From Chloroflexota bacterium (GTDB taxonomy: Bacteria > Chloroflexota > Dehalococcoidia > Lucifugimonadales > Australimonadaceae): a DNA stretch of 64,000 nucleotides. Shown here one piece after another: positions 1-64,000 of this stretch (positions are counted from its first letter, which is position 1; the number at the start of each line of letters is the position of its first letter). A model generated the notes under the pieces. The model had not been told where the DNA came from and searched no databases. It worked only from the letters and a program-made list of their open reading frames with translations. Both the position numbers and the translations under genes were made by a program. The stretch is taken from positions 62,001-126,000 of the forward strand of contig JAPPHT010000056.1 of the NCBI GenBank assembly GCA_028874795.1, written 5' to 3'.

Positions 1-923
1 CCCGCAGGACCGACGCCCCCGGCGGCATGGACAAGTACGAACGCGTCAACGAGATGGCCCGCGACGGCGTCAGCGCGGAGGTGCTCTACCCCACCCACGG
101 CCTGAAGACGCTCGTGCTCGGCGACCGCGACCTCGAGGAGGCGTGCGCCAGGGTCTACAACGACTGGCTGATCGACTACTGCTCCGCAGCCCCGGACCGG
201 CTCATCGGGCTCGCGCTGCTCTCCACGTACCGCATCGAGGCCGCCGTCCGGGAGATGGAGCGCTGCCGCAGGGCGGGGATGGCGGGGGTGGTGGTCTGGC
301 AGGTGCCCGACCCCGCGCTGCCCTTCACGTCCCGCCACTACGACCCGCTCTGGGCCCGCGCCCAGGAGCTGGAGATGCCGGTCTCCCTGCACATCCTCAG
401 CGGCCACGGCTACAACCTGCGGCGGGACTTCGGCCAGGGGGAGCGGGGCATCGAGCAGGAGCGCACCAGCGTGAACCTGAAGCTCGTCTACGCGATGGAC
501 GCCCTCTACGATTTCATCTTCTCCGGCGTGCTGGAGCGCTTCCCCCGGCTCAGGCTGGTGCTCGTCGAGAACGAGATCGGCTGGCTCCCCTTCATCCTGG
601 AGCAGTGGGACTACTACTTCCAGCGCCACGGCGCGGACCGGGCGGCGCTGGGCCTCACGATGCTCCCCAGCGAGTACTTCGATCGGCAGGTCTACGCGAC
701 GTTCTTCAACGACGCCGTGGGAGGCAGGCTCCTCTCCTGGTGGGGCGCAGGCAACTGCATGTGGTCCAGCGACTACCCGCACGGCAACTCCACGTGGCCG
801 AACTCGCGGGAGATCGTCGCGCGCGACATGGGCAGCCTGCCCGCGGACGTACGCGCCGGGCTGCTGCGCGGCAACGTTTCGGAACTGTACGGGATCGAGG
901 TCCCGGCCCTCGAGCAAGCATAG
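1..923 (+). CDS. Amidohydrolase_2 family metal-dependent hydrolase, 5' end outside the window
   Basis: TIM-barrel hydrolase of the Amidohydrolase_2 family (decarboxylase/hydrolase branch). The frame is open from the first base. The first ATG at 27 falls in the middle of the family fold, so the true start lies upstream and the N-terminal metal motif is missing here. Visible family features are the strand with a metal-type His (MPVSLHILSGHG), the segment LRLVLVENEIGWLPF, and the C-terminal catalytic Asp motif WSSDYPHG. It is the first of four paralogues in the window (others at 22582, 27319 and 45138). An aldo/keto reductase follows after 13 nt, so the two are probably co-transcribed. The substrate is not deducible. 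Confidence 0.88.
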   Translation, partial: RRTDAPGGMDKYERVNEMARDGVSAEVLYPTHGLKTLVLGDRDLEEACARVYNDWLIDYCSAAPDRLIGLALLSTYRIEAAVREMERCRRAGMAGVVVWQVPDPALPFTSRHYDPLWARAQELEMPVSLHILSGHGYNLRRDFGQGERGIEQERTSVNLKLVYAMDALYDFIFSGVLERFPRLRLVLVENEIGWLPFILEQWDYYFQRHGADRAALGLTMLPSEYFDRQVYATFFNDAVGGRLLSWWGAGNCMWSSDYPHGNSTWPNSREIVARDMGSLPADVRAGLLRGNVSELYGIEVPALEQA

Positions 924-936
924 AAGGAGAACGGCA

Positions 937-1986
937 TTGGAATACCGAGAGGTTGGCAACACCGGAGTCGAGGTCTCTGAGATAGGTTTCGGCGGAGGCG
1001 GCAACGCCGGGCTGATGGTGCGCGGCACGCCCGAACAGCAGCGCGAGGCCGTCGCGCGCGCCGTCGAGCTGGGCATCAACTACTTCGACCAGGCGCCCGA
1101 CTACGGCGACGGCGTCTCCGAGACGAACCTCGGCCGGCTGATGAGGGAGCTCGGCTTCCGGCCGTACATCACCACGAAGATCGAGGTGCGCGCCGAGAAC
1201 CTGGACGATATCGCCGGCCACGTGACCCGCTCGCTCGACGCCAGCCTGCAGCGGCTCGGCGTCGACTACGTCGACTTCCTCCAGGTCCACAACGGCCCGC
1301 TCATGGAGCGGCCTGAGCTGTCCGGCCGAGGCTACGCCCGGCTCTGGATCGAGGACTACCTGCGGCCGGGGGGCGCCCTGGAGGGTCTCCAGGAGGCGCA
1401 GCGGAGCGGGAAGGCGCGCTTCATCGGGTTCATCAGCCGCGGCGGCGACGGCGAGGCCGCCCGGAAGCTGATCGATACCGGCGCCTTCAACCTCATCAAC
1501 GTCTCGGTACACCTGCTCAATCCGTCGGCCGGTATGAAGCCCTACGGCATGAGCGTCGACGCCGACTGGGACGGGATACTGCACTACGCCGCCGCGCACG
1601 GCGTCGGGGCCGCCATCTACTCCCCGCTGGCTGGCGGCTTCCTGACCGACAACGCGGTGGAGGGAGGAGAGGCGCACCCGCTTGCGCGGGGCGCGCGCAG
1701 CCCGGAGGCAGGCGAGGTGGGGCTCCAGCAGGCGCGGGCGCTGCGGTTCCTGTCGCGGGACCTCAACCCCCACACCCAGGAAGACGACCACAACCTGGCC
1801 GAGGCCGCTATCCGCTTCATCCTCTCGCTCAACGGCGTGTCGACGGTGCTCGGCGGCTTCTCGGACGCCGCGCAGGTGGAGGAGAACGCCGCCTTCTCCG
1901 GCAGGGGCCCGCTCTCCGTGCGGAACATGAAGCGCATCGAGATGGCCTGGCGCGCCAACTTCGGCCTCGACGCAGCGGTCGGCTAG
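937..1986 (+). CDS. Aldo/keto reductase
   Basis: NAD(P)H-dependent aldo/keto reductase of 349 residues, a normal length for the family. The catalytic tetrad is visible as Asp51 and Tyr56 (FDQAPDYG), Lys81 (ITTKIEV) and His118 (LQVHNG). The chosen start is a TTG at 937 preceded by AGAAGGAGA, with no closer ATG. It lies 13 nt behind the amidohydrolase, which suggests the two act on the same carbonyl-containing substrate. C-terminal residues around LGGFSDAAQVEEN fit the cofactor-binding region of the family. The natural substrate cannot be told from sequence. Confidence 0.9.
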   Translation: MEYREVGNTGVEVSEIGFGGGGNAGLMVRGTPEQQREAVARAVELGINYFDQAPDYGDGVSETNLGRLMRELGFRPYITTKIEVRAENLDDIAGHVTRSLDASLQRLGVDYVDFLQVHNGPLMERPELSGRGYARLWIEDYLRPGGALEGLQEAQRSGKARFIGFISRGGDGEAARKLIDTGAFNLINVSVHLLNPSAGMKPYGMSVDADWDGILHYAAAHGVGAAIYSPLAGGFLTDNAVEGGEAHPLARGARSPEAGEVGLQQARALRFLSRDLNPHTQEDDHNLAEAAIRFILSLNGVSTVLGGFSDAAQVEENAAFSGRGPLSVRNMKRIEMAWRANFGLDAAVG

Positions 1987-2003
1987 GGAGACGAGAGCAG
2001 CCC

Positions 2004-2399
2004 CTACTGCGTGGCGTCGAGGCGGTTCAGATTGCCGGGCCAGTCCAGGATATGCCGGTCGCTCGTCACCAGCCGATGACCTTCGAGCGCCGTCGCAATG
2101 ATGATGCGGTCGGCAGGGTCGCCATGCACATCCTGCAGGATTCCAGCGCGTGCCGCGATAGAACCGTCCACGGGTATCTCAACGAGCCCCTCCTCGATCA
2201 GCGCCTCGCGCCAGGAAGGGAGGCCTCGCAACAGCGTCAGCCTGCCCTTGCTCTGCAGCATCCCGATCTCCCAGAAGGAGATGGCGGACACGGCCACGTC
2301 GCCTGCTTGTACCGCCCGATCTATCGCCCTGCGCGCCCGCCTGCCCAGTCGGCCACCACCGAACCGTGTCCACACCAGGACGTGCGTGTCGAGCAGCAT
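2004..2399 (-). CDS. PIN-domain toxin (VapC-like) of the first TA module
   Basis: PIN-fold ribonuclease of 131 residues. Acidic residues expected for Mg2+ binding are visible in MLLDTHVLVW near the N-terminus, in SFWEIG, and in DPADRIIIATALEG and TSDRHIL near the C-terminus. The ATG at 2399 overlaps the stop of the upstream antitoxin by one base (TGATG), so translation is coupled. An in-frame TTG one codon earlier is less likely. VapC-type PIN toxins cleave RNA, often initiator tRNA or rRNA; the target here is unknown. Confidence 0.85.
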   Translation of the reverse strand: MLLDTHVLVWTRFGGGRLGRRARRAIDRAVQAGDVAVSAISFWEIGMLQSKGRLTLLRGLPSWREALIEEGLVEIPVDGSIAARAGILQDVHGDPADRIIIATALEGHRLVTSDRHILDWPGNLNRLDATQ

Positions 2400-2671
2400 C
2401 AAAGCAAGTCATCCCAGTTCTTGCCGGTTTCCGCATCCCATTCGACGTCGATGGGTTCGGCGATGTCACCATGGATCTGGATGATGTCCCGGTCGACGCC
2501 GAACCAACTCTTCGGCTTCTCCCGGTAGGGCATGAGCTTTGAAACGGGTCGCCCGTTCTTGGTAATGACGATCTCCTGGCCGGTGGCAGCCACCTCGTCC
2601 ATGAGTTGCAAGCATTTCGCCTTGAACTCGGAAGCCTTGATGGTCCGGCTTTTGCTCGCTGCCATGTCCAT
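2399..2671 (-). CDS. Phd/YefM-type antitoxin of the first TA module
   Basis: Antitoxin of 90 residues. The N-terminal DNA-binding part has the Phd/YefM pattern (IKASEFKAKCLQLMDEV, then IVITKNGRPVSKLMP), and an acidic C-terminal tail would bind the toxin. It directly precedes and overlaps the PIN toxin gene. ATG at 2671 or 2665 could be the start. The promoter upstream contains overlapping palindromes at 2704-2723, which fits autoregulation by the antitoxin-toxin complex. Confidence 0.85.
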   Translation of the reverse strand: MDMAASKSRTIKASEFKAKCLQLMDEVAATGQEIVITKNGRPVSKLMPYREKPKSWFGVDRDIIQIHGDIAEPIDVEWDAETGKNWDDLL

Positions 2672-2695
2672 ATCCTCGCGCGTCGGTCTGCAGCG

Positions 2696-2725
2696 AGTAT
2701 ACCATGGTCATGACCATGGTCATAT
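2696..2725 (-). promoter_or_regulatory. Promoter and palindromic operator of the first PIN TA module
   Basis: On the minus strand a -10-like TATACT (2701-2696) lies 16 nt after ATGACC, which resembles a -35. Two overlapping perfect 14-bp palindromes, ATGGTCATGACCAT (2704-2717) and ATGACCATGGTCAT (2710-2723), fill the spacer. This is the layout expected for an autorepressed toxin-antitoxin promoter. Which protein binds is inferred. Confidence 0.6.
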
Positions 2726-2763
2726 CACGCGCGGCCCGCAGGAACCCGCGGATGGACGAGGCC

Positions 2764-3165
2764 CTAGAACGGGTTCAGCACCGGGACGCCCGTGGGCTCG
2801 AAATGTCGCACATTGCGGGTCACGACGGTCAGGCCGTGCTCGAGAGCGGTCGCCGCGATGAAAAGGTCGGTGTTGTCGTGGCCGAGCGCGCCGGACAGCA
2901 TGCCCCAGCGCCGCGCGACGGCGAGGTCGACGGGCAGGATGCGGTCGCCGTACACCAGCAGGACGCTGTCCAGCCAGGCAGCCAGGGTCCGCGCGAAATC
3001 CGGGTTCCGCCGCCGCTGTCGGGCTATGCCCCGCTCCATCTCACCTACCGACACCACGCTGATGTACAGATCGGAAGGCCGTTGAGCCTCCATCCACACG
3101 GTGAGATTGGAGACGCCTACCCACTTCCGCAGCGCCGAAATCACGTCGGTATCCAGGAGGAACAT
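2764..3165 (-). CDS. PIN-domain toxin (VapC/FitB-like) of the second TA module
   Basis: PIN-fold protein of 133 residues. Conserved acidic positions are visible in LLDTDVISALRK, SVGEMERG, HDNTDLFIAATALE and VTRNVRHF, all typical of the FitB/VapC branch. Its start overlaps the stop of the antitoxin gene by one base (TGATG). The module sits head-to-tail behind the first PIN module on the same strand, with its own antitoxin of a different subtype, so this is not a simple duplication. Confidence 0.87.
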   Translation of the reverse strand: MFLLDTDVISALRKWVGVSNLTVWMEAQRPSDLYISVVSVGEMERGIARQRRRNPDFARTLAAWLDSVLLVYGDRILPVDLAVARRWGMLSGALGHDNTDLFIAATALEHGLTVVTRNVRHFEPTGVPVLNPF

Positions 3166-3419
3166 CAGAACTCAACGTCCCGGACCTTCATCGGCCACCG
3201 CTCGAACTCCTCGCCGTCCTTCGGTATGGCAAGCAGCATCTCCACGAAGGTCGGCGCTTCCGCCTTCTCGACGCGTCGCAGACGCTCGTACTCCTCTACC
3301 GCCAGCACGATCACCGCAGGCTTGCCGCGTCGGGTCACGCACTGGGGGCCGTGTTCAAGCGCAGCGTCGACCACGGCGCTGAACCTGTTCTTCGCATCCT
3401 GCAACTGCCACTCAGTCAT
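3165..3419 (-). CDS. Phd-type antitoxin of the second TA module
   Basis: Antitoxin of 84 residues with the Phd/YefM N-terminal pattern (WQLQDAKNRFSAVVDAAL followed by VTRRGKPAVIVLAVEEYERL), which forms the DNA-binding dimer in this family. The C-terminal tail (FERWPMKVRDVEF) is the likely toxin-binding segment. It is translationally coupled to the following PIN gene. No palindrome as clear as in the first module is seen upstream, where the divergent lipoprotein gene begins. Confidence 0.87.
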   Translation of the reverse strand: MTEWQLQDAKNRFSAVVDAALEHGPQCVTRRGKPAVIVLAVEEYERLRRVEKAEAPTFVEMLLAIPKDGEEFERWPMKVRDVEF

Positions 3420-3555
3420 GGCGCACTTCCTGTCCAGTTCTGCTGGCTAGATTGTCGTACTGGCCAGCCGCTCCAGTCAATGCCGGGGCAGAAGCCGAGG
3501 GGCCGTGTGCTACACTCGCGGCGCGTCGGCCGAGATACACCGAAGAGACTCTCCC

Positions 3556-4740
3556 TTGAACAGACCCCTGCATCAGCGGTTCCTCGCACTCTGCCTGCTG
3601 CCCGTCCTTCTGCTGGCGGGGCTGGCCTGTGACGGGGGTGACGAGCCCGGGGAGGACCAGCCCTTCAGGATCGGCGTGATGGAGTCGCTGACCGGCGCCG
3701 GCGAAACGTATGGCACGGTCGCCAACCAGTCCAAGCAGATGGCCGCGGACGAGATCAACGCCGCGGGCGGCATCGACGGCCGCCGGCTCGAGTTCGCAGT
3801 TGAGGACTCCAAGTGCAACGCAGCGGACGCCATCGCCGCATACCACAAGCTGACGGACGTGGACGGGGTGAAGATCATCCTCGGCACCTCGTGCAGCAGC
3901 GCGATGCTCGGCGTCGCTCCGCTGGCGGAGGCCGACGGCGTCATCCTGTTCTCCGGCCTGGCAAGCAACCCGGACATCGCCACCGCCGGCGACTACATCT
4001 TCCGGACGCAGATCAGCGACCTGGAGGTCGGCATCGCCACTGGCAACACCCTCTGGGCAGATGGGATACGCACGCTCGCCACCATCACGGAGACCACGGA
4101 CTACGCCGAGGGTGTGCGACGCAACTCGGTTGCGCAGTTCGAGCAACGGGGCGGGCGGGTCGTCGCAGCCGAGGCGTACGGTTCCGACGTCTCCGACTTC
4201 CGGACGCAACTCACGAAACTGTTCGAGGCGGACCCCGACGCACTCCACATCTCGCCCCAGTCCGAGTTCTCGGCGGGCACCATCATGAAGCAAGCCCGCG
4301 AGCTGGGCTACGCGGGGCCGATCTACGCGGAGACGGTGTCGATGGGCACGACCGCACTCGAAGTCGCGGGCGATGCCGCGACCGGCGTGAAGGCCATCAC
4401 CGCGGACCTCGACCCGGACAACGAGAAGGCGCAGGAAGTGCTGGCGAACTTCAGGGAACGCTACGACTACGTGACGCTGCCCTGGCACCTGGGCTCCGCG
4501 TATGACGACGTCTACATCGCGGCCGAGTGCCTCAGGCAGACCGGCGACGACCAGGACGCGGACGGCTTCCGGGACTGCATGTACGACATCACCTGGAGCG
4601 GCGCGATAGGCGACAACTACAGCTTCGACGCGCAGGGCGAGGTCGTGGGGCTGTCGCGCGTCGTCGTGGAGGTGCTGCCCGTGGCCGAACGCACCGCGGA
4701 CCGCAAGTACACGGTGATCGGCCCCGCGCCGAAGGGCTAG
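3556..4740 (+). CDS. ABC transporter substrate-binding lipoprotein, branched-chain amino acid type
   Basis: Periplasmic or surface binding protein of the LivJ/Peripla_BP_6 family, about 394 residues. An N-terminal signal segment (FLALCLLPVLLLAGLAC) ends in an imperfect lipobox Cys and is followed by an acidic linker and the domain start FRIGVMESLTGAGETYG. The family motif QMAADEINAAGGIDGRRLE is present. I prefer the TTG start at 3556, since the in-frame GTG at 3505 would put the -10-like TACACT (3509-3514) inside the gene. No permease or ATPase genes accompany it, so it must pair with a transporter elsewhere. A gamma-glutamyltransferase follows 62 nt later, suggesting but not proving a peptide or amino-acid-like ligand. 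Confidence 0.88.
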   Translation: MNRPLHQRFLALCLLPVLLLAGLACDGGDEPGEDQPFRIGVMESLTGAGETYGTVANQSKQMAADEINAAGGIDGRRLEFAVEDSKCNAADAIAAYHKLTDVDGVKIILGTSCSSAMLGVAPLAEADGVILFSGLASNPDIATAGDYIFRTQISDLEVGIATGNTLWADGIRTLATITETTDYAEGVRRNSVAQFEQRGGRVVAAEAYGSDVSDFRTQLTKLFEADPDALHISPQSEFSAGTIMKQARELGYAGPIYAETVSMGTTALEVAGDAATGVKAITADLDPDNEKAQEVLANFRERYDYVTLPWHLGSAYDDVYIAAECLRQTGDDQDADGFRDCMYDITWSGAIGDNYSFDAQGEVVGLSRVVVEVLPVAERTADRKYTVIGPAPKG

Positions 4741-4802
4741 ACGCCGGCGGCGTCATTCGTGAGGCTCACGGCCAGCCTGAGCTCCCTGGATCGGAGAGGA
4801 AG

Positions 4803-6518
4803 ATGACCGACTCCACGCCGACCCGCATGACCGTCAGCAAGAGCGAGGCCCGCGCAGCGCGCGGCATGGTCGCCACGAAGGACGTCCACGCCACCCGGGC
4901 AGGGCTGCAGATGCTCGAGATGGGCGGTAACGCGGTCGACGCGGCGGTCGCGGCGTGCTTCGCGGTCGGTGTGGTCGAGCCCGAGTCCAGCGGCATCGGC
5001 GGTGGCGGCTACCTCGTCTACCAGGTCGGCGACAGCGGAGGCGTCGTCGGCTTCCCGATGCGCGGGCCGCTCGACGCCAGCCCCGATATGTACGAGCTCA
5101 CCGGCGAGGCGGCGGTCGGCAACTTCGGCTGGCCGGGCGTCGTGAACAACGAGAACCTGGACGGACCGCGGTCGATCGCGACACCCGGCGCGGTGGCCGG
5201 GCTGTGCGAGGCGCACCGGCTGCTCGGCAGGCTGCCGCTGCGCGAGGTGCTCGCGCCTGCGGTATCGCTCGCGCGGGACGGCCACTCGCCCGGCTGGACG
5301 AACATCTACTCATGGGGGCTCCTCTCGCACCGCCTTTTCGCGTTCGAGGAGCTGCGCCGCATCCTGATGCCCGACAACCGGCTGCCCGCGGGCGACGCGA
5401 CCACCCCATCGTTCCTCCGTCAGCCGGAGCTGGCGGACGTGCTGGAGGCCATCGGACGCGACGGCTCACAGGCGTTCTACAGCGGCGACGTCGCCCGCGC
5501 GCTGGCGTCCGGCATCCGCGACAACGGCGGCATCCTCTCCGAGCGCGACCTCGCTGAATACCGCCCGTTCGTCTGGGAAGGCGGGCTGGAGTTCGCCTAC
5601 GCCGGGTGCACGATGCGCGTGCCGCCGTTCGCCTGCGCCGGGACGACATCCGCCATGACGTTGCGCCTGCTGGACGGGTTCGACGTGCGCTCGATGGGCC
5701 ACAACTCGCCGGACGCGCTCCACGCCTACATCTGCAGCGCGCGCCTCGCCTACGCCGACCGTTTCGCGTACCTCGCCGACCCCGCGTTCGTCGCCGTGCC
5801 GTGGCAGGGCCTCGTCTCCGACGGCTACGCCGACCTGCGGCGCGGCCTCGTCGACATGCAGCGCCTCTACCCTGCCGAGGTGGGCGACCCGTGGGCGTTC
5901 GACGACGGCGCGCCGGGAGAGCGGCTCCCCGCCAGCGCACCCGCGCTCGACACCGGCACGACGCACCTGTGCGTCATCGACGGCGAGGGCAACGCCGTGT
6001 CCCTCACGAACACGCTCATGGCCGGGTTCGGCTCCGGGTTCGTGCCGAAGGGCACCGGCGTCGTGATGAACAACGGCATGATGTGGTTCGATCCCGTGCC
6101 GGGACGCGTGAACTCGATCATGCCGGGCAAGTTCCCGCTCAACAACATGACCCCTGCCCTCGTGATGGACGGAAACGGCGTCCGCATGGCGGTGGGCGCC
6201 ACCGGCGGACGGCGCATCACGAACTGCGTCACGCAGCTCATCTCCAAGGTGGTCGATTTCGGCATGGGGCCGCAGGAGGCGATCGACGCGCCGCGCGTCG
6301 ACTGCTCGCAGCCCGCCACGCTCGTCCACCGGGACCTCCCCTCCGGCGTAGTCGCGGAGCTCGAACGGCGGGGGCATCGCATCCAGGTCATCGGCGAAGG
6401 CCACGTGCAGGGCGGCTTCGCCAGCTTCGCGAGTCCGGTCGCGATCGTCCGCGACCCGGACGGCGCCTTCCGCGCAGGCGTCGACACGTTCCACTCGGCC
6501 TACGCCGAAGGGCTGTGA
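4803..6518 (+). CDS. Gamma-glutamyltransferase family protein
   Basis: N-terminal nucleophile hydrolase of 571 residues that would self-cleave to expose the catalytic Thr. The nucleophile is visible as Thr386 in DTGTTHLCVID, matching the TTH motif of the family. Downstream oxyanion and substrate-loop features (NNGMMWFDP and a Gly-rich ATGGRR segment) are also recognisable. The N-terminal MVATKDVHATRAGLQML and GGNAVDAAVAACFAVGVVEP are standard for GGT. The ATG at 4803 follows GGAGAGGAAG. There is no signal peptide, so the protein appears cytoplasmic, unlike the classic periplasmic enzyme. It may act on a gamma-glutamyl compound brought in by the preceding binding protein. Confidence 0.92.
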   Translation: MTDSTPTRMTVSKSEARAARGMVATKDVHATRAGLQMLEMGGNAVDAAVAACFAVGVVEPESSGIGGGGYLVYQVGDSGGVVGFPMRGPLDASPDMYELTGEAAVGNFGWPGVVNNENLDGPRSIATPGAVAGLCEAHRLLGRLPLREVLAPAVSLARDGHSPGWTNIYSWGLLSHRLFAFEELRRILMPDNRLPAGDATTPSFLRQPELADVLEAIGRDGSQAFYSGDVARALASGIRDNGGILSERDLAEYRPFVWEGGLEFAYAGCTMRVPPFACAGTTSAMTLRLLDGFDVRSMGHNSPDALHAYICSARLAYADRFAYLADPAFVAVPWQGLVSDGYADLRRGLVDMQRLYPAEVGDPWAFDDGAPGERLPASAPALDTGTTHLCVIDGEGNAVSLTNTLMAGFGSGFVPKGTGVVMNNGMMWFDPVPGRVNSIMPGKFPLNNMTPALVMDGNGVRMAVGATGGRRITNCVTQLISKVVDFGMGPQEAIDAPRVDCSQPATLVHRDLPSGVVAELERRGHRIQVIGEGHVQGGFASFASPVAIVRDPDGAFRAGVDTFHSAYAEGL

Positions 6519-6540
6519 GGGAGGGCAAGAACTCACATCG

Positions 6541-7323
6541 ATGGACAAGATGCATGGGATAAGAGAAGCCATCTTAGAGAAACTACCCTTACTCATTAAT
6601 CTAGCTGCAATGGTGGTAGGCATGGGGTTTGTATTGCTCTATGTCTGGGTTTTTGAGTATTATGAGAGTATCTACACCAATCTTGTAGTCACCCTTCTGG
6701 TGGTGAGTTTCTTCATTTCACTCTTCTTCAAGAGAATCAGACAGAAACTGGAAGTCGATAACTCATATAATGCATTTTTGTGGCTTTCGCCTTCAATAAC
6801 AATTCCTTTCAGCAATGTTGCTGCTTCCTTTATCCCACCGAATGTCGGTTTAGTACTACTGTCGGCACCTGGGGTTTGGATATATTGGAAGCTTGCGAAC
6901 AAGCAACCGCTCCTAATGGTCACTGCAGCGTTAACTGTCGGAGTAGCATGCTTGTTGTTGATTATCGCAATACTCAAGTCAGGCATAGGAGCAGAGTATC
7001 TCATCCTTCCATTGCCTTTCACCCTGTACGCCGGCCTGCCATGGGTGTTGGCAGCCTGGTGGGCTCTGGATCAAGCTAGGCGGTCAAGGCACCGCCACTT
7101 GATGGGGCCGGCCATGGAGAGTCTGACAATGTTCCTACTTGTGGTGCCCCTTGCTATGTTTTCCATATTGAGTGTCAGGGCCGCTACTGGCGCAAGCATT
7201 TGGGTGGCGGTGACGGGCATTGTCATCGGCGTACTGTTTAGCAGTGCAGTTGCGGAGCCATTCAGGCAATTCTTGCGAGCACTGGGGAAGCTCGATGAGA
7301 ATCACAGGGGGCCAGTCCGGTGA
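6541..7323 (+). CDS. Integral membrane protein of unknown function, A+T-richer than its surroundings
   Basis: A 260-residue protein with about seven hydrophobic segments (for example LLINLAAMVVGMGFVLLY, LVVTLLVVSFFISLFF, MVTAALTVGVACLLLIIAIL and WVAVTGIVIGVLF). I do not recognise a family. Its base composition drops to roughly half G+C, clearly below the flanking genes, which suggests recent acquisition. The ribosome-binding site is weak. Its stop codon overlaps the GTG start of the glycosyltransferase behind it (GTGA), so the two are translationally coupled and may form a lipid- or polyprenyl-linked sugar transfer unit. That last point is inference. Confidence 0.75.
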   Translation: MDKMHGIREAILEKLPLLINLAAMVVGMGFVLLYVWVFEYYESIYTNLVVTLLVVSFFISLFFKRIRQKLEVDNSYNAFLWLSPSITIPFSNVAASFIPPNVGLVLLSAPGVWIYWKLANKQPLLMVTAALTVGVACLLLIIAILKSGIGAEYLILPLPFTLYAGLPWVLAAWWALDQARRSRHRHLMGPAMESLTMFLLVVPLAMFSILSVRAATGASIWVAVTGIVIGVLFSSAVAEPFRQFLRALGKLDENHRGPVR

Positions 7324-8045
7324 ACCTCACTATTATCGTCCCGGCGTTCAACGAGGCGGACTACCTCCCCGCAACGCTTGACGCGCTCAAGGCCGCCGCA
7401 GAGCAAATGCGGGAGCGCTCCACTGCTGAAGTCGAAACGGTCGTCGTCGACAACAACAGCACCGACGAGACCGCCGCAGTCGCAGGGACCCGGGGCGCGG
7501 TAGTCGTGCACGAGCCGGTGCAGGGCATCGCCCGGGCTCGCAATGCAGGCGCCAGACAAGCGCAGGGCGACGTGCTGGTATTCGTCGACGCGGACGTGTT
7601 CGTGCCCTCCTCCCTCCTCGAAGCCGTCAAGGACGCGATGAACGATCCTGCCTGCGTCGGCGGGGGCGTAGACGTCGAGTACCAGCCCCGGCGTCGGTCC
7701 ATGCGGTTCTACCTGGGCGCATGGCGGCTGCTCGCCCGCCGGATGGACCTGGTGCAGGGCGCGACGCAGTTCTGCCGCAGGGAGGTCTTCGAGGCGGTCG
7801 GCGGCTACGACGAGCAAGCGTGGATAGGCGAGGACGTCGATTTCTACCGGAGCCTCAAGAGGTTCGCCAGGGCGAACGGCGGTACGGTACGGTTCATCCA
7901 CCAGCCGCGCGTGCAGGCGTCCGCCCGGCGCTTCGACGAATGGCCACTCTGGAAGACGTTGCTCTGGACGAACCCGCTCTACATCGCACTGTTCCGCCGG
8001 CGCAAGGCGTTCTGGCCGGGCTGGTACCGGCGTCCGGTGCGGTAG
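7320..8045 (+). CDS. Family 2 glycosyltransferase
   Basis: GT-A fold glycosyltransferase of 241 residues. The N-terminus LTIIVPAFNEADYLPATLDAL binds the nucleotide, VVVDNNSTDET is the usual second motif, and VFVDADVFVP supplies the DxD metal site. A later GEDVDFYRSLKR carries the ED acceptor/catalytic-base motif. A GTG start overlaps the stop of the upstream membrane protein by four bases. There is no long membrane anchor of its own; the basic C-terminus (FRRRKAFWPGWYRRP) could lie on the membrane. Donor and acceptor are unknown. Confidence 0.92.
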   Translation: MNLTIIVPAFNEADYLPATLDALKAAAEQMRERSTAEVETVVVDNNSTDETAAVAGTRGAVVVHEPVQGIARARNAGARQAQGDVLVFVDADVFVPSSLLEAVKDAMNDPACVGGGVDVEYQPRRRSMRFYLGAWRLLARRMDLVQGATQFCRREVFEAVGGYDEQAWIGEDVDFYRSLKRFARANGGTVRFIHQPRVQASARRFDEWPLWKTLLWTNPLYIALFRRRKAFWPGWYRRPVR

Positions 8046-8080
8046 GCAGCAGCGCCCGGGTCGCCCTCAGGCGGACGTCT

Positions 8081-8776
8081 TCACCGAGGACCTGCCTCCG
8101 GCCGCCGCGCTACCATGACGTCGTCCAACAAGCCGTTCCTCACCGCCCACAGCACCATCTCCTGCTTGGACTTGATGCCCAGCTTGTTCTGGATGCGGTA
8201 GATCGTGTTCCGGACGGTCAGCGGCCGGTTGCCCCTGATGTCAGCTATGGCCGCATAAGACCTGCCCTGCGCAAACAGGGTCAGTACTTCCTGCTCTCTC
8301 GCCGTGAGCTTCCGCAACTCCGTCGTGTCGGTACGGCGGGCCTTCGCGCGGATACCGGCGAATACACGGCTCGCGATCTCTCCGGGTATACAATACTCGC
8401 CTTCGGCAACCCGCTTCACCGTATCGAGCAGCCTGTCCCTCCCGGAATACTTCTGCAGGTAGCCCGTCGCTCCCGCCGCCACCGCGTCGATCACGGTATC
8501 GGCCTCCGTCGCGGCGGTCAGGACCAGCACCCTGGTCTCCGGCACCGCGTCCACGATCTCCCGGCACGCCTCGATGCCATCCTTCGACGGCATGAAGACG
8601 TCCATGATGACGACGTCCGGTCTGAGCCGCCCCGCCGCGAGCACGGCCTCGTCGCCGTCCTTCGCATGGCCCACGACTTCGAAGTCCCCTGAACGCTCCA
8701 GTATCTCGCGGAGGCCGTCCCGCATGATCTCGTGGTCGTCAGCGATCAGTACGCCTACTCGTCCTGTTGCATCCAT
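8081..8776 (-). CDS. NarL/LuxR-family response regulator
   Basis: Response regulator of 231 residues. The receiver domain carries the acidic pair in IADDHEIMRDG and the phospho-acceptor Asp59 in DVVIMDVFMPS. The C-terminal LuxR-type helix-turn-helix (LTAREQEVLTLFAQGRSYAA, then NTIYRIQNKLGIKSKQEM) binds DNA. The ATG at 8776 is preferred because GGGGAG precedes it at proper distance and it falls just after the stop of the kinase gene. A TTG 30 nt earlier is possible. It is the partner of the histidine kinase directly upstream. Confidence 0.92.
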   Translation of the reverse strand: MDATGRVGVLIADDHEIMRDGLREILERSGDFEVVGHAKDGDEAVLAAGRLRPDVVIMDVFMPSKDGIEACREIVDAVPETRVLVLTAATEADTVIDAVAAGATGYLQKYSGRDRLLDTVKRVAEGEYCIPGEIASRVFAGIRAKARRTDTTELRKLTAREQEVLTLFAQGRSYAAIADIRGNRPLTVRNTIYRIQNKLGIKSKQEMVLWAVRNGLLDDVMVARRPEAGPR

Positions 8777-8777
8777 T

Positions 8778-10010
8778 TCACCAATCTCCCCGGTGTGAAT
8801 CTTCAAGATGCGTGTCGTACGGCGCCACGCACGTTACGGTCGTTCCATGTCCCGGTCCGTCTGACCTCGCTTCAAGTCTGCCTCCCATCCGCTCAGCGTC
8901 CCTTCTCATGTTCCTGAAGCCGTGTCCACGCTGAGCGTAGTCGGGCGGAAGGCCCACGCCGTCGTCGGATATCGACATGCGCAGACTCTCCCTCCCGAAG
9001 TCCAGGCTGATGGTGACCCTGTGCGCCGACGCGTGCCGCATGGCGTTCGTCATCGCGTTGTGCGCGATCGAGAACAGCAGGCCCCGGGTCACCGCCGATA
9101 GCGGAGGCTCACTGCCGGACTGCACCACGTCCACGGGGACCGAGGTGATGGTGGTGAATGCCCCCGCGTGCGCAGCGAGTACGTCGCCGAGCCCCTGGCC
9201 GTCGAAGATGAGCCCGCTGTCTATCGGGTGTCGCAACTCCCACATGGACGCCTTCGACAGCGCGTGCGTCGCCGTGAGCCTCGCAACCTGCTCTGCGCTC
9301 GCCGATTCGGCCTCAGCTATCGCCGATTCGATACCCAACCCGATCATGTACGCGGATTGAGCAACCGTGTCATGGATGGTCCGGGAGAGCTCGATGCGCT
9401 CTCTGTGGAGCTCCCGCTCCCGTTGAACGGCCATCGCTCTCCTGAGGCGCTCGAACCTGGAGATGAGGTTGACCACTATCACCATTGCATACATCGCGGC
9501 GATCCTGGCGATCAGTACTTTCTCTTCCTTCGCGGCAAGGTCGAGCCCATCCCCTGTCACGAGCACCACCACGCTGTACAGGACGGCTGCCATGGTCACC
9601 CACGCGAAACTGGTCCTGAAGGAGGCGAACGCCACGGCGAACATGGCGAGAGCCGGGTAGTACAGCAGGTAGCACAGCGTCTCCAGCCCCCCGCCGACGG
9701 CGGCGCCTCCCGTGATCAGGGCCATGTCCATCGCACTGAGCGAGAGCAGGCATTGCCAGGTCACGCTCCTGCCGCTGCGCACCAGGAACTGGACGTAGCC
9801 GTTGAAGCACATGGCAAGCAGGGCGAGCAGGATGAAGGAAGCGTGGATGGGAAGCGTGTAGTCGGGGCGATAGGCCAGCAGCGCCAGAGCGACCACGAGG
9901 ATGCACCAACGCACCCATACGGAGATCGCGGCTGCGTAGCGCAGACCTTCGGGGTCCGTCCACTCCTGAATACCGAGGCGTTGCGGTGAGAGTTCGGTAT
10001 ACGCGTTCAT
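8778..10010 (-). CDS. NarL-type sensor histidine kinase with multi-span membrane sensor
   Basis: HisKA_3/HPK7-type kinase of 410 residues. Residues 25-185 hold about six membrane helices without an obvious extracellular sensor domain, so the signal may be sensed in the membrane. A short coiled segment leads to the phospho-accepting His213 (ELSRTIHDTVAQS). The HATPase part shows NAMTNAMRHASA, DDGVGLPPDY and GHGFRNMRRDAERMGG. The start at 10010 is chosen because the upstream frame (to 10154) covers a repeat-rich regulatory stretch. The response regulator gene follows directly; the pair forms one operon. Confidence 0.9.
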   Translation of the reverse strand: MNAYTELSPQRLGIQEWTDPEGLRYAAAISVWVRWCILVVALALLAYRPDYTLPIHASFILLALLAMCFNGYVQFLVRSGRSVTWQCLLSLSAMDMALITGGAAVGGGLETLCYLLYYPALAMFAVAFASFRTSFAWVTMAAVLYSVVVLVTGDGLDLAAKEEKVLIARIAAMYAMVIVVNLISRFERLRRAMAVQRERELHRERIELSRTIHDTVAQSAYMIGLGIESAIAEAESASAEQVARLTATHALSKASMWELRHPIDSGLIFDGQGLGDVLAAHAGAFTTITSVPVDVVQSGSEPPLSAVTRGLLFSIAHNAMTNAMRHASAHRVTISLDFGRESLRMSISDDGVGLPPDYAQRGHGFRNMRRDAERMGGRLEARSDGPGHGTTVTCVAPYDTHLEDSHRGDW

Positions 10011-10068
10011 GTTGTCGAACTGTTTCGGTCGTAGGGCTTGCCCGGCGCACCGGTCCCCTCTACTACCA

Positions 10069-10156
10069 TGATACAGGAGCACAGGGACATTGATACATAC
10101 AAATGAAGATACCAATACAGAGGGAAAGGCACAGTGATACAGAAACGCAGACACTC
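10069..10156 (-). promoter_or_regulatory. Phased 22-bp direct repeats upstream of the two-component operon
   Basis: The pentamer ATACA (TGTAT on the minus strand) recurs at 10071, 10093, 10115 and 10137, exactly 22 bp apart; three copies share the longer TGATACA. A spacing of two helical turns puts all copies on one face of the DNA. The array starts about 60 bp upstream of the kinase start codon. It is likely a binding array for a regulator, possibly the NarL-type regulator of the same operon. Confidence 0.5.
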
Positions 10157-10203
10157 ATGCCAACGAGGAGCCGGGACTCTCGTCTCGCGGCGGGACAGCG
10201 GTG

Positions 10204-10893
10204 CTAGCCCGCCTGCTCTCCCAGCAGCAACGGCCTGACCTCCGACACGTGGCCCACGTGATGGTCCGGCGGTCCGACGCCGTCCGGCCACGACTGCCCG
10301 TTCGACACCCACGCGGTCGAGAGTCCGATGTCCTTCGCGCCGACCATGTCCGCCGCAACGTCGTCCCCGACGAACAGCACGTTCCGTCCCGGGGGCAGCC
10401 CCAGGCAGTCGAGCGCCAGCCGGAAGATCGCGGGATCAGGCTTCCGGCAGCCCGCTTCGTCCGAGACGATGACACACCCGGTGAGCCCCTCCAACCCGCG
10501 TGACCTGATCGTCATGTGCTGCCCCGACGACGGTCCGTTGGTGACGATGCCCCACGGCACGCCTGCCGCGTTCAGGTCACGCAGTAGGGGAAGCACCTTG
10601 GGGTCCGGCGGCAGCACCGAGCGCGACGCCTGCAGATACCAGTTCGACAGCTCATCGTGCGGCAGCCCGATGCCCGGCCACTCCTCGAGCGTACGGGCGA
10701 TGAGCCGCTCCCTCCCCGCCAGGCCTCTTTCGTCGAATGCTGCGAACTTCGCTTCAGCCTCATCGACGGTCGCGGCGGCGCGCACGACGGGATACGTCTC
10801 GTGCAACAGCCGGCCGGTCGCACGTATCGCGGCGTCGCGGTCCCAGAGCGTGTTGTCGAGATCGAAGAGCGCTGCAGTGTACAGAGGTGGCAT
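10204..10893 (-). CDS. HAD-superfamily hydrolase (phosphoglycolate phosphatase-like)
   Basis: HAD phosphatase of 229 residues. Motif I is FDLDNTLWD, motif II IVTNGP, motif III the Lys in GCRKPDPAIF, and motif IV VGDDVAADMVGAK, so all catalytic parts are present. The ATG at 10893 follows GGAGA. It is the last gene of a minus-strand operon (Nudix, HAD, HAD) that lies behind a TPP riboswitch. The substrate is unknown; a thiamin-phosphate or thiamin-precursor phosphate is suggested only by the riboswitch. Confidence 0.9.
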   Translation of the reverse strand: MPPLYTAALFDLDNTLWDRDAAIRATGRLLHETYPVVRAAATVDEAEAKFAAFDERGLAGRERLIARTLEEWPGIGLPHDELSNWYLQASRSVLPPDPKVLPLLRDLNAAGVPWGIVTNGPSSGQHMTIRSRGLEGLTGCVIVSDEAGCRKPDPAIFRLALDCLGLPPGRNVLFVGDDVAADMVGAKDIGLSTAWVSNGQSWPDGVGPPDHHVGHVSEVRPLLLGEQAG

Positions 10894-10912
10894 CAGGGGT
10901 CTCCTCGATCCA

Positions 10913-11578
10913 CTACGCCTGCGCTCCGTCGATCCCCAGCAGCGCCGGGAGCGAGGCCATGTCAGCGAACCGTTCAACTCTCCTCGCGTGGGCGACATCG
11001 CTGGTCGGGCTGGCCGCGTACGCCAGTACCCTCATCCCAGCCGCCAGGGCCGCCTGTACCCCTGCGTCACTGTCCTCGATGACGACGCAATCCGACGGAG
11101 AGAACCCCATCGTCTCGGCGGCGTGGAGAAACACGTCGGGATGGGGCTTGCCCCGCGCCACGAGTGCAGCGCTGAACAGCCGCCCCTCGAACCAGGGGTG
11201 CAGGCCGGTGAGCTTCAACCGCTGCTCTATCGCGCGCGGCGAGGCGTTCGAACCGACGCAGACCGCCATCCCCGAGCCAACAACCGCGCGTACGGCATCG
11301 GCGACGCCCGGGACTGCGCGGAGTCCATCCTCCACCGCTACCCGTTCGGCTTCCTCGAAACGGTCCACAAGGTCGTCCGGCAACAGGACGCCCCAGTGCG
11401 CCAGCACCGTATCGTGGACCTGATCGTTGGAGACGCCGTGAAAGCGCGCCTGTATCTCGTCCAGGTCCAGGTTCAGGCCGTAGTGCGCGAGAACGTCTCT
11501 CATCGCCCGGCTGGTCAGGGGTTCGCTGTCGACCAGCACGCCGTCACAATCGAATATCACCAGTCTGGGGGGATTCAT
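10913..11578 (-). CDS. HAD-superfamily hydrolase (beta-phosphoglucomutase/phosphatase-like)
   Basis: HAD protein of 221 residues. Motif I is FDCDGVLVDSEP, a form common to beta-phosphoglucomutase-like phosphatases. Motif II is VGSNAS, motif III the Lys in RGKPHPDVF, motif IV VIEDSDAGVQAALAAGM. The ATG at 11578 overlaps the stop of the Nudix gene by four bases (ATGA), so the two are coupled. It lies 19 nt ahead of the second HAD gene. Control by the upstream TPP riboswitch suggests a role in thiamin phosphate chemistry; this is inference. Confidence 0.9.
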   Translation of the reverse strand: MNPPRLVIFDCDGVLVDSEPLTSRAMRDVLAHYGLNLDLDEIQARFHGVSNDQVHDTVLAHWGVLLPDDLVDRFEEAERVAVEDGLRAVPGVADAVRAVVGSGMAVCVGSNASPRAIEQRLKLTGLHPWFEGRLFSAALVARGKPHPDVFLHAAETMGFSPSDCVVIEDSDAGVQAALAAGMRVLAYAASPTSDVAHARRVERFADMASLPALLGIDGAQA

Positions 11579-11991
11579 TGCGCCCATGGTCCTTGCACAC
11601 GCATCGCGATCTCGATGAGCTGAGGCATCGTCGCGCTTGCCAGTTCCAGACGCGGCAGGTCGCTGCAGCCCACCCAAGCAACTTCGGAGTGCTCATGCTC
11701 TTGCAGGTTGTGGGGGGTCCCAATCCATCGCGTAACTCGGAAGAAATGAACAGGCAACTCCTCCACGTTGACATCGGGGCGGCGCAGGTCGAAGTACTGA
11801 GTCGGCACGATGCCTAACTCCTCACTCAACTCTCTCGTCAGAGTCTCCTCAGGCTCCTCTCCGGCTTCACCATGGCCACCGGGAAAGTCCCATACCCCAG
11901 GGTAGAGTTCCCTCGCCAGAGAACGCTTCACCAAGAGCACGCGATCCCCTTCAAGGAGAATGCCTAGAGCAACGAACCGATTCGTGACCAT
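11575..11991 (-). CDS. Nudix hydrolase, first gene behind a TPP riboswitch
   Basis: Nudix hydrolase of 138 residues with a complete Nudix box, from GGHGEAGEE to RELSEELGI. It would cleave a diphosphate bond. The start codon lies about 80 nt downstream of the TPP riboswitch aptamer on the same strand and follows a GGAG/AGAGG-type ribosome-binding site. It is the first gene of the Nudix-HAD-HAD operon. Nudix enzymes acting on thiamin diphosphate, its damaged analogues or HMP diphosphate are known, which fits the riboswitch, but the substrate is not visible in the sequence. Confidence 0.92.
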   Translation of the reverse strand: MVTNRFVALGILLEGDRVLLVKRSLARELYPGVWDFPGGHGEAGEEPEETLTRELSEELGIVPTQYFDLRRPDVNVEELPVHFFRVTRWIGTPHNLQEHEHSEVAWVGCSDLPRLELASATMPQLIEIAMRVQGPWAQ

Positions 11992-12040
11992 ACGTAAACC
12001 TCTACTCCGCCGACACCAGGCCCAATGCGATACTCCCGTT

Positions 12041-12060
12041 AACCAGGAACCACTCCGCTG
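12041..12060 (-). terminator. Possible expression-platform hairpin of the TPP riboswitch (extends to about 12069)
   Basis: On the minus strand CCACTCC and GGAGTGG (between about 12069 and 12050) form a perfect 7-bp stem around CTCAGC, followed by TTCCTGG rather than a clean U tract. The aptamer 3' end contains GAGGGA, which can pair with TCCCTC in this stem. The two structures would be mutually exclusive, as in a transcriptional on/off switch. The mechanism is inferred. Confidence 0.4.
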
Positions 12061-12071
12061 AGGGAGTGGTC

Positions 12072-12171
12072 TTGACTTATCCCTCCGCTGGCATTACCCA
12101 GATCAGGTTGCCGGTCGCTCCGTAACGCGGAGCCTCTAAGCCGGGCCACACCCAGCTCCCGGTATGTATGT
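12072..12171 (-). promoter_or_regulatory. TPP (THI-box) riboswitch
   Basis: Read on the minus strand, the region holds the conserved core ACCTGATCTGGGTAATGCCA followed by GCGGAGGGA, which matches the TPP riboswitch signature with one change. The 5' half has CGGGAGC and GCTTAGAG, corresponding to the GGGGnGC and CTGAGA elements, and a variable stem between them. A weak P1 (ACATA with TAAGT) can close it. It lies directly upstream of the Nudix-HAD-HAD operon and downstream of the acetyltransferase gene. TPP binding normally lowers expression of the genes behind it. Confidence 0.93.
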
Positions 12172-12254
12172 TCTTGGAGATGAGTTTAGCAGGTCGCGTA
12201 GGACTCGGCCACCATTGCAAAGAGGGCCAAGACACTGTCAGACCTTCAGCGGCC

Positions 12255-12848
12255 TCAGAGCAGCGGCACGTGGGGCGCCGCGGTCCTGGGCAGCAGGCCG
12301 GTCGCCCTCGGGTCGTCCGTAACCTCGATCTGCCTGCGGAACGGCACGAACCCGGACCGGATGTAGAAGTCCAGCGCGCGTGGGTGGTCGAGCGAGCACG
12401 TGTGCACCCACAACCTCCGGATGGTGCGCGTCCAGGCGAGCTCAAGCACCCGATTCATCATCCAACGCCCGGCTCCCTTGCCGACCATCGCCGGGGTCAG
12501 CCCGAAGAAGCTGATCTCACACTCGTCCTCGTTTCGGAAGTCGAGTTCCACCACGCCTTCCGCCTGCCCTTCCGCCTCGAACACATAGGCTTCATAGAGC
12601 GGGTCGCCGAGTACGTCCCGGAGCTCGTCGTCGCTCATCAGAAGGCGTGACGTCCACAGCCAGTCCTCGCCTATCCGTCTGAACAGGGTGCGGTACCGGT
12701 CAGGAGCGGACGGGTCGACCTTTCGGAGGTTCCACGAACTCTCCGAGCGTTCGGCGCGCTCCTGCGGGCGCTCGAACATCTGCAGGTGTGTGACGACCGA
12801 GGCGGTCTTGCCGGCGGGGACGTCGCTGTGGCCGTCAGGAATCTCCAT
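12255..12848 (-). CDS. GNAT-family N-acetyltransferase
   Basis: Acetyl-CoA-dependent acyltransferase of 197 residues. The GNAT core is visible as EGVVELDFRNEDECEISFFG, then the acetyl-CoA pyrophosphate loop in MVGKGAGRWMMNRV, then LDHPRALDFYIRSGFVPFR at the C-terminus. The ATG at 12848 directly follows a leftover of an inositol-phosphate synthase gene end (12851-12882). Its stop is about 80 nt ahead of the TPP riboswitch. The acceptor substrate is unknown. Confidence 0.88.
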   Translation of the reverse strand: MEIPDGHSDVPAGKTASVVTHLQMFERPQERAERSESSWNLRKVDPSAPDRYRTLFRRIGEDWLWTSRLLMSDDELRDVLGDPLYEAYVFEAEGQAEGVVELDFRNEDECEISFFGLTPAMVGKGAGRWMMNRVLELAWTRTIRRLWVHTCSLDHPRALDFYIRSGFVPFRRQIEVTDDPRATGLLPRTAAPHVPLL

Positions 12849-12850
12849 CT

Positions 12851-12882
12851 CTAGTCCTGGTGGTAGTACTCCAGGCCGAGGT
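12851..12882 (-). repeat. Copy of the 3' end of the inositol-phosphate synthase gene
   Basis: A 32-bp segment matches 13381-13412 with one mismatch. It encodes the same last residues (LGLEYYHQD and stop) on the minus strand. A faint further match (ETWRW against NTLRW) suggests a decayed paralogous gene end rather than chance. The two copies are direct repeats flanking the small membrane protein gene. Confidence 0.7.
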
Positions 12883-12919
12883 CGCTGGTTCCCGTCCACC
12901 GCCACGTTTCCGCGGCCCA

Positions 12920-13264
12920 CTACCCTCCGCCGCTCAGCATGAGAACCATCAATGGCCAGAGTAACACAGAGAGGATGCCCTCTAAGCTGAACAGATTGCC
13001 GACCCACCTGTCGGAGTCCCAAAAGAAGTTGATCGGACCGCCCCAGTAAGCTGGAACAATCAAGAATGCGAGAATGAGGTACGCGCTTGATGAGACGAGG
13101 GCTCCGGTCGGAACGAGGACTCTATTCCATCTCCAGCCACGCCGCATGCATACGGGAGCGAGTAACGCGAAAGACATCCCAGTCCACGCAGCAAACATCG
13201 AAAGGCCGAAGACCGGTCCCCCGAAGTTCCGTGCAAAGAATCCGTATGTCCAAAACTCATCCAT
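12920..13264 (-). CDS. Small integral membrane protein of unknown function
   Basis: A 114-residue protein with about four hydrophobic segments, including FGLSMFAAWTGMSFALLAPV, LVPTGALVSSSAYLILAFLI and LEGILSVLLWPLMVLMLSG. I do not recognise a family. ATG at 13264 gives the shortest sensible product; an in-frame ATG at 13339 would add 25 polar residues. It sits between two direct copies of the 3' end of the neighbouring synthase gene, so the stretch could have been inserted or duplicated as a unit. Codon use is slightly less G+C-rich than its neighbours. Confidence 0.6.
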   Translation of the reverse strand: MDEFWTYGFFARNFGGPVFGLSMFAAWTGMSFALLAPVCMRRGWRWNRVLVPTGALVSSSAYLILAFLIVPAYWGGPINFFWDSDRWVGNLFSLEGILSVLLWPLMVLMLSGGG

Positions 13265-13380
13265 GAGGTAAGGCTGTCCTGGCCCTCTTGAGGCTACACT
13301 CGTCGTGACCCCCGGCGGGCCAGGCGTGGCACCAGTCATCTTGTCGGCCCGGTCGGCCGTGCCGGGATCCCACCCGCCTG

Positions 13381-14904
13381 CTAGTCCTGGTGGTAGTACT
13401 CGAGGCCGAGGTGGGTGATCTGCTCCTCGCCCATCATCCAGCGCAGGGTGTTCTTCAGCTTCGTCTGCTGGATGAACAGGTCGTGCTCCGGGTAGAGGTT
13501 CCGCGCGTGGTGCGGGCTCTTGAAGTAGAACGACAGCCACTCCTGGATGCCCGACATTCCCGCCCTCCGCGCCAGGTCCATGAAGAGGACGAGGTCCAAC
13601 ACGATGGGCGCCGCGAGGATGGAGTCCGAGCAGAGGAAGTCGATCTTCATCTGCATGGGATGCCGCAGCCACCCGAACAGGTCGACGTTGTCCCAGCCCT
13701 CCTTCGCGTCCCCGCGCGGCGGGTAGTAGTTGATGCGCACCTTGTGATAGACGTCGCCGTAGAGGTTCGGATACATATCCGGCTGCAGGATGTGCTCCAG
13801 CACGCCGAGCTTCGACTCCTCCTTCGTGCGGAAGTTTTCCGGCTCGTCGAGCACTTCACCGTCGCGGTTGCCGAGGATGTTGGTGGAGAACCAGCCGTTC
13901 AGCCCCAGCATGCGCGCCTTCAGCATCGGGCCGATGACGGTCTTCACCAGCGTCTGGCCGGTCTTGAAGTCCTTGCCGCAGATGGGCACGCCCCTGTCTC
14001 GCGCGAGCCGTTCGAGCGCCGGTATGTCCACCGTCAGGTTCGGCGCGCCGTTGATGTACGGCACGCCTTCCTGCAGCGCGGCGTAGGCATAGATCATCGA
14101 CGGCGCGATGTTGGGGTCGCTCGAGTGCAGCGCGGAGACGAAGCTCTCGATGTCCTGGTGTATCTCTTCCTCGGTAATGAATTTCTCGGTGGACGCGCAC
14201 CAGATCATCACCAGCCTGTCACAGCCGTTCTCCTCCTTGAACCGGCGCATGTCCTCCCTGATCGTCTCGACCGCATCGAGCTTGCTGCCGACCTGCTTGA
14301 CGTTCGTACCGTTGATGCGCTTGGCGTAGTCCTGGTCGAACACCGCGGGCATCGGTTCGATCGCCCTGAGGTAGTCCGCGATCGGCTCGATCTCTTCGTA
14401 ACGGTCGAGCACGCCTGCCCGGAGCGCGGCCTCGTAGGCGTTGTCCGGTATCGGGTCCCACGCGCCGAAGACCAGTTGGTCGAGCTCTGCGAGCGGCACG
14501 AACTCCTTGATGAGCGGCGCCCGGCTGTCGGTCCGCCTGCCGAGCCGGATCGTCGCCATCTGCGTGAGCGACCCGACCGGCTCGCCGGAGCCGCGCCGTA
14601 TGTGCTCGACGCCTGCGATGACGGTCGACGAGACCGCCCCTAGCCCCACCATCAGGACCCCGAGCTTGCCGTCCGCCGGCTCGACGCCGTCCACGGTCGA
14701 CTCCATGAAGTCGCTTGGGTCGAGCGCGATGCCCCGTCTCCGGGCGAGGTCCATGAGCGTCCCATGCCACTGGGCGGGGATCCTTCCCGTCCTGGCCCAG
14801 TGCTGCACGGTGCTCTGGCGTCTGCCCAGCAGGCCCGCCAGCGCGGACTGCCCTCCGAAGCGTTCGATGATCTGCTTTGCGGTGTTGTGCTGTTGTGTGC
14901 TCAT
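13381..14904 (-). CDS. Myo-inositol-1-phosphate synthase with N-terminal helix-turn-helix domain
   Basis: NAD-dependent synthase of 507 residues that would convert glucose 6-phosphate to inositol 3-phosphate (equals 1L-myo-inositol 1-phosphate). Residues from about 78 on show the Rossmann start GVLMVGLGAVSSTVIAGVEHI, and later GKDFKTGQTLVKTVIGPML with family-typical lysines, followed by NILGNRDG and FLCSDSILAAPIVLDLV. Residues 8-60 (IIERFGGQSALAGLLGRRQS, then TVQHWARTGRIPAQW) look like a Cro/YdaS-type helix-turn-helix, an unusual addition to this enzyme. Inositol phosphate would feed phosphatidylinositol or compatible-solute synthesis. A strong promoter lies just upstream. Confidence 0.9.
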   Translation of the reverse strand: MSTQQHNTAKQIIERFGGQSALAGLLGRRQSTVQHWARTGRIPAQWHGTLMDLARRRGIALDPSDFMESTVDGVEPADGKLGVLMVGLGAVSSTVIAGVEHIRRGSGEPVGSLTQMATIRLGRRTDSRAPLIKEFVPLAELDQLVFGAWDPIPDNAYEAALRAGVLDRYEEIEPIADYLRAIEPMPAVFDQDYAKRINGTNVKQVGSKLDAVETIREDMRRFKEENGCDRLVMIWCASTEKFITEEEIHQDIESFVSALHSSDPNIAPSMIYAYAALQEGVPYINGAPNLTVDIPALERLARDRGVPICGKDFKTGQTLVKTVIGPMLKARMLGLNGWFSTNILGNRDGEVLDEPENFRTKEESKLGVLEHILQPDMYPNLYGDVYHKVRINYYPPRGDAKEGWDNVDLFGWLRHPMQMKIDFLCSDSILAAPIVLDLVLFMDLARRAGMSGIQEWLSFYFKSPHHARNLYPEHDLFIQQTKLKNTLRWMMGEEQITHLGLEYYHQD

Positions 14905-14912
14905 GGCAGAGC

Positions 14913-14941
14913 AAGCTACCGATAAAATCGTTAGCTGTCAA
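14913..14941 (-). promoter_or_regulatory. Sigma-70-type promoter of the inositol-phosphate synthase gene
   Basis: On the minus strand a consensus -35 TTGACA (14941-14936) and a -10-like TAGCTT (14918-14913) are 17 bp apart and lie just upstream of the start codon at 14904. The short leader leaves room for little besides initiation. Confidence 0.6.
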
Positions 14942-14950
14942 GCCGGCACG

Positions 14951-15928
14951 TCAGTTGCCAGCGCCGAGGACGCCCTCTCCGCCGACGGCCCGCAGCGCCT
15001 CACTGAAAGCCTCGATGGCCCGGAGCGGGTCTTCGCCCGCAAACTGGACGCGGGCTATGAAGTGACGGCTCTTCGTCTCCTCAGCGAACGCAAGCGCCCT
15101 CGTCGCCGCCTCGCCGGGAGTGCCCGACGCCACCATCGCGTCCACGAGCTGCCGCACCTGCGCCGACGACAACTTCGATACGGTCGAGACGTCCGCGAGC
15201 AGCGGCATCCGTTCCCGCAGCACCCGGGAGAAGACCCTGCTCCGCCGCAACACGTTGGAGAGCGCGTACTCCGCGGCGCTCTCGTACGCGTGGTCCGGCG
15301 AGTCCGCCATGAACACCGGCAGCCCCAGGGCGACCGGGATACGTTCCTCTTCCCGCCCCGCGGCGCGGGCCCCGGCCTGAACGTGCCCCACCGCGACAGC
15401 CGCCACTTCGGGATCGACGCCCACCATCGCGTAGACGCCGTCGGCGGACGCGCCGCCTGCCTCGAGCATGCCCGGGCTGCTGGCGTTGATGTAGACGGGC
15501 ACGGAGGGCTCGGACGAGAGCTCGGTCGCCAGCGTCCGCCGGATCGCCTCCGCGGCCTCCCGCATCTCCGAGACGGTTGCGCCGGGTCTGCCCACGTACT
15601 CGACCGCGTTCTGCCCGCTCCCGATAACGAGACGGGCGCGTCCCGGCGCCAGCTCCCCCAGCGTCGCGGCGAGCGTCGCCAGCATCCGGGTGTTGCGGGA
15701 GACCGGGTTGGCGACCGACGGGAAGAGCGTCACGCGTTCCGTGCGCTGGGCGGCGAGCGCCAGGCGGACGAACACGTCCCTGCCGGTGTGCGGGTGGTCC
15801 GGCATCCCCACGCCCGCGAAGCCCAGCTCTTCCGCCCGCACCGCGAACCGCGACGACTCGGCGAGCGGCTGGTTCGTCGGGTCGTTGACGTCGATGCGCA
15901 GGCGCAGTTCCGCTGCGGTGTCGGACAT
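14951..15928 (-). CDS. Luciferase-like (LLM class) flavin- or F420-dependent oxidoreductase
   Basis: TIM-barrel oxidoreductase of 325 residues in the bacterial luciferase-like family. Typical parts are RFAVRAEELGFAGVGMPDHP, LGELAPGRARLVIGSGQNAVEYVG, and VPVYINASSPGMLEAGGASADG near the cofactor site. FMN with a reductase, or coenzyme F420, could be the cofactor; the sequence alone does not settle which. Its minus-strand end lies just upstream of the inositol-phosphate synthase promoter. A single such gene here fits a lineage rich in flavin monooxygenases. Confidence 0.87.
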   Translation of the reverse strand: MSDTAAELRLRIDVNDPTNQPLAESSRFAVRAEELGFAGVGMPDHPHTGRDVFVRLALAAQRTERVTLFPSVANPVSRNTRMLATLAATLGELAPGRARLVIGSGQNAVEYVGRPGATVSEMREAAEAIRRTLATELSSEPSVPVYINASSPGMLEAGGASADGVYAMVGVDPEVAAVAVGHVQAGARAAGREEERIPVALGLPVFMADSPDHAYESAAEYALSNVLRRSRVFSRVLRERMPLLADVSTVSKLSSAQVRQLVDAMVASGTPGEAATRALAFAEETKSRHFIARVQFAGEDPLRAIEAFSEALRAVGGEGVLGAGN

Positions 15929-16028
15929 CGAGGCGTGCCTCCCTGGAGATCGCGCTCACCATAGCACCCGCAGGCTGCAACGACCGGCGTGCTATGGATC
16001 GTCTGAACAAGCTAGGGGCCAACCGTAC

Positions 16029-16080
16029 CCGTCATTCCCGCACCGGCAGGGATCCAGCGTGCGCGGGCAGCACACGGGTT
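16029..16080. repeat. Dispersed repeat, GTCATTCCCGC family
   Basis: Starts CGTCATTCCCGCACCGGCAG and continues with CCAGCGTGCGCGGGCAGCACA. The same core recurs at 19656, 44959, 46337, inside the gene at 50902, and inverted at about 38379. The inner GGCGGGAATCC part pairs with GTTCCCGC-type sequence, so the element can fold as a hairpin. Confidence 0.7.
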
Positions 16081-16098
16081 GTGGGGAGCGAGTGTAAT

Positions 16099-16142
16099 GT
16101 TGTCATGCTGAGCGGAGCGCAGCGGAGTCGAAGTATCTCTCA
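16099..16142. repeat. Dispersed repeat, GTCATGCTGAGCG type
   Basis: The sequence TTGTCATGCTGAGCGGAGCG, followed by CAGCGGAGTCGAAGTATCTC, resembles an intergenic repeat family found in many bacterial genomes. Only one copy is seen in this window. Confidence 0.5.
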
Positions 16143-16268
16143 GGGGACGCCCGTTCGTTCAGAGCATCCCTGAGTACGCGCATCCGGGCTGTGGATCGAG
16201 GGGTTCCGGGAACATGGCACCCGCCCCTTTCGCAATCGTCTCCTGTCCGCGTACGCGGGTCGAGAAGA

Positions 16269-16297
16269 TTGCACTGACCTGGCAGAAGGCATATGGT
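16269..16297 (+). promoter_or_regulatory. Promoter of the VapBC module
   Basis: TTGCAC (16269-16274) and TATGGT (16292-16297) are separated by 17 bp and lie about 40 bp upstream of the antitoxin start. No clear palindrome was found around it. Confidence 0.5.
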
Positions 16298-16335
16298 AGA
16301 AAGCGTCGCAGAGATTCTACCCTGACGGTGCTCCG

Positions 16336-16593
16336 ATGAGCCTGAACATCAAGAATGAGGAGACCTGCCGGCTGGCGGGTGAACTCGCCGACCTCACCGG
16401 CGAGACGATGACCGGCGCGATCACGGTCGCCCTCAAGGAACGCCTGGAGCGCGAAAGGCACCAGCGCAGCGTCGAGGAGCGGCTGCGCCGCATACGCGCC
16501 ATCGCGGAACGCTTCGCGGCGCAGTTCCCCGACAGCGGCCCACCGATAGACCACGCCGAGCTGCTGTACGACGAGCGAGGCCTGCCGAAGTGA
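16336..16593 (+). CDS. vapB: VapB-type antitoxin (PSK/Rv0623-like)
   Basis: Antitoxin of 85 residues in the PSK_trans_fac (Rv0623-like) family. The N-terminal SLNIKNEETCRLAGELADLT followed by TMTGAITVALKERLERER is the DNA-binding ribbon-helix-helix-like part, and the C-terminal FPDSGPPIDHAELLYDERGL is typical for binding the PIN partner. The stop overlaps the GTG start of the toxin by four bases (GTGA). Confidence 0.92.
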   Translation: MSLNIKNEETCRLAGELADLTGETMTGAITVALKERLERERHQRSVEERLRRIRAIAERFAAQFPDSGPPIDHAELLYDERGLPK

Positions 16594-16988
16594 TCCTGGA
16601 TGCGTCGGCGGTGGTCGCCATCCTGTTCCGGGAGAGCGATGCGCATCGATACGAGGAGGCGATAGCTGCCGCACCGTACTGCCGCATGTCAGTAGTCAAC
16701 TTCGTAGAGGCGGCTATGGTCCTCGAAAGCAGGGACGGCCCGGCAAGAGGAGTGTCCCTTGATGTGTTCATGGAAACCGCGCACGTGGAAATGACTCCGG
16801 TCACCCCAGAGCACGCGTACGCCGCGCGGCAGGCATGGCGGCGCTTCGGCAAGGGCAACCACCCTGCGGGGCTGAACTTCGGCGACTGCTTCGCCTACGC
16901 CCTCGCGCAGACCAGCGGCGAATCGCTGCTCTTCAAAGGCGGAGACTTCGCACTCACGGACGTCGAGGACGCGCTCGCCCAGCAGTGA
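16590..16988 (+). CDS. vapC: VapC PIN-domain toxin
   Basis: PIN-domain ribonuclease of 132 residues. Acidic metal-binding residues are visible in MILDASAVVAILF, NFVEAAMVL, LNFGDCFAYALA and FKGGDFALTDVE. These match the classical VapC paired with Rv0623-like antitoxins. It begins at a GTG overlapping the antitoxin stop, so the two are translated together. This is the third PIN toxin in the window. Confidence 0.93.
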   Translation: MILDASAVVAILFRESDAHRYEEAIAAAPYCRMSVVNFVEAAMVLESRDGPARGVSLDVFMETAHVEMTPVTPEHAYAARQAWRRFGKGNHPAGLNFGDCFAYALAQTSGESLLFKGGDFALTDVEDALAQQ

Positions 16989-17024
16989 CGTCCGCCTGTT
17001 TATGGTGAGGCTTTCGCCCTCCAC

Positions 17025-17080
17025 CACTGACACCCACCCCCTTCCGCAGTCGCCCCCTGCCCCGCACGCTGGTCCCATGA
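17025..17080 (+). repeat. Dispersed promoter-like module, copy 1
   Basis: CTGACACCCACCCCCTTCCG is followed by a C-rich stretch and CACGCTGGTCCCATGA. It shares the order GACAC-CGCCCC-TT..-(17-18 bp)-TACGCT-GGT-CC with copies at 18221, 22107, 23606, 48451 and 63503. It lies 59 bp upstream of the COG4127/DUF2442 gene. Confidence 0.5.
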
Positions 17081-17092
17081 CGGCGTAGGACA

Positions 17093-17121
17093 TGCGACAG
17101 GCTATACGCCAGCGTTACAAT
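17093..17121 (+). promoter_or_regulatory. Possible promoter of the COG4127/DUF2442 fusion gene
   Basis: A good -10 TACAAT (17116-17121) lies 17 bp after a weak TGCGAC. It is 18 bp upstream of the GTG start codon, leaving a short leader. Confidence 0.4.
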
Positions 17122-17138
17122 CCCATTGGGAGGGAATC

Positions 17139-17966
17139 GTGACGGCTGAGCAGAGGGCTTTGTTCTGCGTGTGGGCCGGGGAGGGCGGCAGGTACGCTGA
17201 CGCATTCGTCAGGGGCGCGTACGTGGCCATTGGGTGGCCCGAAGTCCAGGACCTGCACAGGGTGGACTCCTACGATGAACTCCGCGAGCGGCTTCAGGAA
17301 GCGTACCCCAACGAGCCCTCGGGACGGGTACGCAACTACCTCGGCCAGATCGGCAACTTCGTTCTGAAGATGCATATCGGCGACCTCGTCATCACTCCCT
17401 GCCCTGACCACGGCCTCTTGCGCGTCGGCGAAGTGATCTCTTATCCGTTCAAGGTCCTGAATGTAGACGAATCTTCTCCCTATCCCCACAGGCGTAAGGT
17501 CGAATGGGGCATGGAACTCCGGCGCTCGGACCTGCCGGACGCCGTCCTGCGCTCGCTGGGGTCGTCCCAGGCGGTATTCCGCATCGAGGGAGCCGGGGCA
17601 TGGCTGGAAGCGAACGGATACGCGCCGTTCTCACGGGAGACGGATGGCGGATGGGGCGGTGCGCCGGACTCGCATGTCCCTGCCCTCCTGGAAGTAGAGC
17701 CGCGCGAGGGCTATCGCCTCTGGCTGCGCTACGACAACGGAGTGTGCGGGGAAGTGGACATGTCGGACACTCCCCGAACGGGTGTATTCGCGGCATGGAA
17801 CGACCGCGTCTTCTTCGCAACCGCACACCTCGACGGATACGGCGCCGTTGTATGGGGCGAGGATGAGCAGTTGGACGCCTGCGCCGACTATCTCTATATG
17901 CGGCTCACCGGCAAGTCTGCGGAGGAACTGATGCCGGGATTGCGGAGTTCACTGACCGATGCCTGA
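17139..17966 (+). CDS. Fusion of a Mrr/COG4127-type N-terminal domain with DUF2442
   Basis: A 275-residue two-domain protein. Residues 1-150 (FCVWAGEGGRYADAFVRGAY, then YLGQIGNFVLKMHIGDLVIT, then PHRRKVEWG and VFRI) match the N-terminal module of predicted Mrr-family restriction enzymes (COG4127). No nuclease domain follows. Residues 185-270 (LEVEPREGYRLWLRYDNGV, GVFAAWNDRVFF, ADYLYMRLTGKSAEEL) are DUF2442. The GTG start follows GGAGGGAATC. The DUF4160 gene behind it overlaps by 8 nt. DUF2442 and DUF4160 genes are often neighbours, but their role is not settled. The fusion suggests a sensing role, possibly toward modified nucleic acid; this is inference. Confidence 0.78.
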   Translation: MTAEQRALFCVWAGEGGRYADAFVRGAYVAIGWPEVQDLHRVDSYDELRERLQEAYPNEPSGRVRNYLGQIGNFVLKMHIGDLVITPCPDHGLLRVGEVISYPFKVLNVDESSPYPHRRKVEWGMELRRSDLPDAVLRSLGSSQAVFRIEGAGAWLEANGYAPFSRETDGGWGGAPDSHVPALLEVEPREGYRLWLRYDNGVCGEVDMSDTPRTGVFAAWNDRVFFATAHLDGYGAVVWGEDEQLDACADYLYMRLTGKSAEELMPGLRSSLTDA

Positions 17967-18219
17967 ACTCTGCCGCTTCTACGGCATCGTGGTTCGTATG
18001 CGCTACAACGACCATGACCCTCCACACTTTCACGCTGCCTACGGAGACCAGGAGGCCCAGATCAGGATAGACAACCTCGAAATCCTCAACGGACGACTGC
18101 CGGGACGCGCGATCCGCCTTGTCATGGAATGGGCGTCCCTGCATCAGGAAGAGCTGTGGGAGGTTTGGGAGCGCAGAACGCGCCAGGAGCCACTCGGCTC
18201 CATCGAACCGCTACCGTAG
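17959..18219 (+). CDS. DUF4160 domain protein
   Basis: An 86-residue DUF4160 protein. Family marks are GIVVRMRYNDHDPPHFHAAY near the N-terminus (with the DHxPPHFHA core) and a helical C-terminal half (RLVMEWASLHQEELWEVWER). The gene overlaps the DUF2442 fusion by 8 nt (ATGCCTGA), so both are made together. This pairing, with overlap and small sizes, resembles a toxin-antitoxin arrangement, but no toxic activity has been shown from sequence. Confidence 0.85.
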   Translation: MPELCRFYGIVVRMRYNDHDPPHFHAAYGDQEAQIRIDNLEILNGRLPGRAIRLVMEWASLHQEELWEVWERRTRQEPLGSIEPLP

Positions 18220-18220
18220 A

Positions 18221-18280
18221 CCACTGCGACACCCGCCCCTTCCCCCATCGCTCCTTGCCCGCGTACGCTGGTTCCATGAG
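18221..18280 (+). repeat. Dispersed promoter-like module, copy 2
   Basis: CTGCGACACCCGCCCCTTCC is followed by CTTGCCCGCGTACGCTGGTT and CCATGAG. It closely matches copy 1 at 17025 and lies downstream of the DUF4160 gene. TTCCCC and TACGCT are 18 bp apart, which would be a promoter-compatible spacing. Confidence 0.5.
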
Positions 18281-18332
18281 CGAAGCGACGGTCCGGGCAG
18301 CCGCAGCCGCCACCCGCACGTGTGGACCGGAA

Positions 18333-18392
18333 CTGGCCGAAATGAGCCGTTCCTGGCCGAAATGAGCCGTTCCTGACCGGAAATGAGCTGCG
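18333..18392 (+). repeat. 20-bp tandem repeat
   Basis: The unit CTGGCCGAAATGAGCCGTTC occurs twice in perfect tandem (18333-18352 and 18353-18372), followed by a degenerate third unit (CTGACCGGAAATGAGCTGCG). Each contains AATGAGC. The function is not apparent. Confidence 0.75.
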
Positions 18393-18640
18393 GATGAGCG
18401 GTTTTGAGCCGTCCGACAGTTCACTCGAAGGGCCGTTTCCAGAGGTGGATTCCGGGCGGATGAACTGAAATGAACAGCACTTCCCCCCCAACGTTCACTG
18501 TGGTCCCCGTCAACCGCATCCTGTGCATCCCGTCTGCCCCGTAGACTCTGGCTCGGATGGCGGAGCGCGCCCCATTGACACCCCACCCCACGACACCTAG
18601 CCTCACGCGCAGGCGTCCACCCGACGCCACGGAGGAACAG

Positions 18641-19651
18641 ATGGCCACCATCGCAGGGATCGTGCCGGAGGAGCTGGCGCAGCTGTCGCCGGAGGAGCTG
18701 TACGCCCTCTACATGGAGAAGCAGGTGAACTTCGGGCGCGCCGCGCTCGCGCTCGACAAGCGCAGGAAGCTGGGCCGCGTCCACGTCCCCGCCGAGGAGG
18801 CCGACGTGCAGAACGCCGGGCCGAACCAGCGCATGATCGTGGGGCCGGAGCTCGGCTTCAACGTTCACAACCTGCACGTCTTCACGTCCGGGCGCGCGGG
18901 CGGCTCGGAGCGTTACCACACCCACGGCGACGCGCTCAAGTTCTACGTGAAAGGCGGCGGCCAGGAGCTGATCGAGGACGTGCGGTTCGACGTGAAGGTC
19001 GGCGACTTCTGCCACGTCCCGGCGAACATCTGGCACGGCACCGAGAACCCGCACCCGGAGCCGCTCGTCTTCCTCGCCGCGCAGCAGTTCCCCGGCACCT
19101 ACCGCCAGGTGCCGACGCCGTTCGTCCACATCGCCGCGCCCCACAAGGCCCCCGAGGTGAGCGACCTCTCCGACGAGGAGCTCGGCAAGCTGGAGCCGTG
19201 GCCGCTCTACCTCCGCTACCTGGAGGAGCAGATGGCGTTCGGGCGCGTCGCGCTGGAGATGCAGCGCAGGCGGGAGCAGAAGCGCCTCCACGTCCCGGCG
19301 GAGGAGGCCCCCATCATGGAGTGGGGCCCCGGCAGGCACCACATCATGTCGCCGGAGCTCGGCTTCGACATCTACTCGTTCCAACTGTTCATGGAGAACG
19401 TCCCCGCGCGCACGGAGAACGGCTCGCCCCAGACCTCCGGCGACGCCGTCCGCTACTACATCGCCGGCGAGGGCGTCGAGGTCATCGGAGAGGAGCGCAT
19501 CCACGTCCGCACGGGCGACTTCACCTGCATCCCCGCGGGGACGCGGAGCGAGACGACCAACCCGCACGACGAGGACCTGCGCTTCATCAGCTGGCAGCAG
19601 ATACCGGGCACCTACGTGCAGGTGCACATGCCCGTCCTGCCCGTGGACTAA
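18641..19651 (+). CDS. Bicupin protein (gentisate 1,2-dioxygenase-like) with a degenerate second cupin
   Basis: A 336-residue protein made of two homologous cupin halves. Each half starts with a matching helix (LYMEKQVNFGRAALALDKRR and YLEEQMAFGRVALEMQRRRE), followed by LHVPAEEA or VHVPAEEA. The first cupin keeps candidate metal ligands (ERYHTHGDALKFYV and IWHGTEN). In the second the equivalent positions read QTSGDAVRYYI and RSETTN, so the metal site is lost. The ATG at 18641 follows GGAGGA. Ring-cleaving bicupins such as gentisate dioxygenase are relatives, but the substrate is not assignable. A CoxL-type gene follows. Confidence 0.8.
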   Translation: MATIAGIVPEELAQLSPEELYALYMEKQVNFGRAALALDKRRKLGRVHVPAEEADVQNAGPNQRMIVGPELGFNVHNLHVFTSGRAGGSERYHTHGDALKFYVKGGGQELIEDVRFDVKVGDFCHVPANIWHGTENPHPEPLVFLAAQQFPGTYRQVPTPFVHIAAPHKAPEVSDLSDEELGKLEPWPLYLRYLEEQMAFGRVALEMQRRREQKRLHVPAEEAPIMEWGPGRHHIMSPELGFDIYSFQLFMENVPARTENGSPQTSGDAVRYYIAGEGVEVIGEERIHVRTGDFTCIPAGTRSETTNPHDEDLRFISWQQIPGTYVQVHMPVLPVD

Positions 19652-19655
19652 CCCC

Positions 19656-19683
19656 CGTCATTCCCGCGAAGGCGGGAATCTCG
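19656..19683. repeat. Dispersed repeat, GTCATTCCCGC family
   Basis: The short form GTCATTCCCGCGAAGGCGGG, followed by AATC, can fold as a CCCGCgaaggCGGG-type hairpin. It lies directly behind the bicupin stop and could also act as a terminator. Confidence 0.7.
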
Positions 19684-19792
19684 CCCCCATGGAGTTGGGT
19701 GTCTGGTTCACTCTCCTGACGGAGAGGGGGAGGATGAGAGTACTGCGACAGGAACGGGTGTACGTGATGAGGAGCGACAAGGGGGAGCAGCC

Positions 19793-21958
19793 ATGACCAC
19801 CTACCGCGGCCAGGGCATGGCCCGCATGGAGGACGAACGGCTGCTGCGCGGCGGCGGCACGTTCGTCGACGACATCCAACTGGACGGCATGCTCCACGCC
19901 GCGGTGCTCCGCAGCACGGAGGCGCACGCCCGCATCCGATCGATCGACACTTCGGCCGCGCTTGCAAGTCCCGGTGTCGCCGTCGTCTACACCGGCGCGG
20001 ACCTGGACGGCGTCGTGCCGGACATCGGCGCGATACGCCGCGAGGGCATGGGCGAGACGCCCGTCCCCGAGCACCCCGTGCTGGCGAAGGGCCGCGTCTG
20101 CTACGTCGGCCAGCCCGTCGCCCTCATCGTGGCCTCGACGCGAGCGCAGGCGTTCGACGCGCGTGACCGCATCGCCGTCGACTACGAGCCGCTCCCGCCC
20201 CTGCTCGACCCGCGCGAATCGGCGTCGGACGCCGCACCCCTCCACCCCGACATCGGCACGAACGTCGTGATGCGCACGGAGGCGGGCGCGGGCAACGTCG
20301 CCGAGGCGTTCGAGAACGCCGACGAGATCGTCGAGGCCTCGTACGAGGTCCCCCGCCTCGTTGCGATGCCGATGGAGACCCGCGGCATCGTCGTCGCGCC
20401 GGACGCGGAGAGCGGACGGGTCACGGTGTGGACGTCCACGCAGGTGCCGCACCGCGTCAAGGCGTTCCTCGCGATGCTCCTTCCGGGCGACGTCGACGTG
20501 CGCGTCATCACCCCGGACGTCGGCGGGGGCTTCGGGCGCAAGATCGAGGTTTGGCCGGAAGAGGTCGTAGCGGCGTACGCGGCGGTACAGCTGGGCGCGC
20601 CGGTCAAGTGGACGGAGCAGCGCTCCGAGAGCACGCTCGCTTCGCACGGGCGCGGATTCACCGCGGACGTGGAGGCGGCGGTGCGCTCGGACGGCACGAT
20701 GCTCGGCGTCCGCATCCGCATGCTGGCAGATATGGGTGCCTACTTCCTCACGTCCAGCGGCGGGCCGCTGGGCAACGCCGTGCAGCGCGTCGCCGGGCCG
20801 TACGCCATCCCCGCGATGGACGTGGAGTGCCTCGGCGTGACGACGAACCGCCCTCCCACGGGACCCTACCGCGGCGCGGGCGGGCCCGAGGCCGCCGTGC
20901 CCATCGAGCGCATCATGGACGACGCCGCGCGGCAGCTTGGCATGGACCCCGCCGAGATACGACGCCGCAACTTCATCCCCGCCGACGCCTTCCCCTACCA
21001 GACCGCCACCGGCCTGCTCTACGACTCCGGCGACTTCCACACCGCGTTCGACCGCGCGCTCGGCATGGCCGGCTACGCGGGTCTACGCGAGCGGCAGGCG
21101 TCCGAAGGCGGCCCGTTCCGCACCGGCATCGGCGTCGCGACAGTCACCAAGGCGTCCGGCGGCAAGGCGGGTGTGCGCAAGAGCCTCACTCGCGTCGAGA
21201 TGAAGCCGGACGGACGCGTGATCATCGTCACGGACGTATCGCCGCATGGCCAGGGCACGGCCACGTCGTTCTCGCAGATCGCGGCGGACACGCTCGGGAT
21301 CGCCCCGGAGATGGTCGAACTCCACCACGGCGACACCGACGAGCTCGCGTCGGGCGGCGGCACGACGTCGAGCCGGGGCCTCGCGGTCGGCGGCAACGCG
21401 GCCTACCTGGCGCTCCAGGAGGTCAAGCGTCGGCTCGATGCCGCGGGCGGCGTCGTTCCCGCCAACGGCATCACGGTGGAACTGGAGTGGGAGCTGCCCG
21501 CCAACCCGTTCGGCTTCGCCGCCCACGTCGCGGTCGTTGAGCTGGACGAGGGCACCGGCGACGTGCGCCTCACGGACTACGCGGCAGTGCACGACTGTGG
21601 CCCGATGATCAACCCCGTCATCGTGCGCGGGCAGATACAGGGCGGCATCGCGCAGGGCATCGGCCAGGCGCTGAGCGAGGGGATGCTCTACTCGGCGGCG
21701 GGCCAGCCCCGGACCGCCAGCTTCATGACCTACGGCATCCCCATTGCGGAATCGCTGCCCGCGTTCCTGCTGGAGAACCAGCAGACGCCCTCGCCGACCA
21801 ACCCGCTGGGCATCAAGGGCATCGGCGAGCTGCCGACGGTCGCCGCGCCGGTGGCCGTCACGAACGCGGTCGCGGACGCCCTCGCCCGCTCCGGCGCCGA
21901 CGTGAGCGGCGTCGACATGCCGCTCCTCACCGAGCGCGTCTGGCGCGCCCTGGGGTGA
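19793..21958 (+). CDS. CoxL-type molybdenum hydroxylase large subunit (xanthine/aldehyde oxidase family)
   Basis: Molybdopterin-binding large subunit of 721 residues, close to the usual length. The N-terminus has ARMEDERLLRGGGTFVDDI, the cofactor region shows PDVGGGFGRK and TGPYRGAGGPEA, and the catalytic Glu is in KGIGELPTVAAPVA near the C-terminus. The PYRGAGGPEA loop resembles form II or other hydroxylases, not the AYRCSFR loop of true CO dehydrogenase. The FeS and FAD subunits normally encoded next to it are absent, so partners must be elsewhere or not used. Maturation would need the Mo cofactor; mogA is present at 52072. The ATG follows GGGGAGCAGCC. Confidence 0.9.
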   Translation: MTTYRGQGMARMEDERLLRGGGTFVDDIQLDGMLHAAVLRSTEAHARIRSIDTSAALASPGVAVVYTGADLDGVVPDIGAIRREGMGETPVPEHPVLAKGRVCYVGQPVALIVASTRAQAFDARDRIAVDYEPLPPLLDPRESASDAAPLHPDIGTNVVMRTEAGAGNVAEAFENADEIVEASYEVPRLVAMPMETRGIVVAPDAESGRVTVWTSTQVPHRVKAFLAMLLPGDVDVRVITPDVGGGFGRKIEVWPEEVVAAYAAVQLGAPVKWTEQRSESTLASHGRGFTADVEAAVRSDGTMLGVRIRMLADMGAYFLTSSGGPLGNAVQRVAGPYAIPAMDVECLGVTTNRPPTGPYRGAGGPEAAVPIERIMDDAARQLGMDPAEIRRRNFIPADAFPYQTATGLLYDSGDFHTAFDRALGMAGYAGLRERQASEGGPFRTGIGVATVTKASGGKAGVRKSLTRVEMKPDGRVIIVTDVSPHGQGTATSFSQIAADTLGIAPEMVELHHGDTDELASGGGTTSSRGLAVGGNAAYLALQEVKRRLDAAGGVVPANGITVELEWELPANPFGFAAHVAVVELDEGTGDVRLTDYAAVHDCGPMINPVIVRGQIQGGIAQGIGQALSEGMLYSAAGQPRTASFMTYGIPIAESLPAFLLENQQTPSPTNPLGIKGIGELPTVAAPVAVTNAVADALARSGADVSGVDMPLLTERVWRALG

Positions 21959-21970
21959 GGGGGACTGATC

Positions 21971-22066
21971 CCCTCTCCTGGGGGAGAGGGTTAGGGTGAG
22001 GGCCCTGCGGGGTAGCGTGGGATGGGCTGGGGGCTGGTCCCTTCCCCCTCGATGGGGAAAGGTTAG
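21971..22066. repeat. GGGTTAGGGTGAGGG-type hairpin repeat, two units
   Basis: CCCTCTCC and GGAGAGGG (21971-21990) form an 8-bp stem followed by GTTAGGGTGAGGG. A second unit, CCTTCCCC with GGGGAAAGG then TTAGGATGGGGGTG (about 22042-22076), repeats the layout. Such elements are common between genes in many bacteria. Here it may end transcription of the CoxL gene. Confidence 0.65.
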
Positions 22067-22106
22067 GATGGGGGTGAATGGTGAGCCTGGCAAAGTTGCT
22101 ACGTGT

Positions 22107-22160
22107 CCGCTGTGACACCCGCCCCTTGCGGTTCCCGTCCCCCGCCCTGCTACCATGCTC
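22107..22160 (+). repeat. Dispersed promoter-like module, copy 3
   Basis: CTGTGACACCCGCCCCTTGC is followed by CCCGCCCTGCTACCATGCTC. It lies 24 bp upstream of the first small coiled-coil membrane protein gene. The TACCAT would be the -10, with a long (19 bp) spacer from TTGCGG. Confidence 0.5.
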
Positions 22161-22183
22161 ATACGCGCCCTGAAGGAGACGCC

Positions 22184-22407
22184 GTGACGACTGCACCGGC
22201 AGAGGACGTACCCCGCTACTTCCACGATTACGCCTTGGAGAACGAGCGGCAGCACAAGGAACTGCGCGATTACATCGACCGGGTGAGGATCGAACTCGGC
22301 GACCACCTCGGCAGGGTGGAAAGCAAACTCCGCATGATCAAGGCCATCAGCCTGGGCATATTCGGCACAGTGCTGCAGCGGCCTCCAAGTACGTCATCGG
22401 CTGGTGA
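22184..22407 (+). pseudogene. Small coiled-coil/membrane-tail protein, copy 1, frameshifted
   Basis: Begins GTG after AAGGAG and encodes TTAPAEDVPRYFHDYALENE, then a charged helix and the hydrophobic start LGIFGTV. The next codons leave the frame. One missing base (near 22375) separates the actual reading from AASKYVIGW-stop, the ending of copy 2. With that base restored the product would be about 74 residues. As written, translation runs on to 22519 with an unrelated tail. The N-terminus is nearly identical to copy 3 at 51776. A sequencing or assembly error could also explain the frameshift. Confidence 0.7.
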
Positions 22408-22431
22408 ACCCACCGGAAGGCAGTGGCCTCA

Positions 22432-22530
22432 TTTGGCCTCATTCCGGCCTTGTTCACGCTCGAACCGGCCCCGAAACGCCCCACCGTGGAGCCATCGGAA
22501 CCCCGGAACGCACGAGTAAATGAGGCCAAA
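22432..22530. repeat. 12-bp inverted repeat behind small-protein copy 1
   Basis: TTTGGCCTCATT (22432-22443) is matched by its reverse complement AATGAGGCCAAA (22519-22530). The arms are 75 bp apart, just upstream of the amidohydrolase at 22582. No function is evident. Confidence 0.5.
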
Positions 22531-22581
22531 CGATGCCAGATGCTGCCACAGTGACGGCGCTCGTCTGAAGGGAGGTCTCCT

Positions 22582-23601
22582 ATGGCTATCGCCCCAACCG
22601 GCCCGATCGACGCTGACGGCCACGTTCGCGACGACGACCGGCGCATGCGGCGGTTCATCGCGCCACCCTTCGACAAGCGCTCCCCGCTGGGCATCAGCGC
22701 CAACGATGGCTTCGACCGCCACCTGCAGGGCACGCTGGGCCTGTTCGACGTCGATGCTCCAACCTGGCAGCAGGCCCTGGACGAGGGCGGCCTCGCGGCG
22801 ACCGTGCTCTTCCCGACCGTGGGCCTCCGCAACGGCCAGCTCCGGGAGCCCGACTTCGCGATCGCCCGCTGCCGCGCCTACAACGACTGGCTGCACAGCG
22901 AGTTCCTCAGCGTCGACGAACGGTTCAAGGGTGTCGCGCTCCTCCCCGTGCAGGACCCGTCGGCCGCTGCCGAGGAGCTCCAGCGGACAGTGCGCGACCT
23001 CGGGATGGTGGGAGGTATGCTCCCGGAGGGACCCTACGTCTACGGCGACTCGCGTTTCGACTCCATCTACGCCGAGGCCGAGCGCCTCGGCTGCCCGATC
23101 ACCATCCACGAAGGCGGGAACGTCTGGGACAGCGTTTACCACCACCTCTTCCCCCAGTTCGCAGAGGTGCACACCCTCGGCCATCCCTTTGCGCAGATGC
23201 GGCACCTCACGAGCGTCCTGTGCGAGGGCGTGCTCGTACGCTTCCCGAGGCTGAAGATAGGCTTCCTCGAGGCCGGCTGTACCTGGGTCCCATTCCTCCT
23301 GGACCGGATGGACGAGCGCTTCCGGTTACGAGGCGAACGGGAGATGCCGGCCCTGACGAGGCCGCCCAGCGACTATGTCCGCGACGGCAACGTCTACTTT
23401 ACCTGCGAGGCCGAAGAGACCCTGCTCCCTGAGACGCTTCGCGTCATCGGCGACGGCGCCGTGATGTACGCCACGGACTTTCCGCACTGGGATGGCGAGT
23501 ACCCTGAGAGCCTGCATACGCTCATGGCCCGCGCAGACCTCACCGAGGAGCAACGCGCTCGGATCACCGGCGGCAACGCCAGGGAGTTCTACGCTCTCTG
23601 A
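22582..23601 (+). CDS. Amidohydrolase_2 family hydrolase
   Basis: A 339-residue TIM-barrel hydrolase. The N-terminal metal motif is IDADGHV (a D-x-D-G-H variant), a barrel His lies in CPITIHEGGN, further His in YHHLFPQF and HTLGHPFAQM, and the catalytic Asp in MYATDFPHWDGEYPES. These are the features of the Amidohydrolase_2 family, which includes decarboxylases such as ACMSD and other hydrolases. The ATG follows GGAGGTCTCCT. It is one of four divergent paralogues in this window. Both flanks carry copies of the small coiled-coil membrane protein gene. Confidence 0.88.
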   Translation: MAIAPTGPIDADGHVRDDDRRMRRFIAPPFDKRSPLGISANDGFDRHLQGTLGLFDVDAPTWQQALDEGGLAATVLFPTVGLRNGQLREPDFAIARCRAYNDWLHSEFLSVDERFKGVALLPVQDPSAAAEELQRTVRDLGMVGGMLPEGPYVYGDSRFDSIYAEAERLGCPITIHEGGNVWDSVYHHLFPQFAEVHTLGHPFAQMRHLTSVLCEGVLVRFPRLKIGFLEAGCTWVPFLLDRMDERFRLRGEREMPALTRPPSDYVRDGNVYFTCEAEETLLPETLRVIGDGAVMYATDFPHWDGEYPESLHTLMARADLTEEQRARITGGNAREFYAL

Positions 23602-23605
23602 AGAG

Positions 23606-23665
23606 CACCGTTGTGACACGCGCCCCTTGCACGGCCGTATCCCGGCTCTGTATCGTTTCTGTGTA
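23606..23665 (+). repeat. Dispersed promoter-like module, copy 4
   Basis: TTGTGACACGCGCCCCTTGC is followed, after ACGGCCGTATCCCGGCTC, by TGTATCGTTTC. TTGCAC and TATCGT are 18 bp apart, the best promoter match of the family. It precedes small-protein copy 2. Confidence 0.55.
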
Positions 23666-23727
23666 CTCTTTGCCACAAGGGTGGCACAGCCTATCGATGG
23701 GCATGTCTGGACGCTGATGGAGACGAC

Positions 23728-23916
23728 ATGACGACTGGACCGGCAGATGACGAGCGCCAGCACATCGACTTGGGGGATGCAATCGACCAGATGGGGACCG
23801 AACTAAGCGATGACTTCGATGCGGTGATACGCGAGCTCCGCATTATCAAGGCGATCCACCTGGGCATATTCGGCACCGTGTTCGTAGCCGCGTCCAAGTA
23901 TGTCATCGGCTGGTGA
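23728..23916 (+). CDS. Small coiled-coil/membrane-tail protein, copy 2
   Basis: A 62-residue protein. It starts MTTGPADDERQH, matching copies 1 and 3 but lacking about 13 codons (the PRYFHDYALEN part). A charged helix and a hydrophobic tail (IHLGIFGTVFVAASKYVIGW) follow. The tail suggests membrane insertion. The upstream region, start context (GGAGACGAC ATG) and tail are shared with copy 1. Such a layout resembles small XhlA-like proteins, but no family can be named with confidence. Confidence 0.65.
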   Translation: MTTGPADDERQHIDLGDAIDQMGTELSDDFDAVIRELRIIKAIHLGIFGTVFVAASKYVIGW

Positions 23917-23949
23917 ATCGGCAGAAACGGCAGACCCAACACACGACAG

Positions 23950-23977
23950 ACGGCGCACCACCGCAGCGGTGCGCCGT
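23950..23977. terminator. Hairpin between convergent genes
   Basis: ACGGCGCACC (23950-23959) and GGTGCGCCGT (23968-23977) form a perfect 10-bp stem with an 8-nt loop, followed by CCGTTCTC. It sits between the small protein gene (plus) and the cupin gene (minus) and can stop transcription from both sides. Confidence 0.7.
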
Positions 23978-24015
23978 CCGTTCTCTACTCAGGTCCTGTT
24001 GTCGCTCGAAGACCC

Positions 24016-24477
24016 TTACTTCGCGCCGAAGAACTTGCCTTCGATAGCCACGGGGTCGACGTGGAAGTTGTCCGGGGAGTCGCCGGGGATGGGGTTGCCG
24101 TCCGGCGTCAGCCGGGTCTCGGGGCCCTCGCTGCTGTTCCGCTGCGCGCCCACGCGGAGCATGAACAGGTTCCGCCCGCCGGTGTTGAGGTAGCGGTAGT
24201 ACGCGCCCTTCGGGATCATGATGCCCTCGTACTCGCCGAGCACCTTCCCGTTCGCGTTCTCGTCGAAGAACGTGACCTCGCCCTCCAGCACGATGAACGC
24301 GTGGTCCTCGTTCGTGTGCGCGTGCACGGCGTTCTCTCCGCCCTCCGCGTTGACCTTGAAGCTCAGCCAGAGCAGGTCCGTGCGCGCAAGGTCGATGTTC
24401 GTGCGGCCCGCCGACAGGTACGGCCCCTTGATGGAGAACGTGGACGTCTGCGGCCTCGTCTGCGTCTCGGTGGTCAT
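24016..24477 (-). CDS. Cupin domain protein
   Basis: Single-domain cupin of 153 residues. The metal-type motif is GGENAVHAHTNEDHAFIVLE followed by GEVTFFD, and the second cupin motif is IPKGAYYRYLNTGG. It is the last gene of the minus-strand cluster 24016-30561. In such clusters small cupins often act as dioxygenases or isomerases of ring-cleavage or sugar-acid pathways. No more specific role can be supported. Confidence 0.85.
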   Translation of the reverse strand: MTTETQTRPQTSTFSIKGPYLSAGRTNIDLARTDLLWLSFKVNAEGGENAVHAHTNEDHAFIVLEGEVTFFDENANGKVLGEYEGIMIPKGAYYRYLNTGGRNLFMLRVGAQRNSSEGPETRLTPDGNPIPGDSPDNFHVDPVAIEGKFFGAK

Positions 24478-24526
24478 GGCATCCTCCTCGTTCCGTGTGC
24501 TGCTATCTTACGCCGTTCGACAAGCC

Positions 24527-26053
24527 CTATCCCACCAGTCCCTTCACGATGTCGGACAGCCGCTCGCCGATCATGATGCACGTCACGTTCGTATTCGCGT
24601 GCGGGATGGTCGGCATGATGGACGCGTCCGCCACGTACAGGTTGTCGATCCCGTGCACCTTCAGGTTGCTGTCCACCACTGCCATCGGGTCGGACGCGGG
24701 GCCCATCTTGCAGGTGCCGATGCCGTGATGGTAGCTGCCGTGCGCGCTGCGGGCGAACTCGGCCCAGTCCTCCTCTCGCGTCGGGGAGATGAGCGGCCCG
24801 TAGAACTCCTGCATCGACTCGTGCTGGACCAGCTCGTAGATGAACTCCATCGCGTTCAGCATCGCCGCCAGGTCGTCGGGATGCTTCAGCATCGCGTCCT
24901 CGATCTCCGGCAGGTCGCCGGGGTCCGCGCTCACGAGGCGGATGCGTCCGGGGTCGCGCTGTTCGAGCAGGTTCGCGGACACGGGCCACATGGGTTTCAA
25001 GCCTTCCACCACTGTCGGGGGGCGCTGGAAGATGTGGAAGTTGCCGTGCGGGAGGCCGGGGTCGCTCTTGTACATCAGGCGGAAGCGCGGGATCACCCAG
25101 TCCGGGTTGAAATCGGCGTTCCCCTCGAACGTCATCTCCAGCGTAGCGTGGTCCTGGTAGTTCTCGCCCACGCCTTCGAGCGCGTTGACGACGGGGATAC
25201 CGAGGCGCTCCAGATCGCCCGCCGGGCCGATCCCGGAGAGCATGAGGATCTGCGGGCTGTGGTAGACCCCGGCGCTGAGTACAACGACGTCCGCCGACAC
25301 CGTGCTCACTTCACCCGCGTGCTTGTAGACGACCCCGTTCACCCGGCCGTTCGCGATGGAGAGCGTCTGCACCTGCGCGTCCGGCACGACGTCCAGGTTG
25401 GGCCGGCCCCGCGCGGGGTCGAGGTAGGCGACCGTCGTGTTCTGCCGCACCCCGTCTTTGACGTTGTAGGCGGAGCTGCAGACGCCGTACGGGGCCGGCA
25501 CGTTCAGGTCCGGGCAAAGCGGCAGCCCCATGCCCAGCGCCCGGGCGATGAACGCGCGAACCGGTGCGTCCGCGCTCTCCTCTTCGTCCACCCTGAAGGC
25601 CCGGTAGACGTACAGCGGCCCGTCCTCTCCGTGGATGTCGTTGCCGCCGTAGTCCGCGTCCGTCTCGATCCTCCGGAGGAGTGGCAGGCACTCGTCGAAC
25701 GACCAGCCCGGATTGCCGAGCGCCGCCCACGTGTCGAGGTCGTGCTTCGTGGGACGCACGACGGCCATCGCGTTCACCGACGACCCGCCGCCCATCACAC
25801 GCCCGCTCACCTTGTAGAACGTGCTGCCGTCGCCCGCGCGAGGGGTCGGGTAGAGCACGACGTACGGCGACTCTAGCACGACGCGCGCAACCCGGCTTCC
25901 GTCGGCTATCTCGTACGGGATGGGCTGGGGGTCCGGCCCCGCCTCGAGCAGCAGCACCTGCCGGTCCGCGTCCTCGCTCAGCCGGGCGGCGGCGGCGCAG
26001 CCCGCGGAGCCCCCGCCGATGACGATCACATCGTAAGAGCGTCTCTCTTGCAC
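24527..26053 (-). CDS. GMC-family FAD-dependent oxidoreductase (choline/alcohol dehydrogenase type)
   Basis: GMC oxidoreductase of 508 residues. FAD binding is shown by DVIVIGGGSAGCAAAARLSE near the N-terminus and VVLSAGVYHSPQILMLSGIG in the middle (the GMC signature 2). The active-site His lies in YHHGIGTCKMG and the Asn in HANTNVTCIMIGER near the C-terminus. It would oxidise an alcohol to an aldehyde or acid with FAD. It is encoded in a run with CoxG-type, cupin, amidohydrolase and alcohol dehydrogenase genes, which fits a stepwise oxidation pathway. Confidence 0.92.
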   Translation of the reverse strand: MQERRSYDVIVIGGGSAGCAAAARLSEDADRQVLLLEAGPDPQPIPYEIADGSRVARVVLESPYVVLYPTPRAGDGSTFYKVSGRVMGGGSSVNAMAVVRPTKHDLDTWAALGNPGWSFDECLPLLRRIETDADYGGNDIHGEDGPLYVYRAFRVDEEESADAPVRAFIARALGMGLPLCPDLNVPAPYGVCSSAYNVKDGVRQNTTVAYLDPARGRPNLDVVPDAQVQTLSIANGRVNGVVYKHAGEVSTVSADVVVLSAGVYHSPQILMLSGIGPAGDLERLGIPVVNALEGVGENYQDHATLEMTFEGNADFNPDWVIPRFRLMYKSDPGLPHGNFHIFQRPPTVVEGLKPMWPVSANLLEQRDPGRIRLVSADPGDLPEIEDAMLKHPDDLAAMLNAMEFIYELVQHESMQEFYGPLISPTREEDWAEFARSAHGSYHHGIGTCKMGPASDPMAVVDSNLKVHGIDNLYVADASIMPTIPHANTNVTCIMIGERLSDIVKGLVG

Positions 26054-26067
26054 TGTTCAGCGCCTCC

Positions 26068-26517
26068 TCATGCCGGGGCTTCCACCTTCTTCCGAAGCCG
26101 CTTGAAGAACTCCTCGATCACCTGCGCGCCGGTCGCCCGCAGGATCATGTCGCCGACGATGCCCAGGCGGCCCTTGATGATCACCTCGGCCATGTACGCC
26201 AGCTCGGTCGCGGTCCCGTCCCGGGAGAGAGTCATCGTGATGTCGGACGTCATCGTGCTCTTCGTCAGCGAGTCCTCGCCTTCCACGTGCGCCTTCAGGC
26301 TCACCGGCGCCTCCGCGTCCACGATCTGTGACGTGAACCTGAAGTCGCCCGCAACCGGCCCGACCCTGGCGCTCATGCCTCCCTCGAACGTCCGGTCGTC
26401 TATCTTCACGAGGTCCTGCACGCCGGGCATGCAGTCCGCGAACTGCTCTATGTCCAGCACTACGTCCCAGACGGTCTCGGCCGTAGCCTGCAGCGACACC
26501 TTCCCCTGGTACTTCAT
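26068..26517 (-). CDS. CoxG/SRPBCC-family protein
   Basis: A 149-residue START/SRPBCC-fold protein of the carbon monoxide dehydrogenase subunit G type (family start YQGKVSLQATAETVWDVVLD, then CMPGVQDLVKIDDRTFEGGM and KGRLGIVGDMILRATG). CoxG helps recruit or mature molybdenum hydroxylases at the membrane in some bacteria. Here it sits 14 nt upstream of a GMC oxidoreductase gene and not next to the CoxL gene at 19793. Its partner is thus uncertain. Confidence 0.88.
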   Translation of the reverse strand: MKYQGKVSLQATAETVWDVVLDIEQFADCMPGVQDLVKIDDRTFEGGMSARVGPVAGDFRFTSQIVDAEAPVSLKAHVEGEDSLTKSTMTSDITMTLSRDGTATELAYMAEVIIKGRLGIVGDMILRATGAQVIEEFFKRLRKKVEAPA

Positions 26518-26600
26518 CCCGCTCCTTCTTCAGGTGGATTGCGGGGGGAGACTATCGCATGCACCCTCCGCGCACAAACGGGGAGCCCGACCACACGAAG

Positions 26601-26630
26601 AGGCCACCCCGCGTGGCTGCGGGGTGGCCT
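26601..26630 (-). terminator. Strong hairpin inside the 24-30 kb cluster
   Basis: AGGCCACCCCGC (26601-26612) and GCGGGGTGGCCT (26619-26630) form a perfect 12-bp stem with a 6-nt loop. No U tract follows on either strand. It lies behind the gene at 26665-27300 and could end or attenuate transcription before the CoxG gene. Confidence 0.65.
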
Positions 26631-26664
26631 GTGGTCTGCCGTTCGGTTGGGACGCGCGGATGTC

Positions 26665-27300
26665 CTACGCGTCGGGGAACATCTCCACTTCGCGCTGCTT
26701 CGGGCCGTAGCCCTGCCAGTACTCTCCCGTCTCGACGTCGTAACGCCCCTGCAGGAAGCCGCCGGACCGCTCGCTGCGGACGATGATGGCCACTGTCTGT
26801 TCGCCCAGGCTGCGCTCCGCGTGTATCTCGTAGGGGCGCACCAGGTCGACGGAGCCCGGCTCGACCTTGAAGTTGCCGACCTCCTCGATCGGAATATAGT
26901 CGGCGCGGCGCTCGGCGCCCTCGACCGGGCGGTAGCGCTCGATCATCTCGTGGCCCGCCAGCACGCCGTAGAGCGTGTAGATGTGCGCGTGGTCGTGGAT
27001 GCCGCGCCAGGTCGGATGCTCCGGGTTCACGACGGGTCTCCCCCTGACCTCGCGCTTCAGCCCGTTGATGGCGAACCCGTAGTCCGGGTCCTCGTAGAAC
27101 AGCAGGTTCTCGGCGCGGTCCGTGAAGACGTTTGCGGGCCACCGGGCCGAGGCCTCCTGCACGGTGGGGTCGGCGAGCAACTCCTGCAGCACCGGCGTCA
27201 GTGCGACCCAGCGCTTCTCCGGGTCCGGCTCGCCGGCGAACAGCTCGCGCGTCTTCTCGATGAACCTGTCCAGGGCGGTCTCGGTCGTCACCGTGGTCAT
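26665..27300 (-). CDS. Cysteine dioxygenase-like cupin protein (COG5553-type)
   Basis: A 211-residue protein of the double-stranded beta-helix type related to cysteine dioxygenase. The metal motif is HDHAHIYTLYGVLAGHEMIE, with the later His in YEIHAERSLG. The N-terminal half is helical, as in COG5553 proteins. ATG at 27300 is followed by a Thr-rich start. It lies 18 nt downstream of an amidohydrolase gene in the same operon. It may be a thiol or other small-molecule dioxygenase; the substrate is not visible. Confidence 0.75.
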   Translation of the reverse strand: MTTVTTETALDRFIEKTRELFAGEPDPEKRWVALTPVLQELLADPTVQEASARWPANVFTDRAENLLFYEDPDYGFAINGLKREVRGRPVVNPEHPTWRGIHDHAHIYTLYGVLAGHEMIERYRPVEGAERRADYIPIEEVGNFKVEPGSVDLVRPYEIHAERSLGEQTVAIIVRSERSGGFLQGRYDVETGEYWQGYGPKQREVEMFPDA

Positions 27301-27318
27301 GGCTTCTCCTCCTTCCGG

Positions 27319-28467
27319 CTACATGCGGGCCGGAACTTCCGCGAGATTGTACAGGCTGGCGCAATTGTCCCAGAGGATCTTCCGCTTGTCCTCGTCCGGG
27401 ATACCGAGTTCGAGGAAGCTGGACACTGCGTGCGGATACCTGGAGTCCCCGTGCGGGTAGTCGGTCGAGAACACCATCTTGTCGCTGCCCACCCAGTCGA
27501 TGGCGTACTTCGCGGGCTCTTCGTCCGGCTCTACCGATATCCAGCACTGACGCTTGAAATACTCCGTGGGCGCCATCGCCAGCTCGGGAACGAACACGTC
27601 CGCTTCCCGCTCGTACCCCTCGTCCAGCCGCCAGAGCAGCCACGGCGCCCACGCGCAGTTCGCCTCCAGGAAGGCGGCGCGGAGCCTCGGGTGACGCTCC
27701 AGCACGCCGCCGCCGCAGAAGCTGGCGAGGGCCATCATCTGCTCGATCGGCTGCGCGAACACGCGGCGCAGCATGGTGTTCGCCCCGAAGTGGTCGCCCG
27801 CCTGCCGCGCGCCGGACGACGAGGCCTCGTGGAACCCGATGGGGATGTCGTACTCCTCGAGCGCGCTCCACAGCGGGTCGTAGAACGGGTCGTGCCAGGG
27901 CTTGTCCGTCATCTGGTTGGAGCGCATGAAGACGGCGCGGAAACCCAACTCCTTCACCGCGCGCTCAACCTCCGCGACGGCGTCGTCCATGTCGAAGGGA
28001 GAGACCATAGCCGCGCCGATGAGCCTGTCCGGGGCCGGAGCGCAGAAGTCGTACAGCCAGTCGTTATAGGCACGCGCCAGGGCCGCCGCGAAAGGCGGGT
28101 CCATGAACGGCTCCGCAAGCGTGTGCAGCCCTCGTGTGGGGAAGAGCACCGCGACGTCCAGCCCTTCCACGTCCATCGCCTCCAGCTGCACCTCGGTCGA
28201 CCACCCGCGCCCGGCGTGCGTGACGTAGAGCTCCTGGTTGCGCTCGTAGTTGTGGCCGCCCGCCTGGCTCGGTCTGCCGGAGATGCGCGCGGGCGCTCCC
28301 CAGGGTCTGCCGTCCGGATGGACCGTGCGGAGGTCGCGCACGTTCTCAGACGTAACGCCCACCTGGGCGTAGTCGCGGTACTTCTTGTCCGTGTACCGCT
28401 GCCACAGGTCCGGCGGCTCCATGATGTGCATGTCGCTGTCTACGATCCTGAACCCGCCCTTGGCCAT
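27319..28467 (-). CDS. Amidohydrolase_2 family hydrolase
   Basis: A 382-residue TIM-barrel hydrolase. The N-terminal metal motif is IVDSDMHIMEPPDLW. The barrel His is in IPIGFHEASSSG, HPRLRAAFLEANCAWAPWLL is a family block, and the catalytic Asp is in VFSTDYPHGDSRYPH. It is close in pattern to the paralogues at 1 and 45138. It is embedded between an alcohol dehydrogenase gene and a cysteine dioxygenase-like gene on the same strand, so it is probably one step of their pathway. The substrate is unknown. Confidence 0.9.
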   Translation of the reverse strand: MAKGGFRIVDSDMHIMEPPDLWQRYTDKKYRDYAQVGVTSENVRDLRTVHPDGRPWGAPARISGRPSQAGGHNYERNQELYVTHAGRGWSTEVQLEAMDVEGLDVAVLFPTRGLHTLAEPFMDPPFAAALARAYNDWLYDFCAPAPDRLIGAAMVSPFDMDDAVAEVERAVKELGFRAVFMRSNQMTDKPWHDPFYDPLWSALEEYDIPIGFHEASSSGARQAGDHFGANTMLRRVFAQPIEQMMALASFCGGGVLERHPRLRAAFLEANCAWAPWLLWRLDEGYEREADVFVPELAMAPTEYFKRQCWISVEPDEEPAKYAIDWVGSDKMVFSTDYPHGDSRYPHAVSSFLELGIPDEDKRKILWDNCASLYNLAEVPARM

Positions 28468-28477
28468 CGCCGTCCTC

Positions 28478-29575
28478 CTAACTCGCAGGTTCGCCGTTCG
28501 GCAGTATCACCGCCACCATCGCTTCGAGCCGCTCGTGCGCCTCGAAGCCCTCGTTCACGTCCTCCAGTGCGTACCGGTGCGTGATGAGCTTCTCCACCGG
28601 CCTGTCCACGATCGTACGCATCGCCTGCATCGAGCGGATGATATGACGCGGGGCTCCTGAGAAGACACCCTGCACGCTGATCACCTTGCGCGTCAGCAGC
28701 GCCGGGTTCGCCTCGAGCAGGCCGTAGTCCGTCCACTGGCCTATCACGAGATAGCGCCCGCCGAACCGCACCATCTCCAGTCCCTCCCGGAACGCGGTCA
28801 GCCCGCCCGACGCCTCGACGACCAGGTCGCCGCCCCGTCCGCCCGTCAACTCCATCACGCGTTCGACGCGCGCCTCCGGGGTATTCCACTCGGTGATATC
28901 CACCGTTTCGCTCGCGCCGAGCTCGCGAGCGAGTTCGAGCCTGCTCTCGGGCGCGCCGACCACGATGACCCGCCCTGCCCCGCCCAGCAGCACCTGGTTG
29001 AGGACCCCCATGCCGATGGGACCGGAGCCCTGTACCACCACGGTGTCCGCCAGGTTGACGCCGCCGATGCGGTCTATGCCGTTCAGTGCGGTGTGATTGC
29101 CGATGACGCTCAGCAGAGCGCGCTCGTTGGAGACGTCGTTCGGCACGCGCAGCAGCCAGGGCGTGGCGCCCAACTGGATATACTGCCCGAACCCGCCCCG
29201 CAGGTACGGCGCCTCATCACAACGCGTGTTGCCGTAGGACCGGGTGTTCTGGCACGACTCACCCATCGCACAACGGAAGCAGCGCCCGCACGGCGCGTCG
29301 CGGAACACGACGCGATCGCCCACCTGCAGCGGCTGCCCCAGCACGTCCCTGGATATCTCCGGCGATATCTCCGCCAGGACGCCGACGTTCTCGTGCCCGA
29401 AGATCGTCGGCGCGGGAGTCGCATCCAGGTGCCATGCATGCACGTCCGTCCCGCAGATGGCCGCCATCTGCATCTGCACCAGCGCCCCTCCCGGTTCCAT
29501 CGGGAGGACAGGGAACTCCTGCACCTCCAGAGGCTTGTTGGCTCCCACGAATACGGCCGCCTTGCACGTTGTCAT
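28478..29575 (-). CDS. Zinc-dependent alcohol dehydrogenase (MDR family)
   Basis: Medium-chain dehydrogenase of 365 residues. Catalytic zinc ligands are visible in ICGTDVHAWH and FGHENVG. The structural zinc site has four Cys in DAPCGRCFRCAMGESC. The NAD(P)-binding fold shows VVVQGSGPIGMGVLNQVLLG. The ATG at 29575 overlaps the stop of the epimerase gene by four bases, so the true gene is shorter than the open frame, which runs on upstream. It would oxidise an alcohol in the same pathway as its neighbours. Confidence 0.93.
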   Translation of the reverse strand: MTTCKAAVFVGANKPLEVQEFPVLPMEPGGALVQMQMAAICGTDVHAWHLDATPAPTIFGHENVGVLAEISPEISRDVLGQPLQVGDRVVFRDAPCGRCFRCAMGESCQNTRSYGNTRCDEAPYLRGGFGQYIQLGATPWLLRVPNDVSNERALLSVIGNHTALNGIDRIGGVNLADTVVVQGSGPIGMGVLNQVLLGGAGRVIVVGAPESRLELARELGASETVDITEWNTPEARVERVMELTGGRGGDLVVEASGGLTAFREGLEMVRFGGRYLVIGQWTDYGLLEANPALLTRKVISVQGVFSGAPRHIIRSMQAMRTIVDRPVEKLITHRYALEDVNEGFEAHERLEAMVAVILPNGEPAS

Positions 29576-30561
29576 CCGAGTTGCTCCTCCGTCAGTTCCA
29601 ACCGCTCCGTCCACTCGACCCAGTCGCGTATGGCCGCCTCCGGCGGATATTGCGGTTCGTAGCCCAGTTCGCGGCGCGCGCGGCTGATGTCCATCGCGAA
29701 GTAGGCCCGCGGGCCCATCCCGCGCGGGTCCAGGCCCTGCCCGATCTCGATCTGTGCGCCGGGGATAACGGCGCGGACCGCGTCCGCGAAGTCGTTGAGC
29801 GTATACGTGCGACCGCTCCCGATGTGGAAGACGTGGCCCTCGAAGCTGTCCACCGTGCAGGCCCTGACGACGCTCTGCGCCACGTCGCGCACGTAGGTCA
29901 GGTCGTGCCGCTGCTCGCCGCCCCGCGGGATGACGATGGGGCGGCCCGCGACGGCGCTCCGTATCAACCGGCCCCAGATCACGTCGTGGCTGCCGTGGCG
30001 CTCCACGCCCTTGCCCAGGCCGTAGATGCCGGCGTAGCGCATCGCGGCGAAGTCGATGCCGTACAGCCGGTGATACTGGATGCCCATGAGTTCCGAGGCC
30101 GTCTTCGTCGCCCCATAGACGCTCTTGGTGGGATACGCCGGAAACGTCTCGTCCACCGGCGCCATCTCCGGCCCGAGGTGTTCGTCGGTCATCGGCGACA
30201 GCGCGCCTATCGAACTCGTGAACGCGACGCGGTCGATCCCGTTCCGGCGCGCCGCCTCCAGCACGTAGACCGTGGCGAGGGCGTTGACCGAGAAGCCGCG
30301 CACCGGGTCCGCGTCGGCGGCGTCCGGGTAGACCGCCGCGAGATGACAGATGCGCTCGATGCGGTGCTCCTCGCAGACGCGGTCCAGTTGCTCCAGCGAC
30401 GTGGTGTCGCCCTCGACGAACGCGAACTCGCTGCTCACGTCGCGCAGCAGCGTGAAATCGGGTCGGTTGTCGAACACGACGGGCTCGTGGCCCATCGTCA
30501 ACAGCTCGCGGGTCACCCAGCACCCGTTCACACCGAGGCCGCCTGTCACCAGGATGCGCAA
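29572..30561 (-). CDS. NAD-dependent epimerase/dehydratase family protein
   Basis: Extended short-chain dehydrogenase of 329 residues. It has ILVTGGLGVNGCWVTREL for NAD binding, ICHLAAVYPDAAD, the serine in AFTSSIGAL and the catalytic YGATK. It is the first gene of the minus-strand cluster that runs to 24016, with a four-base overlap to the alcohol dehydrogenase. The family acts on nucleotide sugars or on lactone and sugar-acid substrates. Association with catabolic genes favours the latter, as inference. Confidence 0.9.
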   Translation of the reverse strand: MRILVTGGLGVNGCWVTRELLTMGHEPVVFDNRPDFTLLRDVSSEFAFVEGDTTSLEQLDRVCEEHRIERICHLAAVYPDAADADPVRGFSVNALATVYVLEAARRNGIDRVAFTSSIGALSPMTDEHLGPEMAPVDETFPAYPTKSVYGATKTASELMGIQYHRLYGIDFAAMRYAGIYGLGKGVERHGSHDVIWGRLIRSAVAGRPIVIPRGGEQRHDLTYVRDVAQSVVRACTVDSFEGHVFHIGSGRTYTLNDFADAVRAVIPGAQIEIGQGLDPRGMGPRAYFAMDISRARRELGYEPQYPPEAAIRDWVEWTERLELTEEQLG

Positions 30562-30756
30562 CGCCGCCTCCAGCCGTGATGGAGCGGACCGCGGCTATCG
30601 CCACGGAGGCCGTCCTGTTCGCTGGCTGTAACCTATGCATACCGGCGGGGACTGTCAAACCCGCGCATCGCTTGATTGGACGCACCGGACGGCTATGTGA
30701 TCGCGTCGCGTTCCACTCCGCCGGCCCCCGAAGAGGACTTTGTCGTGGCTGGCAGG

Positions 30757-30780
30757 TCATATCATTACCTGATATCATCC
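30757..30780 (+). promoter_or_regulatory. Possible operator of the HicAB module
   Basis: Two direct ATATCAT units (30759-30765 and 30772-30778), 13 bp apart and overlapping the palindrome TGATATCA, sit just upstream of the HicA start. Toxin-antitoxin promoters often carry such sites. No clear -35/-10 pair could be fixed. Confidence 0.35.
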
Positions 30781-30784
30781 AGCG

Positions 30785-31039
30785 GTGAGACGTAAGCACC
30801 GGATCATCCTTGCCGCGGTGTTCAAACGCCCCACGCAGGCAGGCATCCGCTGGGACGACGTCGAATCGCTGCTGCTCGCCTGCGGTGCAGATAAGGAGGA
30901 GCGCGCCGGTTCGCGGGTGTACTTCGAATTGAACGGCGTAGCCGCGCACTTCCACCGGCCCCACCCGGAGAGGGAAGCGCGGAAGGCCATGGTTGAAGCA
31001 GTGCGACGATTCCTCACCGAGGCAGGCATAGAGCCATGA
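30785..31039 (+). CDS. HicA-family toxin
   Basis: An 84-residue HicA-like mRNA interferase. The dsRBD-like fold is suggested by IRWDDVESLLLACGADKEER and the active-site His lies in the HFHRPHPEREARK segment, typical of this branch. It starts with GTG at 30785 and overlaps the following antitoxin gene by four bases (ATGA). Confidence 0.88.
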   Translation: MRRKHRIILAAVFKRPTQAGIRWDDVESLLLACGADKEERAGSRVYFELNGVAAHFHRPHPEREARKAMVEAVRRFLTEAGIEP

Positions 31040-31368
31040 TGCAGTACAAGGGCTACCGTGCAGCAGTGACCTTCGACGACTCCGCCAACGTCTTCCACGG
31101 CGAGGTGGTGGGCACTCGCGACGTCATCACGTTCGAGGGAGGCTCGGTCGAGCAGCTGCAGAAGGAGTTCGAGTTCTCCATAGACGACTATCTCGCCGTC
31201 TGCGCGGAACGGGGGCGGGAACCGGACCGGCCTTACTCCGGGAAGATACCGCTGCGAGTGAGCCCACGGGTACACCGCGACGCAGCCGCCGCGGCGAAGG
31301 CCCAGGGCAAGACGCTTAACGCATGGCTCGCCGAAACGGTGGAGCGCGCAGCCGCGCAGACCCTCTGA
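31036..31368 (+). CDS. HicB-family antitoxin
   Basis: A 110-residue HicB antitoxin. The partial RNase H-like fold shows MMQYKGYRAAVTFDDSANVF and GEVVGTRDVITFEG. The C-terminal ribbon-helix-helix (IPLRVSPRVHRDAAAAAKAQ, then TLNAWLAETVERA) would bind the operator. It is coupled to the HicA gene. This is the fourth classical toxin-antitoxin pair in the window. Confidence 0.9.
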   Translation: MMQYKGYRAAVTFDDSANVFHGEVVGTRDVITFEGGSVEQLQKEFEFSIDDYLAVCAERGREPDRPYSGKIPLRVSPRVHRDAAAAAKAQGKTLNAWLAETVERAAAQTL

Positions 31369-31500
31369 GTACTTACCGACCGGACCTTCGCTCCGCAGCA
31401 TTGCCCGGTCCTGTCGCGACGGGTGTAAATTGCGTCATACCAGCCCCCTTCGAGGGGCCCAGGCTCCCGCAGATGCTCACTCCCCCGGAGGAGGACCGCG

Positions 31501-32745
31501 ATGCTTTCGCAACAGGACAACGAACGCTACACGCGCGTCGGCAAGGGCACGCCGATGGGCGAGCTGATGCGCCGCTACTGGCACCCCATCGCCGGGACGT
31601 CGCAGATGATGGGCGAAGACCCCACCATGGCTGTGCGCCTCCTCGGCGAGGACCTCGTCCTCTACCGGACGCCTGACAACGAGTTCGGCCTCATCGAGCA
31701 GCGCTGCGCCCACCGCGGCGTCGACCTGCTCTACGGCATCCCGGAGAAGGAGGGCATCCGCTGCTGCTACCACGGCTGGCTGTACGACTTCAACGGCCAG
31801 TGCCTCGAGCAGCCCTCCGAGCCGACGGGCAGCACGTACAAGGACAAGATCAGGATGACCGCCTACCCGGTGCAGGAGTTGCACGGGTTGATCTGGGCGT
31901 ACCTGGGGCCGCAGCCCGCCCCGCTGCTCCCTCGCTGGGACGTCTTCGCGTGGGAGGAGAACGTCACCCGGCGCATCCAGGCGAGCACGTTGCCCTGTAA
32001 CTGGCTGCAGTGCGTCGACAACGCGCTCGACCCGACGCACTTCGAGCACCTGCACGGCTACTACGGCACGTGGATCAATGCCCAGAAGGGACAGGGCGAG
32101 GAGTGGGCCAACCGCCTGCCGCAGCGGGCGAAGCACCACCTGAAGCTCGGCTTCGAGCGGTTCGAGCACGGCGTCATCAAGCGGCGCGTCACGGCGGGCA
32201 TCGACGAGACCCACCCCGACTGGCAGACCGGTCACCCGATCGTCTTCCCGTACACGCTGAAGATAGGCGGCGGCGAGGGCGCGCACCGCTTCCTGCTCCG
32301 CGTCCCCATCGACGACGAGCACACCTGGTACGTGCGCTACACCACCACCGTGCACCCGCCCGGCGCCAACGCGCCCGCGCAGGCGTTCGGCTCCATCCCG
32401 GTCGAGGAGCACCCGCTCTACGACGAGAAGGGGCGCCTGGTGAGCACGGACGTGCCGGGGCAGGACCAGATGACGTGGGTCGCGCAGGGCCCCATCGTCG
32501 ACCGGACGCGGGAGAACCTCGGCGTGACCGACGCGGGCATCATCCTCTACCGCAAGCTGGTGGAGGAGAACCTCCGCATCGTCGAGGACGGCGGCGACCC
32601 GATGAACACGTTCCGCGACCCCGCGCAGAACGAGTGCATCCTCCTGCCGAACGAGGCGGCCCCGTTCCCCGGTTTCGACGAGCCCGGCGGGCCGTGGTTC
32701 GGCGTCGCGCCGCGCAAGCCGGACGTTGAGGTCTCGCTCCTGTAG
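31501..32745 (+). CDS. Rieske [2Fe-2S] aromatic-ring or O-demethylating oxygenase subunit
   Basis: Rieske oxygenase alpha-type protein of 414 residues. The [2Fe-2S] ligands are Cys69 and His71 (CAHRG) and Cys88 and His91 (CCYHGW). The mononuclear iron motif is DNALDPTHFEHLHG. Length and lack of a beta subunit fit the phthalate/vanillate/carbazole-like single-component oxygenase branch. The ATG follows GGAGGACCGCG. No reductase or ferredoxin is encoded nearby. The substrate is unknown. Confidence 0.93.
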   Translation: MLSQQDNERYTRVGKGTPMGELMRRYWHPIAGTSQMMGEDPTMAVRLLGEDLVLYRTPDNEFGLIEQRCAHRGVDLLYGIPEKEGIRCCYHGWLYDFNGQCLEQPSEPTGSTYKDKIRMTAYPVQELHGLIWAYLGPQPAPLLPRWDVFAWEENVTRRIQASTLPCNWLQCVDNALDPTHFEHLHGYYGTWINAQKGQGEEWANRLPQRAKHHLKLGFERFEHGVIKRRVTAGIDETHPDWQTGHPIVFPYTLKIGGGEGAHRFLLRVPIDDEHTWYVRYTTTVHPPGANAPAQAFGSIPVEEHPLYDEKGRLVSTDVPGQDQMTWVAQGPIVDRTRENLGVTDAGIILYRKLVEENLRIVEDGGDPMNTFRDPAQNECILLPNEAAPFPGFDEPGGPWFGVAPRKPDVEVSLL

Positions 32746-32799
32746 GGCCGTTGTCGCCACCGACCCCGGCGGACCCGCATAGGGCAGACTATCGCCGGC

Positions 32800-32873
32800 G
32801 CCTTCCGGCGCCCCGGCGGACGGAGTTCGCCTGCAGCCCTCGCGAGGGCTACGCCGTACAGGAAGCTCATACT
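32800..32873 (-). pseudogene. Fragment resembling the 3' end of the YihY gene
   Basis: On the minus strand this stretch reads MSFLYGVALARAAGELRPPG, against MIFLYGAALARAAGELRPSG at the end of the YihY gene at 38101-38155. DNA identity is about three quarters over 70 bp. It lies reversed between the Rieske and MgtE genes with no other part of the gene, so it is probably a relict of a duplication. Confidence 0.6.
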
Positions 32874-32938
32874 GCCCATCCAGGGTCCGCTCCCCGCACA
32901 GGCTCACTCTTGTTGGAGTTCACACGGAGGTGAAGCAC

Positions 32939-34309
32939 TTGGAGAGAGAAACCGCACAACCGCAGGCGATATCGCTGGACGAGGCCGCGCAGATAGCGGG
33001 AGAAGTCAAGGACCTGATCAAGGCCGGTGATGAGCACTCCGCATGGGAGTTGCTCCAGGGTCTCCACCCGGCCGACATCGGGACCATCCTGGCCGGGCTT
33101 CCCTCCAAGAGCAGGGACGCCCTCATACAGGTGATGTCTCCCGACACGGTCGTCTGGATACTGCGACAGATGAACCCGGTGGAAGCGGGGCGGGTGGCGG
33201 CCCGGCTTGGGTCGAATATCCTCTCCTTCGCTCTTGACCAACTCCACCCGCGCCAGGTGCTGGCCGTGCTGGACCACCTTCCCATCCTGCGGGCGCGGGA
33301 AGTGGCCCCGTCCCTGGAGTCGCTGGAAAGCACGGAACTGTTCGATTACGCGCCGGACACGGCGGGCGCTCTGATGGTCGGCCAACTCCCCACGGTGCGC
33401 ATCGACCGCCTCGTCAGCGAGGCGCGCGAGAACCTCCGATTGTTGGAGGACATCCGCCAAAAGCTCACGCACCTGTTCCTGGTTGGAGACGACGGCGAGC
33501 TCGCCGGACAGGTCAGCGTGGTCGACCTGGCGCTCGCGGAAAGCGATACCCCGGTCCGTGCGATAGCCTCGCCGCTCGTGGCGACGGTGACGGTCGATAC
33601 TCCCGCGCGAGAGTGCGCGCGGCTCCAGCGTCACTACAACGTGACCCAACTCCCCGTGACACAGGGTGGGCGTCTGGCAGGCGTCATCCTCGCCGAGCAC
33701 CTGCTGGGCGCCACGATCGAACTGGACACCCGGCAGATGCAGCAGGTTGCGAACGTCCCGGGGGAGACGGTTGGCGGCCCCCTGCTGTCCTCGATCCGGA
33801 CCCGTCTGCCCTGGCTCACGATAAACCTGGGCACCACGTTCCTTGCCGCCGGCACGGTGGCGCTTTTCGAGTCGACGCTGGCGCAGGTGGTCGTGCTCGC
33901 CGCGTTCCTGCCGGTCGTCGCAGGACAGGGCGGCATCGGCGGTACCCAGACGCTCACGCTCATCGTCCGGGCCATCGCGCTCGGCGAACTCGTCGGCATC
34001 GGCGCGCGGCGCCTGCTGGCGCGCGAAGCCCTGCTGGGCCTGCTGCACGGGGTATGGCTCGGCGTCCTGGTGGCAGTCATAGCAATGCTGTGGAAGCAGA
34101 ACCCCGGCCTCGGCCTCGTGCTCGGGCTGGCGATGCTGGGCAACATGGTCATTGCCGGGACGGTCGGAGCAGGCGTGCCGCTGTTCCTGCGGAGGGCGGG
34201 AGTAGACCCGGCAGTCTCGTCCGCGGTGGTGGTCACCACCTTCACCGACGTCTTCGGGTTCCTGCTGTTCCTCGGCATCGCCAGCGCCTTCATCGGCCTC
34301 ATCACCTAG
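32939..34309 (+). CDS. mgtE: MgtE-type magnesium transporter
   Basis: Magnesium channel of 456 residues with all family parts. Residues 30-130 form the MgtE N domain (HPADIGTILAGLP and repeats). Residues 130-255 are the CBS pair (RQKLTHLFLVGDDGELAGQV). A five-helix membrane domain follows, with LPVVAGQGGIGGTQTLTL and the pore Asp in TTFTDVFGFLLFLGIA. The TTG at 32939 is preferred over a GTG at 32930 because GGAGG lies 8 nt before it. Mg2+ itself usually gates the protein. No M-box is seen upstream. Confidence 0.9.
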   Translation: MERETAQPQAISLDEAAQIAGEVKDLIKAGDEHSAWELLQGLHPADIGTILAGLPSKSRDALIQVMSPDTVVWILRQMNPVEAGRVAARLGSNILSFALDQLHPRQVLAVLDHLPILRAREVAPSLESLESTELFDYAPDTAGALMVGQLPTVRIDRLVSEARENLRLLEDIRQKLTHLFLVGDDGELAGQVSVVDLALAESDTPVRAIASPLVATVTVDTPARECARLQRHYNVTQLPVTQGGRLAGVILAEHLLGATIELDTRQMQQVANVPGETVGGPLLSSIRTRLPWLTINLGTTFLAAGTVALFESTLAQVVVLAAFLPVVAGQGGIGGTQTLTLIVRAIALGELVGIGARRLLAREALLGLLHGVWLGVLVAVIAMLWKQNPGLGLVLGLAMLGNMVIAGTVGAGVPLFLRRAGVDPAVSSAVVVTTFTDVFGFLLFLGIASAFIGLIT

Positions 34310-34318
34310 AATTGAGTT

Positions 34319-36352
34319 ATGTTCGCAACTCTTCGACCGAGCCCCACGCTGACCGGCGGCGACGTCCGGCTCAGCCTCCGCATGATGGTGTGGGAGTCGG
34401 TTGCATCGGGCGTGCTGTTCAGCCTCGGCAGCGGCGGCTTCATGGCGGCCTTTGCCCTGGCGCTGGGCGCCAACAACCTGCAGATCGGGCTTCTTGCCGC
34501 GCTGCCGTTCGTCTCCCAGGCGATGCAGGTCCCCGGCATCCTGCTCGTGGAGCGATTCCGCACGCGGAAGGCGATCGGGCTCCTGACCCTGGGCGTGTCG
34601 AACCTCTTCTGGATACCTATCGGCGCGGTGCCGTTCCTGCTGCAGACGCCCAGCGCTCCCGCGGTCACCATGGTGATCGTGCTGCTGGCCGTTCGCGGGC
34701 TCTTCTCGCCGGTCTGGGTCACTGCGTGGAGCAGCTGGATACGCGACCTCGTTCCCGCGCAGATACTCGGGAGTTACCACGGGCGGCGCCTCGCGGTCAT
34801 GACCGCAGCCATGGCCGTTGTCGGGCTGGGCGCCAGTTTCTTCGTGCAGTGGTGGGAGAACGCTTCCGCTCCCGAGGATGCGGTATTCGCCTACTCGTTC
34901 CTCCTCTTTGCCGGGGCGCTCACCTTCGGGGTGATCGGCCCTCTCCAAGTGTTGCGGGCCAGAGAACCCCTCATGCCCGCAACGCCGCAAACCGGAGGCT
35001 CTCCGTTCGCAACCTTGCCGGAGCCCTTGCGGGACAGGAACTTCTCACAACTCCTGCGATTCCTGTTCGCCTGGAGACTGACCTCCAATCTCGCCATTCC
35101 GTTCTTCGCCGTCTACATGCTGGACGTGATAGGCCTTCCGTTGCCGGCCGTGATCGGCTTCACCGTCCTCAGCCTGGGCACGAACGTCCTGTTCATACGC
35201 GTTTGGGGCCCCATGGCCGACCGCCTGGGAAGCAAGACCGTCCTGTCGCTGTCGGCCTCCCTGTACCTGCTGGTCATCCTCGGCTGGGTGTTCACGCTCA
35301 ACCCTGACCGTCACGTGCTTACGGTCCCGCTGCTCACGGTGCTCCACGTCTTCGCGGGAGTGGCGGCGGCCGGGGTGACGCTCACCATCAGTACGCTTGC
35401 GCTGAAGGAAGCCCCCGAGGAGAAGGCGACGGCGTTCCTCGGCATGGCAGGAGTGGCTACGTACATCGGCGCGGGGCTCGGTCCCATATTGGGCGGCGTG
35501 CTGGCCGACTTCTTCGCCTCACGGTCGCTGCGGCTCGACTTCACCTGGACGTCGCCGGGCAGGGCCGTGGAACTACCGGCGCTCTCGGTGACCGGGTTCG
35601 AGTTCCTTTTCCTCATCGCCTTCGTGGCCGGACTGCTCTCCCTGAACCTGCTGGTTGCGCTCCGCGAGGAGGGCGAGATGCCACGGGAGAGGGCGCTGAG
35701 CGAACTGACCGCAGGCTTCGAAGGGCCTCTACGGGCCGTATCGTCAGTGCCGGGCATCGGCGCTGTGTCTGCTATCTCGTACGGCTATGTCAAGCGGGTG
35801 CCTGGAGCGGATGTCGCGATCGGCGTCGCCGCGTACCAGTTGGCGGCATCGACGCAGGCGGCGGTGGCATCCGCCAGCCGCGGGCGTTCCCTGATCAGGG
35901 ACGTGGCGAGCGCGGTAGGAGACATCGTGGAAGAGGCTATCGACAGCGGGCAGGACGTCGCCGTCCATGGCCGCGAGCTTGCCCGCCACGCGACGCGAGG
36001 GGCTGTTCAAGCGGGAGAAGACCTCGCCGGCGAGGTGGGCAGAGTTGCTCGCGGCGCTGTCCGGGGCACGCTGCAGACTCTCGCCCGCTGGCCCGTGTCC
36101 GCCGATGAGGCCCTTGCCGGAGCGGGCTATGGCGCCGTGCAGGGCGCCATAGAGGCTGGAGAGGACCCATCGGAAGCCGCCGCCCAGGCCGTCAGGGCCG
36201 CGCGGGAGACCGCCCACGAGTTCGGGATGGCCCCCGCTGAAGCCGCCCGTCTGCTGGCGGATGGCGCGCTGGACGCAGCAGCAGCCGCGGGAGAGGACGC
36301 GCTCGCGAACGTCCGGCAGTCGTTGTCCGGCGAACCCGGAAGGAGCAACTGA
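34319..36352 (+). CDS. MFS transporter with a 22-residue-repeat C-terminal domain
   Basis: A 677-residue protein. Residues 1-445 form a 12-helix major facilitator (for example MAAFALALGANNLQIGLLAAL and LVERFRTRKAIGL). Residues about 455-665 are a soluble Ala/Gly-rich tail of amphipathic repeats of about 22 residues (LARHATRGAVQAGEDLAGEV, VARGAVRGTLQTLARWPVSA, ALAGAGYGAVQGAIEAGEDP). The same kind of repeat makes up the N-terminal half of the next protein. MFS transporters do not normally carry this tail. The transported compound is unknown. Confidence 0.85.
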   Translation: MFATLRPSPTLTGGDVRLSLRMMVWESVASGVLFSLGSGGFMAAFALALGANNLQIGLLAALPFVSQAMQVPGILLVERFRTRKAIGLLTLGVSNLFWIPIGAVPFLLQTPSAPAVTMVIVLLAVRGLFSPVWVTAWSSWIRDLVPAQILGSYHGRRLAVMTAAMAVVGLGASFFVQWWENASAPEDAVFAYSFLLFAGALTFGVIGPLQVLRAREPLMPATPQTGGSPFATLPEPLRDRNFSQLLRFLFAWRLTSNLAIPFFAVYMLDVIGLPLPAVIGFTVLSLGTNVLFIRVWGPMADRLGSKTVLSLSASLYLLVILGWVFTLNPDRHVLTVPLLTVLHVFAGVAAAGVTLTISTLALKEAPEEKATAFLGMAGVATYIGAGLGPILGGVLADFFASRSLRLDFTWTSPGRAVELPALSVTGFEFLFLIAFVAGLLSLNLLVALREEGEMPRERALSELTAGFEGPLRAVSSVPGIGAVSAISYGYVKRVPGADVAIGVAAYQLAASTQAAVASASRGRSLIRDVASAVGDIVEEAIDSGQDVAVHGRELARHATRGAVQAGEDLAGEVGRVARGAVRGTLQTLARWPVSADEALAGAGYGAVQGAIEAGEDPSEAAAQAVRAARETAHEFGMAPAEAARLLADGALDAAAAAGEDALANVRQSLSGEPGRSN

Positions 36353-36392
36353 GCGGGGCGGTACTCCCCTAGGGCCCCTCTCTCGAAGCAGG

Positions 36393-36398
36393 TACAAT
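36393..36398 (+). promoter_or_regulatory. -10-like element before the YihY-type gene
   Basis: TACAAT lies 42 bp upstream of the preferred GTG start at 36440. No convincing -35 is seen, so transcription may also come from the genes upstream. Confidence 0.35.
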
Positions 36399-36439
36399 TG
36401 AGATTGTGCGCAGATGGCCCTGTGCCCTGGAGAACACGA

Positions 36440-38170
36440 GTGGACCAGTCCCCTACCCCCACGGAACGCGTTGCCCATCAGGTGAGGGAAACCCTTGCGG
36501 GCAACAGGAGCGCCCGTCGCCGGATCACCGGCGCCGTCGTGCGTTCAACCGCGATGGGAGCGGTACGCGGCACCCGCTGGGTTGGCAGGGGAGCAGGCAG
36601 CCTGGCGCGGGAGGCGGTTGAGGGCACGATCCAGGCCGTTGGCGAGATAAGCGGCGAGACGAGCGCGTTCGTCAGGGATGCGGTCGTCGGCGTCGTGCAG
36701 GGCGCGAGCCAGGTGGTGACGGTCACGACTCCCGCGGTGCGAGAGGTCGTGGTCGGCGCTATCAGGGGAACGGAGAAGGCGAGCGCCGGGGCAAGCGAAG
36801 TCAGCCGCGATGCGGTCGAAGGGGCGATAGTAGGCGCGGTCTCTGTCGGTATCGATGCAAGCGAGGCAGCGGTCGCGGCGGTCGAAGGCGTCGTCGACGC
36901 TGTCGTGGAAACAGGCGGCGACCTGCGTGACGCGGCCCAGGCAACGGTGGGCGGCGTACTCTCCGGCGTCGCCGCTGCCGGCGGCGATCTCGCTGCCGCT
37001 ACGCACGACGCCGCCTACGCCCTCGTCGCCCACGACGCGGTCGCCGAACGGCACGCGGACGAGGTCGCAGCTGTAGCGGACAGCACCGTCGACGCGGCGT
37101 TCCAGGAAGCCCGGCGAGCCGACGTCGAGACCGGGGAGGTGGTAGCGGCGGCAGCAGCCGGGGTCGTGGAGGCCGCCTACCGGGTCAGCCGGTCGCACGG
37201 AGAGAGCGTACGTCAGTCGGTGATGCGGAGGGTCGTGGGGTCCGGCCTGGCCATCGCCCCGGGCCTGGAACGGGGGCTCTCTGAGGTCGCGGAGCGGCTC
37301 TCGGCCGAGTTGCCCAAGGGTCGCGCGGCGTGGCGCGGTGCGGCTGTTGTCAGGGCGGCCAAGCTGCTGATCGGCGCGGGCGGCATCGACCTCGCCGGTT
37401 CGCTCGCTTACTTCATGGTGCTGTCGCTCCTTCCTTCGGTCGCCCTTGTCATCATGATAGTGGCTCTCGTCGGCGACCCTGAGGCTATCCGCGAGCGGCT
37501 CACCTCGGTCCTCGTCTACTACTTCCCAACGTCGCAGGTCCTGATACAGGAGGCCGTTGAGAACCTCTTCCGGGGCTCGCTTGCTATCGGAGTGGTGGCG
37601 ACGGCAAGCATCGTCATAGGCGCCAACGGCCTCTTTTTGGCGGCGAACAGGGCCATCAACAGGGTCTTCGGCGTCGGGGTGCGAAGGGCCGTCCAGATAA
37701 CCGTTGCGCAGGTAACGATCACGACGGTCGTTGTTGTCCTGTTCCTGCTCTCCGTGGGGCTTACGGCCTCTCTCCAGACGGCCCTGCGTTTCGGAGAGGG
37801 GATCGCCGAGACGACCGGTTTCCTCTCCTCCGCCGTGGTGATTACGCTGGGCGTCGTCTCGACGGTGCTGCCCGCGTTCTTCACCATGGTCGTGTTCGCA
37901 GTCGTCTACTTCCGGATGCCGAACGTTCACGTGGAGTGGCGGGACGCCACGTTCGGCGCGATGGCCGCCATCGTGCTCTTCGAGGCGGGCAAGCACCTCT
38001 TCTTCTGGTTCACCGGCTTCGCCAGCCAGCGGAGCGCCGTGTACGGGCCGATCACCTCGGTGGTCGTCCTGCTGATGTGGGCGTACGCCGCCGGCATGAT
38101 CTTCCTGTACGGCGCCGCACTCGCCAGGGCTGCGGGCGAACTCCGCCCATCCGGGATTCGGAAGCGCTGA
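36440..38170 (+). CDS. YihY/BrkB-family membrane protein with an N-terminal repeat domain
   Basis: A 576-residue protein. Residues 25 to about 250 are seven Ala/Gly/Val-rich repeats of about 22 residues (SLAREAVEGTIQAVGEISGE, AFVRDAVVGVVQGASQ, VSRDAVEGAIVGAVSVGIDA). Residues from about 310 on are a six-helix YihY/BrkB domain (GGIDLAGSLAYFMVLSLLPS, MPNVHVEWRDATFGAMAAIV, FASQRSAVYGPITSVVVLLM). A GTG start at 36440 follows GGAGAACACGA. The family was once named ribonuclease BN in error. Its function is not settled. The facing repeat domain in the MFS neighbour suggests the two interact. Confidence 0.85.
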   Translation: MDQSPTPTERVAHQVRETLAGNRSARRRITGAVVRSTAMGAVRGTRWVGRGAGSLAREAVEGTIQAVGEISGETSAFVRDAVVGVVQGASQVVTVTTPAVREVVVGAIRGTEKASAGASEVSRDAVEGAIVGAVSVGIDASEAAVAAVEGVVDAVVETGGDLRDAAQATVGGVLSGVAAAGGDLAAATHDAAYALVAHDAVAERHADEVAAVADSTVDAAFQEARRADVETGEVVAAAAAGVVEAAYRVSRSHGESVRQSVMRRVVGSGLAIAPGLERGLSEVAERLSAELPKGRAAWRGAAVVRAAKLLIGAGGIDLAGSLAYFMVLSLLPSVALVIMIVALVGDPEAIRERLTSVLVYYFPTSQVLIQEAVENLFRGSLAIGVVATASIVIGANGLFLAANRAINRVFGVGVRRAVQITVAQVTITTVVVVLFLLSVGLTASLQTALRFGEGIAETTGFLSSAVVITLGVVSTVLPAFFTMVVFAVVYFRMPNVHVEWRDATFGAMAAIVLFEAGKHLFFWFTGFASQRSAVYGPITSVVVLLMWAYAAGMIFLYGAALARAAGELRPSGIRKR

Positions 38171-38200
38171 GGTCGAGGAAACTCAGAGGCGCGTCGCCGC

Positions 38201-38290
38201 TCAACGGCCCTGAGCGATCCGGCGCTGTTCCAGCCAGCCGACTTCGGCCTCGGTCAGGTCCTCGTCGAACGGCGTTGTTGCAGGCGTACA
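38201..38290 (-). pseudogene. Possible relict of an antitoxin C-terminus
   Basis: On the minus strand one frame reads TPATTPFDEDLTEAEVGWLE, then QRRIAQGR and a stop. The acidic PFDEDLTEAE pattern resembles the C-terminal tail of small antitoxins. There is no start or DNA-binding part, so it is a remnant at most. Confidence 0.25.
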
Positions 38291-38378
38291 ACAATGCGCC
38301 GCTCAAGTGCCCCGGCACAAGCCCTGGCCGAGGTCCTGATCCTGGACCAGTGTTGCACTTCAAGCCTGGGTCCACCTT

Positions 38379-38402
38379 CCCGCCTTCGCGGGAACGACGG
38401 AC
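38379..38402. repeat. Dispersed repeat, GTCATTCCCGC family, inverted copy
   Basis: TTCCCGCCTTCGCGGGAACG followed by ACGG is the reverse complement of the usual GTTCCCGCGAAGGCGGGAA element. It lies directly at the 3' end of the SDR gene and may serve as a terminator. Confidence 0.65.
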
Positions 38403-38403
38403 G

Positions 38404-39234
38404 CTACCCGGCGCCCCGCGCGAGTTGGCGCCAGGCGGCAGTCGCCGACGAGCGTCGCAGGTTCTCCTCGACGCCGAGGGCCGGGTCCCAGTCGTTGGCG
38501 ATGATGCGCATCCCGTTGAAGCCGTCCGACTCCTCGGACGCGAGCCAAACGGCGGGCGGGCCCATGACCTCCGGCTGCACGAGCGCGGAGAAGTCCCGAC
38601 TCGGGTCGCGGTCGACGAAGTTGGTGTTGGTGCCGCCGCCGGGGAGCAGCGCGTTCGCCGTGACGCCGGTGCCCTCGAGCTCGGGCGCCATCGCCGCCAC
38701 CATCGCCTCGTGCGTCGCCTTGCTCGGCCCGTAGGGGATGTTGCGCGTCATCGTATCGAGGCTGGTCGTGACGCCGATGACGCGGCCCCATCCCCGCTCG
38801 ATCATGCCCGGCACCGCCGCGCGCGCCATCAGGAACGGGCCGGTCGAGTTCACCGCGATCATCCGCTCCCACACCTCCACCGGCTGCTCCCAGAAGCGGG
38901 GCGTCCTGTCCGACGGCGGAAGGAGGGATCGGTGGTGCACGCCCGCCAGGTTCACGAGCACGTCCAGCCTCCCGTGCGTCTCCACCGTGCTCTGCACTGC
39001 GCGCTGCGCCTCGTCCCACCGGCTGGTGTCCAGCACCAGCGTGGAGACCGCGGCGTCGCCCGCGATCTCGCGGGCCTCGTTGGCCGTCTGCTGGAGCCAG
39101 TCGTCCTTGATGTCCAGCATCGCAACCCGGGCGCCCGCGCGGAGCATCGCGAGCGCGATCACCCGCCCCATGCCGATGGGGCTGCCCGCGCCCGTCACGA
39201 GCGCCACCTTCCCGTCCAAGCGAATGTCAGCCAT
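38404..39234 (-). CDS. Short-chain dehydrogenase/reductase
   Basis: Classical SDR of 276 residues. NAD(P) binding is shown by ALVTGAGSPIGMGRVIALAM, the NAG motif by LVNLAGVHH, and the catalytic Tyr/Lys by YGPSKATHEA, with Ser in GVTTSLD. The ATG at 39234 is preferred to the GTG at 39240 because GGAGGA directly abuts the latter. It is the last gene of a minus-strand set with the E1 and acetolactate-synthase-like genes. Confidence 0.9.
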   Translation of the reverse strand: MADIRLDGKVALVTGAGSPIGMGRVIALAMLRAGARVAMLDIKDDWLQQTANEAREIAGDAAVSTLVLDTSRWDEAQRAVQSTVETHGRLDVLVNLAGVHHRSLLPPSDRTPRFWEQPVEVWERMIAVNSTGPFLMARAAVPGMIERGWGRVIGVTTSLDTMTRNIPYGPSKATHEAMVAAMAPELEGTGVTANALLPGGGTNTNFVDRDPSRDFSALVQPEVMGPPAVWLASEESDGFNGMRIIANDWDPALGVEENLRRSSATAAWRQLARGAG

Positions 39235-39305
39235 GAGCACTCCTCCGGTCGGCGGCTTCCGCCGCGTGCATGGTCATCACGGGTTGGCGGTCCTGGTAAG
39301 CCGCA

Positions 39306-40277
39306 TCAACGGCAGATCTCCTGGACGGCCTCGACGATGCGTCCTGCAGTGGGCGTGATGTAGTCCTCCTCCGCCTGGTGATACGGGATGGGCACGTTGG
39401 GGATGGCCACCCGCCTTATGGGCGCCCGCAACGACTCGAAACCCTCCTCCGCGATGGTGGCCGCGATCTCGGATGCAACGCCGCAGCTCCTCTGCGTCTC
39501 GTCGGCGACGACCACGCGTCCGGTCTTCGCGACGGAGCGCAGGATAGCGTCCTTGTCGAGCGGCACCAGCGTCCGCGGGTCCACCACCTCGGCGTCGGTC
39601 CCCTGGTCCGCCAGCGTCGCCGCCGCTTCCAGCGCCCGAGGCACCATGATGGAGGTCGCCACGATGGTGACGTCCGAGCCTTCCCGCTTCACGTCGGCTA
39701 CCCCGAGAGGGACGTCCCCGCCGGACTCATCGACGTCGCCCACCACCGGGTGCAGCCGCTCGTGGTCGATGAAGATGGTGGGGTTGTCGCTGCGCACAGC
39801 CGCCTTGATGAGGCCCCGCACGTCGGCCGGGCTCCCCGGGACGCAGATCTCCAACCCGGGCGTGTTCCAATACATGGCCTGGGGCGCGATCGAGTGCTGG
39901 AGAGCGCCTGCTCCGCGGATGCCGGCGCGCATGTGGAACACCACGGGGCACGTCACCTGCCCCCGCGTTCCGTAGTGCGCCTGCGGGGCCTCGTTGGCGA
40001 TCTGGGGGAACGCCTCGAACGAGAACGACCCGGTACCGATGGCCACGATGGGCCGCAGCCCCGTGAGCGCCGCGCCGACGGCGATGCCGCAGTAGCCGAG
40101 CTCGGCGATGGGCGGGTTGGTGATGCGGTCCCTGAAGTTCTCCCGCAACGGCGACCATACCGCGGGGTCCCCGCGCAGCCCGCCGAACCCCGCTCCCATC
40201 AGGACGACGCGCTCGTCCTCTGCCAGCGCCTCCTGGATGCCTATGGCCATCGCCTCCGAGTAGGTCATCTGTCTCAT
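39306..40277 (-). CDS. TPP-dependent 2-oxoacid or acetoin dehydrogenase E1, beta subunit
   Basis: A 323-residue E1 beta protein. Family parts are MTYSEAMAIGIQEALAEDER, FRDRITNPPIAELGYCGIAV, and RGAGALQHS near the cofactor. The C-terminal domain shows RVVVADETQRSCGVASEIAA. With the alpha subunit 11 nt upstream it would form the heterotetramer that decarboxylates a 2-oxo acid or acetoin. No E2 or E3 genes lie nearby, so the pair either borrows them or works as a stand-alone oxidoreductase or lyase. Confidence 0.92.
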   Translation of the reverse strand: MRQMTYSEAMAIGIQEALAEDERVVLMGAGFGGLRGDPAVWSPLRENFRDRITNPPIAELGYCGIAVGAALTGLRPIVAIGTGSFSFEAFPQIANEAPQAHYGTRGQVTCPVVFHMRAGIRGAGALQHSIAPQAMYWNTPGLEICVPGSPADVRGLIKAAVRSDNPTIFIDHERLHPVVGDVDESGGDVPLGVADVKREGSDVTIVATSIMVPRALEAAATLADQGTDAEVVDPRTLVPLDKDAILRSVAKTGRVVVADETQRSCGVASEIAATIAEEGFESLRAPIRRVAIPNVPIPYHQAEEDYITPTAGRIVEAVQEICR

Positions 40278-40288
40278 GGCGGCCCCCC

Positions 40289-41320
40289 TCAGGCGAAGAT
40301 GTGGTCCATCGCGCTCTCCGGCGATGGTATCGGGCTCGATAGCGCGAACTCGCGGGCTTCCTCAGCCTCCTGTCGGGCAGTGGCGTCGATCTCCTCGACC
40401 TCCGCCCTGGTCATGGCCCCCTCCTCGACGAGGCTCCGGCAGAGGAGAGAGACCGGGTCGGCGTTGGCGAGCCAGTCCTGCAGGCGCTCGTCTGCCGTGC
40501 CCGGGTCCCACGTCCACGCCATCTGGTGCGGGCCGCCGATCAGCTCCGGGAACTGGCCCCGGTTGCCCGGCCAACGGGTCAGGCGGGACTCGATGAAGAA
40601 CGGCCCTTCCCCTTCGCGCGTTCGACCGACGAGCCCCGTCAGCAACGCCGCAACCTCCCTGGCGTCGCCACCGTCGACCACGTGCGTCTCGACGTTCATC
40701 GCCCTGGCGACGTCGGCCAGCTGCGTCGCCGCGAACGAGGACGACGGCTGTTCTCCCTGGCGGCGGCCCTCCGGGTGCACGCTGTTGTTCTCGCACATCA
40801 TGATCAGCGGCAGGTTCCACAGGGAGGACATGTTGAGGGCTTCGTGGAACGCGCCCTCCTCGAGCACGCCGTCGCCGAAGAACACCAGCGACACCTGGTC
40901 GGTCCCGCGCCTCTTGATCGAGAATGCCGCGCCCGCCGCCATCGGAACGCCTCCCGCGACGACGGCCGACGTCTGGAGCACGCCCAGGTGCTTCGCGATG
41001 ACGTGGAAGGTGCCGCCCCGGCCCATGTTGTAGCCCGTGGTGCGGCCGATGATCTCCGCGATCACGGGGCCGGGCTCCCCGCCGCGAGCGATCACGTGCC
41101 CATGGTTCCGGTGGGTCGTGAACATGTAGTCGTCGGGTCCCAGGGCCATGCAGGCTCCGACTCCCGTGGCCTCCTGCCCGATGTAGACGTGGTAGTGGCC
41201 CCTGATGAGGTCGTCGAAGCTCGTGGCCAGGTCGATGACCTGCTCCTCGACGCGCCGGATCAGCATCATGCGATGCAGTGCGTCCTTCAAGGTGTCCACC
41301 GCCGGTCCCGCGGTTGTCAT
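40289..41320 (-). CDS. TPP-dependent 2-oxoacid or acetoin dehydrogenase E1, alpha subunit
   Basis: A 343-residue E1 alpha protein. The TPP/Mg motif is SLVFFGDGVLEEGAFHEALN, with LPLIMMCENNSV 30 residues on. GHYHVYIGQEATGVGACMAL and FTTHRNHGHVIARGG are the usual substrate and cofactor blocks. It is encoded directly ahead of the beta subunit. Together with the acetolactate-synthase-like gene upstream it makes three TPP-requiring proteins in a row. Confidence 0.93.
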   Translation of the reverse strand: MTTAGPAVDTLKDALHRMMLIRRVEEQVIDLATSFDDLIRGHYHVYIGQEATGVGACMALGPDDYMFTTHRNHGHVIARGGEPGPVIAEIIGRTTGYNMGRGGTFHVIAKHLGVLQTSAVVAGGVPMAAGAAFSIKRRGTDQVSLVFFGDGVLEEGAFHEALNMSSLWNLPLIMMCENNSVHPEGRRQGEQPSSSFAATQLADVARAMNVETHVVDGGDAREVAALLTGLVGRTREGEGPFFIESRLTRWPGNRGQFPELIGGPHQMAWTWDPGTADERLQDWLANADPVSLLCRSLVEEGAMTRAEVEEIDATARQEAEEAREFALSSPIPSPESAMDHIFA

Positions 41321-41385
41321 GTCACACTCTCCTTTCGGGAGCCCTCCCCTGTCTGCGGTCGAACGCCTGGTGCCGTGGGCTGCTC

Positions 41386-43011
41386 CTAGCGGTTCAGTGC
41401 CGTCTCAGCCGACGTGATGAACTCCAGCAGCGCCGCCCTGCCCTCTTCCGTGGCGCGGCGGGCGCGCAGGATGGCGGGGCCTACCTCCTCCGGGTCCTCG
41501 ACGCGCTCCGCCCAGCCGCCCAGCGAGCGGGCGAGGTCGGCGTAGTTCCCGCCGACGTCCCGCGTACCGTACTTCTCGTGGGAGCCTACAAGCCGCCTCG
41601 TCTCGATGGCCATCGTGGAGTTGTTCGACACGAGCGTGATGATCGGGATGTCGTTGCGCACGGCGGTCTCGAAGTCGAGGCCCGTCATGCCGAAGGCGGC
41701 GTCGCCCATCCAGTTGATGCAGACCTTGTCCGGCTCAGCGAGCTTGGCGCCCATCGCGAACCCGAGGCCCGTGCCGAGCGCGTGGGACTTGCCCCAGCCG
41801 ATGTAGGTGCGCGGGCCACTCGACCGGTAGAACGGCACCATCTGGTCGCGCGGGCTGCCGGAGTCGTGGGTGACGATGGCCTCGTCCGCCGGAATCGCGC
41901 GGTTCAGCTCCCAGACGACACGGTACGGGTTGATGGGCGCGTCCGGCGACTCGAGCTTGCCGCGCCACGCGTCGACCCACGCGTCGTACGCCGAGGCGAC
42001 CTCCGCCTCGACCGCGGACCGCCGGCCGGGGTTCGCTCCGCCCACGTCGCTGACGGCGTCGATGAGTTGGCGCGCGCCCAGTTTGGCGTCCGCCAGCAGC
42101 GGGTGGGCGGCGGCGTAGTTCCGGTTCAGGTCCGCCTCGTCGTTGGTGATCTGGATGATGGTCCGGCCCTCGGGCAGCGGCAGGTTCATCTGGTGCTTGG
42201 CCAGGCTCGCTCCCACCGCGAGGATGACGTCCGCCCTGTCCAGGAAGCTGCGCACCATGGGCGAGGTCGACGACGCGGCAGTGCCGATGGAGAGCGCGTG
42301 CGTCTCCGGGAACGCGCTCTTGCCCAGGAGCGTCGCCGCGACGGGCGCCCCCAGCATCTCGGCCAGTTCGACCACATCGTCCGTCGCTCCCGCCCAGAGG
42401 ACGCCCTGCCCGGCCAGTATCACCGGCGCGTTGGCGTTGGCCAGGGCGCGGGCGGCGCGCTCCACGTCCCGCGGGTCGGCGAGCGTGCGCGTCGATGTGA
42501 CCGGCTCGTAGCCGATCTCGCCCACGTCCAGCTCGGCGACGTCGGTCGGCAGCTCGACCATCACGGGGCCCGGCCTGCCGTTGCGCAGCCGGGAGAACGC
42601 GCGGCGCATGGCGTCCTCGGTCTGCTCGGGGACGTTGACGGTTTCGAGCCACTTGGTCACGTTGCGGTAGCCGCGCTCCGCGGTGAAGTAGCGGGGCCAG
42701 CCCTCGCGCTCACGCGCGTAGCCGGACGGCAGCACGAGGAGCGGCGACGAGTCCGCGTAGGCCGTCGACACGCCGGCGAATGCGTTCTCGGCGCCCGGCC
42801 CCGCCTGCATCGCGAACACCCCGATCCTCGAGCCGTTGCTGGCGCGGCTGAGGCCGTCCGCCATGCCGAGGCCGACGCGCTCCTGGCGGCACACGATGGG
42901 CCTGATGCCGACCTCGGCAACGGCGTCGATCAGGTCGGTCGTGGGATAGCAGAAGAGGCACTCCACGCCCTCCCGCTTGAGTATCTCGGCCATCGCTTCC
43001 AGAGCCTTCAT
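41386..43011 (-). CDS. Acetolactate synthase-like TPP-dependent enzyme
   Basis: A 541-residue TPP enzyme of the acetohydroxyacid synthase/benzoylformate decarboxylase superfamily. N-terminal: VECLFCYPTTDLIDAVAEVG and the conserved Glu in CRQERVGLGMADG. Central: NAPVILAGQGVLWAGATDD. C-terminal TPP motif: WMGDAAFGMTGLDFETAVRN with VSNNSTM. No regulatory small subunit is present, so it is probably a catabolic decarboxylase or ligase and not the branched-chain enzyme. It is the first gene of the minus-strand set and is divergent from the aldolase gene. Confidence 0.88.
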   Translation of the reverse strand: MKALEAMAEILKREGVECLFCYPTTDLIDAVAEVGIRPIVCRQERVGLGMADGLSRASNGSRIGVFAMQAGPGAENAFAGVSTAYADSSPLLVLPSGYAREREGWPRYFTAERGYRNVTKWLETVNVPEQTEDAMRRAFSRLRNGRPGPVMVELPTDVAELDVGEIGYEPVTSTRTLADPRDVERAARALANANAPVILAGQGVLWAGATDDVVELAEMLGAPVAATLLGKSAFPETHALSIGTAASSTSPMVRSFLDRADVILAVGASLAKHQMNLPLPEGRTIIQITNDEADLNRNYAAAHPLLADAKLGARQLIDAVSDVGGANPGRRSAVEAEVASAYDAWVDAWRGKLESPDAPINPYRVVWELNRAIPADEAIVTHDSGSPRDQMVPFYRSSGPRTYIGWGKSHALGTGLGFAMGAKLAEPDKVCINWMGDAAFGMTGLDFETAVRNDIPIITLVSNNSTMAIETRRLVGSHEKYGTRDVGGNYADLARSLGGWAERVEDPEEVGPAILRARRATEEGRAALLEFITSAETALNR

Positions 43012-43106
43012 GGTCCTTCTCCTTGCGTCCGCTCAGCCGGTGCGCTGGCCGCATTGTAGCCCGCGGCTGGGATATGGTAGGTCTGTTGGCGGAAGGGAGC
43101 ATCTTC

Positions 43107-43874
43107 ATGCGGACCAACACCACCAAGGCCAGACTCAGCGAGGGCGACGTCGTCTTCGGGGGCATCGTCACCCGCTACGCTCCCGACATGGTGGAGATCC
43201 TCGGCGCCCTCGGTTACGACTTCGTGATGATCGACTGCGAGCACGGCCCCGCTACCCTGGACCAGGTCGAGCACATGGTCCGCGCAGCTGAATCTTTCGG
43301 CATCACTCCTCTCGCCCGCATCCCCGACCACTCCGAGCACACCATCCTCCGCTTCCTCGACTGCGGCGTCCAGGGGATCATCGTCCCCCACGTCAACACC
43401 GGAGAGCAGGCCGCCGCCGTAGCCCGGGCCGCGCGTTACCACCCTGACGGCTACCGGGGAATGGCCGGCGGCCGCGCCCACAACTACGGCATCGGCGTCT
43501 CGCGAGGCGAGTCGACGGCCTGGATCAACTCCCAGGTGCTGGTGATCCCGATGGTCGAGGACATCGAGGCCGTCGGCAACCTGGACGACATCCTGCAGGT
43601 CGCCGGCGCCGACGTTCTCCACGTGGCGGCGTCCGACCTGGGCCAGAGCCTGGGCAATCCCGGCGAGGCCGAGGTCCGCCGGGTGATGGGCGACGTCATC
43701 CCACGGATCCGGGCCGGCGGCAAGGCTGCCGGGGTGGGCGGGAACAATCCCGCCGACACCGCCGGGGTCGCCGAGTTCATCAGGCAGGGGGCGAACTTCG
43801 TGACCGTTTCCGCCTGGGGACTGCTCCGCATCGGCGCCGAGGACTTCCTGCGGAAGGTCAAGGCAGAGCTGTAG
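43107..43874 (+). CDS. HpcH/HpaI-family aldolase/citrate lyase-like protein
   Basis: A 255-residue metal-dependent class II aldolase. Family blocks are FVMIDCEHGPATLDQVEHMV, GVQGIIVPHVNTGEQAAAVA, the acidic metal site in IPMVEDIEAVGNLDDI, and LHVAASDLGQSLGNPG. The ATG at 43107 follows AAGGGAG. Such enzymes split 2-keto-3-hydroxy acids to pyruvate and an aldehyde. Divergent placement from a TPP enzyme and proximity to an epimerase gene suggest a sugar-acid or aromatic side-chain pathway. Confidence 0.9.
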   Translation: MRTNTTKARLSEGDVVFGGIVTRYAPDMVEILGALGYDFVMIDCEHGPATLDQVEHMVRAAESFGITPLARIPDHSEHTILRFLDCGVQGIIVPHVNTGEQAAAVARAARYHPDGYRGMAGGRAHNYGIGVSRGESTAWINSQVLVIPMVEDIEAVGNLDDILQVAGADVLHVAASDLGQSLGNPGEAEVRRVMGDVIPRIRAGGKAAGVGGNNPADTAGVAEFIRQGANFVTVSAWGLLRIGAEDFLRKVKAEL

Positions 43875-43976
43875 AGCCGTTGGGGCAACTCCAACCCGCG
43901 CCCTGACGCGTATACTCCCCGCACGCCCCAGCCCTCTATGAGGGACGACTTGGCGCGGAGTGACAAGGAGCGGACC

Positions 43977-44927
43977 ATGACCAGCCTCATCACCGGTGCG
44001 GGACTCGTTGGCACGTCGTATGCGAGAGAGGCCGTCGCGCAGGGAGACCCCGTCGTCTTCTACGACGTGCGCCCGGACGCGGACTACATCAACGTGAAGC
44101 TCGACGGCGGGCCGTACGAGGCCGTGCAGGGCGACCTGCGCGACCTGCCCGCGCTCGTGACCGCGATGCAGCAACACCGGCCTGAGGTCGTCGTACACAC
44201 GGCGGGACTCATCGGCAACAGCGTCGGCAGCCCGGTCTACACCGGTATGCAGATCAACGTGCAGGGCACCATCAACGTCCTGGAGGCGGCGCGGCTCACC
44301 GGCGTCAAGCGGTTCATCCACGTCAGCACCTACGGCGTCTACGACCGCCGCGCCGAGGCCGGTGGGACGATCTCGGAGAGCTACCAGCGCGCGGGCGGCG
44401 GCAACCCCTACTCCGCGTCCAAGGTGGCGAACGAGCACATCGCCGAGGCGTACGCCACGTACTACGGCTTCGAGCTCGTCTTCGTCCGCCCTTCCAACGT
44501 ATTCGGCTACAACCACTTCCGGGGCGGCTCCGGAGGCGGCATGACGGTCCACAGCGTCGTCGAGGCCGGGTTCACCGGTCAGCCGCTGGTCGTGCCCGCG
44601 ATCCGCGGCCGCGCGTTCGAGTACGTCTACGGCAAGGACCTGGGGCGTCTCATCCGCCGCGCCGCGGGCATCCCCATCTCCGGCGTCACGGCGTTCAACG
44701 GCGGCAACGGCTACATCACCACGTTCGAGGAGCTGGTAGAGGCGGTGCGAGCGGTGTTCCCGGACCTCGACGTGACCGTCGCCCCGCCGGACCGGCCCAT
44801 CCCCGACGCGAATGCGCCGCTCGACATCTCCAACGCCAAGGCCCTGCTCGACTGGCAGCCGGAGTACTCGGTGCAGGAGGCGTTCGCCGATTACGTCGAG
44901 GAGATGCGCCGCGCCGAAGGGCGGTAA
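43977..44927 (+). CDS. NAD-dependent epimerase/dehydratase family protein
   Basis: Extended SDR of 316 residues. It has SLITGAGLVGTSYAREAVAQ for cofactor binding, VVVHTAGLIGNS, the serine block IHVSTYGVYD, the catalytic YSASK, and FVRPSNVFGYNH. The ATG at 43977 follows AAGGAG. It resembles the epimerase at 29572 in family and context. Substrate not assignable. Confidence 0.9.
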   Translation: MTSLITGAGLVGTSYAREAVAQGDPVVFYDVRPDADYINVKLDGGPYEAVQGDLRDLPALVTAMQQHRPEVVVHTAGLIGNSVGSPVYTGMQINVQGTINVLEAARLTGVKRFIHVSTYGVYDRRAEAGGTISESYQRAGGGNPYSASKVANEHIAEAYATYYGFELVFVRPSNVFGYNHFRGGSGGGMTVHSVVEAGFTGQPLVVPAIRGRAFEYVYGKDLGRLIRRAAGIPISGVTAFNGGNGYITTFEELVEAVRAVFPDLDVTVAPPDRPIPDANAPLDISNAKALLDWQPEYSVQEAFADYVEEMRRAEGR

Positions 44928-44958
44928 GGGCAACTCCGTCGTTCCCATGAAACGGCAC

Positions 44959-45121
44959 CCGTCATTCCCGCACAGGCGGGAATCCAGAGTGACCGGGCAG
45001 GTCACGCGGTGGGGTTGGTGGGATGGGGAAGTCGTGCTGAGTGCGGCGCCCCACTACGGCAGCGACCTCACTTTTCATTCCCTTACACGGCCTGACAAGG
45101 CCATGGACCATTCCTGCTGTA
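44959..45121 (+). repeat. Composite repeat, left copy flanking an amidohydrolase gene
   Basis: Starts with the GTCATTCCCGC element, then GGGCAGGTCACGCGGTGGGG, GGTGGGATGGGG, and after a variable part CATTCCCTTACACGGCCTGA ending in GGACCATTC. The same blocks in the same order form the right copy at 46337-46503. Confidence 0.7.
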
Positions 45122-45137
45122 GGCGGGAACTTGCCCC

Positions 45138-46187
45138 CTACAGCCCGTACAGCCGCTTCGGGTTGTCGTAGAGGATCTTGCGCGTGCTGGCCTCGGACAC
45201 CTTGCCCTGGTCGCGGAGCTTGCTGAGCGCGTCGATCTCCGCGGTCGTGTCCGCGTGGCCGTAGTCCGTGCCGATGACCAGGTGGTCGTCGCCGACCCGG
45301 TCGATGACGTAGCCGAGGTCGTCGATCGTCTGACAGCCGACGTAGAGCCGGTACTCCTCCATGAGCTGCGCGTCATGAGGGACGGTGCGGTCGGCGAACC
45401 GGCGCGTGCGGAGCACGAGGTCGTTCATCACGTAGGGCAGCCACTGCGACGTGACCTCGATGAACGCCCAGCGGAGGTCCGGGAACCTCTCCGGTACGCG
45501 GTGCAGGACGAGATCGCTGAACGCGCCAACGGTGGGGAACTTGAAGGTCGGCAGGCCGAACGAGCGGTCGAGCAGGTCCATGTTGTGGAACTGCCCGGCG
45601 GCGGCGTGGACGGCGATGGGCAGGTCCAGCTTCTGCGCCTCCTCGTAGACCGGGAAGAAGTACGGGTCGGAGATCATGAGGTTGTGCTCGTGGCCGCGGA
45701 AGAAGACGGCGCACGCGCCGTGCTCTTTGCCGAAATGGACCTCCTCGATGGCCCTGTCCATGTTCATCAGCGGAGGGATGACCGCCCAGCGCAGGCGTCC
45801 GCCGCCCTGCTCCCAGACGTCGGCGAGCCAGCGGTTGTAGGCGCGGGAGATGGCGTAGTCCGTGTCGGCGTGGTTCGTGAGCGGGCGCAGGAACATGGTG
45901 GGATAGAGGATGTGGACGTCCACGCCGAGTTCGTCCATGTGATCGAGCCGCGCCTTGATGTCGGCGGCCTCGCGCGCGGCGGTGGGGAACTCCGGCCCGA
46001 CATTCTGGTTCATGCGCCAGGCACGGCCTTCCAGGAACCAGTACCTGTCCGTATTCGCGCCGTCCTCCCGGACGAGCACGATGGGCCGGAACCGGGCGTC
46101 CTCCTCCCGCATGAAATCGAACGTTCGCGGTGTCTCGATGACGTGGCAGTCGGCGTCGATGACCTGTGTGCGAACGGCGGTAGCCAT
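45138..46187 (-). CDS. Amidohydrolase_2 family hydrolase
   Basis: A 349-residue TIM-barrel hydrolase. The N-terminal metal motif is IDADCHVIETP. A barrel His lies in LPIAVHAAAGQFHNMD, the family block is FPDLRWAFIEVTSQWLPYVM, and the catalytic Asp is in LVIGTDYGHADTTAEID. The ATG at 46187 follows GGGGGAGG. The gene is flanked by two long direct copies of a composite repeat, which makes it look like a movable or duplicable block. It is the fourth paralogue in the window. Confidence 0.9.
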   Translation of the reverse strand: MATAVRTQVIDADCHVIETPRTFDFMREEDARFRPIVLVREDGANTDRYWFLEGRAWRMNQNVGPEFPTAAREAADIKARLDHMDELGVDVHILYPTMFLRPLTNHADTDYAISRAYNRWLADVWEQGGGRLRWAVIPPLMNMDRAIEEVHFGKEHGACAVFFRGHEHNLMISDPYFFPVYEEAQKLDLPIAVHAAAGQFHNMDLLDRSFGLPTFKFPTVGAFSDLVLHRVPERFPDLRWAFIEVTSQWLPYVMNDLVLRTRRFADRTVPHDAQLMEEYRLYVGCQTIDDLGYVIDRVGDDHLVIGTDYGHADTTAEIDALSKLRDQGKVSEASTRKILYDNPKRLYGL

Positions 46188-46504
46188 GGCGGGCCTCCCC
46201 CACTGCGCGATGTGGCGCAAGCCTACTACAGAGTCAACAGGGATAGACAGGATGGACAGGGTGGGCCTTATGGCGCTGGCCTGGTGCGTGTTTGGGGAGT
46301 CTTCCTGAGCATGAACATCGATACACGGGATAGCCTCGTCGTTCCCGCACAGGCGGGAATCCAGTGTGCGCGGGCAGCGCACGCGGGGTGGGGTCGGTGG
46401 GATGGGGGATGTTCCATGCAAAGCGGCGGGGCTGCCGATGGACAGCCTCTGGTCCCCCATTCACATTCCCTTGCACGGCCCGATGGGGCTACAGACCATT
46501 CTCC
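46188..46504. other. Repeat-filled intergenic stretch
   Basis: These 317 bases hold no supported gene. They are made of a CATCCTGTCC-type repeat (about 46223-46335) and the right copy of the composite repeat (46337-46503). Confidence 0.65.
46337..46503 (+). repeat. Composite repeat, right copy flanking an amidohydrolase gene
   Basis: CGTCGTTCCCGCACAGGCGG, then CCAGTGTGCGCGGGCAGCGC, GGTCGGTGGGATGGGG, and CACATTCCCTTGCACGGCCC ending in CAGACCATTC. Same orientation and block order as 44959-45121. The left part also matches 16029-16080. Confidence 0.7.
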
Positions 46505-46675
46505 GTTGAGGACAAGGTAATCGTCGAACTCAAGGCAGTGAAGGCCCTGGCCGCTGAGCACCAGCCGCAGGTGATCAACTACCTCCAAGCCACAGGGACA
46601 GAGGTTGGACTGCTTCTGAACTTCGGGTGTCCCCGGCTTGAATGCAGGCGTCTCCCGCGAACGAGGTCCCGATGA
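46505..46675 (+). pseudogene. N-terminally truncated GxxExxxY-family gene remnant
   Basis: The frame reads [20 protein letters not shown], then [20 protein letters not shown] and GCPRLECRR. This is the C-terminal half of GxxExxxY (PDDEXK_3-type) proteins, which are about 120 residues long. The N-terminal half, including the GxxExxxY motif, is replaced by the composite repeat. The last residues drift from the family, so the end may be frameshifted. Confidence 0.75.
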
Positions 46676-46817
46676 GGTACTCACCATCCTGGCCGTTCTG
46701 TGTATCGATGTTGATACTCAGGAAGGGTGGTGTGAACGCGCAATGGGGCAATGCCGCAGGCAACGTTGCTCGCGGAGCCTCACCATCATGTTCATCCTGT
46801 CCGTCGATGTTCAATGT

Positions 46818-47105
46818 TCAGGAAGATGGCGCCGGGCCGGCCTTCTCCTCGCCCGCGGCGACCCCGCGAGCGTTGGCCTCTTCCTCCGAGAGGCCTTCCT
46901 GCCGGGCCTGCGTGTAGGCCTGCTCGTAGGCCCGCGCGTACTCGATGGCGTTGTCGTGGTCCCTGCCCGCGAACTCGCCGTCCGCGTGGGCGGCGGAGTA
47001 GACGTGCGCCCGCTCCTGGTTCCAGCCCTCCTCGAACCGCTTCTCGTAGTACGTGAGGTGGTAGCGCCAGGCGTAACGAGCATACTCGGGCCATTCATAA
47101 CCAAG
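46818..47105 (-). pseudogene. Detached C-terminal part of the lipoprotein at 47106
   Basis: Directly behind the TAG at 47108-47106 the same frame stays open for 95 codons to a TGA at 46820-46818. It encodes LGYEWPEYARYAWRYHLTYY and YARAYEQAYTQARQEGLSEE, the same Tyr/Ala-rich helical style as the upstream gene. There is no start codon. It looks like the original C-terminus cut off by a nonsense mutation. Confidence 0.65.
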
Positions 47106-48272
47106 CTACAGCGCACGATGCACTCCCAGGTAGTAGGCGTTCGCTTCTTCGTAGGCCTCCTGGTCGGGGAGGCCCAGCTCCACCTTCGTGGTGGCGAACA
47201 CCTGGGCGTATGTGTGGGCTTCCCGGTACGGGTCCTCCCACCGCAGGGTGATCGCCCGGCTGTGCGCGTCCACGTACGCCGTGGCGAACGCCGCAGTCCA
47301 ACTCAGGATCTGGCGCTCTTCGATATCGCCCCGGCTCTGCCACCGTTTCGCGTCAACGTAGCCGTGGCGGTAGGCGATCGCATAGAGGAGGCGCTCGCGC
47401 GTCGCCGAGTGGCCTCCATACGGGCGGGAGCGTTCGTAGCCGTCAACGAAGATGTCGGACAGCTCAGGTCCCTCCTCGTCGGAGACATCGTCGTCGATGC
47501 GGTAGCCGGCGAAGACGGAGGCGTACGCATGTGCGCCGATCCGGCTGGCGTCGCTGCGGGTAAACGCTTCCGCGTAGTCCACCGCGTACGTCGTTGCCGA
47601 AGGGTCCTCGTTGAACGGCCAGTGCTCCGAGTTCTTCCGGGCGGCCTCGCTTGCGCGGCCGAGCGCCAGGGCGATCGGGACCGATTCCCCGACTGCCTGC
47701 GCAAAGGCCGCCTCGTAGTCGGGTGTGAAGTCCGGTAGGTCCGCCGGCACATGGACGTCTATGCTGGTGCCAACGTAGAAGTGATACAGGTAGCCGGCGG
47801 CGTAGTCCTGCGCATCGGCGTCGTTCAGTCCCAGGGCCTTCGCAGCCGCGAACGCCCCGGCGAAGATATCCACGTTCTTCCCGGTCAGGTCCTCGTCAGC
47901 GGCGTACGTGATGCCCTCCGAGTACCCCTCAGGGAGCGGCGTCGGCGTTGCGGTCGGCGCGGGCAGTGGCGTGGCGGTCGGAGGGGCTGGCGTCGGTGTG
48001 GCCGTGGGCTCGGGGACCGGCGTCGCCGTTGCCGTCGGAGCAGGCGCGCGCGTCGGTGTCGCGGTCGGCAACGGCGTAGGAGTAGGCGTGAGGGTTGGAG
48101 TCGCCGTCGGCATGGGCGTTGAAGTGGGGGCGGGCGCCGGAGTAAGGGTCGCCGTTGCTGTCGGCGCCGGAGGCGGGGCCTGGGTCGGAGTAGGGTCGCC
48201 GCCGTTGCAGGCGTTGAGCAGGAGCGCGGCGGACAGCGCCGCTGCGAGGAACAAGCCGAGCCGTCGTTGCAT
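47106..48272 (-). CDS. Lipoprotein with a Pro/Thr-rich linker and Tyr/Ala-rich helical domain, interrupted by an amber codon
   Basis: A 388-residue predicted lipoprotein. The signal segment LGLFLAAALSAALLLNAC ends in a lipobox Cys. Residues 25-115 are a low-complexity Pro/Thr/Ala linker, which would span the cell wall or surface layer. The rest is helical with recurring patterns of the type YAxAYxxAxxxG (YAVDYAEAFTRSDASRIGAH, HTYAQVFATTKVELGL). It ends at a TAG that is followed in frame by 95 similar codons. The start ATG at 48272 follows the tRNA-Pro gene on the same strand. I do not recognise a family. Confidence 0.75.
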   Translation of the reverse strand: MQRRLGLFLAAALSAALLLNACNGGDPTPTQAPPPAPTATATLTPAPAPTSTPMPTATPTLTPTPTPLPTATPTRAPAPTATATPVPEPTATPTPAPPTATPLPAPTATPTPLPEGYSEGITYAADEDLTGKNVDIFAGAFAAAKALGLNDADAQDYAAGYLYHFYVGTSIDVHVPADLPDFTPDYEAAFAQAVGESVPIALALGRASEAARKNSEHWPFNEDPSATTYAVDYAEAFTRSDASRIGAHAYASVFAGYRIDDDVSDEEGPELSDIFVDGYERSRPYGGHSATRERLLYAIAYRHGYVDAKRWQSRGDIEERQILSWTAAFATAYVDAHSRAITLRWEDPYREAHTYAQVFATTKVELGLPDQEAYEEANAYYLGVHRAL

Positions 48273-48300
48273 GTGTCGTCTGCCCTTCGTCGTTGAAGAC

Positions 48301-48375
48301 TGGTCGGGGCGGCCAGGATCGAACTGGCGACCTCCTGCTCCCAAAGCAGGCGCGCTTCCGCTGCGCTACGCCCCG
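48301..48375 (-). tRNA. tRNA-Pro (anticodon TGG)
   Basis: On the minus strand the gene runs from CGGGGCG to CGCCCCGACCA. The acceptor stem pairs CGGGGCG with CGCCCCG, with discriminator A and an encoded CCA. The anticodon stem CCTGC/GCAGG encloses the loop TTTGGGA, giving anticodon TGG. The T-arm contains GTTCGATC. It lies 28 bp upstream of the lipoprotein gene. Confidence 0.95.
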
Positions 48376-48823
48376 GCGTGCTTCCAGTTTATCAGCACCT
48401 GCCCGTGCTCAGAGGAGACGGGGCGGCTGCGGGATCACGCTTGTGGACTGTCGCTGCGACACGAGCCCCTTTCGCGGTCGCAGTCCTGCCGCCTACGCTG
48501 TCCTCGTCCCTTCGCTACCCAGCGGCGGTCTTCGATGAGGAAGGGTGGTTCAGGAGAAAAATGAGAAGGATTGAGAAGAAATGAGACACTTTTTTCGTTG
48601 CAGGATCGTCGCTGAGAGTGGGACAGGGGCCTCCACTCGGGGAGGTTGGTGTTCGTTCGGCGCTCGAACCCGCTCGCGACACGCAGTGGGAACGCTCACA
48701 ACGTGCCGGAATGATGCTCAGACCGACCCCATGCCCGACCCTTCGGATATGTGACATCTGCCCGTTGTGCAGACGAATCACTCCTCCTTACCCTGAATGG
48801 AAACCACGGAGGAGGGACAGCAG
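48376..48823. other. Intergenic stretch between tRNA-Pro and a helix-turn-helix gene
   Basis: These 448 bases hold the promoter-like module (48451-48510) and an A-rich patch (about 48553-48600, including a run of six T). A small inverted repeat (TCTGCCCGTTGTGCAGA, about 48758-48775) lies before the next gene. No protein gene is supported. Confidence 0.55.
48451..48510 (+). repeat. Dispersed promoter-like module, copy 5
   Basis: TCGCTGCGACACGAGCCCCT, then TTCGCGGTCGCAGTCCTGCC and GCCTACGCTGTCCTC. TTCGCG and TACGCT are exactly 17 bp apart. Confidence 0.5.
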
Positions 48824-49231
48824 ATGAATAACACGTTCAGTGGCATGGTCAGGAAGGACAGCGGTCTCAGCCACCGGCAGGCGGCCGCGCTCCCCTACAT
48901 CGCATCGGAGCCCACGCTCGCGCGGGGAGCGAACGCCGCTCAGATCGCGCGAAGCACCCTGGCGCGGTGGATGCGGGATCCCGCCTTCCGCGCGGAGCTG
49001 GAGTACATCCGCAACAACATGGCGGACCTCGCATTCGCCGAGCTGGAAGGGCTTGCGCTCAAGAGCGTCATCCGCTTGGCGGAACTGCTCGAGAGCGAGA
49101 ACGAGAACGTGGCGCACCGTGCGCTGAAGACCGCAGTGGCCACCACCCAGACCCTCAGGGAGCAGCGCGCGCTCCGTCACAGGCTCGACCTGCTGGAGAA
49201 CGCCCAGGTCATGATGAGGCAACAGCGATGA
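48824..49231 (+). CDS. Helix-turn-helix protein of the phBC6A51/small-terminase-like type
   Basis: A 135-residue protein. The N-terminal third has SHRQAAALPYIASEPTLARG followed by AQIARSTLARWMRDPAFRAE, a helix-turn-helix pattern seen in phBC6A51-like proteins of phages and mobile elements. The rest is a long charged helix (LESENENVAHRALKTAVATT, LREQRALRHRLDLLENAQ). The ATG follows GGAGGAGGGACAGCAG. The stop overlaps the next start (ATGA). It may be a remnant of a mobile element or a domesticated regulator. Confidence 0.65.
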   Translation: MNNTFSGMVRKDSGLSHRQAAALPYIASEPTLARGANAAQIARSTLARWMRDPAFRAELEYIRNNMADLAFAELEGLALKSVIRLAELLESENENVAHRALKTAVATTQTLREQRALRHRLDLLENAQVMMRQQR

Positions 49232-49602
49232 GGACCTCCGCCAGGGGACTCGAACGCTACTACGGATGCCTGCTCGCCCAGGCCGCGCTCCAACCCATCG
49301 CCGAGGACTACGTCGACCGCTGGATGGACGCCGTCGAGCGCGACGACTACCCGCCCGACATCGCTGAACTCTTCGAAGCCGCGGCAGCGGAGCGCGTCCC
49401 CGTCCTCAGCCCGATCCCCATCCAAGCCTACCTCCGCCAGTGCCTCAAGACCGGGCGCATCCCGGACGAGACCCGCATCGTCCAGGCCATCGCCCACGCC
49501 TACGCTGAAGGAGACCTGATGAGGGTGGGCGAGACCTGCCGCTGCCCGGCCCGCCGTCCCCTCTTCCAGCGCCCCCGGCGTAACGGCTTCCAGGGGGATT
49601 AG
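49228..49602 (+). CDS. Hypothetical protein coupled to the helix-turn-helix gene
   Basis: A 124-residue protein that I do not recognise. It is mostly helical and acidic in the middle (AEDYVDRWMDAVERDDYPPD) with a Cys pair (ETCRCPARRP) and a basic C-terminus. Its ATG overlaps the stop of the preceding gene by four bases, so the two are made together. Confidence 0.55.
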   Translation: MRTSARGLERYYGCLLAQAALQPIAEDYVDRWMDAVERDDYPPDIAELFEAAAAERVPVLSPIPIQAYLRQCLKTGRIPDETRIVQAIAHAYAEGDLMRVGETCRCPARRPLFQRPRRNGFQGD

Positions 49603-49663
49603 CACACACCTCTCCTTGGGGCGAAAGGGCTTGCGTCGTTGCGCAGAGTATGATATTCGTTCG

Positions 49664-49675
49664 GAACATTAGTTC
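49664..49675 (+). promoter_or_regulatory. LexA-like (SOS box) palindrome
   Basis: GAACATTAGTTC fits the GAAC-N4-GTTC SOS-box core used by Gram-positive-type LexA. It lies about 10 bp downstream of a -10-like TATGAT (49649-49654) and 20 bp before the start codon of the radical SAM gene, a position suited to repression. An overlapping GTTCGGAAC (49659-49667) is also palindromic. Confidence 0.5.
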
Positions 49676-49694
49676 TATCCAGGGGAGGTCAGTC

Positions 49695-51098
49695 ATGCTC
49701 ATCCAGCGCGCTCCGGACGTGTACGAGAAGCTGCGCCACCTCGGCGGTATGGCGACCGACGACGTGCTCTCACCCGCCGAGCGTTCGGATGGAATGGCGC
49801 GTCCGGGCGAGGGCTGGGAGAGCGTCGGGCCACGCGGCGGAGTCACGCCGCACGCTGGCGTCTACAGGGCCGCGATGCCGAATGGCAAGCGGATCTCACT
49901 CATGCGTGTGATGTTCACGGACCACTGCATCATGGACTGCCACTACTGCCCGAACTCCTACTGGGTGCCTCGAAGGCGCTACGGCTTCAAGGTGGACGAA
50001 CTGGCGCGTCTGTTCGACGAGATGCGCAGCCGACATCTGGTTGAGGGGCTCTTCTTGAGCTCCGGCATCTTCAAGGACCCCAACGCAACCCAGGAGCGAC
50101 TGCTGGACGTGGTGGAAGCGGTGCGCTCACGCTACGGCTTTCGGGGATACGTGCATCTGAAGGTGATGCCCGGCACGAACGACGAGGCGTTGATCGAACA
50201 GAGCCAGCGCCTCGGCGCGCGGCTGTCCGTGAACATGGAGGCCCCTTCCGCCGAGCACCTGCGGAAGCTCAGCGCGATGAAAGACTTCGACAACGGCATC
50301 CTCGCGCCCATGAGACGCATCAGCGAACTCATGCAGGAGCGCTACGGCGGCGCGGTCGGCCAGGCCACGCAGCTCGTCGTTGGCGCCGCCGACGAGTCTG
50401 ACTGGGACATCTACACGCGGGTGCGGACCCTCTATGGCGACTACGGATTCAAGCGCGTCTACTACTCGGCGTTCCGCCCCGTGAAACACACGCCGCTGGA
50501 GGAACACCCCGCAACTCCGCCCGTGCGCGAGCACCGCCTGTACCAACTGGACTGGCTCTCCCGCATCTACGGCTACGAGGCGGAGGAGCTGCGCCCTGCC
50601 TTCGACCCGGGAGGATTCCTCGAACTGCGCGCCGACCCCAAGCTGATGATCGCGGTGAACGACTTCGAGCGGTTCCCGGTTGACGTGAACAGGGCGAGCG
50701 AGCAGGACCTGTTGCGCGTCCCCGGTGTCGGGCCGCTGGCGGCGAGCCGCATCGTGAAGCAGCGCGCGCAGCACTCCATAACACGGCGCCAGGAGCTGCA
50801 GGCGATGGGCGTGGTGCTGAAACGCGCCATGCCCTTCCTGCGGTTCCCGGGGCACACGCCCGCGCCGGCAACGCAGGGCGAACTGCCCCTCTTCCCTCTT
50901 TCCCGTCATTCCCGCGAACCTTCTCATCATTCCCGCGAACTCTCTCGTCATTCCCGCGAACTCTCTCGTCATTCCCGCGAAGGCGGGAACCCAGCAGCCC
51001 CCTCCTCGCGACGGACGGTGGACCTGCACGCCGCGCACGCGGCCTCGGGCTGCGCGTCGTGTCCACTCAACCCCGGCACATGCGGGATGGCTGCGTAG
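49695..51098 (+). CDS. Putative DNA modification/repair radical SAM protein with helix-hairpin-helix domain
   Basis: A 467-residue radical SAM protein. The cluster motif is Cys78-x3-Cys82-x2-Cys85 (CIMDCHYC). The N-terminal MATDDVLSPAERSDGMARPG and CPNSYWVPRRRYGFKVDELA fit the family linked to uracil-DNA-glycosylase-like proteins (TIGR03916 type). A helix-hairpin-helix at about 328-360 (DVNRASEQDLLRVPGVGPLA) would bind DNA. Residues 402-430 are four copies of HSRE-containing 7-residue units encoded by a 21-bp DNA repeat. The ATG at 49695 follows GGGGAGG. The LexA-like box upstream supports a DNA-damage role. Confidence 0.87.
   Translation: MLIQRAPDVYEKLRHLGGMATDDVLSPAERSDGMARPGEGWESVGPRGGVTPHAGVYRAAMPNGKRISLMRVMFTDHCIMDCHYCPNSYWVPRRRYGFKVDELARLFDEMRSRHLVEGLFLSSGIFKDPNATQERLLDVVEAVRSRYGFRGYVHLKVMPGTNDEALIEQSQRLGARLSVNMEAPSAEHLRKLSAMKDFDNGILAPMRRISELMQERYGGAVGQATQLVVGAADESDWDIYTRVRTLYGDYGFKRVYYSAFRPVKHTPLEEHPATPPVREHRLYQLDWLSRIYGYEAEELRPAFDPGGFLELRADPKLMIAVNDFERFPVDVNRASEQDLLRVPGVGPLAASRIVKQRAQHSITRRQELQAMGVVLKRAMPFLRFPGHTPAPATQGELPLFPLSRHSREPSHHSRELSRHSRELSRHSREGGNPAAPSSRRTVDLHAAHAASGCASCPLNPGTCGMAA
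50902..50992 (+). repeat. Intragenic 21-bp tandem array of the GTCATTCCCGC element
   Basis: CATTCCCGCGAA occurs at 50907, 50928, 50949 and 50970, exactly 21 bp apart, inside the radical SAM gene. The last unit runs into AGGCGGGAACCC, so it is a complete element, while the first three are half units. The array is in frame and encodes HSRE repeats. Confidence 0.85.
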
Positions 51099-51177
51099 AC
51101 GCCGCGGTTGGAGCGAAGCCTCGCGCCGGTCCCGGGAGTGCTACTATCCGCGCGAACGAGCGAGGCGAACGGGAACG

Positions 51178-51639
51178 ATGCTCAGAGTCGGCACACAGGC
51201 CCCCGACTTCACGCTGCCGCTCAACAACGGCAACCTCTTCACGCTCTCAGAGCAGCGCGGACGGAACGTGGTGCTCTTCTTCTTTCCCCGCGCCGGCACC
51301 AGGGGGTGAACCTGGGAGGCCGCGGAGTTCCGCGACAAGCACGAACGCATCGCCGGAGCGGACGCAGCCGTTGTCGGCATCAGCACGGACGGCAGCGATG
51401 CGCTGGCCGACTTCGCGCAGACCCTCGCCCTGCCCTACAGCCTGGCGTCCGACCGCTCCGGCGAGGTGCGGCGTCTCTACGACGTCCGGCGCCGGTTCGG
51501 GCTCGGCACCTCCCGCTTCACCTACGTCGTCGACGACGCCGGCGTGATCCGGAGCGTGTACCACAACGAGTTCGTGATGAGGAGCCACGCCGACAACGCG
51601 CTCGAGGCGCTGGAAGCGCTCCGCAACGGGCGGGCATAA
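51178..51639 (+). CDS. Peroxiredoxin with in-frame UGA at the peroxidatic cysteine position (probable selenoprotein)
   Basis: A 153-codon gene for an AhpC/TSA (Bcp-like) peroxiredoxin. The start LRVGTQAPDFTLPLNNGN and VVLFFFPRAGTRG lead to codon 44, which is TGA at 51307-51309, followed by TWEAAEFRDKHERI. The family signature is PxxxTxxC, and the UGA falls exactly on that Cys (Pro37, Thr41). The frame then stays open for 109 codons with proper family sequence (VVGISTDGS, LPYSLASDRSG, SRFTYVVDDAGVIR). A stem-loop 51321-51334 (CGCGG-AGTT-CCGCG) lies 11 nt behind the UGA, at the place of a bacterial SECIS. No other Cys is present. A nonsense-mutated gene is the alternative. Confidence 0.85.
51310..51340 (+). 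promoter_or_regulatory. Candidate bacterial SECIS element
   Basis: Behind the UGA, CGCGG (51321-51325) and CCGCG (51330-51334) pair around the tetraloop AGTT, with a G in the second loop position. The loop begins 16 nt after the UGA, within the range known for bacterial SECIS elements. It overlaps the coding sequence, as expected. Confidence 0.6.
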
Positions 51640-51683
51640 CCATGCTTCCGGGGCGACGGCACACCCTCTCTCTCGGCTCTGCG

Positions 51684-51712
51684 ATTGCATTCATTCGCAT
51701 GTGTCAGTACGC
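51684..51712 (+). promoter_or_regulatory. Possible promoter of small-protein copy 3, mogA and trmD
   Basis: TTGCAT and TACGCT are 17 bp apart, and TACGCTGTTGCC matches the downstream part of the dispersed promoter-like module. The upstream GACAC-CGCCCC part is not present. It lies about 65 bp before the small-protein start. Confidence 0.45.
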
Positions 51713-51775
51713 TGTTGCCAGAGCCGATATCATGGGATACCGTAGTATCAGGCATTCGAGCAGGGAGCACGAAGC

Positions 51776-52057
51776 GTGACGACGACACCTCCTCCGGCAG
51801 AAGACGTACCCCGCTACTTCCACGACTACGCGCTGGAGAACGAGCGCCAGCACAGAGAACTGGCCACAGCCATCGCCAAGTCCGAAGGCGAACTGAAGAC
51901 GGCTATCGCCAGGTCAAGAGGCGATTTGGAGACCGCCATCGCAGACCTAAGGGGCGAAATCCATCAGATCGAGAACCGGTTGCTCTGGCGGATACTGGGC
52001 GGGGTTGTCGTCGCCGTCGGCCTCGGCACCGCGGTAGACAGGTTGCTCGGCGGCTAG
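51776..52057 (+). CDS. Small coiled-coil/membrane-tail protein, copy 3
   Basis: A 93-residue protein and the longest intact member of the family in this window. The first 30 residues (TTTPPPAEDVPRYFHDYALE and NERQHREL) nearly equal copy 1. Then come heptad-like repeats (AIAKSEGELKTAIARSRGDL, ETAIADLRGEIHQIENRL) suggesting a coiled coil, and a C-terminal membrane helix (ILGGVVVAVGLGTAVDRLLGG). The layout resembles XhlA-type small membrane proteins. It lies 14 nt ahead of mogA, so it is likely co-transcribed with mogA and trmD. Confidence 0.7.
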   Translation: MTTTPPPAEDVPRYFHDYALENERQHRELATAIAKSEGELKTAIARSRGDLETAIADLRGEIHQIENRLLWRILGGVVVAVGLGTAVDRLLGG

Positions 52058-52071
52058 GGTATCATCGCCCC

Positions 52072-52554
52072 GTGTACAGGGTAGGCGTTCTTACGAGCAG
52101 TGACATGGGCGCGCGCGGCGAGCGCGAGGACACGAGCGGGGCGTTGATCCGCGAGACCCTCGCGCAACCGGACTACGAGCACGTCGAGTACGCCGTCGTT
52201 CCCGACGACCGCGCGACCATCGAGCAGACGCTGCGCACCTGGGCCGACGAGCGGGGGCTCGACCTCATCCTCACCACCGGCGGCACCGGGTTCACCGATC
52301 GCGACGTCGCGCCCGAAGCGACACTCGCGGTCATCGACCGCATCGCCCCCGGGCTGCCTGAGGCGATGCGCGCCTACGGGCTGACGAAGACACCCATGGC
52401 GATGCTCAGTCGGGGAACGGCGGGCGTGCGGGGCCGCACCCTTATCGTGAACCTGCCGGGCAGCCCCAAGGGCGTGCGCGAAGGTCTCGAGGTGCTTGTG
52501 CCCGTCCTCTCGCACGCGCTCGGCCAGATGACGGGCGCCGACCGCGGCCACTGA
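52072..52554 (+). CDS. mogA: Molybdenum cofactor biosynthesis protein (MogA/MoaB family)
   Basis: A 160-residue protein of the molybdopterin adenylyltransferase family. Motifs are [40 protein letters not shown] and [20 protein letters not shown], which form the molybdopterin-binding site. It starts at GTG 52072; the frame is open further upstream but only as the shadow of the small-protein gene. It would activate molybdopterin for Mo insertion, needed by the CoxL enzyme at 19793. trmD follows 7 nt later. Confidence 0.92.
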
Positions 52555-52561
52555 AACGCCC

Positions 52562-53320
52562 ATGCGCATAGACGTCCTTACCGTGTTCCCGGAGATGTTC
52601 GGCCCGGTGCTCGCCGCCGGCATCGTTGGCAAGGCGGTCCGCGCCGGGCTCGCGGACGTGCGCATCCACGACCTGCGCGACTTCGCCCACGACAGGCATC
52701 GCTCTACGGACGACGCTCCGTTCGGCGGCGGGCCGGGGATGGTCATGCTGCCCCAGCCGCTCTTCGAAGCCGTGCGCTCCCTGGAACCAAGTCTCGACGC
52801 GGCCGTCGTCGTCCTCAGTCCGCAGGGCAAACCATTCGACCAGAGAGCGGCGGAGCGGCTCGCGCAGCTGGAACGCATCGTCCTCATCTGCGGGCGGTAC
52901 GAGGGCATCGACGAGCGCGTGATCGAGGGACTCGCGACGGAGGAGCTCAGCACCGGTGACTACGTGGTGAGCGGCGGCGAGGTCCCCGCGATGCTCGTCG
53001 TGGACGCCGTTGTGCGGCTGCTGCCGGGAGCGCTTGGGCACGGCGAGGAGGCGCTGGCTGACGATTCGCATACGTCCGGGCTGCTGCAGCACCCGCAGTA
53101 CACGCGGCCCGCCGACTTCGAGGGGCGCTCCGTGCCCGACGTGCTGCTCTCCGGCAATCACGCCGCGATCGCACAGTGGCGCAGGCGTGAGGCGCTGCGG
53201 AGGACGCTCGAACGGCGCCCGGACATGCTCGCAAGGGCCGAACTGAGCGCGGAGGATGCGCAGATCCTCCGCGCCCTGGGATGGCAGCCGCCTACGCCGG
53301 TACCGGGGACGCCGGAGTAA
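52562..53320 (+). CDS. trmD: tRNA (guanine-N1)-methyltransferase TrmD
   Basis: SPOUT methyltransferase of 252 residues that makes m1G37 in tRNAs, including tRNA-Pro. Diagnostic blocks are [36 protein letters not shown], the knot region [17 protein letters not shown] and [20 protein letters not shown], and [20 protein letters not shown]. TrmD is essential in most bacteria. It is normally found beside rimM, rpsP and rplS; here it sits with mogA. Its 3' end overlaps the convergent MBL-fold gene by 29 nt. Confidence 0.96.
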
Positions 53321-54236
53321 CCGGGGCCTCTGATGCCGCCGGCGCCACCTGCTCCTTGCGTGCGGGGGCCGCCACACGGCGGGTCCTGGTGGGCTCGGGC
53401 AGCGCCGTCCTGCCCAGGCTGAAGGCTTCGATGCTCTCCAGCTGGTTCGCGCGCACCCATTCGTCACGGCCCACAGGAGCGACGAGCCAACTCTCCAGCA
53501 CGGCCTGGCGTTTCATCTCTACCTTGGTCCGCGCCGTGGCTTCCGGGCTCCAGTCGTACGCCGCATTCACGGTCGGGGAGAGGTGCATCGACGTCGGCAC
53601 CAGCATGCCGAGGAACGCGTAGGTGGCCTTCCCCTGCTGGCAGAGGACGATCTGGTGTCCGGGGGTCGGTCCCGCCGCGGGCTCGACCCACACGTCGGCG
53701 CAGACCTCTGTCGTGCGGTCGACGACCTCCAACTGGCCGCTGTCGAGCAGCGGTTCGTGGTCGTCTGCTCGGTAGTGCTTCCGGTTCCTGCGGCTCGGGC
53801 GCATCGCCTCCTCCAGCGCGTCGCGGTGGATGACGTACCGCGCGTTGGGGAACGTCGGCAGTACCCGACCGGAGGAGGTGAAGTGCGTGCACCCTCCGGC
53901 GTACTCGGAGAAGAGGTCCGTCTGGATGACGACGGCGATGTCCTTGGGCATGAGGCCGAGCTGGCGTAGCTCCCGCACCAGCGATGACCTGCTGCGCGTG
54001 CGCGCTGCGTCCAGGGAGAGCGGGGGTTTATCGCCGGGGCCCGTGTTCACGAGCACCCAGCCTTCCGGGTGATCGATGAGCACGCTGTAGTTGCCGAAGG
54101 AAACCCTGTTCTGGCGGTCCGGGGAGACGAACCGCTCCCACGATTGCTTGGTCGTAGCCCCGAACAGGATGCCACCGTCCAGGCGGGTGGTGCTGACGCG
54201 AAGGAGACGCACATACGGTTTCGTTGCTTTACCCAT
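53292..54236 (-). CDS. MBL-fold protein with substituted metal-binding motifs
   Basis: A 314-residue protein with the metallo-beta-lactamase fold order ([40 protein letters not shown], then [20 protein letters not shown] and [13 protein letters not shown]). In active members the second block is T-H-x-H-x-D-H-A-G-G, the third GHTPGH, and the fourth GDLVP. Here these read [17 protein letters not shown] and GMLVP, so most zinc ligands are gone. It may be a non-catalytic or binding protein. A basic/Pro-rich tail follows. The ATG at 54236 follows AGGAGA, and a good promoter lies upstream. Confidence 0.85.
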
Positions 54237-54282
54237 AGGAATCTCCTCTGGCGCAGGAGCGCATGAAGGAACAATGGCGGCT

Positions 54283-54310
54283 ATTATGTTCAAGTTTTCA
54301 GCTTTGTCAA
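54283..54310 (-). promoter_or_regulatory. Sigma-70-type promoter of the MBL-fold gene
   Basis: On the minus strand consensus -35 TTGACA (54310-54305) and -10 CATAAT (54288-54283) are 16 bp apart. They lie about 47 bp upstream of the start codon, in an unusually A+T-rich patch. Confidence 0.65.
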
Positions 54311-54441
54311 GACTCTGGCTAGAATCGATTTAGGAAAGTGACCAAATCTGACACCCTGTCAGACCAGCCATAGAGAGGTCTACCGTGAGGTAGTCCCTGC
54401 CTGAGCCATAGCATCGGTTTTGAACGAAGTTTAGGAAATTG

Positions 54442-54783
54442 TCAGCCGATGGCTGAACGCCGCGCGCTCGCCCCACCAAGCGCCGCGCCCACCGTACCCC
54501 CCGCGAATACCCACAGCACCGCCACTGCGACCACCAGCAGAACGAAGTTCGCCGACAGGTCCGCGAACAGGGCTATCCCCATCACCGCTATGGCGGCGGG
54601 CACAAGCAGGAGCGCGGCCATCAGCAGGCCGATCAGCACCGCCTGCCCCTGCGTGCAGGCGCACCGGGCGCCCGCGATGTACCCACCGATCAGCGGAGAC
54701 GGTACCCCCGTAACGAAGTGCACGATGGGAACGAGGATGCAACCCAGGGTGACGGCGGCCCCCACCAGGGCGGCTCGGAACAT
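54442..54783 (-). CDS. Small integral membrane protein of unknown function
   Basis: A 113-residue protein with about four membrane helices (FRAALVGAAVTLGCILVPIV, GQAVLIGLLMAALLLVPAAI, LLVVAVAVLWVFAGGTVGAA). Between the first two is a short loop with a Cys-x-Cys (GARCACTQG). The pattern resembles small DUF5518-type membrane proteins, but I cannot name the family firmly. The ATG at 54783 is chosen because the upstream frame is polar and Arg-rich. Confidence 0.6.
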   Translation of the reverse strand: MFRAALVGAAVTLGCILVPIVHFVTGVPSPLIGGYIAGARCACTQGQAVLIGLLMAALLLVPAAIAVMGIALFADLSANFVLLVVAVAVLWVFAGGTVGAALGGASARRSAIG

Positions 54784-55068
54784 GTCGGAACCTCTTGGAT
54801 GCGGAAGGGTCGCGGGAAGTCTACGGACGGAGCGAGCGGACTGTCCATCGCGCGCAGGTCTCTCCCGCAAGCGGGATCACGGACATGGCATCTCTCCGCT
54901 ACGGCAGTGAGATGGTCCAGCGTAGATTGCGATTTTCGTAGGCGCTCCACTCGGCCATGATTGGAGACGGCGCGCTGGCGCAAGCTCGTGGCGGATAGAG
55001 CATACCGATTTGCACTCGTGTAGTATTCTTGGCGCATCAACGGAGACACTCCAGGGGAGGAAGACGAG
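54784..55068. other. Divergent intergenic region before the amidase operon
   Basis: These 285 bases separate a minus-strand membrane protein from the plus-strand GatC/AtzG-like gene. A -10-like TAGTAT (55021-55026) and the ribosome-binding site GGGGAGGAAG before the TTG start at 55069 are the only signals I can support. Confidence 0.45.
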
Positions 55069-55275
55069 TTGACGGCGTTCCAGCGGCAGATCCCCGAAGA
55101 GGAAGACCTCAAGCGCATGCTCGAAAGAGCGGGGATGGTCCTTTCCGAGGAAGACCTCCAGACCATGGCGACGGCCTTTCCCTCCGTCCGGGCCCAGTTG
55201 GAGCGGCTGTATTCCTATAACTTCGATGGAGAGTCCTATCCGTTCCGCACCATCTTCCCCGAGACGAATGCATGA
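55069..55275 (+). CDS. Small AtzG/GatC-like partner of the amidase
   Basis: A 68-residue acidic helical protein (EEDLKRMLERAGMVLSEEDL, then MATAFPSVRAQLERLYSY) with an extended C-terminus rich in Phe and Pro. Size, helical start and position resemble GatC and AtzG, the small subunits that wrap around GatA/AtzE-type amidases. It starts at TTG 55069 after a strong GGGGAGGAAG site. The stop overlaps the amidase start by four bases (ATGA), which supports a complex. The similarity is by pattern only. Confidence 0.65.
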   Translation: MTAFQRQIPEEEDLKRMLERAGMVLSEEDLQTMATAFPSVRAQLERLYSYNFDGESYPFRTIFPETNA

Positions 55276-56666
55276 ACGCCGACGACCTTTGCTATCTGTC
55301 GATCTCCGAAGCGGCAGAACTGATCCGGGAGAAGAAGCTGTCCCCGGTGGAGTTGACGCAAGCGCACATCGACCGGATCGACCGGCTGAACCCCCAGGTC
55401 AAGGCGTACGTCACGCGAACGGACGAAGAGGCATTGGCCCGCGCGAAGACCGCCGAGGCTGAGATCAACGCCGGTCGTTATCAGGGACCTCTCCATGGGA
55501 TACCGGTCTCCTTCAAGGACCTATATGACACCGCAGGGACCAGGACGACGGGCCAGTCCAGGTTGTTCGCCGACCGTATCCCCACCGAGGATTCCGCAAC
55601 GGTGGCCAGCGTGAAGCAGGCCGGAGCGGTGTCACTCGGCAAGGTGGCGCTGGCGGAGTTCGGACTTGGGGGCTCGCCCACCAGTCTGTTCGAGACGCCG
55701 AACAATCCGTGGAACCTCGATTACTCACCGGGCGGATCGAGCAGCGGTTCAGGCGCGGCGCTCGCGGCGGGACTCTGCATGGGGTCGTTCGGCACGGATA
55801 CAGGAGGTTCTCTGCGGAACCCCGGACACTGCTCCGGGATCGTAGGCTTGAAACCAACGCTGGGCAGGGTCAGCCGCTTCGGCGTCATCCCGTGCAGCTG
55901 GTCGCTGGACACCGTCGGTCCGATGGCCCGAACGGTGAGCGATGTTGCAGTGCTTCTCCAGGCGGTGGCCGGACACGACCCACGCGACCCTTCCTCCGCC
56001 GACAGGCCGGTCCCGGACTACAGCGAGGCACTGGGTAAGGGCGTCGAGGGTCTGAGGATCGGCGTGCCCCGTGACTACTTCTTCAGGACCGACCTGGGCG
56101 CGGATGCTGAGGTCGTCCAGTGCGCCGAGCAGGCGCTGGTCGTGCTCGAGGACCTCGGCGCCTCTATACAGGAAGTGTCGGTCCCGAGCGTCGCGGACGC
56201 GCGATCAGCCCAGATGGTCATCATGCACGCAGAGGCGTTCGCCTACCATCGGCAGTTCCTGCGTGACCGCGCCGGAGATTACGGTCCGGTACGCTTCCGC
56301 TTCTGGCTCGGCGCGCTCTACACCGCCGAAGACTACCTTCAGGCAAGCCTGTTCCGCCGGCAGCTCGTCAGGGAGGTCGACGACGTGCTGGGGAAGGTAG
56401 ACCTGATCGTCACTCCGACCATGCCCCGGCCTGCCCCGAAAGGGGGAGACTCCTCGCCCTTCGGCACGTTGACTGGTCTCAACTTCCTTGCTCCGTTCAA
56501 TCTCACGGGCTCGCCTGCGGTCTCCGTACCCTGCGGATTCACCAGCGGCGGGTTGCCTGTGGGGCTCCAGATCGCAGGAGCCTGGTTCGACGAGGCGACC
56601 GTCCTGCGTGCGGCCCACGCCTACGCGCAGGCGACGCCGTGGTGGGAGATGCATCCTGATCTGTAG
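55272..56666 (+). CDS. Amidase signature family enzyme (GatA/AtzE-like)
   Basis: Amidase of 464 residues with the Ser-cisSer-Lys triad. Lys82 lies in GIPVSFKDLYD, cis-Ser156 in YSPGGSSSGSG and the nucleophile Ser180 in GTDTGGSLRNP. It follows and overlaps a small AtzG/GatC-like gene, as in atzGE. No gatB is present, so the protein is more likely a catabolic amidase than the tRNA amidotransferase subunit. The tripartite transporter genes directly behind suggest it works on an imported amide or acid. Confidence 0.92.
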   Translation: MNADDLCYLSISEAAELIREKKLSPVELTQAHIDRIDRLNPQVKAYVTRTDEEALARAKTAEAEINAGRYQGPLHGIPVSFKDLYDTAGTRTTGQSRLFADRIPTEDSATVASVKQAGAVSLGKVALAEFGLGGSPTSLFETPNNPWNLDYSPGGSSSGSGAALAAGLCMGSFGTDTGGSLRNPGHCSGIVGLKPTLGRVSRFGVIPCSWSLDTVGPMARTVSDVAVLLQAVAGHDPRDPSSADRPVPDYSEALGKGVEGLRIGVPRDYFFRTDLGADAEVVQCAEQALVVLEDLGASIQEVSVPSVADARSAQMVIMHAEAFAYHRQFLRDRAGDYGPVRFRFWLGALYTAEDYLQASLFRRQLVREVDDVLGKVDLIVTPTMPRPAPKGGDSSPFGTLTGLNFLAPFNLTGSPAVSVPCGFTSGGLPVGLQIAGAWFDEATVLRAAHAYAQATPWWEMHPDL

Positions 56667-56729
56667 TGCGGCGCCGTCACGAGGGAAGCGGCGTATGGGC
56701 GCAGGCGAGCGGGCAAAGACGGTGACCAC

Positions 56730-58847
56730 ATGCTAGAAGCCAGCTTCGAGGCGGTCCAGCACATCATCTCCCCCTGGGGAATGGTCGCACTCATCAGCGG
56801 CACTATGATCGGCATGGTGAGCGGGGCGATGCCCGGGGGGACGCTCCCCACCCTCGTGGTACTGCTGGGCTTCGCTTACACGATGGACCCGGCTACCGCC
56901 CTTCCCCTCGCGACAGGCATGATCGCCACGGTCAACACGGGAGACACGCTCCCCGCGGTGCTGCTGGGGATCCCCGGTTCCGCCACGGGCCAGGCCACCA
57001 TCCTGGACGGCTATCCCATGTCTCGACAAGGCAGGGCCGGAGAGGCGCTCTCGGCTGCCTACTTCACGTCGATGCTGGGAGGTGTCTTCGGAGCCCTGTT
57101 CCTGTTGGTAACCATCCCTGTCGTCAGGCCGCTGGTGCTGACCTTCGGTTCGCCCGAGTTCTTCATCCTGGGAATGGTTGCCATCTCCGTGGTCGGCGTT
57201 ATCAGCAGCGGGGCATTTCTCAAGGGGCTGGCGTCGGGCGCGGTCGGGCTGCTGATCACATCCATCGGGTTCGACGTGATCAACGGCACGTCGCGTGCGG
57301 TCTTCGGGATCGACTACCTCTGGGACGGGATCCCGCTCGTACCCGCCGTCATCGGACTGTTTGCGGTCCCGGAACTGGTGGACCTCTCCATCAGCGGCAA
57401 GCCGATCGCGAGGGGTGACCTCAACGAGCTCCTCGATAAGGTGAACCAGGGGCGGAGGCTCGGAGTGCGGGCGGTGTTGCGCAACTTCCCGCTGATGCTC
57501 CGGTCTTCCGGGCTGGGGATCCTCATAGGCATCCTTCCGGGGATCGGAGGCTCTCTGGCCAACTGGCTGACGTACGCCAACGCCAGGCAGACAGTGCGGG
57601 GAGGCGCCCAGACGTTCGGCACCGGCGATATCAGGGGCGTCATCGCGCCGGAGTCCGCCAACAACTCGGTGGACGGGGCAACGCTGGTCCCCACACTCTG
57701 GTTCGGCGTTCCCGGCAGCGTCGGCATGGCGATCTTCCTTGGCTTCATGATCATCATGGGGCTCCAACCAGGGCCGCGTATGCTCGGAGAGGACTTGGAC
57801 CTGACGCTGACCATCGTCTTCAGCCTGGCGCTTGCGAACGTATTCGGCACAGGGGTCGCCCTCGCGTTCTCGCCCACCCTGGCCCGTATCGCGTTCGTGC
57901 GGCCCGGGGTCCTTGTCCCGGTGGTGCTGGCGGTGCTCATGATCACCGCGTTCCAGGCAAGCGTGTCGATGGGCGATCTGCTGGCGGTGCTCGCATTCGC
58001 CGCGATGGGCTTCTTCATGAAGACGCACGGCTGGCCACGCCCGCCGATCATCATTGCGCTGGTGCTGGGCTCCACGATCGAGCGCTTCTATTTCCTCGCC
58101 ACCAAGACCTACGGCCTCTCCATGCTCTGGCGGCCCGGTTTCCTGGGCATCATCATCGTCGCCGTGGGCACGGCGCTCTACACCGTATGGATCCAGCGGT
58201 CCGTGGCGGCACAGGCCCGCAGCCAGCAGAGCTTCGCCGATGGTCCGGTGCCGTCAGGCTCGAGCGGCACGCCGGACCTGGGACCGGATAACGCACCCCC
58301 GGATCGCGCAGCCGCTCGAGGCCGCAACCTGTCGGCGGGCCTCATCGTGAGGAGGCTGAGGCCCGGTCCGGACGGCTTGTTTGCCCTCCTCCTGGTTGGG
58401 GTGTGCGTCTACTTCCTGGTCGCATCGTTCGAATGGGTGCTGGAGTCCGCCCTGTTTCCGCGAACAGCCAGCATCGCGGGCCTGACGCTGCTGAGCCTGT
58501 ACTTCCTGAACCGCATCTTCAGACAAGGCGAAGGCGATGACGAGGAAGGACCTCAACTGATGGACATCGGGAGAATGCGGTCTGACCTGCCGCCGTCCGT
58601 GATGCGGCGCCGCTTCGCGCAGTCGGCGGGGGTGCTCGTGGCCCTGGTCGGCGGCATCTGGCTGTTCAGCTTCCATGTCGCCATACCGGTCTACGTATTC
58701 CTGTACCTGTGGCTTGTCGGCCGGGTCCGGCCGTGGATAGCTGTGCTTCCAGCCATCCTGTTCGAGGCCCTGCTGATCGGTTTCTACGATCGGCTTCTGT
58801 ACACGAACTGGCATACGCCGATCCTCCTTCCGTTCCTGGGTTCATGA
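56730..58847 (+). CDS. Fused TctA-TctB permease of a tripartite tricarboxylate transporter
   Basis: A 705-residue membrane protein. Residues 1-500 are TctA (GTMIGMVSGAMPGGTLPTLV, LPAVLLGIPGSATGQATILD, then IGILPGIGGSLANWL and ANNSVDGATLVPTLWFGVPG). After a Pro-rich linker, residues 545-705 are a four-helix TctB domain (RPGPDGLFALLLVGVCVYFL and following). TctA and TctB are usually separate, with B before A. Such fusions exist but are less common. The receptor gene TctC follows, its possible ATG overlapping the stop. Confidence 0.9.
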   Translation: MLEASFEAVQHIISPWGMVALISGTMIGMVSGAMPGGTLPTLVVLLGFAYTMDPATALPLATGMIATVNTGDTLPAVLLGIPGSATGQATILDGYPMSRQGRAGEALSAAYFTSMLGGVFGALFLLVTIPVVRPLVLTFGSPEFFILGMVAISVVGVISSGAFLKGLASGAVGLLITSIGFDVINGTSRAVFGIDYLWDGIPLVPAVIGLFAVPELVDLSISGKPIARGDLNELLDKVNQGRRLGVRAVLRNFPLMLRSSGLGILIGILPGIGGSLANWLTYANARQTVRGGAQTFGTGDIRGVIAPESANNSVDGATLVPTLWFGVPGSVGMAIFLGFMIIMGLQPGPRMLGEDLDLTLTIVFSLALANVFGTGVALAFSPTLARIAFVRPGVLVPVVLAVLMITAFQASVSMGDLLAVLAFAAMGFFMKTHGWPRPPIIIALVLGSTIERFYFLATKTYGLSMLWRPGFLGIIIVAVGTALYTVWIQRSVAAQARSQQSFADGPVPSGSSGTPDLGPDNAPPDRAAARGRNLSAGLIVRRLRPGPDGLFALLLVGVCVYFLVASFEWVLESALFPRTASIAGLTLLSLYFLNRIFRQGEGDDEEGPQLMDIGRMRSDLPPSVMRRRFAQSAGVLVALVGGIWLFSFHVAIPVYVFLYLWLVGRVRPWIAVLPAILFEALLIGFYDRLLYTNWHTPILLPFLGS

Positions 58848-58891
58848 CGAGACGAGACTCACGCGTAAAGTGCGAGCAAAGGAGACCCGAT

Positions 58892-60175
58892 ATGAAGATG
58901 AGGACCGTTGCACGTAGGCCCGCTATTCTGCTGAGCTTGATGACCCTGGTTTTGATGTCGCTCCTGGGCGCCTGTGGAGGTGAAGACCCGACACCCACCT
59001 CCCCACCCTCCCAGCCTGCGGCCGCCACACCCACATCCGCACCCGCGCCGGCCGCGGAACCCACGCCCACGCTGGCGCCCGGACAACCCACGCCCACACC
59101 GAGCCCGCCCACTCCCACACCCAGCACCACAACCGGCCCGGCGCCTGCTCCCGCTCCAACTCCCACGGTCCCTCCCCCGGACCCATCGTTCGACGCTGAA
59201 GGCTACTTCAGCGGCAGGACGATCAAGTTCACGGTGGGCTTCTCTCCGGGCGGCGGCTTCGACGCCTTCACACGGATCCTGGCGGTGCATCTGCCGCGGT
59301 TCATTCCAGGCAGTCCCAAGATCGTGGTCAGCAACCTGCCGGGCGCGGCGTCCCTGCTCACCGCACGGGCTACCGCAGGGAGAGCCCCGGGTGACGGCTT
59401 CGACATCGGCGTCTTCACGCAGGGCCTGCTCATCCAATCGCTGCTCGGAGTCGAGTTCGAGGGGTTCGAGCCGACCGAGTTCGTCTTCGTCGGTCTGCCA
59501 GACAACACCCCATCGAGAGGAGCGATCTGCGTTCGCGCCGATTCGGCGGACAGCCTCGACTCCTTCGTGAACAGCCCGCGTCCGTTCCGCTTGGGAGAGT
59601 CGCAGCCAGGCTCATCTCCGGCGCCCCACGAGGAATGGCTGGTGATGGCAGGCCTGCCGATAGAGATCATCTACGGCTACCAGGGGACCGCCGACGTCCG
59701 TGTCGCGTTCGAACGCGGCGAGATCGAAGTGACCTCGCGCTGCGACGATTCCGCGCTCCCGGCGTACCCTCACTGGGCAGACCCTGCAGTCGTCACGCCT
59801 TTGTTCCACCACACGCAGTTGCCGCCAGATTGGGTGGTGGAGGGCCAGGCGAACGGCCTGTACCCGTGGTTCAAGCCCCTGCGCGAAGTCGTCAGCGTCA
59901 GTGACATCCTCATGACCGCGCTGGAGTTGGAAACGAGCCTTGCGGGCAGCCGCGTCTTCGCCCTGCCCCCAGGCACGCCGCCAGAGGTCGCCCACGTGAT
60001 CAGGGAGGCGTTCGCCACTGCGGTGGAATCCGGTGCCTTCAAGGCGGACATGCGGACCCGTGGATACACGACCGGACTGCTGAGAGGTACGGAACTGCAG
60101 GAACGCGTACAGAGATTCGCAGACCAGCCGGCAGAGGTACTCACGGTGCTCCGCGACATGTACAAGATCGAGTGA
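58892..60175 (+). CDS. TctC-type substrate-binding lipoprotein of the tripartite tricarboxylate transporter
   Basis: A 427-residue lipoprotein. The signal helix LLSLMTLVLMSLLGAC ends in a lipobox Cys. About 80 residues of Pro/Thr/Ala linker follow, then a Bug/TctC-family domain (IKFTVGFSPGGGFDAFTRIL, then IVVSNLPGAASLLTARATAG). The ATG at 58892 follows AAAGGAG at 8 nt; an ATG at 58844 overlaps the permease stop but has a less good site. The family binds carboxylated compounds with high affinity. The ligand is probably the substrate, or a relative, of the adjacent amidase. Confidence 0.92.
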   Translation: MKMRTVARRPAILLSLMTLVLMSLLGACGGEDPTPTSPPSQPAAATPTSAPAPAAEPTPTLAPGQPTPTPSPPTPTPSTTTGPAPAPAPTPTVPPPDPSFDAEGYFSGRTIKFTVGFSPGGGFDAFTRILAVHLPRFIPGSPKIVVSNLPGAASLLTARATAGRAPGDGFDIGVFTQGLLIQSLLGVEFEGFEPTEFVFVGLPDNTPSRGAICVRADSADSLDSFVNSPRPFRLGESQPGSSPAPHEEWLVMAGLPIEIIYGYQGTADVRVAFERGEIEVTSRCDDSALPAYPHWADPAVVTPLFHHTQLPPDWVVEGQANGLYPWFKPLREVVSVSDILMTALELETSLAGSRVFALPPGTPPEVAHVIREAFATAVESGAFKADMRTRGYTTGLLRGTELQERVQRFADQPAEVLTVLRDMYKIE

Positions 60176-60190
60176 TCGAGTAGCGTCGCA

Positions 60191-60233
60191 CCCGGAGTCT
60201 CCCGGCCCATATTCGAAGCCGGGAGACTCCGGG
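60191..60233 (+). terminator. Strong hairpin terminator behind tctC
   Basis: CCCGGAGTCTCCCGGC (60191-60206) and GCCGGGAGACTCCGGG (60218-60233) form a perfect 16-bp stem with an 11-nt loop. No U tract follows. It closes the amidase-transporter operon. Confidence 0.8.
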
Positions 60234-60312
60234 CGCAGTGCTCCCCGGGCCCTGCGTACAATGCTGCCGTGAGGTTTCGACGTACAACCGATAGCGGGGA
60301 GCCCTAGCAGCC

Positions 60313-60828
60313 GTGCAGGCTGACGACGCCTTCCGCCGGGCGCTGCACACCAGCTTCGTCATCCGCGTGACCCATAGAGGACGCCGGAGCGGCCTTCCCC
60401 GCGTCCTGGAAACGACCTACTACTGGGACGGCGCGGGCAAGCTCTACCTCTCCGGTTATCCCGGCAGGCGGGACTGGGTGGCCAACATGGGCGCACACCC
60501 GGACGCTACGGTCTATACGGTTGAGCGCGGACAGTGGTTCGCCGTGGCGGCGACAGCGCGCGTGCTTCGCTCACGGCACGAGCGCACGCCCTACGTCATG
60601 GCATACGTGCGGCACTGGCTGCGCCTGGGTGGAGGCCAGCGCCGCCTCATCGGCTGGGTCCTGTGTGCCGTGCAAGTGAACCGCGCGCTCCGCCTGCCGT
60701 GGTGGGGCCCGTTCTACTGCATCCGCCGGGTGTTCGACGCCATGCCATGCGTCGAGCTGACGCTGACCGGCACGCCCGTCCCGTTGGACGCGCCGCCGCC
60801 CGACCCCACCCTTCCGCGGAGCGCGTAG
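60313..60828 (+). CDS. Deazaflavin-dependent nitroreductase-family protein
   Basis: A 171-residue split-barrel protein of the Ddn-like, F420-dependent (DUF385) family. RVTHRGRRSGLPRVLETTYY and LYLSGYPGRRDWVANMGAHP, then ATVYTVE, are the usual cofactor-side blocks. Members reduce quinones or nitro compounds with F420H2. A GTG start at 60313 is taken. If the assignment holds, the organism should make or salvage F420; no F420 synthesis gene is in the window. Confidence 0.8.
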   Translation: MQADDAFRRALHTSFVIRVTHRGRRSGLPRVLETTYYWDGAGKLYLSGYPGRRDWVANMGAHPDATVYTVERGQWFAVAATARVLRSRHERTPYVMAYVRHWLRLGGGQRRLIGWVLCAVQVNRALRLPWWGPFYCIRRVFDAMPCVELTLTGTPVPLDAPPPDPTLPRSA

Positions 60829-60860
60829 CTGAAATCCGCTCATACATCGTCAGCCTGCCG

Positions 60861-60918
60861 TTGACATCGCGCTAACCTACCGCGTACAGTGCCGCCCTGT
60901 AGCATGGCCGTGTATAAT
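60861..60918 (+). promoter_or_regulatory. Tandem promoters upstream of the desaturase gene
   Basis: Consensus -35 TTGACA (60861-60866) and TACAGT (60885-60890) are 18 bp apart. A perfect TATAAT (60913-60918) follows 22 bp later and could be a second -10. They lie 158-190 bp before the start codon, leaving a long leader with no feature I can name. Confidence 0.55.
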
Positions 60919-61075
60919 GCGCGGAATACACCCATGAATCTGCCCCGATCCGACAAGAAGGCCGGCGTCGAACTACCCCGACACAGGTACTCGCCAACGC
61001 TATGATGCATAGCCCATCCAGCCGTCGTATCGGTTCACCCCGCAGGACATCCCCCCTGGTCAGGAGCACTTCGTC

Positions 61076-62161
61076 ATGAGCGCCTCCGTCGGCTTCCATC
61101 TGCCCTCCAGCGCCGCATCCCGGCTGGACATGCTGGTGGACAGCATCGAGTCGAACCAAGGCCCGCTGCTCAACCCCGCAGAGATGCGCGCGGCGTCAGC
61201 GAGTCTGGACATCCGCAGCGCCATCGAGCAGTTGCCGGAAGGAATGACCCTCGATGACTTCGTGGGCATCCTCAAGCTGGCGATGCTGACCGAGTGCGCC
61301 ACGGACTCTTACTCCGCTGTCTTCCAGGACGGCGCCGAGCGCTTCGACGCTCCCTGGCTGGCGCGTTTCAATGCGCAGGTCTGGACACCCGACGAGCACA
61401 CGCACTACACGCCGTACAAGCTCATGCTCCAGTCCCTTGGTTACTCCGAGGAGGAGCTGGACCTCGAGATGCGCGAGGTGCAGGACCGGAACTACGAGCA
61501 CTGCTGCGGCCGTACTCCCATCGAACTGACCACCTACGGCATCATCCAGGAGTACCTGACGGACAACTGGCACGGCATGATCAGCCAGTTGCTCAAGCCG
61601 TCCGCCCCTTATGCAGCGAGATGCGCCTCTATGGTCAAACGCCGCGAGACGCTGCACACCACCTGGTACCGCGAGATGACTGCCATCCAGTTGGAAGAGA
61701 ACCCCGCGATGCTGGAGCTTGTCGCGAATACCGTCCTCTCGTTCCAGATGCCCGGGACCCGGCTGGTGCCCGAGTTCGGCACGCGGTCGCTGGAGTGGAT
61801 GAGCAAGGCCAATGTGGACTTCCCCCGCGTCGCCAGGGACTTCGTGCGCAACTTCCAGCAGGTCGCAGGGACGATGAAGCGTGCCGGTCAGCTCTTCGTG
61901 GAACTCGCGGCGAAGCGCGACGTACGGTTCGGCCCCGTGCCGATCTCCGCATTCCGGCGGATAATGGACAAGATCGGTGGGGCGGGCTACGGCATCATCG
62001 GCGAGGCCCTGCTCGACAAGTTCGGCATCCCGCGGCCAACCAGCCAGAACCAGACCGGGCCGATCAACCTGCCGCCACGGATGTACGAGGCGTTCCGCTC
62101 CCGCATGCGCAGCATGATCACCCGGCGCATAGAAACAGCCGCCATCATCGGCGAGGTCTAA
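61076..62161 (+). CDS. Acyl-ACP desaturase (ferritin-like, FA_desaturase_2)
   Basis: A 361-residue diiron protein of the soluble acyl-ACP desaturase family. Carboxylate/His iron ligands are suggested in TPDEHTHYTPYKLMLQSLGY, in IELTTYGIIQEYLTDNWHG, and in the helix YREMTAIQLEENPAMLELVA, where the usual EExRH pattern is modified. The ATG follows AGGAG. Behind it lies a cyclopropane-fatty-acid synthase gene. The pair would first insert a double bond and then methylenate it. Confidence 0.82.
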   Translation: MSASVGFHLPSSAASRLDMLVDSIESNQGPLLNPAEMRAASASLDIRSAIEQLPEGMTLDDFVGILKLAMLTECATDSYSAVFQDGAERFDAPWLARFNAQVWTPDEHTHYTPYKLMLQSLGYSEEELDLEMREVQDRNYEHCCGRTPIELTTYGIIQEYLTDNWHGMISQLLKPSAPYAARCASMVKRRETLHTTWYREMTAIQLEENPAMLELVANTVLSFQMPGTRLVPEFGTRSLEWMSKANVDFPRVARDFVRNFQQVAGTMKRAGQLFVELAAKRDVRFGPVPISAFRRIMDKIGGAGYGIIGEALLDKFGIPRPTSQNQTGPINLPPRMYEAFRSRMRSMITRRIETAAIIGEV

Positions 62162-62241
62162 CGGCCATTCCAAAGCTGCCACGTCTGCCACTGCGGCCAG
62201 CGGTGCGCGCCGCGAAGCGCGCCGGTACTCCCGCTGCCGAC

Positions 62242-63426
62242 ATGCTCGCACGAAGAGCATTCTTCGCCGCCGTAGGCAGCATCAAGCTCGGTTCCCTGCG
62301 CGTCGACACGCCCAACCACAGGTCCTACTCCTTCGAGACGACCACTCCCGGCCCCCAGGGCGTGCTCCGCATACACGACGAATCGTTCTACCGGCGCGTG
62401 ATCACCGGCGGAGAGATAGGCTTCGGCGAGGCGTATCAGGACGGCCTCTGCGACTCGCCTGACCTCGTGCAACTGCTCATGCTCGCGGTCCTCAACCGCC
62501 AGGCGGTCAACCTGAACCGCGGGCCTATGCGCCTGCTCTCCAAGCGCGCCAACCTCCGCCTGCACCGCTCGCGGGCCAACACCAGGGACCAGAGCAAGGA
62601 CAACATCCACGCCCACTACGACCTGGGCAACTCCTTCTTCGAACTCTTCCTGGACGAGACGCTCACCTACTCCAGCGCCGTCTTCGCCTTCGACGGCCAG
62701 CTGCTGAGGGACGCGCAGGCCAACAAGTACCAGCGCATGTGTGAGTTCGCGGGCATCACTGCCGGAAGCCGGGTGCTGGAGATCGGCAGCGGATGGGGCG
62801 GCTTCGCCATCCACGCGGCCCGTGAGTTCGGCTGCCACGTCACCACCGTGACCATCTCCCAGGAGCAGTTCGACCTCGCCACGCAGCGCATCCGGGAGGC
62901 GGGCCTGAGCGATCGCATCGACGTCCGCCTCATGGACTACCGCGACGTCGCCGGCTCGTTCGACAGCATCGTGTCCATCGAGATGTTCGAGGCCGTCGGT
63001 GCAGAGTTCTTCGAGACGTTCTTCCTCAAGTGCGCCTCGCTGCTGAAGCCCGGCGGCAGGCTGGCGATGCAGGTGATCACCGTGCCGGACCGCAACTTCG
63101 CGGCCCAGAAGAGCGGCGTGAACTGGATACAGAAGTACATCTTCCCCGGCGGCGTTCTACCCTCCCTCTCCGCGATGGAGCAGGCGAACGCCCGAACGGG
63201 CCTCGTCGTCGCGAGCCTCGACCACATCGGCCAGCACTACGCCGTGACGCTGCGGCAGTGGCGCAGGACGTTCTGGGACCGCATCGAGGACGTGCGCGCC
63301 CTCGGTTACGACGAGCGCTTCGTCAGGACGTGGGACTACTACCTCGCCGCCTGCGAGGCCGGCTTCCTCACCAACAACACCGACGACCTGCAGATCGTCT
63401 TCGAGAAGCCCGCCAGCCACGCGTGA
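62242..63426 (+). CDS. Cyclopropane-fatty-acyl-phospholipid synthase family methyltransferase
   Basis: A 394-residue SAM-dependent enzyme of the CFA synthase family. HAHYDLGNSFFELFLDETLT is the family block before the SAM site, VLEIGSGWGGFAIHAAREFG binds SAM, and the active-site Glu lies in IVSIEMFEAVG. The C-terminal YFPGG-type block (KYIFPGGVLPSLSAM) is present. The start is uncertain: ATG 62242 or GTG 62203. It directly follows the desaturase gene. The product could be a cyclopropane or a mid-chain methyl fatty acid. Confidence 0.9.
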   Translation: MLARRAFFAAVGSIKLGSLRVDTPNHRSYSFETTTPGPQGVLRIHDESFYRRVITGGEIGFGEAYQDGLCDSPDLVQLLMLAVLNRQAVNLNRGPMRLLSKRANLRLHRSRANTRDQSKDNIHAHYDLGNSFFELFLDETLTYSSAVFAFDGQLLRDAQANKYQRMCEFAGITAGSRVLEIGSGWGGFAIHAAREFGCHVTTVTISQEQFDLATQRIREAGLSDRIDVRLMDYRDVAGSFDSIVSIEMFEAVGAEFFETFFLKCASLLKPGGRLAMQVITVPDRNFAAQKSGVNWIQKYIFPGGVLPSLSAMEQANARTGLVVASLDHIGQHYAVTLRQWRRTFWDRIEDVRALGYDERFVRTWDYYLAACEAGFLTNNTDDLQIVFEKPASHA

Positions 63427-63502
63427 CTTACGTCCGTCCCGCGCGAGCGGAGATGCAGAGCAACCGCCAGGTCGGGCGAGGCGGCAGAACCCTTCCCGCG
63501 AT

Positions 63503-63550
63503 CTGGTGACACGCGCCCCTTGCGCCGTCGTGCGCAGCCCGCAGACCATC
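63503..63550 (+). repeat. Dispersed promoter-like module, copy 6
   Basis: CTGGTGACACGCGCCCCTTG followed by CGCCGTCGTGCGCAGCCCGC keeps the GACACGCGCCCCTTGCG core. The downstream TACGCT part is not conserved here. Confidence 0.45.
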
Positions 63551-63600
63551 CTGACAGGAGCAACGCGCACCCCTGCACTCGTAGGCAGGACGGCCAAGCG

Positions 63601-63647
63601 ATACAATATCTAGTGGGGAATCTGTGGAAATCCACTAGATATGGGTT
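63601..63647 (+). promoter_or_regulatory. Tandem NrdR boxes
   Basis: ATACAATATCTAGTGG (63601-63616) and CCACTAGATATGGGTT (63632-63647) both resemble the 16-bp NrdR box. They start 31 bp apart, the spacing NrdR needs to bind both. Their inner arms also form the inverted repeat ATATCTAGTGG/CCACTAGATAT. The second box overlaps the -35 TTGACG (63646-63651) of a promoter with a -10-like CATACT (63670-63675). NrdR would repress the reductase gene when dATP is plentiful. Confidence 0.8.
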
Positions 63648-63741
63648 GACGGACGCTATACCTCGGGTTCATACTTGCCGTCCGTCGCACTGAATCAGGG
63701 CAATCAGATGCCCCTTGGGAAGGGGCGTCCGGAGGCTTGAA

Positions 63742-64000
63742 ATGACTTATGTCGTCAATCTCGATCAGGCTCGCGCTGGGACGCCGGAGCAGGCCCCGCC
63801 GGACTCTGCAACGTCCACGACCATGCACGTCCGCAAGCGGAACGGAGGGCTCGAACCCGCCGACGTGATGAAGATCGTTCGCGCCGTCGAGCGCTCCTCC
63901 GGGGCACTGGAGAGCGTCGACCCGCTCCGCGTCGCCACCCGCACTATCAGCGGACTGTACGACGGCGCAACCACCCGGGAGCTGGACGAACTCTCCATCC
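63742..64000 (+). CDS. Ribonucleotide reductase large subunit, N-terminal part (cut by window end)
   Basis: The first 86 codons of a gene whose product starts with a short Ala/Pro-rich leader and then an ATP-cone domain (MHVRKRNGGLEPADVMKIVR, then VATRTISGLYDGATTRELDE). The ATP-cone senses ATP/dATP in ribonucleotide reductases. Class I (NrdA/NrdE) and class II (NrdJ) both carry it, so the class cannot be fixed without the rest. The ATG follows GGAGG. Tandem NrdR boxes upstream support the assignment. Confidence 0.9.
   Translation, partial: MTYVVNLDQARAGTPEQAPPDSATSTTMHVRKRNGGLEPADVMKIVRAVERSSGALESVDPLRVATRTISGLYDGATTRELDELSI

Follow-up and report, generated by a model that had tools for sequence, protein, structure and literature searches.

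Thiamin-linked Nudix and HAD enzymes in other organisms

The thiaminase I operon of Paenibacillus thiaminolyticus is preceded by a TPP riboswitch and contains thiM-thiD-thiE and, further along, genes for the Nudix-HAD protein YzgD and for a HAD protein (PMC5627462). Thiamin-linked Nudix enzymes cited in PMC5389931 and PMC5627462 include the HMP-PP hydrolase NudJ/YmfB (Lawhorn 2004) and the oxothiamin diphosphatases of the Tnr3 type (Goyer 2013). HAD-IA thiamin monophosphate (TMP) phosphatases, as cited in PMC5627462, serve organisms that use thiamin pyrophosphokinase (TPK) in place of ThiL (Hasnain 2016). The YzgD operon and these thiamin-linked Nudix and HAD enzymes are the known precedents for the locus described here.

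The locus lies in a window of 64,000 nucleotides, the whole stretch of DNA that was analyzed, from a Chloroflexota genome of 3.33 Mb in 90 contigs that contains two TPP riboswitches. One riboswitch (70.7 bits) precedes a gene for an SSS-family symporter, followed by TenA and ThiD. The other precedes genes for a Nudix hydrolase and two HAD phosphatases, HAD1 and HAD2, which a preliminary description had interpreted as one functional set. The explanation that we favor, at about even confidence, is that riboswitch and Nudix gene together constitute a thiamin-regulated cassette, which appears intact in the sister genome G004 and is probably impaired as a switch in the window, and that the two HAD genes are neighbors.

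Identification and conservation of the aptamer

The preliminary description placed a TPP aptamer at 12072–12171 on the minus strand and proposed a search with the RF00059 model. Infernal (cmscan) identified a full-length match (1–105) at 12063–12172 on the minus strand, with a score of 56.2 bits (E = 2.6e-8 over the window) against the gathering score of 54.3 bits, which bore out both the position and the family assignment. The GCG pyrophosphate pocket and P4/P5 were present in the alignment. The copy in G004 scored 46 bits (E 4.9e-6), which is under the threshold of the model.

Comparison of the two genomes revealed changes at three of the 83 positions of the aptamer core and at 31 of the 91 positions of the upstream spacer (binomial P 1.3e-11), which indicates that the aptamer has been under strong purifying selection. 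The Nudix proteins of the two genomes are 81% identical, with a dN/dS of about 0.13, suggesting that the aptamer and the Nudix gene were both kept through most of the divergence. Judged from these comparisons, the element descends from genuine TPP riboswitches and has been maintained together with the Nudix gene. The claim of a real TPP-class aptamer with Nudix as its first gene was thus upheld in the window, and the association extends to G004.

A change in the ligand-binding pocket

The core had been considered nearly canonical. This is correct for the rest of the core, but a G-to-U change at 12138 (minus strand), which converts the ligand-binding CUGAGA motif of J3/2, part of the pyrimidine pocket, to CUUAGA, had been overlooked. 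The change was recognized by alignment with G004, which has CUGAGA, and by motif comparison across the order, in which CUGAGA was found in all other 101 matched loci and CUUAGA in the window only. A second pattern detected CUGAGA in 10 of 11 further loci and found nothing in the remaining one (L111). Among the aptamers inspected in the order, nearly all retain the G at this position, and no other was seen to lack it. The window's U rests on one consensus base of a MAG and could be an error.

In our own alignment, 12138 corresponds to position 40 in the E. coli thiM numbering. The aminopyrimidine of the ligand is sandwiched by G42 and A43 and hydrogen-bonded to G40 and G19, according to a review of crystal structures (PMC7824784), and U39–A43 are among the highly conserved nucleotides of TPP aptamers (PMC3764141; conservation is also treated in PMC9544697). 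One of the two conservation papers also states that some predicted TPP aptamers give no response to thiamin. The remaining two core differences, C/U at 12143, by which a G-C pair of a stem is swapped for G-U, and A/G at 12109 in a junction, appear structurally mild in our reading of the alignments.

Because of the CUUAGA pocket, binding of TPP by the window aptamer cannot be assumed despite its descent from the family; the aptamer may bind TPP poorly, it may bind another ligand, or the consensus may be wrong. A covariance score above the threshold does not amount to ligand binding, as the window copy outscores its sister, yet it is the sister that has the canonical pocket. Had the base at 12138 been misread in sequencing or assembly, the riboswitch would be canonical and responsive to TPP like the copy in G004. 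Such an error would fit a single change in a MAG with an otherwise canonical core and a G at the same position in G004, but it is unlikely, given that the tail of the terminator is changed too.

Variant riboswitch classes were recognized elsewhere by a pocket change together with an atypical gene, as described in PMC9295807 and PMC10853860, and the window likewise has both, with the change at a base that contacts the ligand. A G40U variant of the TPP type with specificity for a different compound, perhaps a thiamin diphosphate that is damaged or an analogue and would be destroyed by a MutT-like Nudix enzyme, is nonetheless highly improbable: it is represented by one sequence only, the same gene is found under a canonical pocket in G004, and the terminator tail has decayed as well. 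Identical at 80 of 83 core positions, the two aptamers diverge at a base that contacts the ligand and is universally conserved; they form a natural pair and a clean test case for riboswitch decay or specificity change.

Expression platform

A hairpin 3' of the aptamer, ACCACUCC-CUCAGC-GGAGUGGU (12049–12070, minus strand), may represent a relic or a weak form of an intrinsic terminator. Its energy is -12.8 kcal/mol, compared with -17.6 kcal/mol in G004, and its tail (UCCUGGUU) contains four U in eight positions, compared with six in eight in G004 (UUUUGGUU). That the hairpin has no proper U-tract behind it had been overlooked as well. A generic scan at the leader detected neither a terminator nor a sigma-70 promoter in the window. 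Tails poor in U also follow several riboswitches of SSS genes in the genus; the weak tail in the window is therefore suggestive only and need not mean loss.

A pairing of GAGGGA with TCCCTC had been offered as the switching mechanism. The sequence GAGGGA in the 3' strand of the P4 region (12080–12085, minus strand) is indeed complementary to UCCCUC at 12060–12065 and is a candidate antiterminator, the pairing of which would compete with P4 and with the hairpin, as an antiterminator should. However, a 6-bp complementarity of this kind was reached in 34% of shuffles. The match by itself is therefore no evidence, and it was rejected as proof of switching.

Genes downstream of the aptamer

The gene order given in the preliminary description, in which Nudix, HAD1 and HAD2 come behind the aptamer and are coupled by an ATGA overlap and a gap of 19 nt, was found as described, and Pfam confirmed the superfamilies. 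The Nudix gene (11575–11991, minus strand; PF00293, 2.3e-21) encodes 138 amino acids with a complete Nudix box, GHGEAGEEPEETLTRELSEELGI, which in the translation conforms to GX5EX7REUXEEXGU. HAD1 (10913–11578, minus strand; Pfam HAD Hydrolase, 2.9e-27) overlaps the Nudix stop with its start, and HAD2 (10204–10893, minus strand; Pfam HAD Hydrolase, 2.1e-22), with an ATG start at 10893, begins 19 nt after HAD1. Both HAD proteins belong to HAD subfamily IA, with 71.2 bits for HAD1 against TIGR01509 (cutoff 29.4) and 63 bits for HAD2 against TIGR01549 (cutoff 23.3).

Equivalog cutoffs were reached by none of the three proteins in the Pfam and NCBIfam searches. The nearest models were beta-phosphoglucomutase-like and 6-phosphogluconate phosphatase for HAD1 and the TIGR02253 and YjjG types for HAD2, so that both match HAD models of the sugar-phosphate/nucleotidase type. 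The nearest solved relatives of the Nudix protein were MutT, NudG (a CTP pyrophosphohydrolase) and MutT2, and the HMP-PP hydrolase of E. coli, NudJ (3SHD), was absent from the best 60 matches listed (E 0.01). By sequence, the closest solved relatives are thus of another kind than the hydrolases of HMP-PP or (oxo)thiamin diphosphate, and assignment to the NudJ or Tnr3 type is unsupported. The best NCBIfam match of the Nudix protein was PRK08999, at 76.7 of 245 bits, which we take to be a Nudix-ThiE fusion family and regard as a lead only.

Survey of the order

In a search of 250 genomes of the order, RF00059 matches were found in 236 (E 1e-7). For about 100 riboswitch loci, the orientation was established and the genes that follow were assigned to classes. 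In first position were genes for ThiXYZ-type ABC transporters, SSS symporters, ThiG, ThiB, ThiC, ThiD and TenA and, once, a TonB-type receptor, and a Nudix or HAD gene followed the riboswitch in the window and in G004 only. G004 was the one other genome among the 250 with a riboswitch-Nudix locus. The Nudix gene appears to be a rare non-classical member of the TPP regulon in this Chloroflexota order, where almost all other TPP riboswitches examined stand before genes for transport or synthesis.

Strong matches to the Nudix profile were likewise confined to the window's genome and G004. The next best relatives were 40–45% identical and were not near the riboswitches detected in the same genomes. 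A linkage of Nudix relatives elsewhere to thiamin genes was rejected, since none were found with the queries used around the five next-best matches in the order. One such flank (L058) encodes a protein distantly homologous to HADx and gives a weak ABC match. The thiG-thiE operons of G009 and G010 do carry a riboswitch; those of the genus have no detectable one. Displacement of the window riboswitch from thiG is a doubtful origin, as the thiG group does not stand out as the nearest to the window aptamer.

Organization of the locus in related genomes

The conserved left border of the locus is formed by INO1 (13381–14904, minus strand), a myo-inositol-1-phosphate synthase-like gene that is 92–96% identical in G001–G004, and the right border, after HAD2, by a likewise conserved histidine kinase gene (8778–10010, minus strand) identified by Pfam and by locus comparison. 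The upstream neighbor of the aptamer is a GNAT acetyltransferase gene (12255–12695, minus strand), the first cargo gene of the region and also present in G003 and G004. The order in G004 is INO1-GNAT-riboswitch-ORF55-HADx-Nudix-HAD1-MFS, in which HADx is a divergent HAD-IA protein. The order is INO1-GNAT-HAD1-HAD2-kinase in G003 and INO1-[another ORF]-HAD1-HAD2-kinase in G001 and G002, and the riboswitch and Nudix are absent from all three. Orthologues of both HAD genes occupy the corresponding locus in G001, G002 and G003, those of HAD2 with 80–85% identity; for HAD1, an identity of 82% was obtained. HAD2 is missing from the G004 locus, and a close HAD1 was not found in G005.

What lies between INO1 and HAD1 varies from genome to genome and includes GNAT, an ORF resembling nucleotidyltransferases and a small ORF, suggesting that this is a variable slot next to a resident HAD1-HAD2-kinase block. 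The presence of HAD1-HAD2 without riboswitch and Nudix in three relatives, together with the order in G004, points to the riboswitch plus Nudix, with or without another HAD, as the transferable unit. As these comparisons indicate, HAD1 and HAD2 are resident genes of the locus, older neighbors rather than a dedicated set; they probably still share a transcript with Nudix and might have been recruited to it later.

The unrelated cargo in the relatives' slot is also compatible with an ordinary MutT/NudG-like nucleotide cleaner that was recombined behind the riboswitch and whose function has nothing to do with thiamin. This alternative agrees with the nearest solved relatives of the Nudix protein, with the position of NudJ outside the best 60 matches listed, and with the classical thiamin genes or, once, the TonB-type receptor behind the other surveyed riboswitches of the order. 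It is possible but doubtful, because the aptamer remained under strong purifying selection alongside Nudix in two diverged genomes; the PRK08999 match, low as its score is, also speaks against it.

The preliminary description made its interpretation depend on a conserved riboswitch-Nudix order in related genomes. Direct adjacency is not kept even in the two genomes that have both elements, since HADx lies between them in G004. In a tree built from SSS, TenA, ThiD and ThiG with G005 as the outgroup, G004 splits first, followed by the window's genome and then G001–G003. By parsimony, one gain of riboswitch-Nudix and one loss in the ancestor of G001–G003 would suffice. Before the Nudix start in the window, a stretch of 34 nt can be aligned to the 3' terminus of the HADx gene of G004 (end-anchored P 0.003, for a short alignment chosen after inspection), and a free local search for a HADx remnant before the Nudix start was not significant. 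On this weak evidence, the window lineage may have lost HADx by deletion, which would have brought Nudix beside the leader.

Thiamin metabolism of the genus

Inventories of thiamin genes were obtained by family searches in six genomes of the genus. ThiL was present throughout, over the cutoff in five genomes and as a partial match in the sixth, and ThiE was present in all six. Neither TPK (PF04263) nor ThiC was detected by these searches in any of the six, and the SSS-TenA-ThiD operon has its own riboswitch. This inventory suggests that the genus makes thiazole and TMP, depends on imported pyrimidine, and reaches TPP via ThiL.

With ThiL present and no detectable TPK, a breakdown of TPP as far as free thiamin would be a waste, and a conventional OFF switch would turn the enzymes on at low TPP. 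On both counts, TPP itself is disfavored as the substrate. The proposed stepwise hydrolysis of TPP to free thiamin therefore fits poorly. A TMP-phosphatase role for a HAD protein is disfavored on the same gene content, and the HAD1/HAD2 locus of the relatives is without thiamin genes, whereas HAD-IA TMP phosphatases are recognized by a link to thiamin genes and by TPK rather than ThiL.

These results bear on the view that the TPP riboswitch is intact and that Nudix, HAD1 and HAD2 form a dedicated pathway under its control, one that would serve salvage or repair by removing phosphates from TPP, from diphosphates of precursors or from damaged analogues. The riboswitch score over the cutoff, the tight spacing of the three genes, and the thiamin-linked Nudix and HAD precedents, including the Paenibacillus riboswitch operon that holds both (PMC5627462), are all consistent with it. 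Such a pathway is nevertheless very unlikely, in view of the HAD1-HAD2 pairs without riboswitch or Nudix in three genomes, the lack of HAD2 at the G004 locus, the lack of a detectable TPK for reuse of free thiamin, the logic of an OFF switch if TPP were the substrate, and the loss of the pocket guanine in the window. A dedicated operon was rejected on the resident HAD1-HAD2 pairs of the relatives.

Proposed model

In the explanation that we favor, the riboswitch and Nudix would be a small regulated cassette in the variable slot between INO1 and the resident HAD1-HAD2-kinase block. The G004 cassette, riboswitch-ORF55-HADx-Nudix, looks intact, in that its ligand pocket is canonical and its terminator hairpin is followed by a U-rich tail, and its leader should be an OFF switch that shuts the genes when TPP is plentiful. 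In the window's genome, a deletion, to which the alignment with HADx weakly points, probably placed Nudix beside the leader. The loss of the pocket G at 12138 and of most of the U-tract of the terminator would probably have weakened or abolished control by TPP, so that the Nudix gene would be expressed more or less constitutively. The enzyme most likely strips phosphate or pyrophosphate from an unwanted di- or triphosphate tied to thiamin supply; damaged or analogue TPP and HMP-PP are candidate substrates, suggested by the conserved riboswitch only. HAD1 and HAD2 would be co-transcribed neighbors with an unrelated history of their own.

Comparison with known systems

The window aptamer resembles the TPP riboswitch (THI element, RF00059) in its full-length match above the gathering score, its P2–P5 architecture, its GCG pyrophosphate pocket and its downstream hairpin. 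It differs in that CUUAGA replaces the universal CUGAGA, in that the first gene encodes a Nudix hydrolase rather than a transport or synthesis protein, and in its weak terminator tail. The HMP-PP (thiS motif) riboswitch likewise senses a diphosphate of the thiamin pathway, but is described as a distinct aptamer (PMC6478431); of these families, the window matches RF00059 only.

Like the P. thiaminolyticus operon, the window has Nudix and HAD-IA genes under one TPP-class riboswitch. In P. thiaminolyticus, however, the Nudix domain is fused to a HAD domain and lies among thiamin genes (PMC5627462), whereas the window operon has no thiamin gene and its HAD genes appear to be resident neighbors. 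The window Nudix shares with NudJ and Tnr3 a genetic link to thiamin, but its sequence is closest to MutT/NudG. HAD1 and HAD2 belong to the same subfamily as the HAD-IA TMP phosphatases, and their likely transcript is led by a TPP-class aptamer; they differ from those enzymes in belonging to a genus that has ThiL and no detectable TPK, and in showing no association with thiamin in relatives.

Thiamin genes and riboswitches of the genus

Genes encoding ThiE, ThiG, ThiL, TenA and ThiD are present in the genus, as surveyed in six genomes, and neither ThiC nor TPK was found in any of the six. This gene set fits the pattern of a pyrimidine (HMP) auxotroph. The main gene under riboswitch control in these six genomes encodes an SSS-family transporter. 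No TPP riboswitch was detectable at the thiG-thiE operons of the genus (loci L169, L171, L172 and L173), and thiG-thiE accompanied by a TPP riboswitch was found in two genomes of another genus of the same family (G009 and G010).

At another locus (L117, contig C36 of genome G031), a TonB-dependent-receptor-like gene lies directly 3' of a TPP riboswitch. TonB-dependent receptors are an outer-membrane protein type, unexpected for a Chloroflexota genome; the gene is possibly a contamination.

Variation around the phosphatase genes

Repeated TGTATCA-like motifs were read from the sequence between HAD2 and the histidine kinase gene (window 10080–10160, minus strand), embedded in an unusual pyrimidine-rich stretch, and are possible regulator sites.

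HAD1 identities of 71% versus 80–82% (G002 and G003 against G000, G001 and G004) are at odds with the tree of core genes. This mismatch suggests that recombination at this locus replaced the gene.

The slot between INO1 and HAD1 (window 11992–13380; loci L174, L175, L055 and L016) is variable among G000 to G004, its cargo being a GNAT gene, the riboswitch and Nudix gene, HADx, a small ORF or an ORF resembling a nucleotidyltransferase. Directly 3' of the G004 riboswitch lies an ORF of 55 codons (L016 2620–2784, plus strand); its ribosome-binding site is good, and it had no match in the family search.

The INO1-like myo-inositol-1-phosphate synthase (window 13381–14904, minus strand), 92–96% conserved across the genus, carries an N-terminal carph-isopro domain (NF046037; profile match of 63.4 bits versus a cut-off of 38). 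This domain also resembles YdaS-type DNA-binding proteins.
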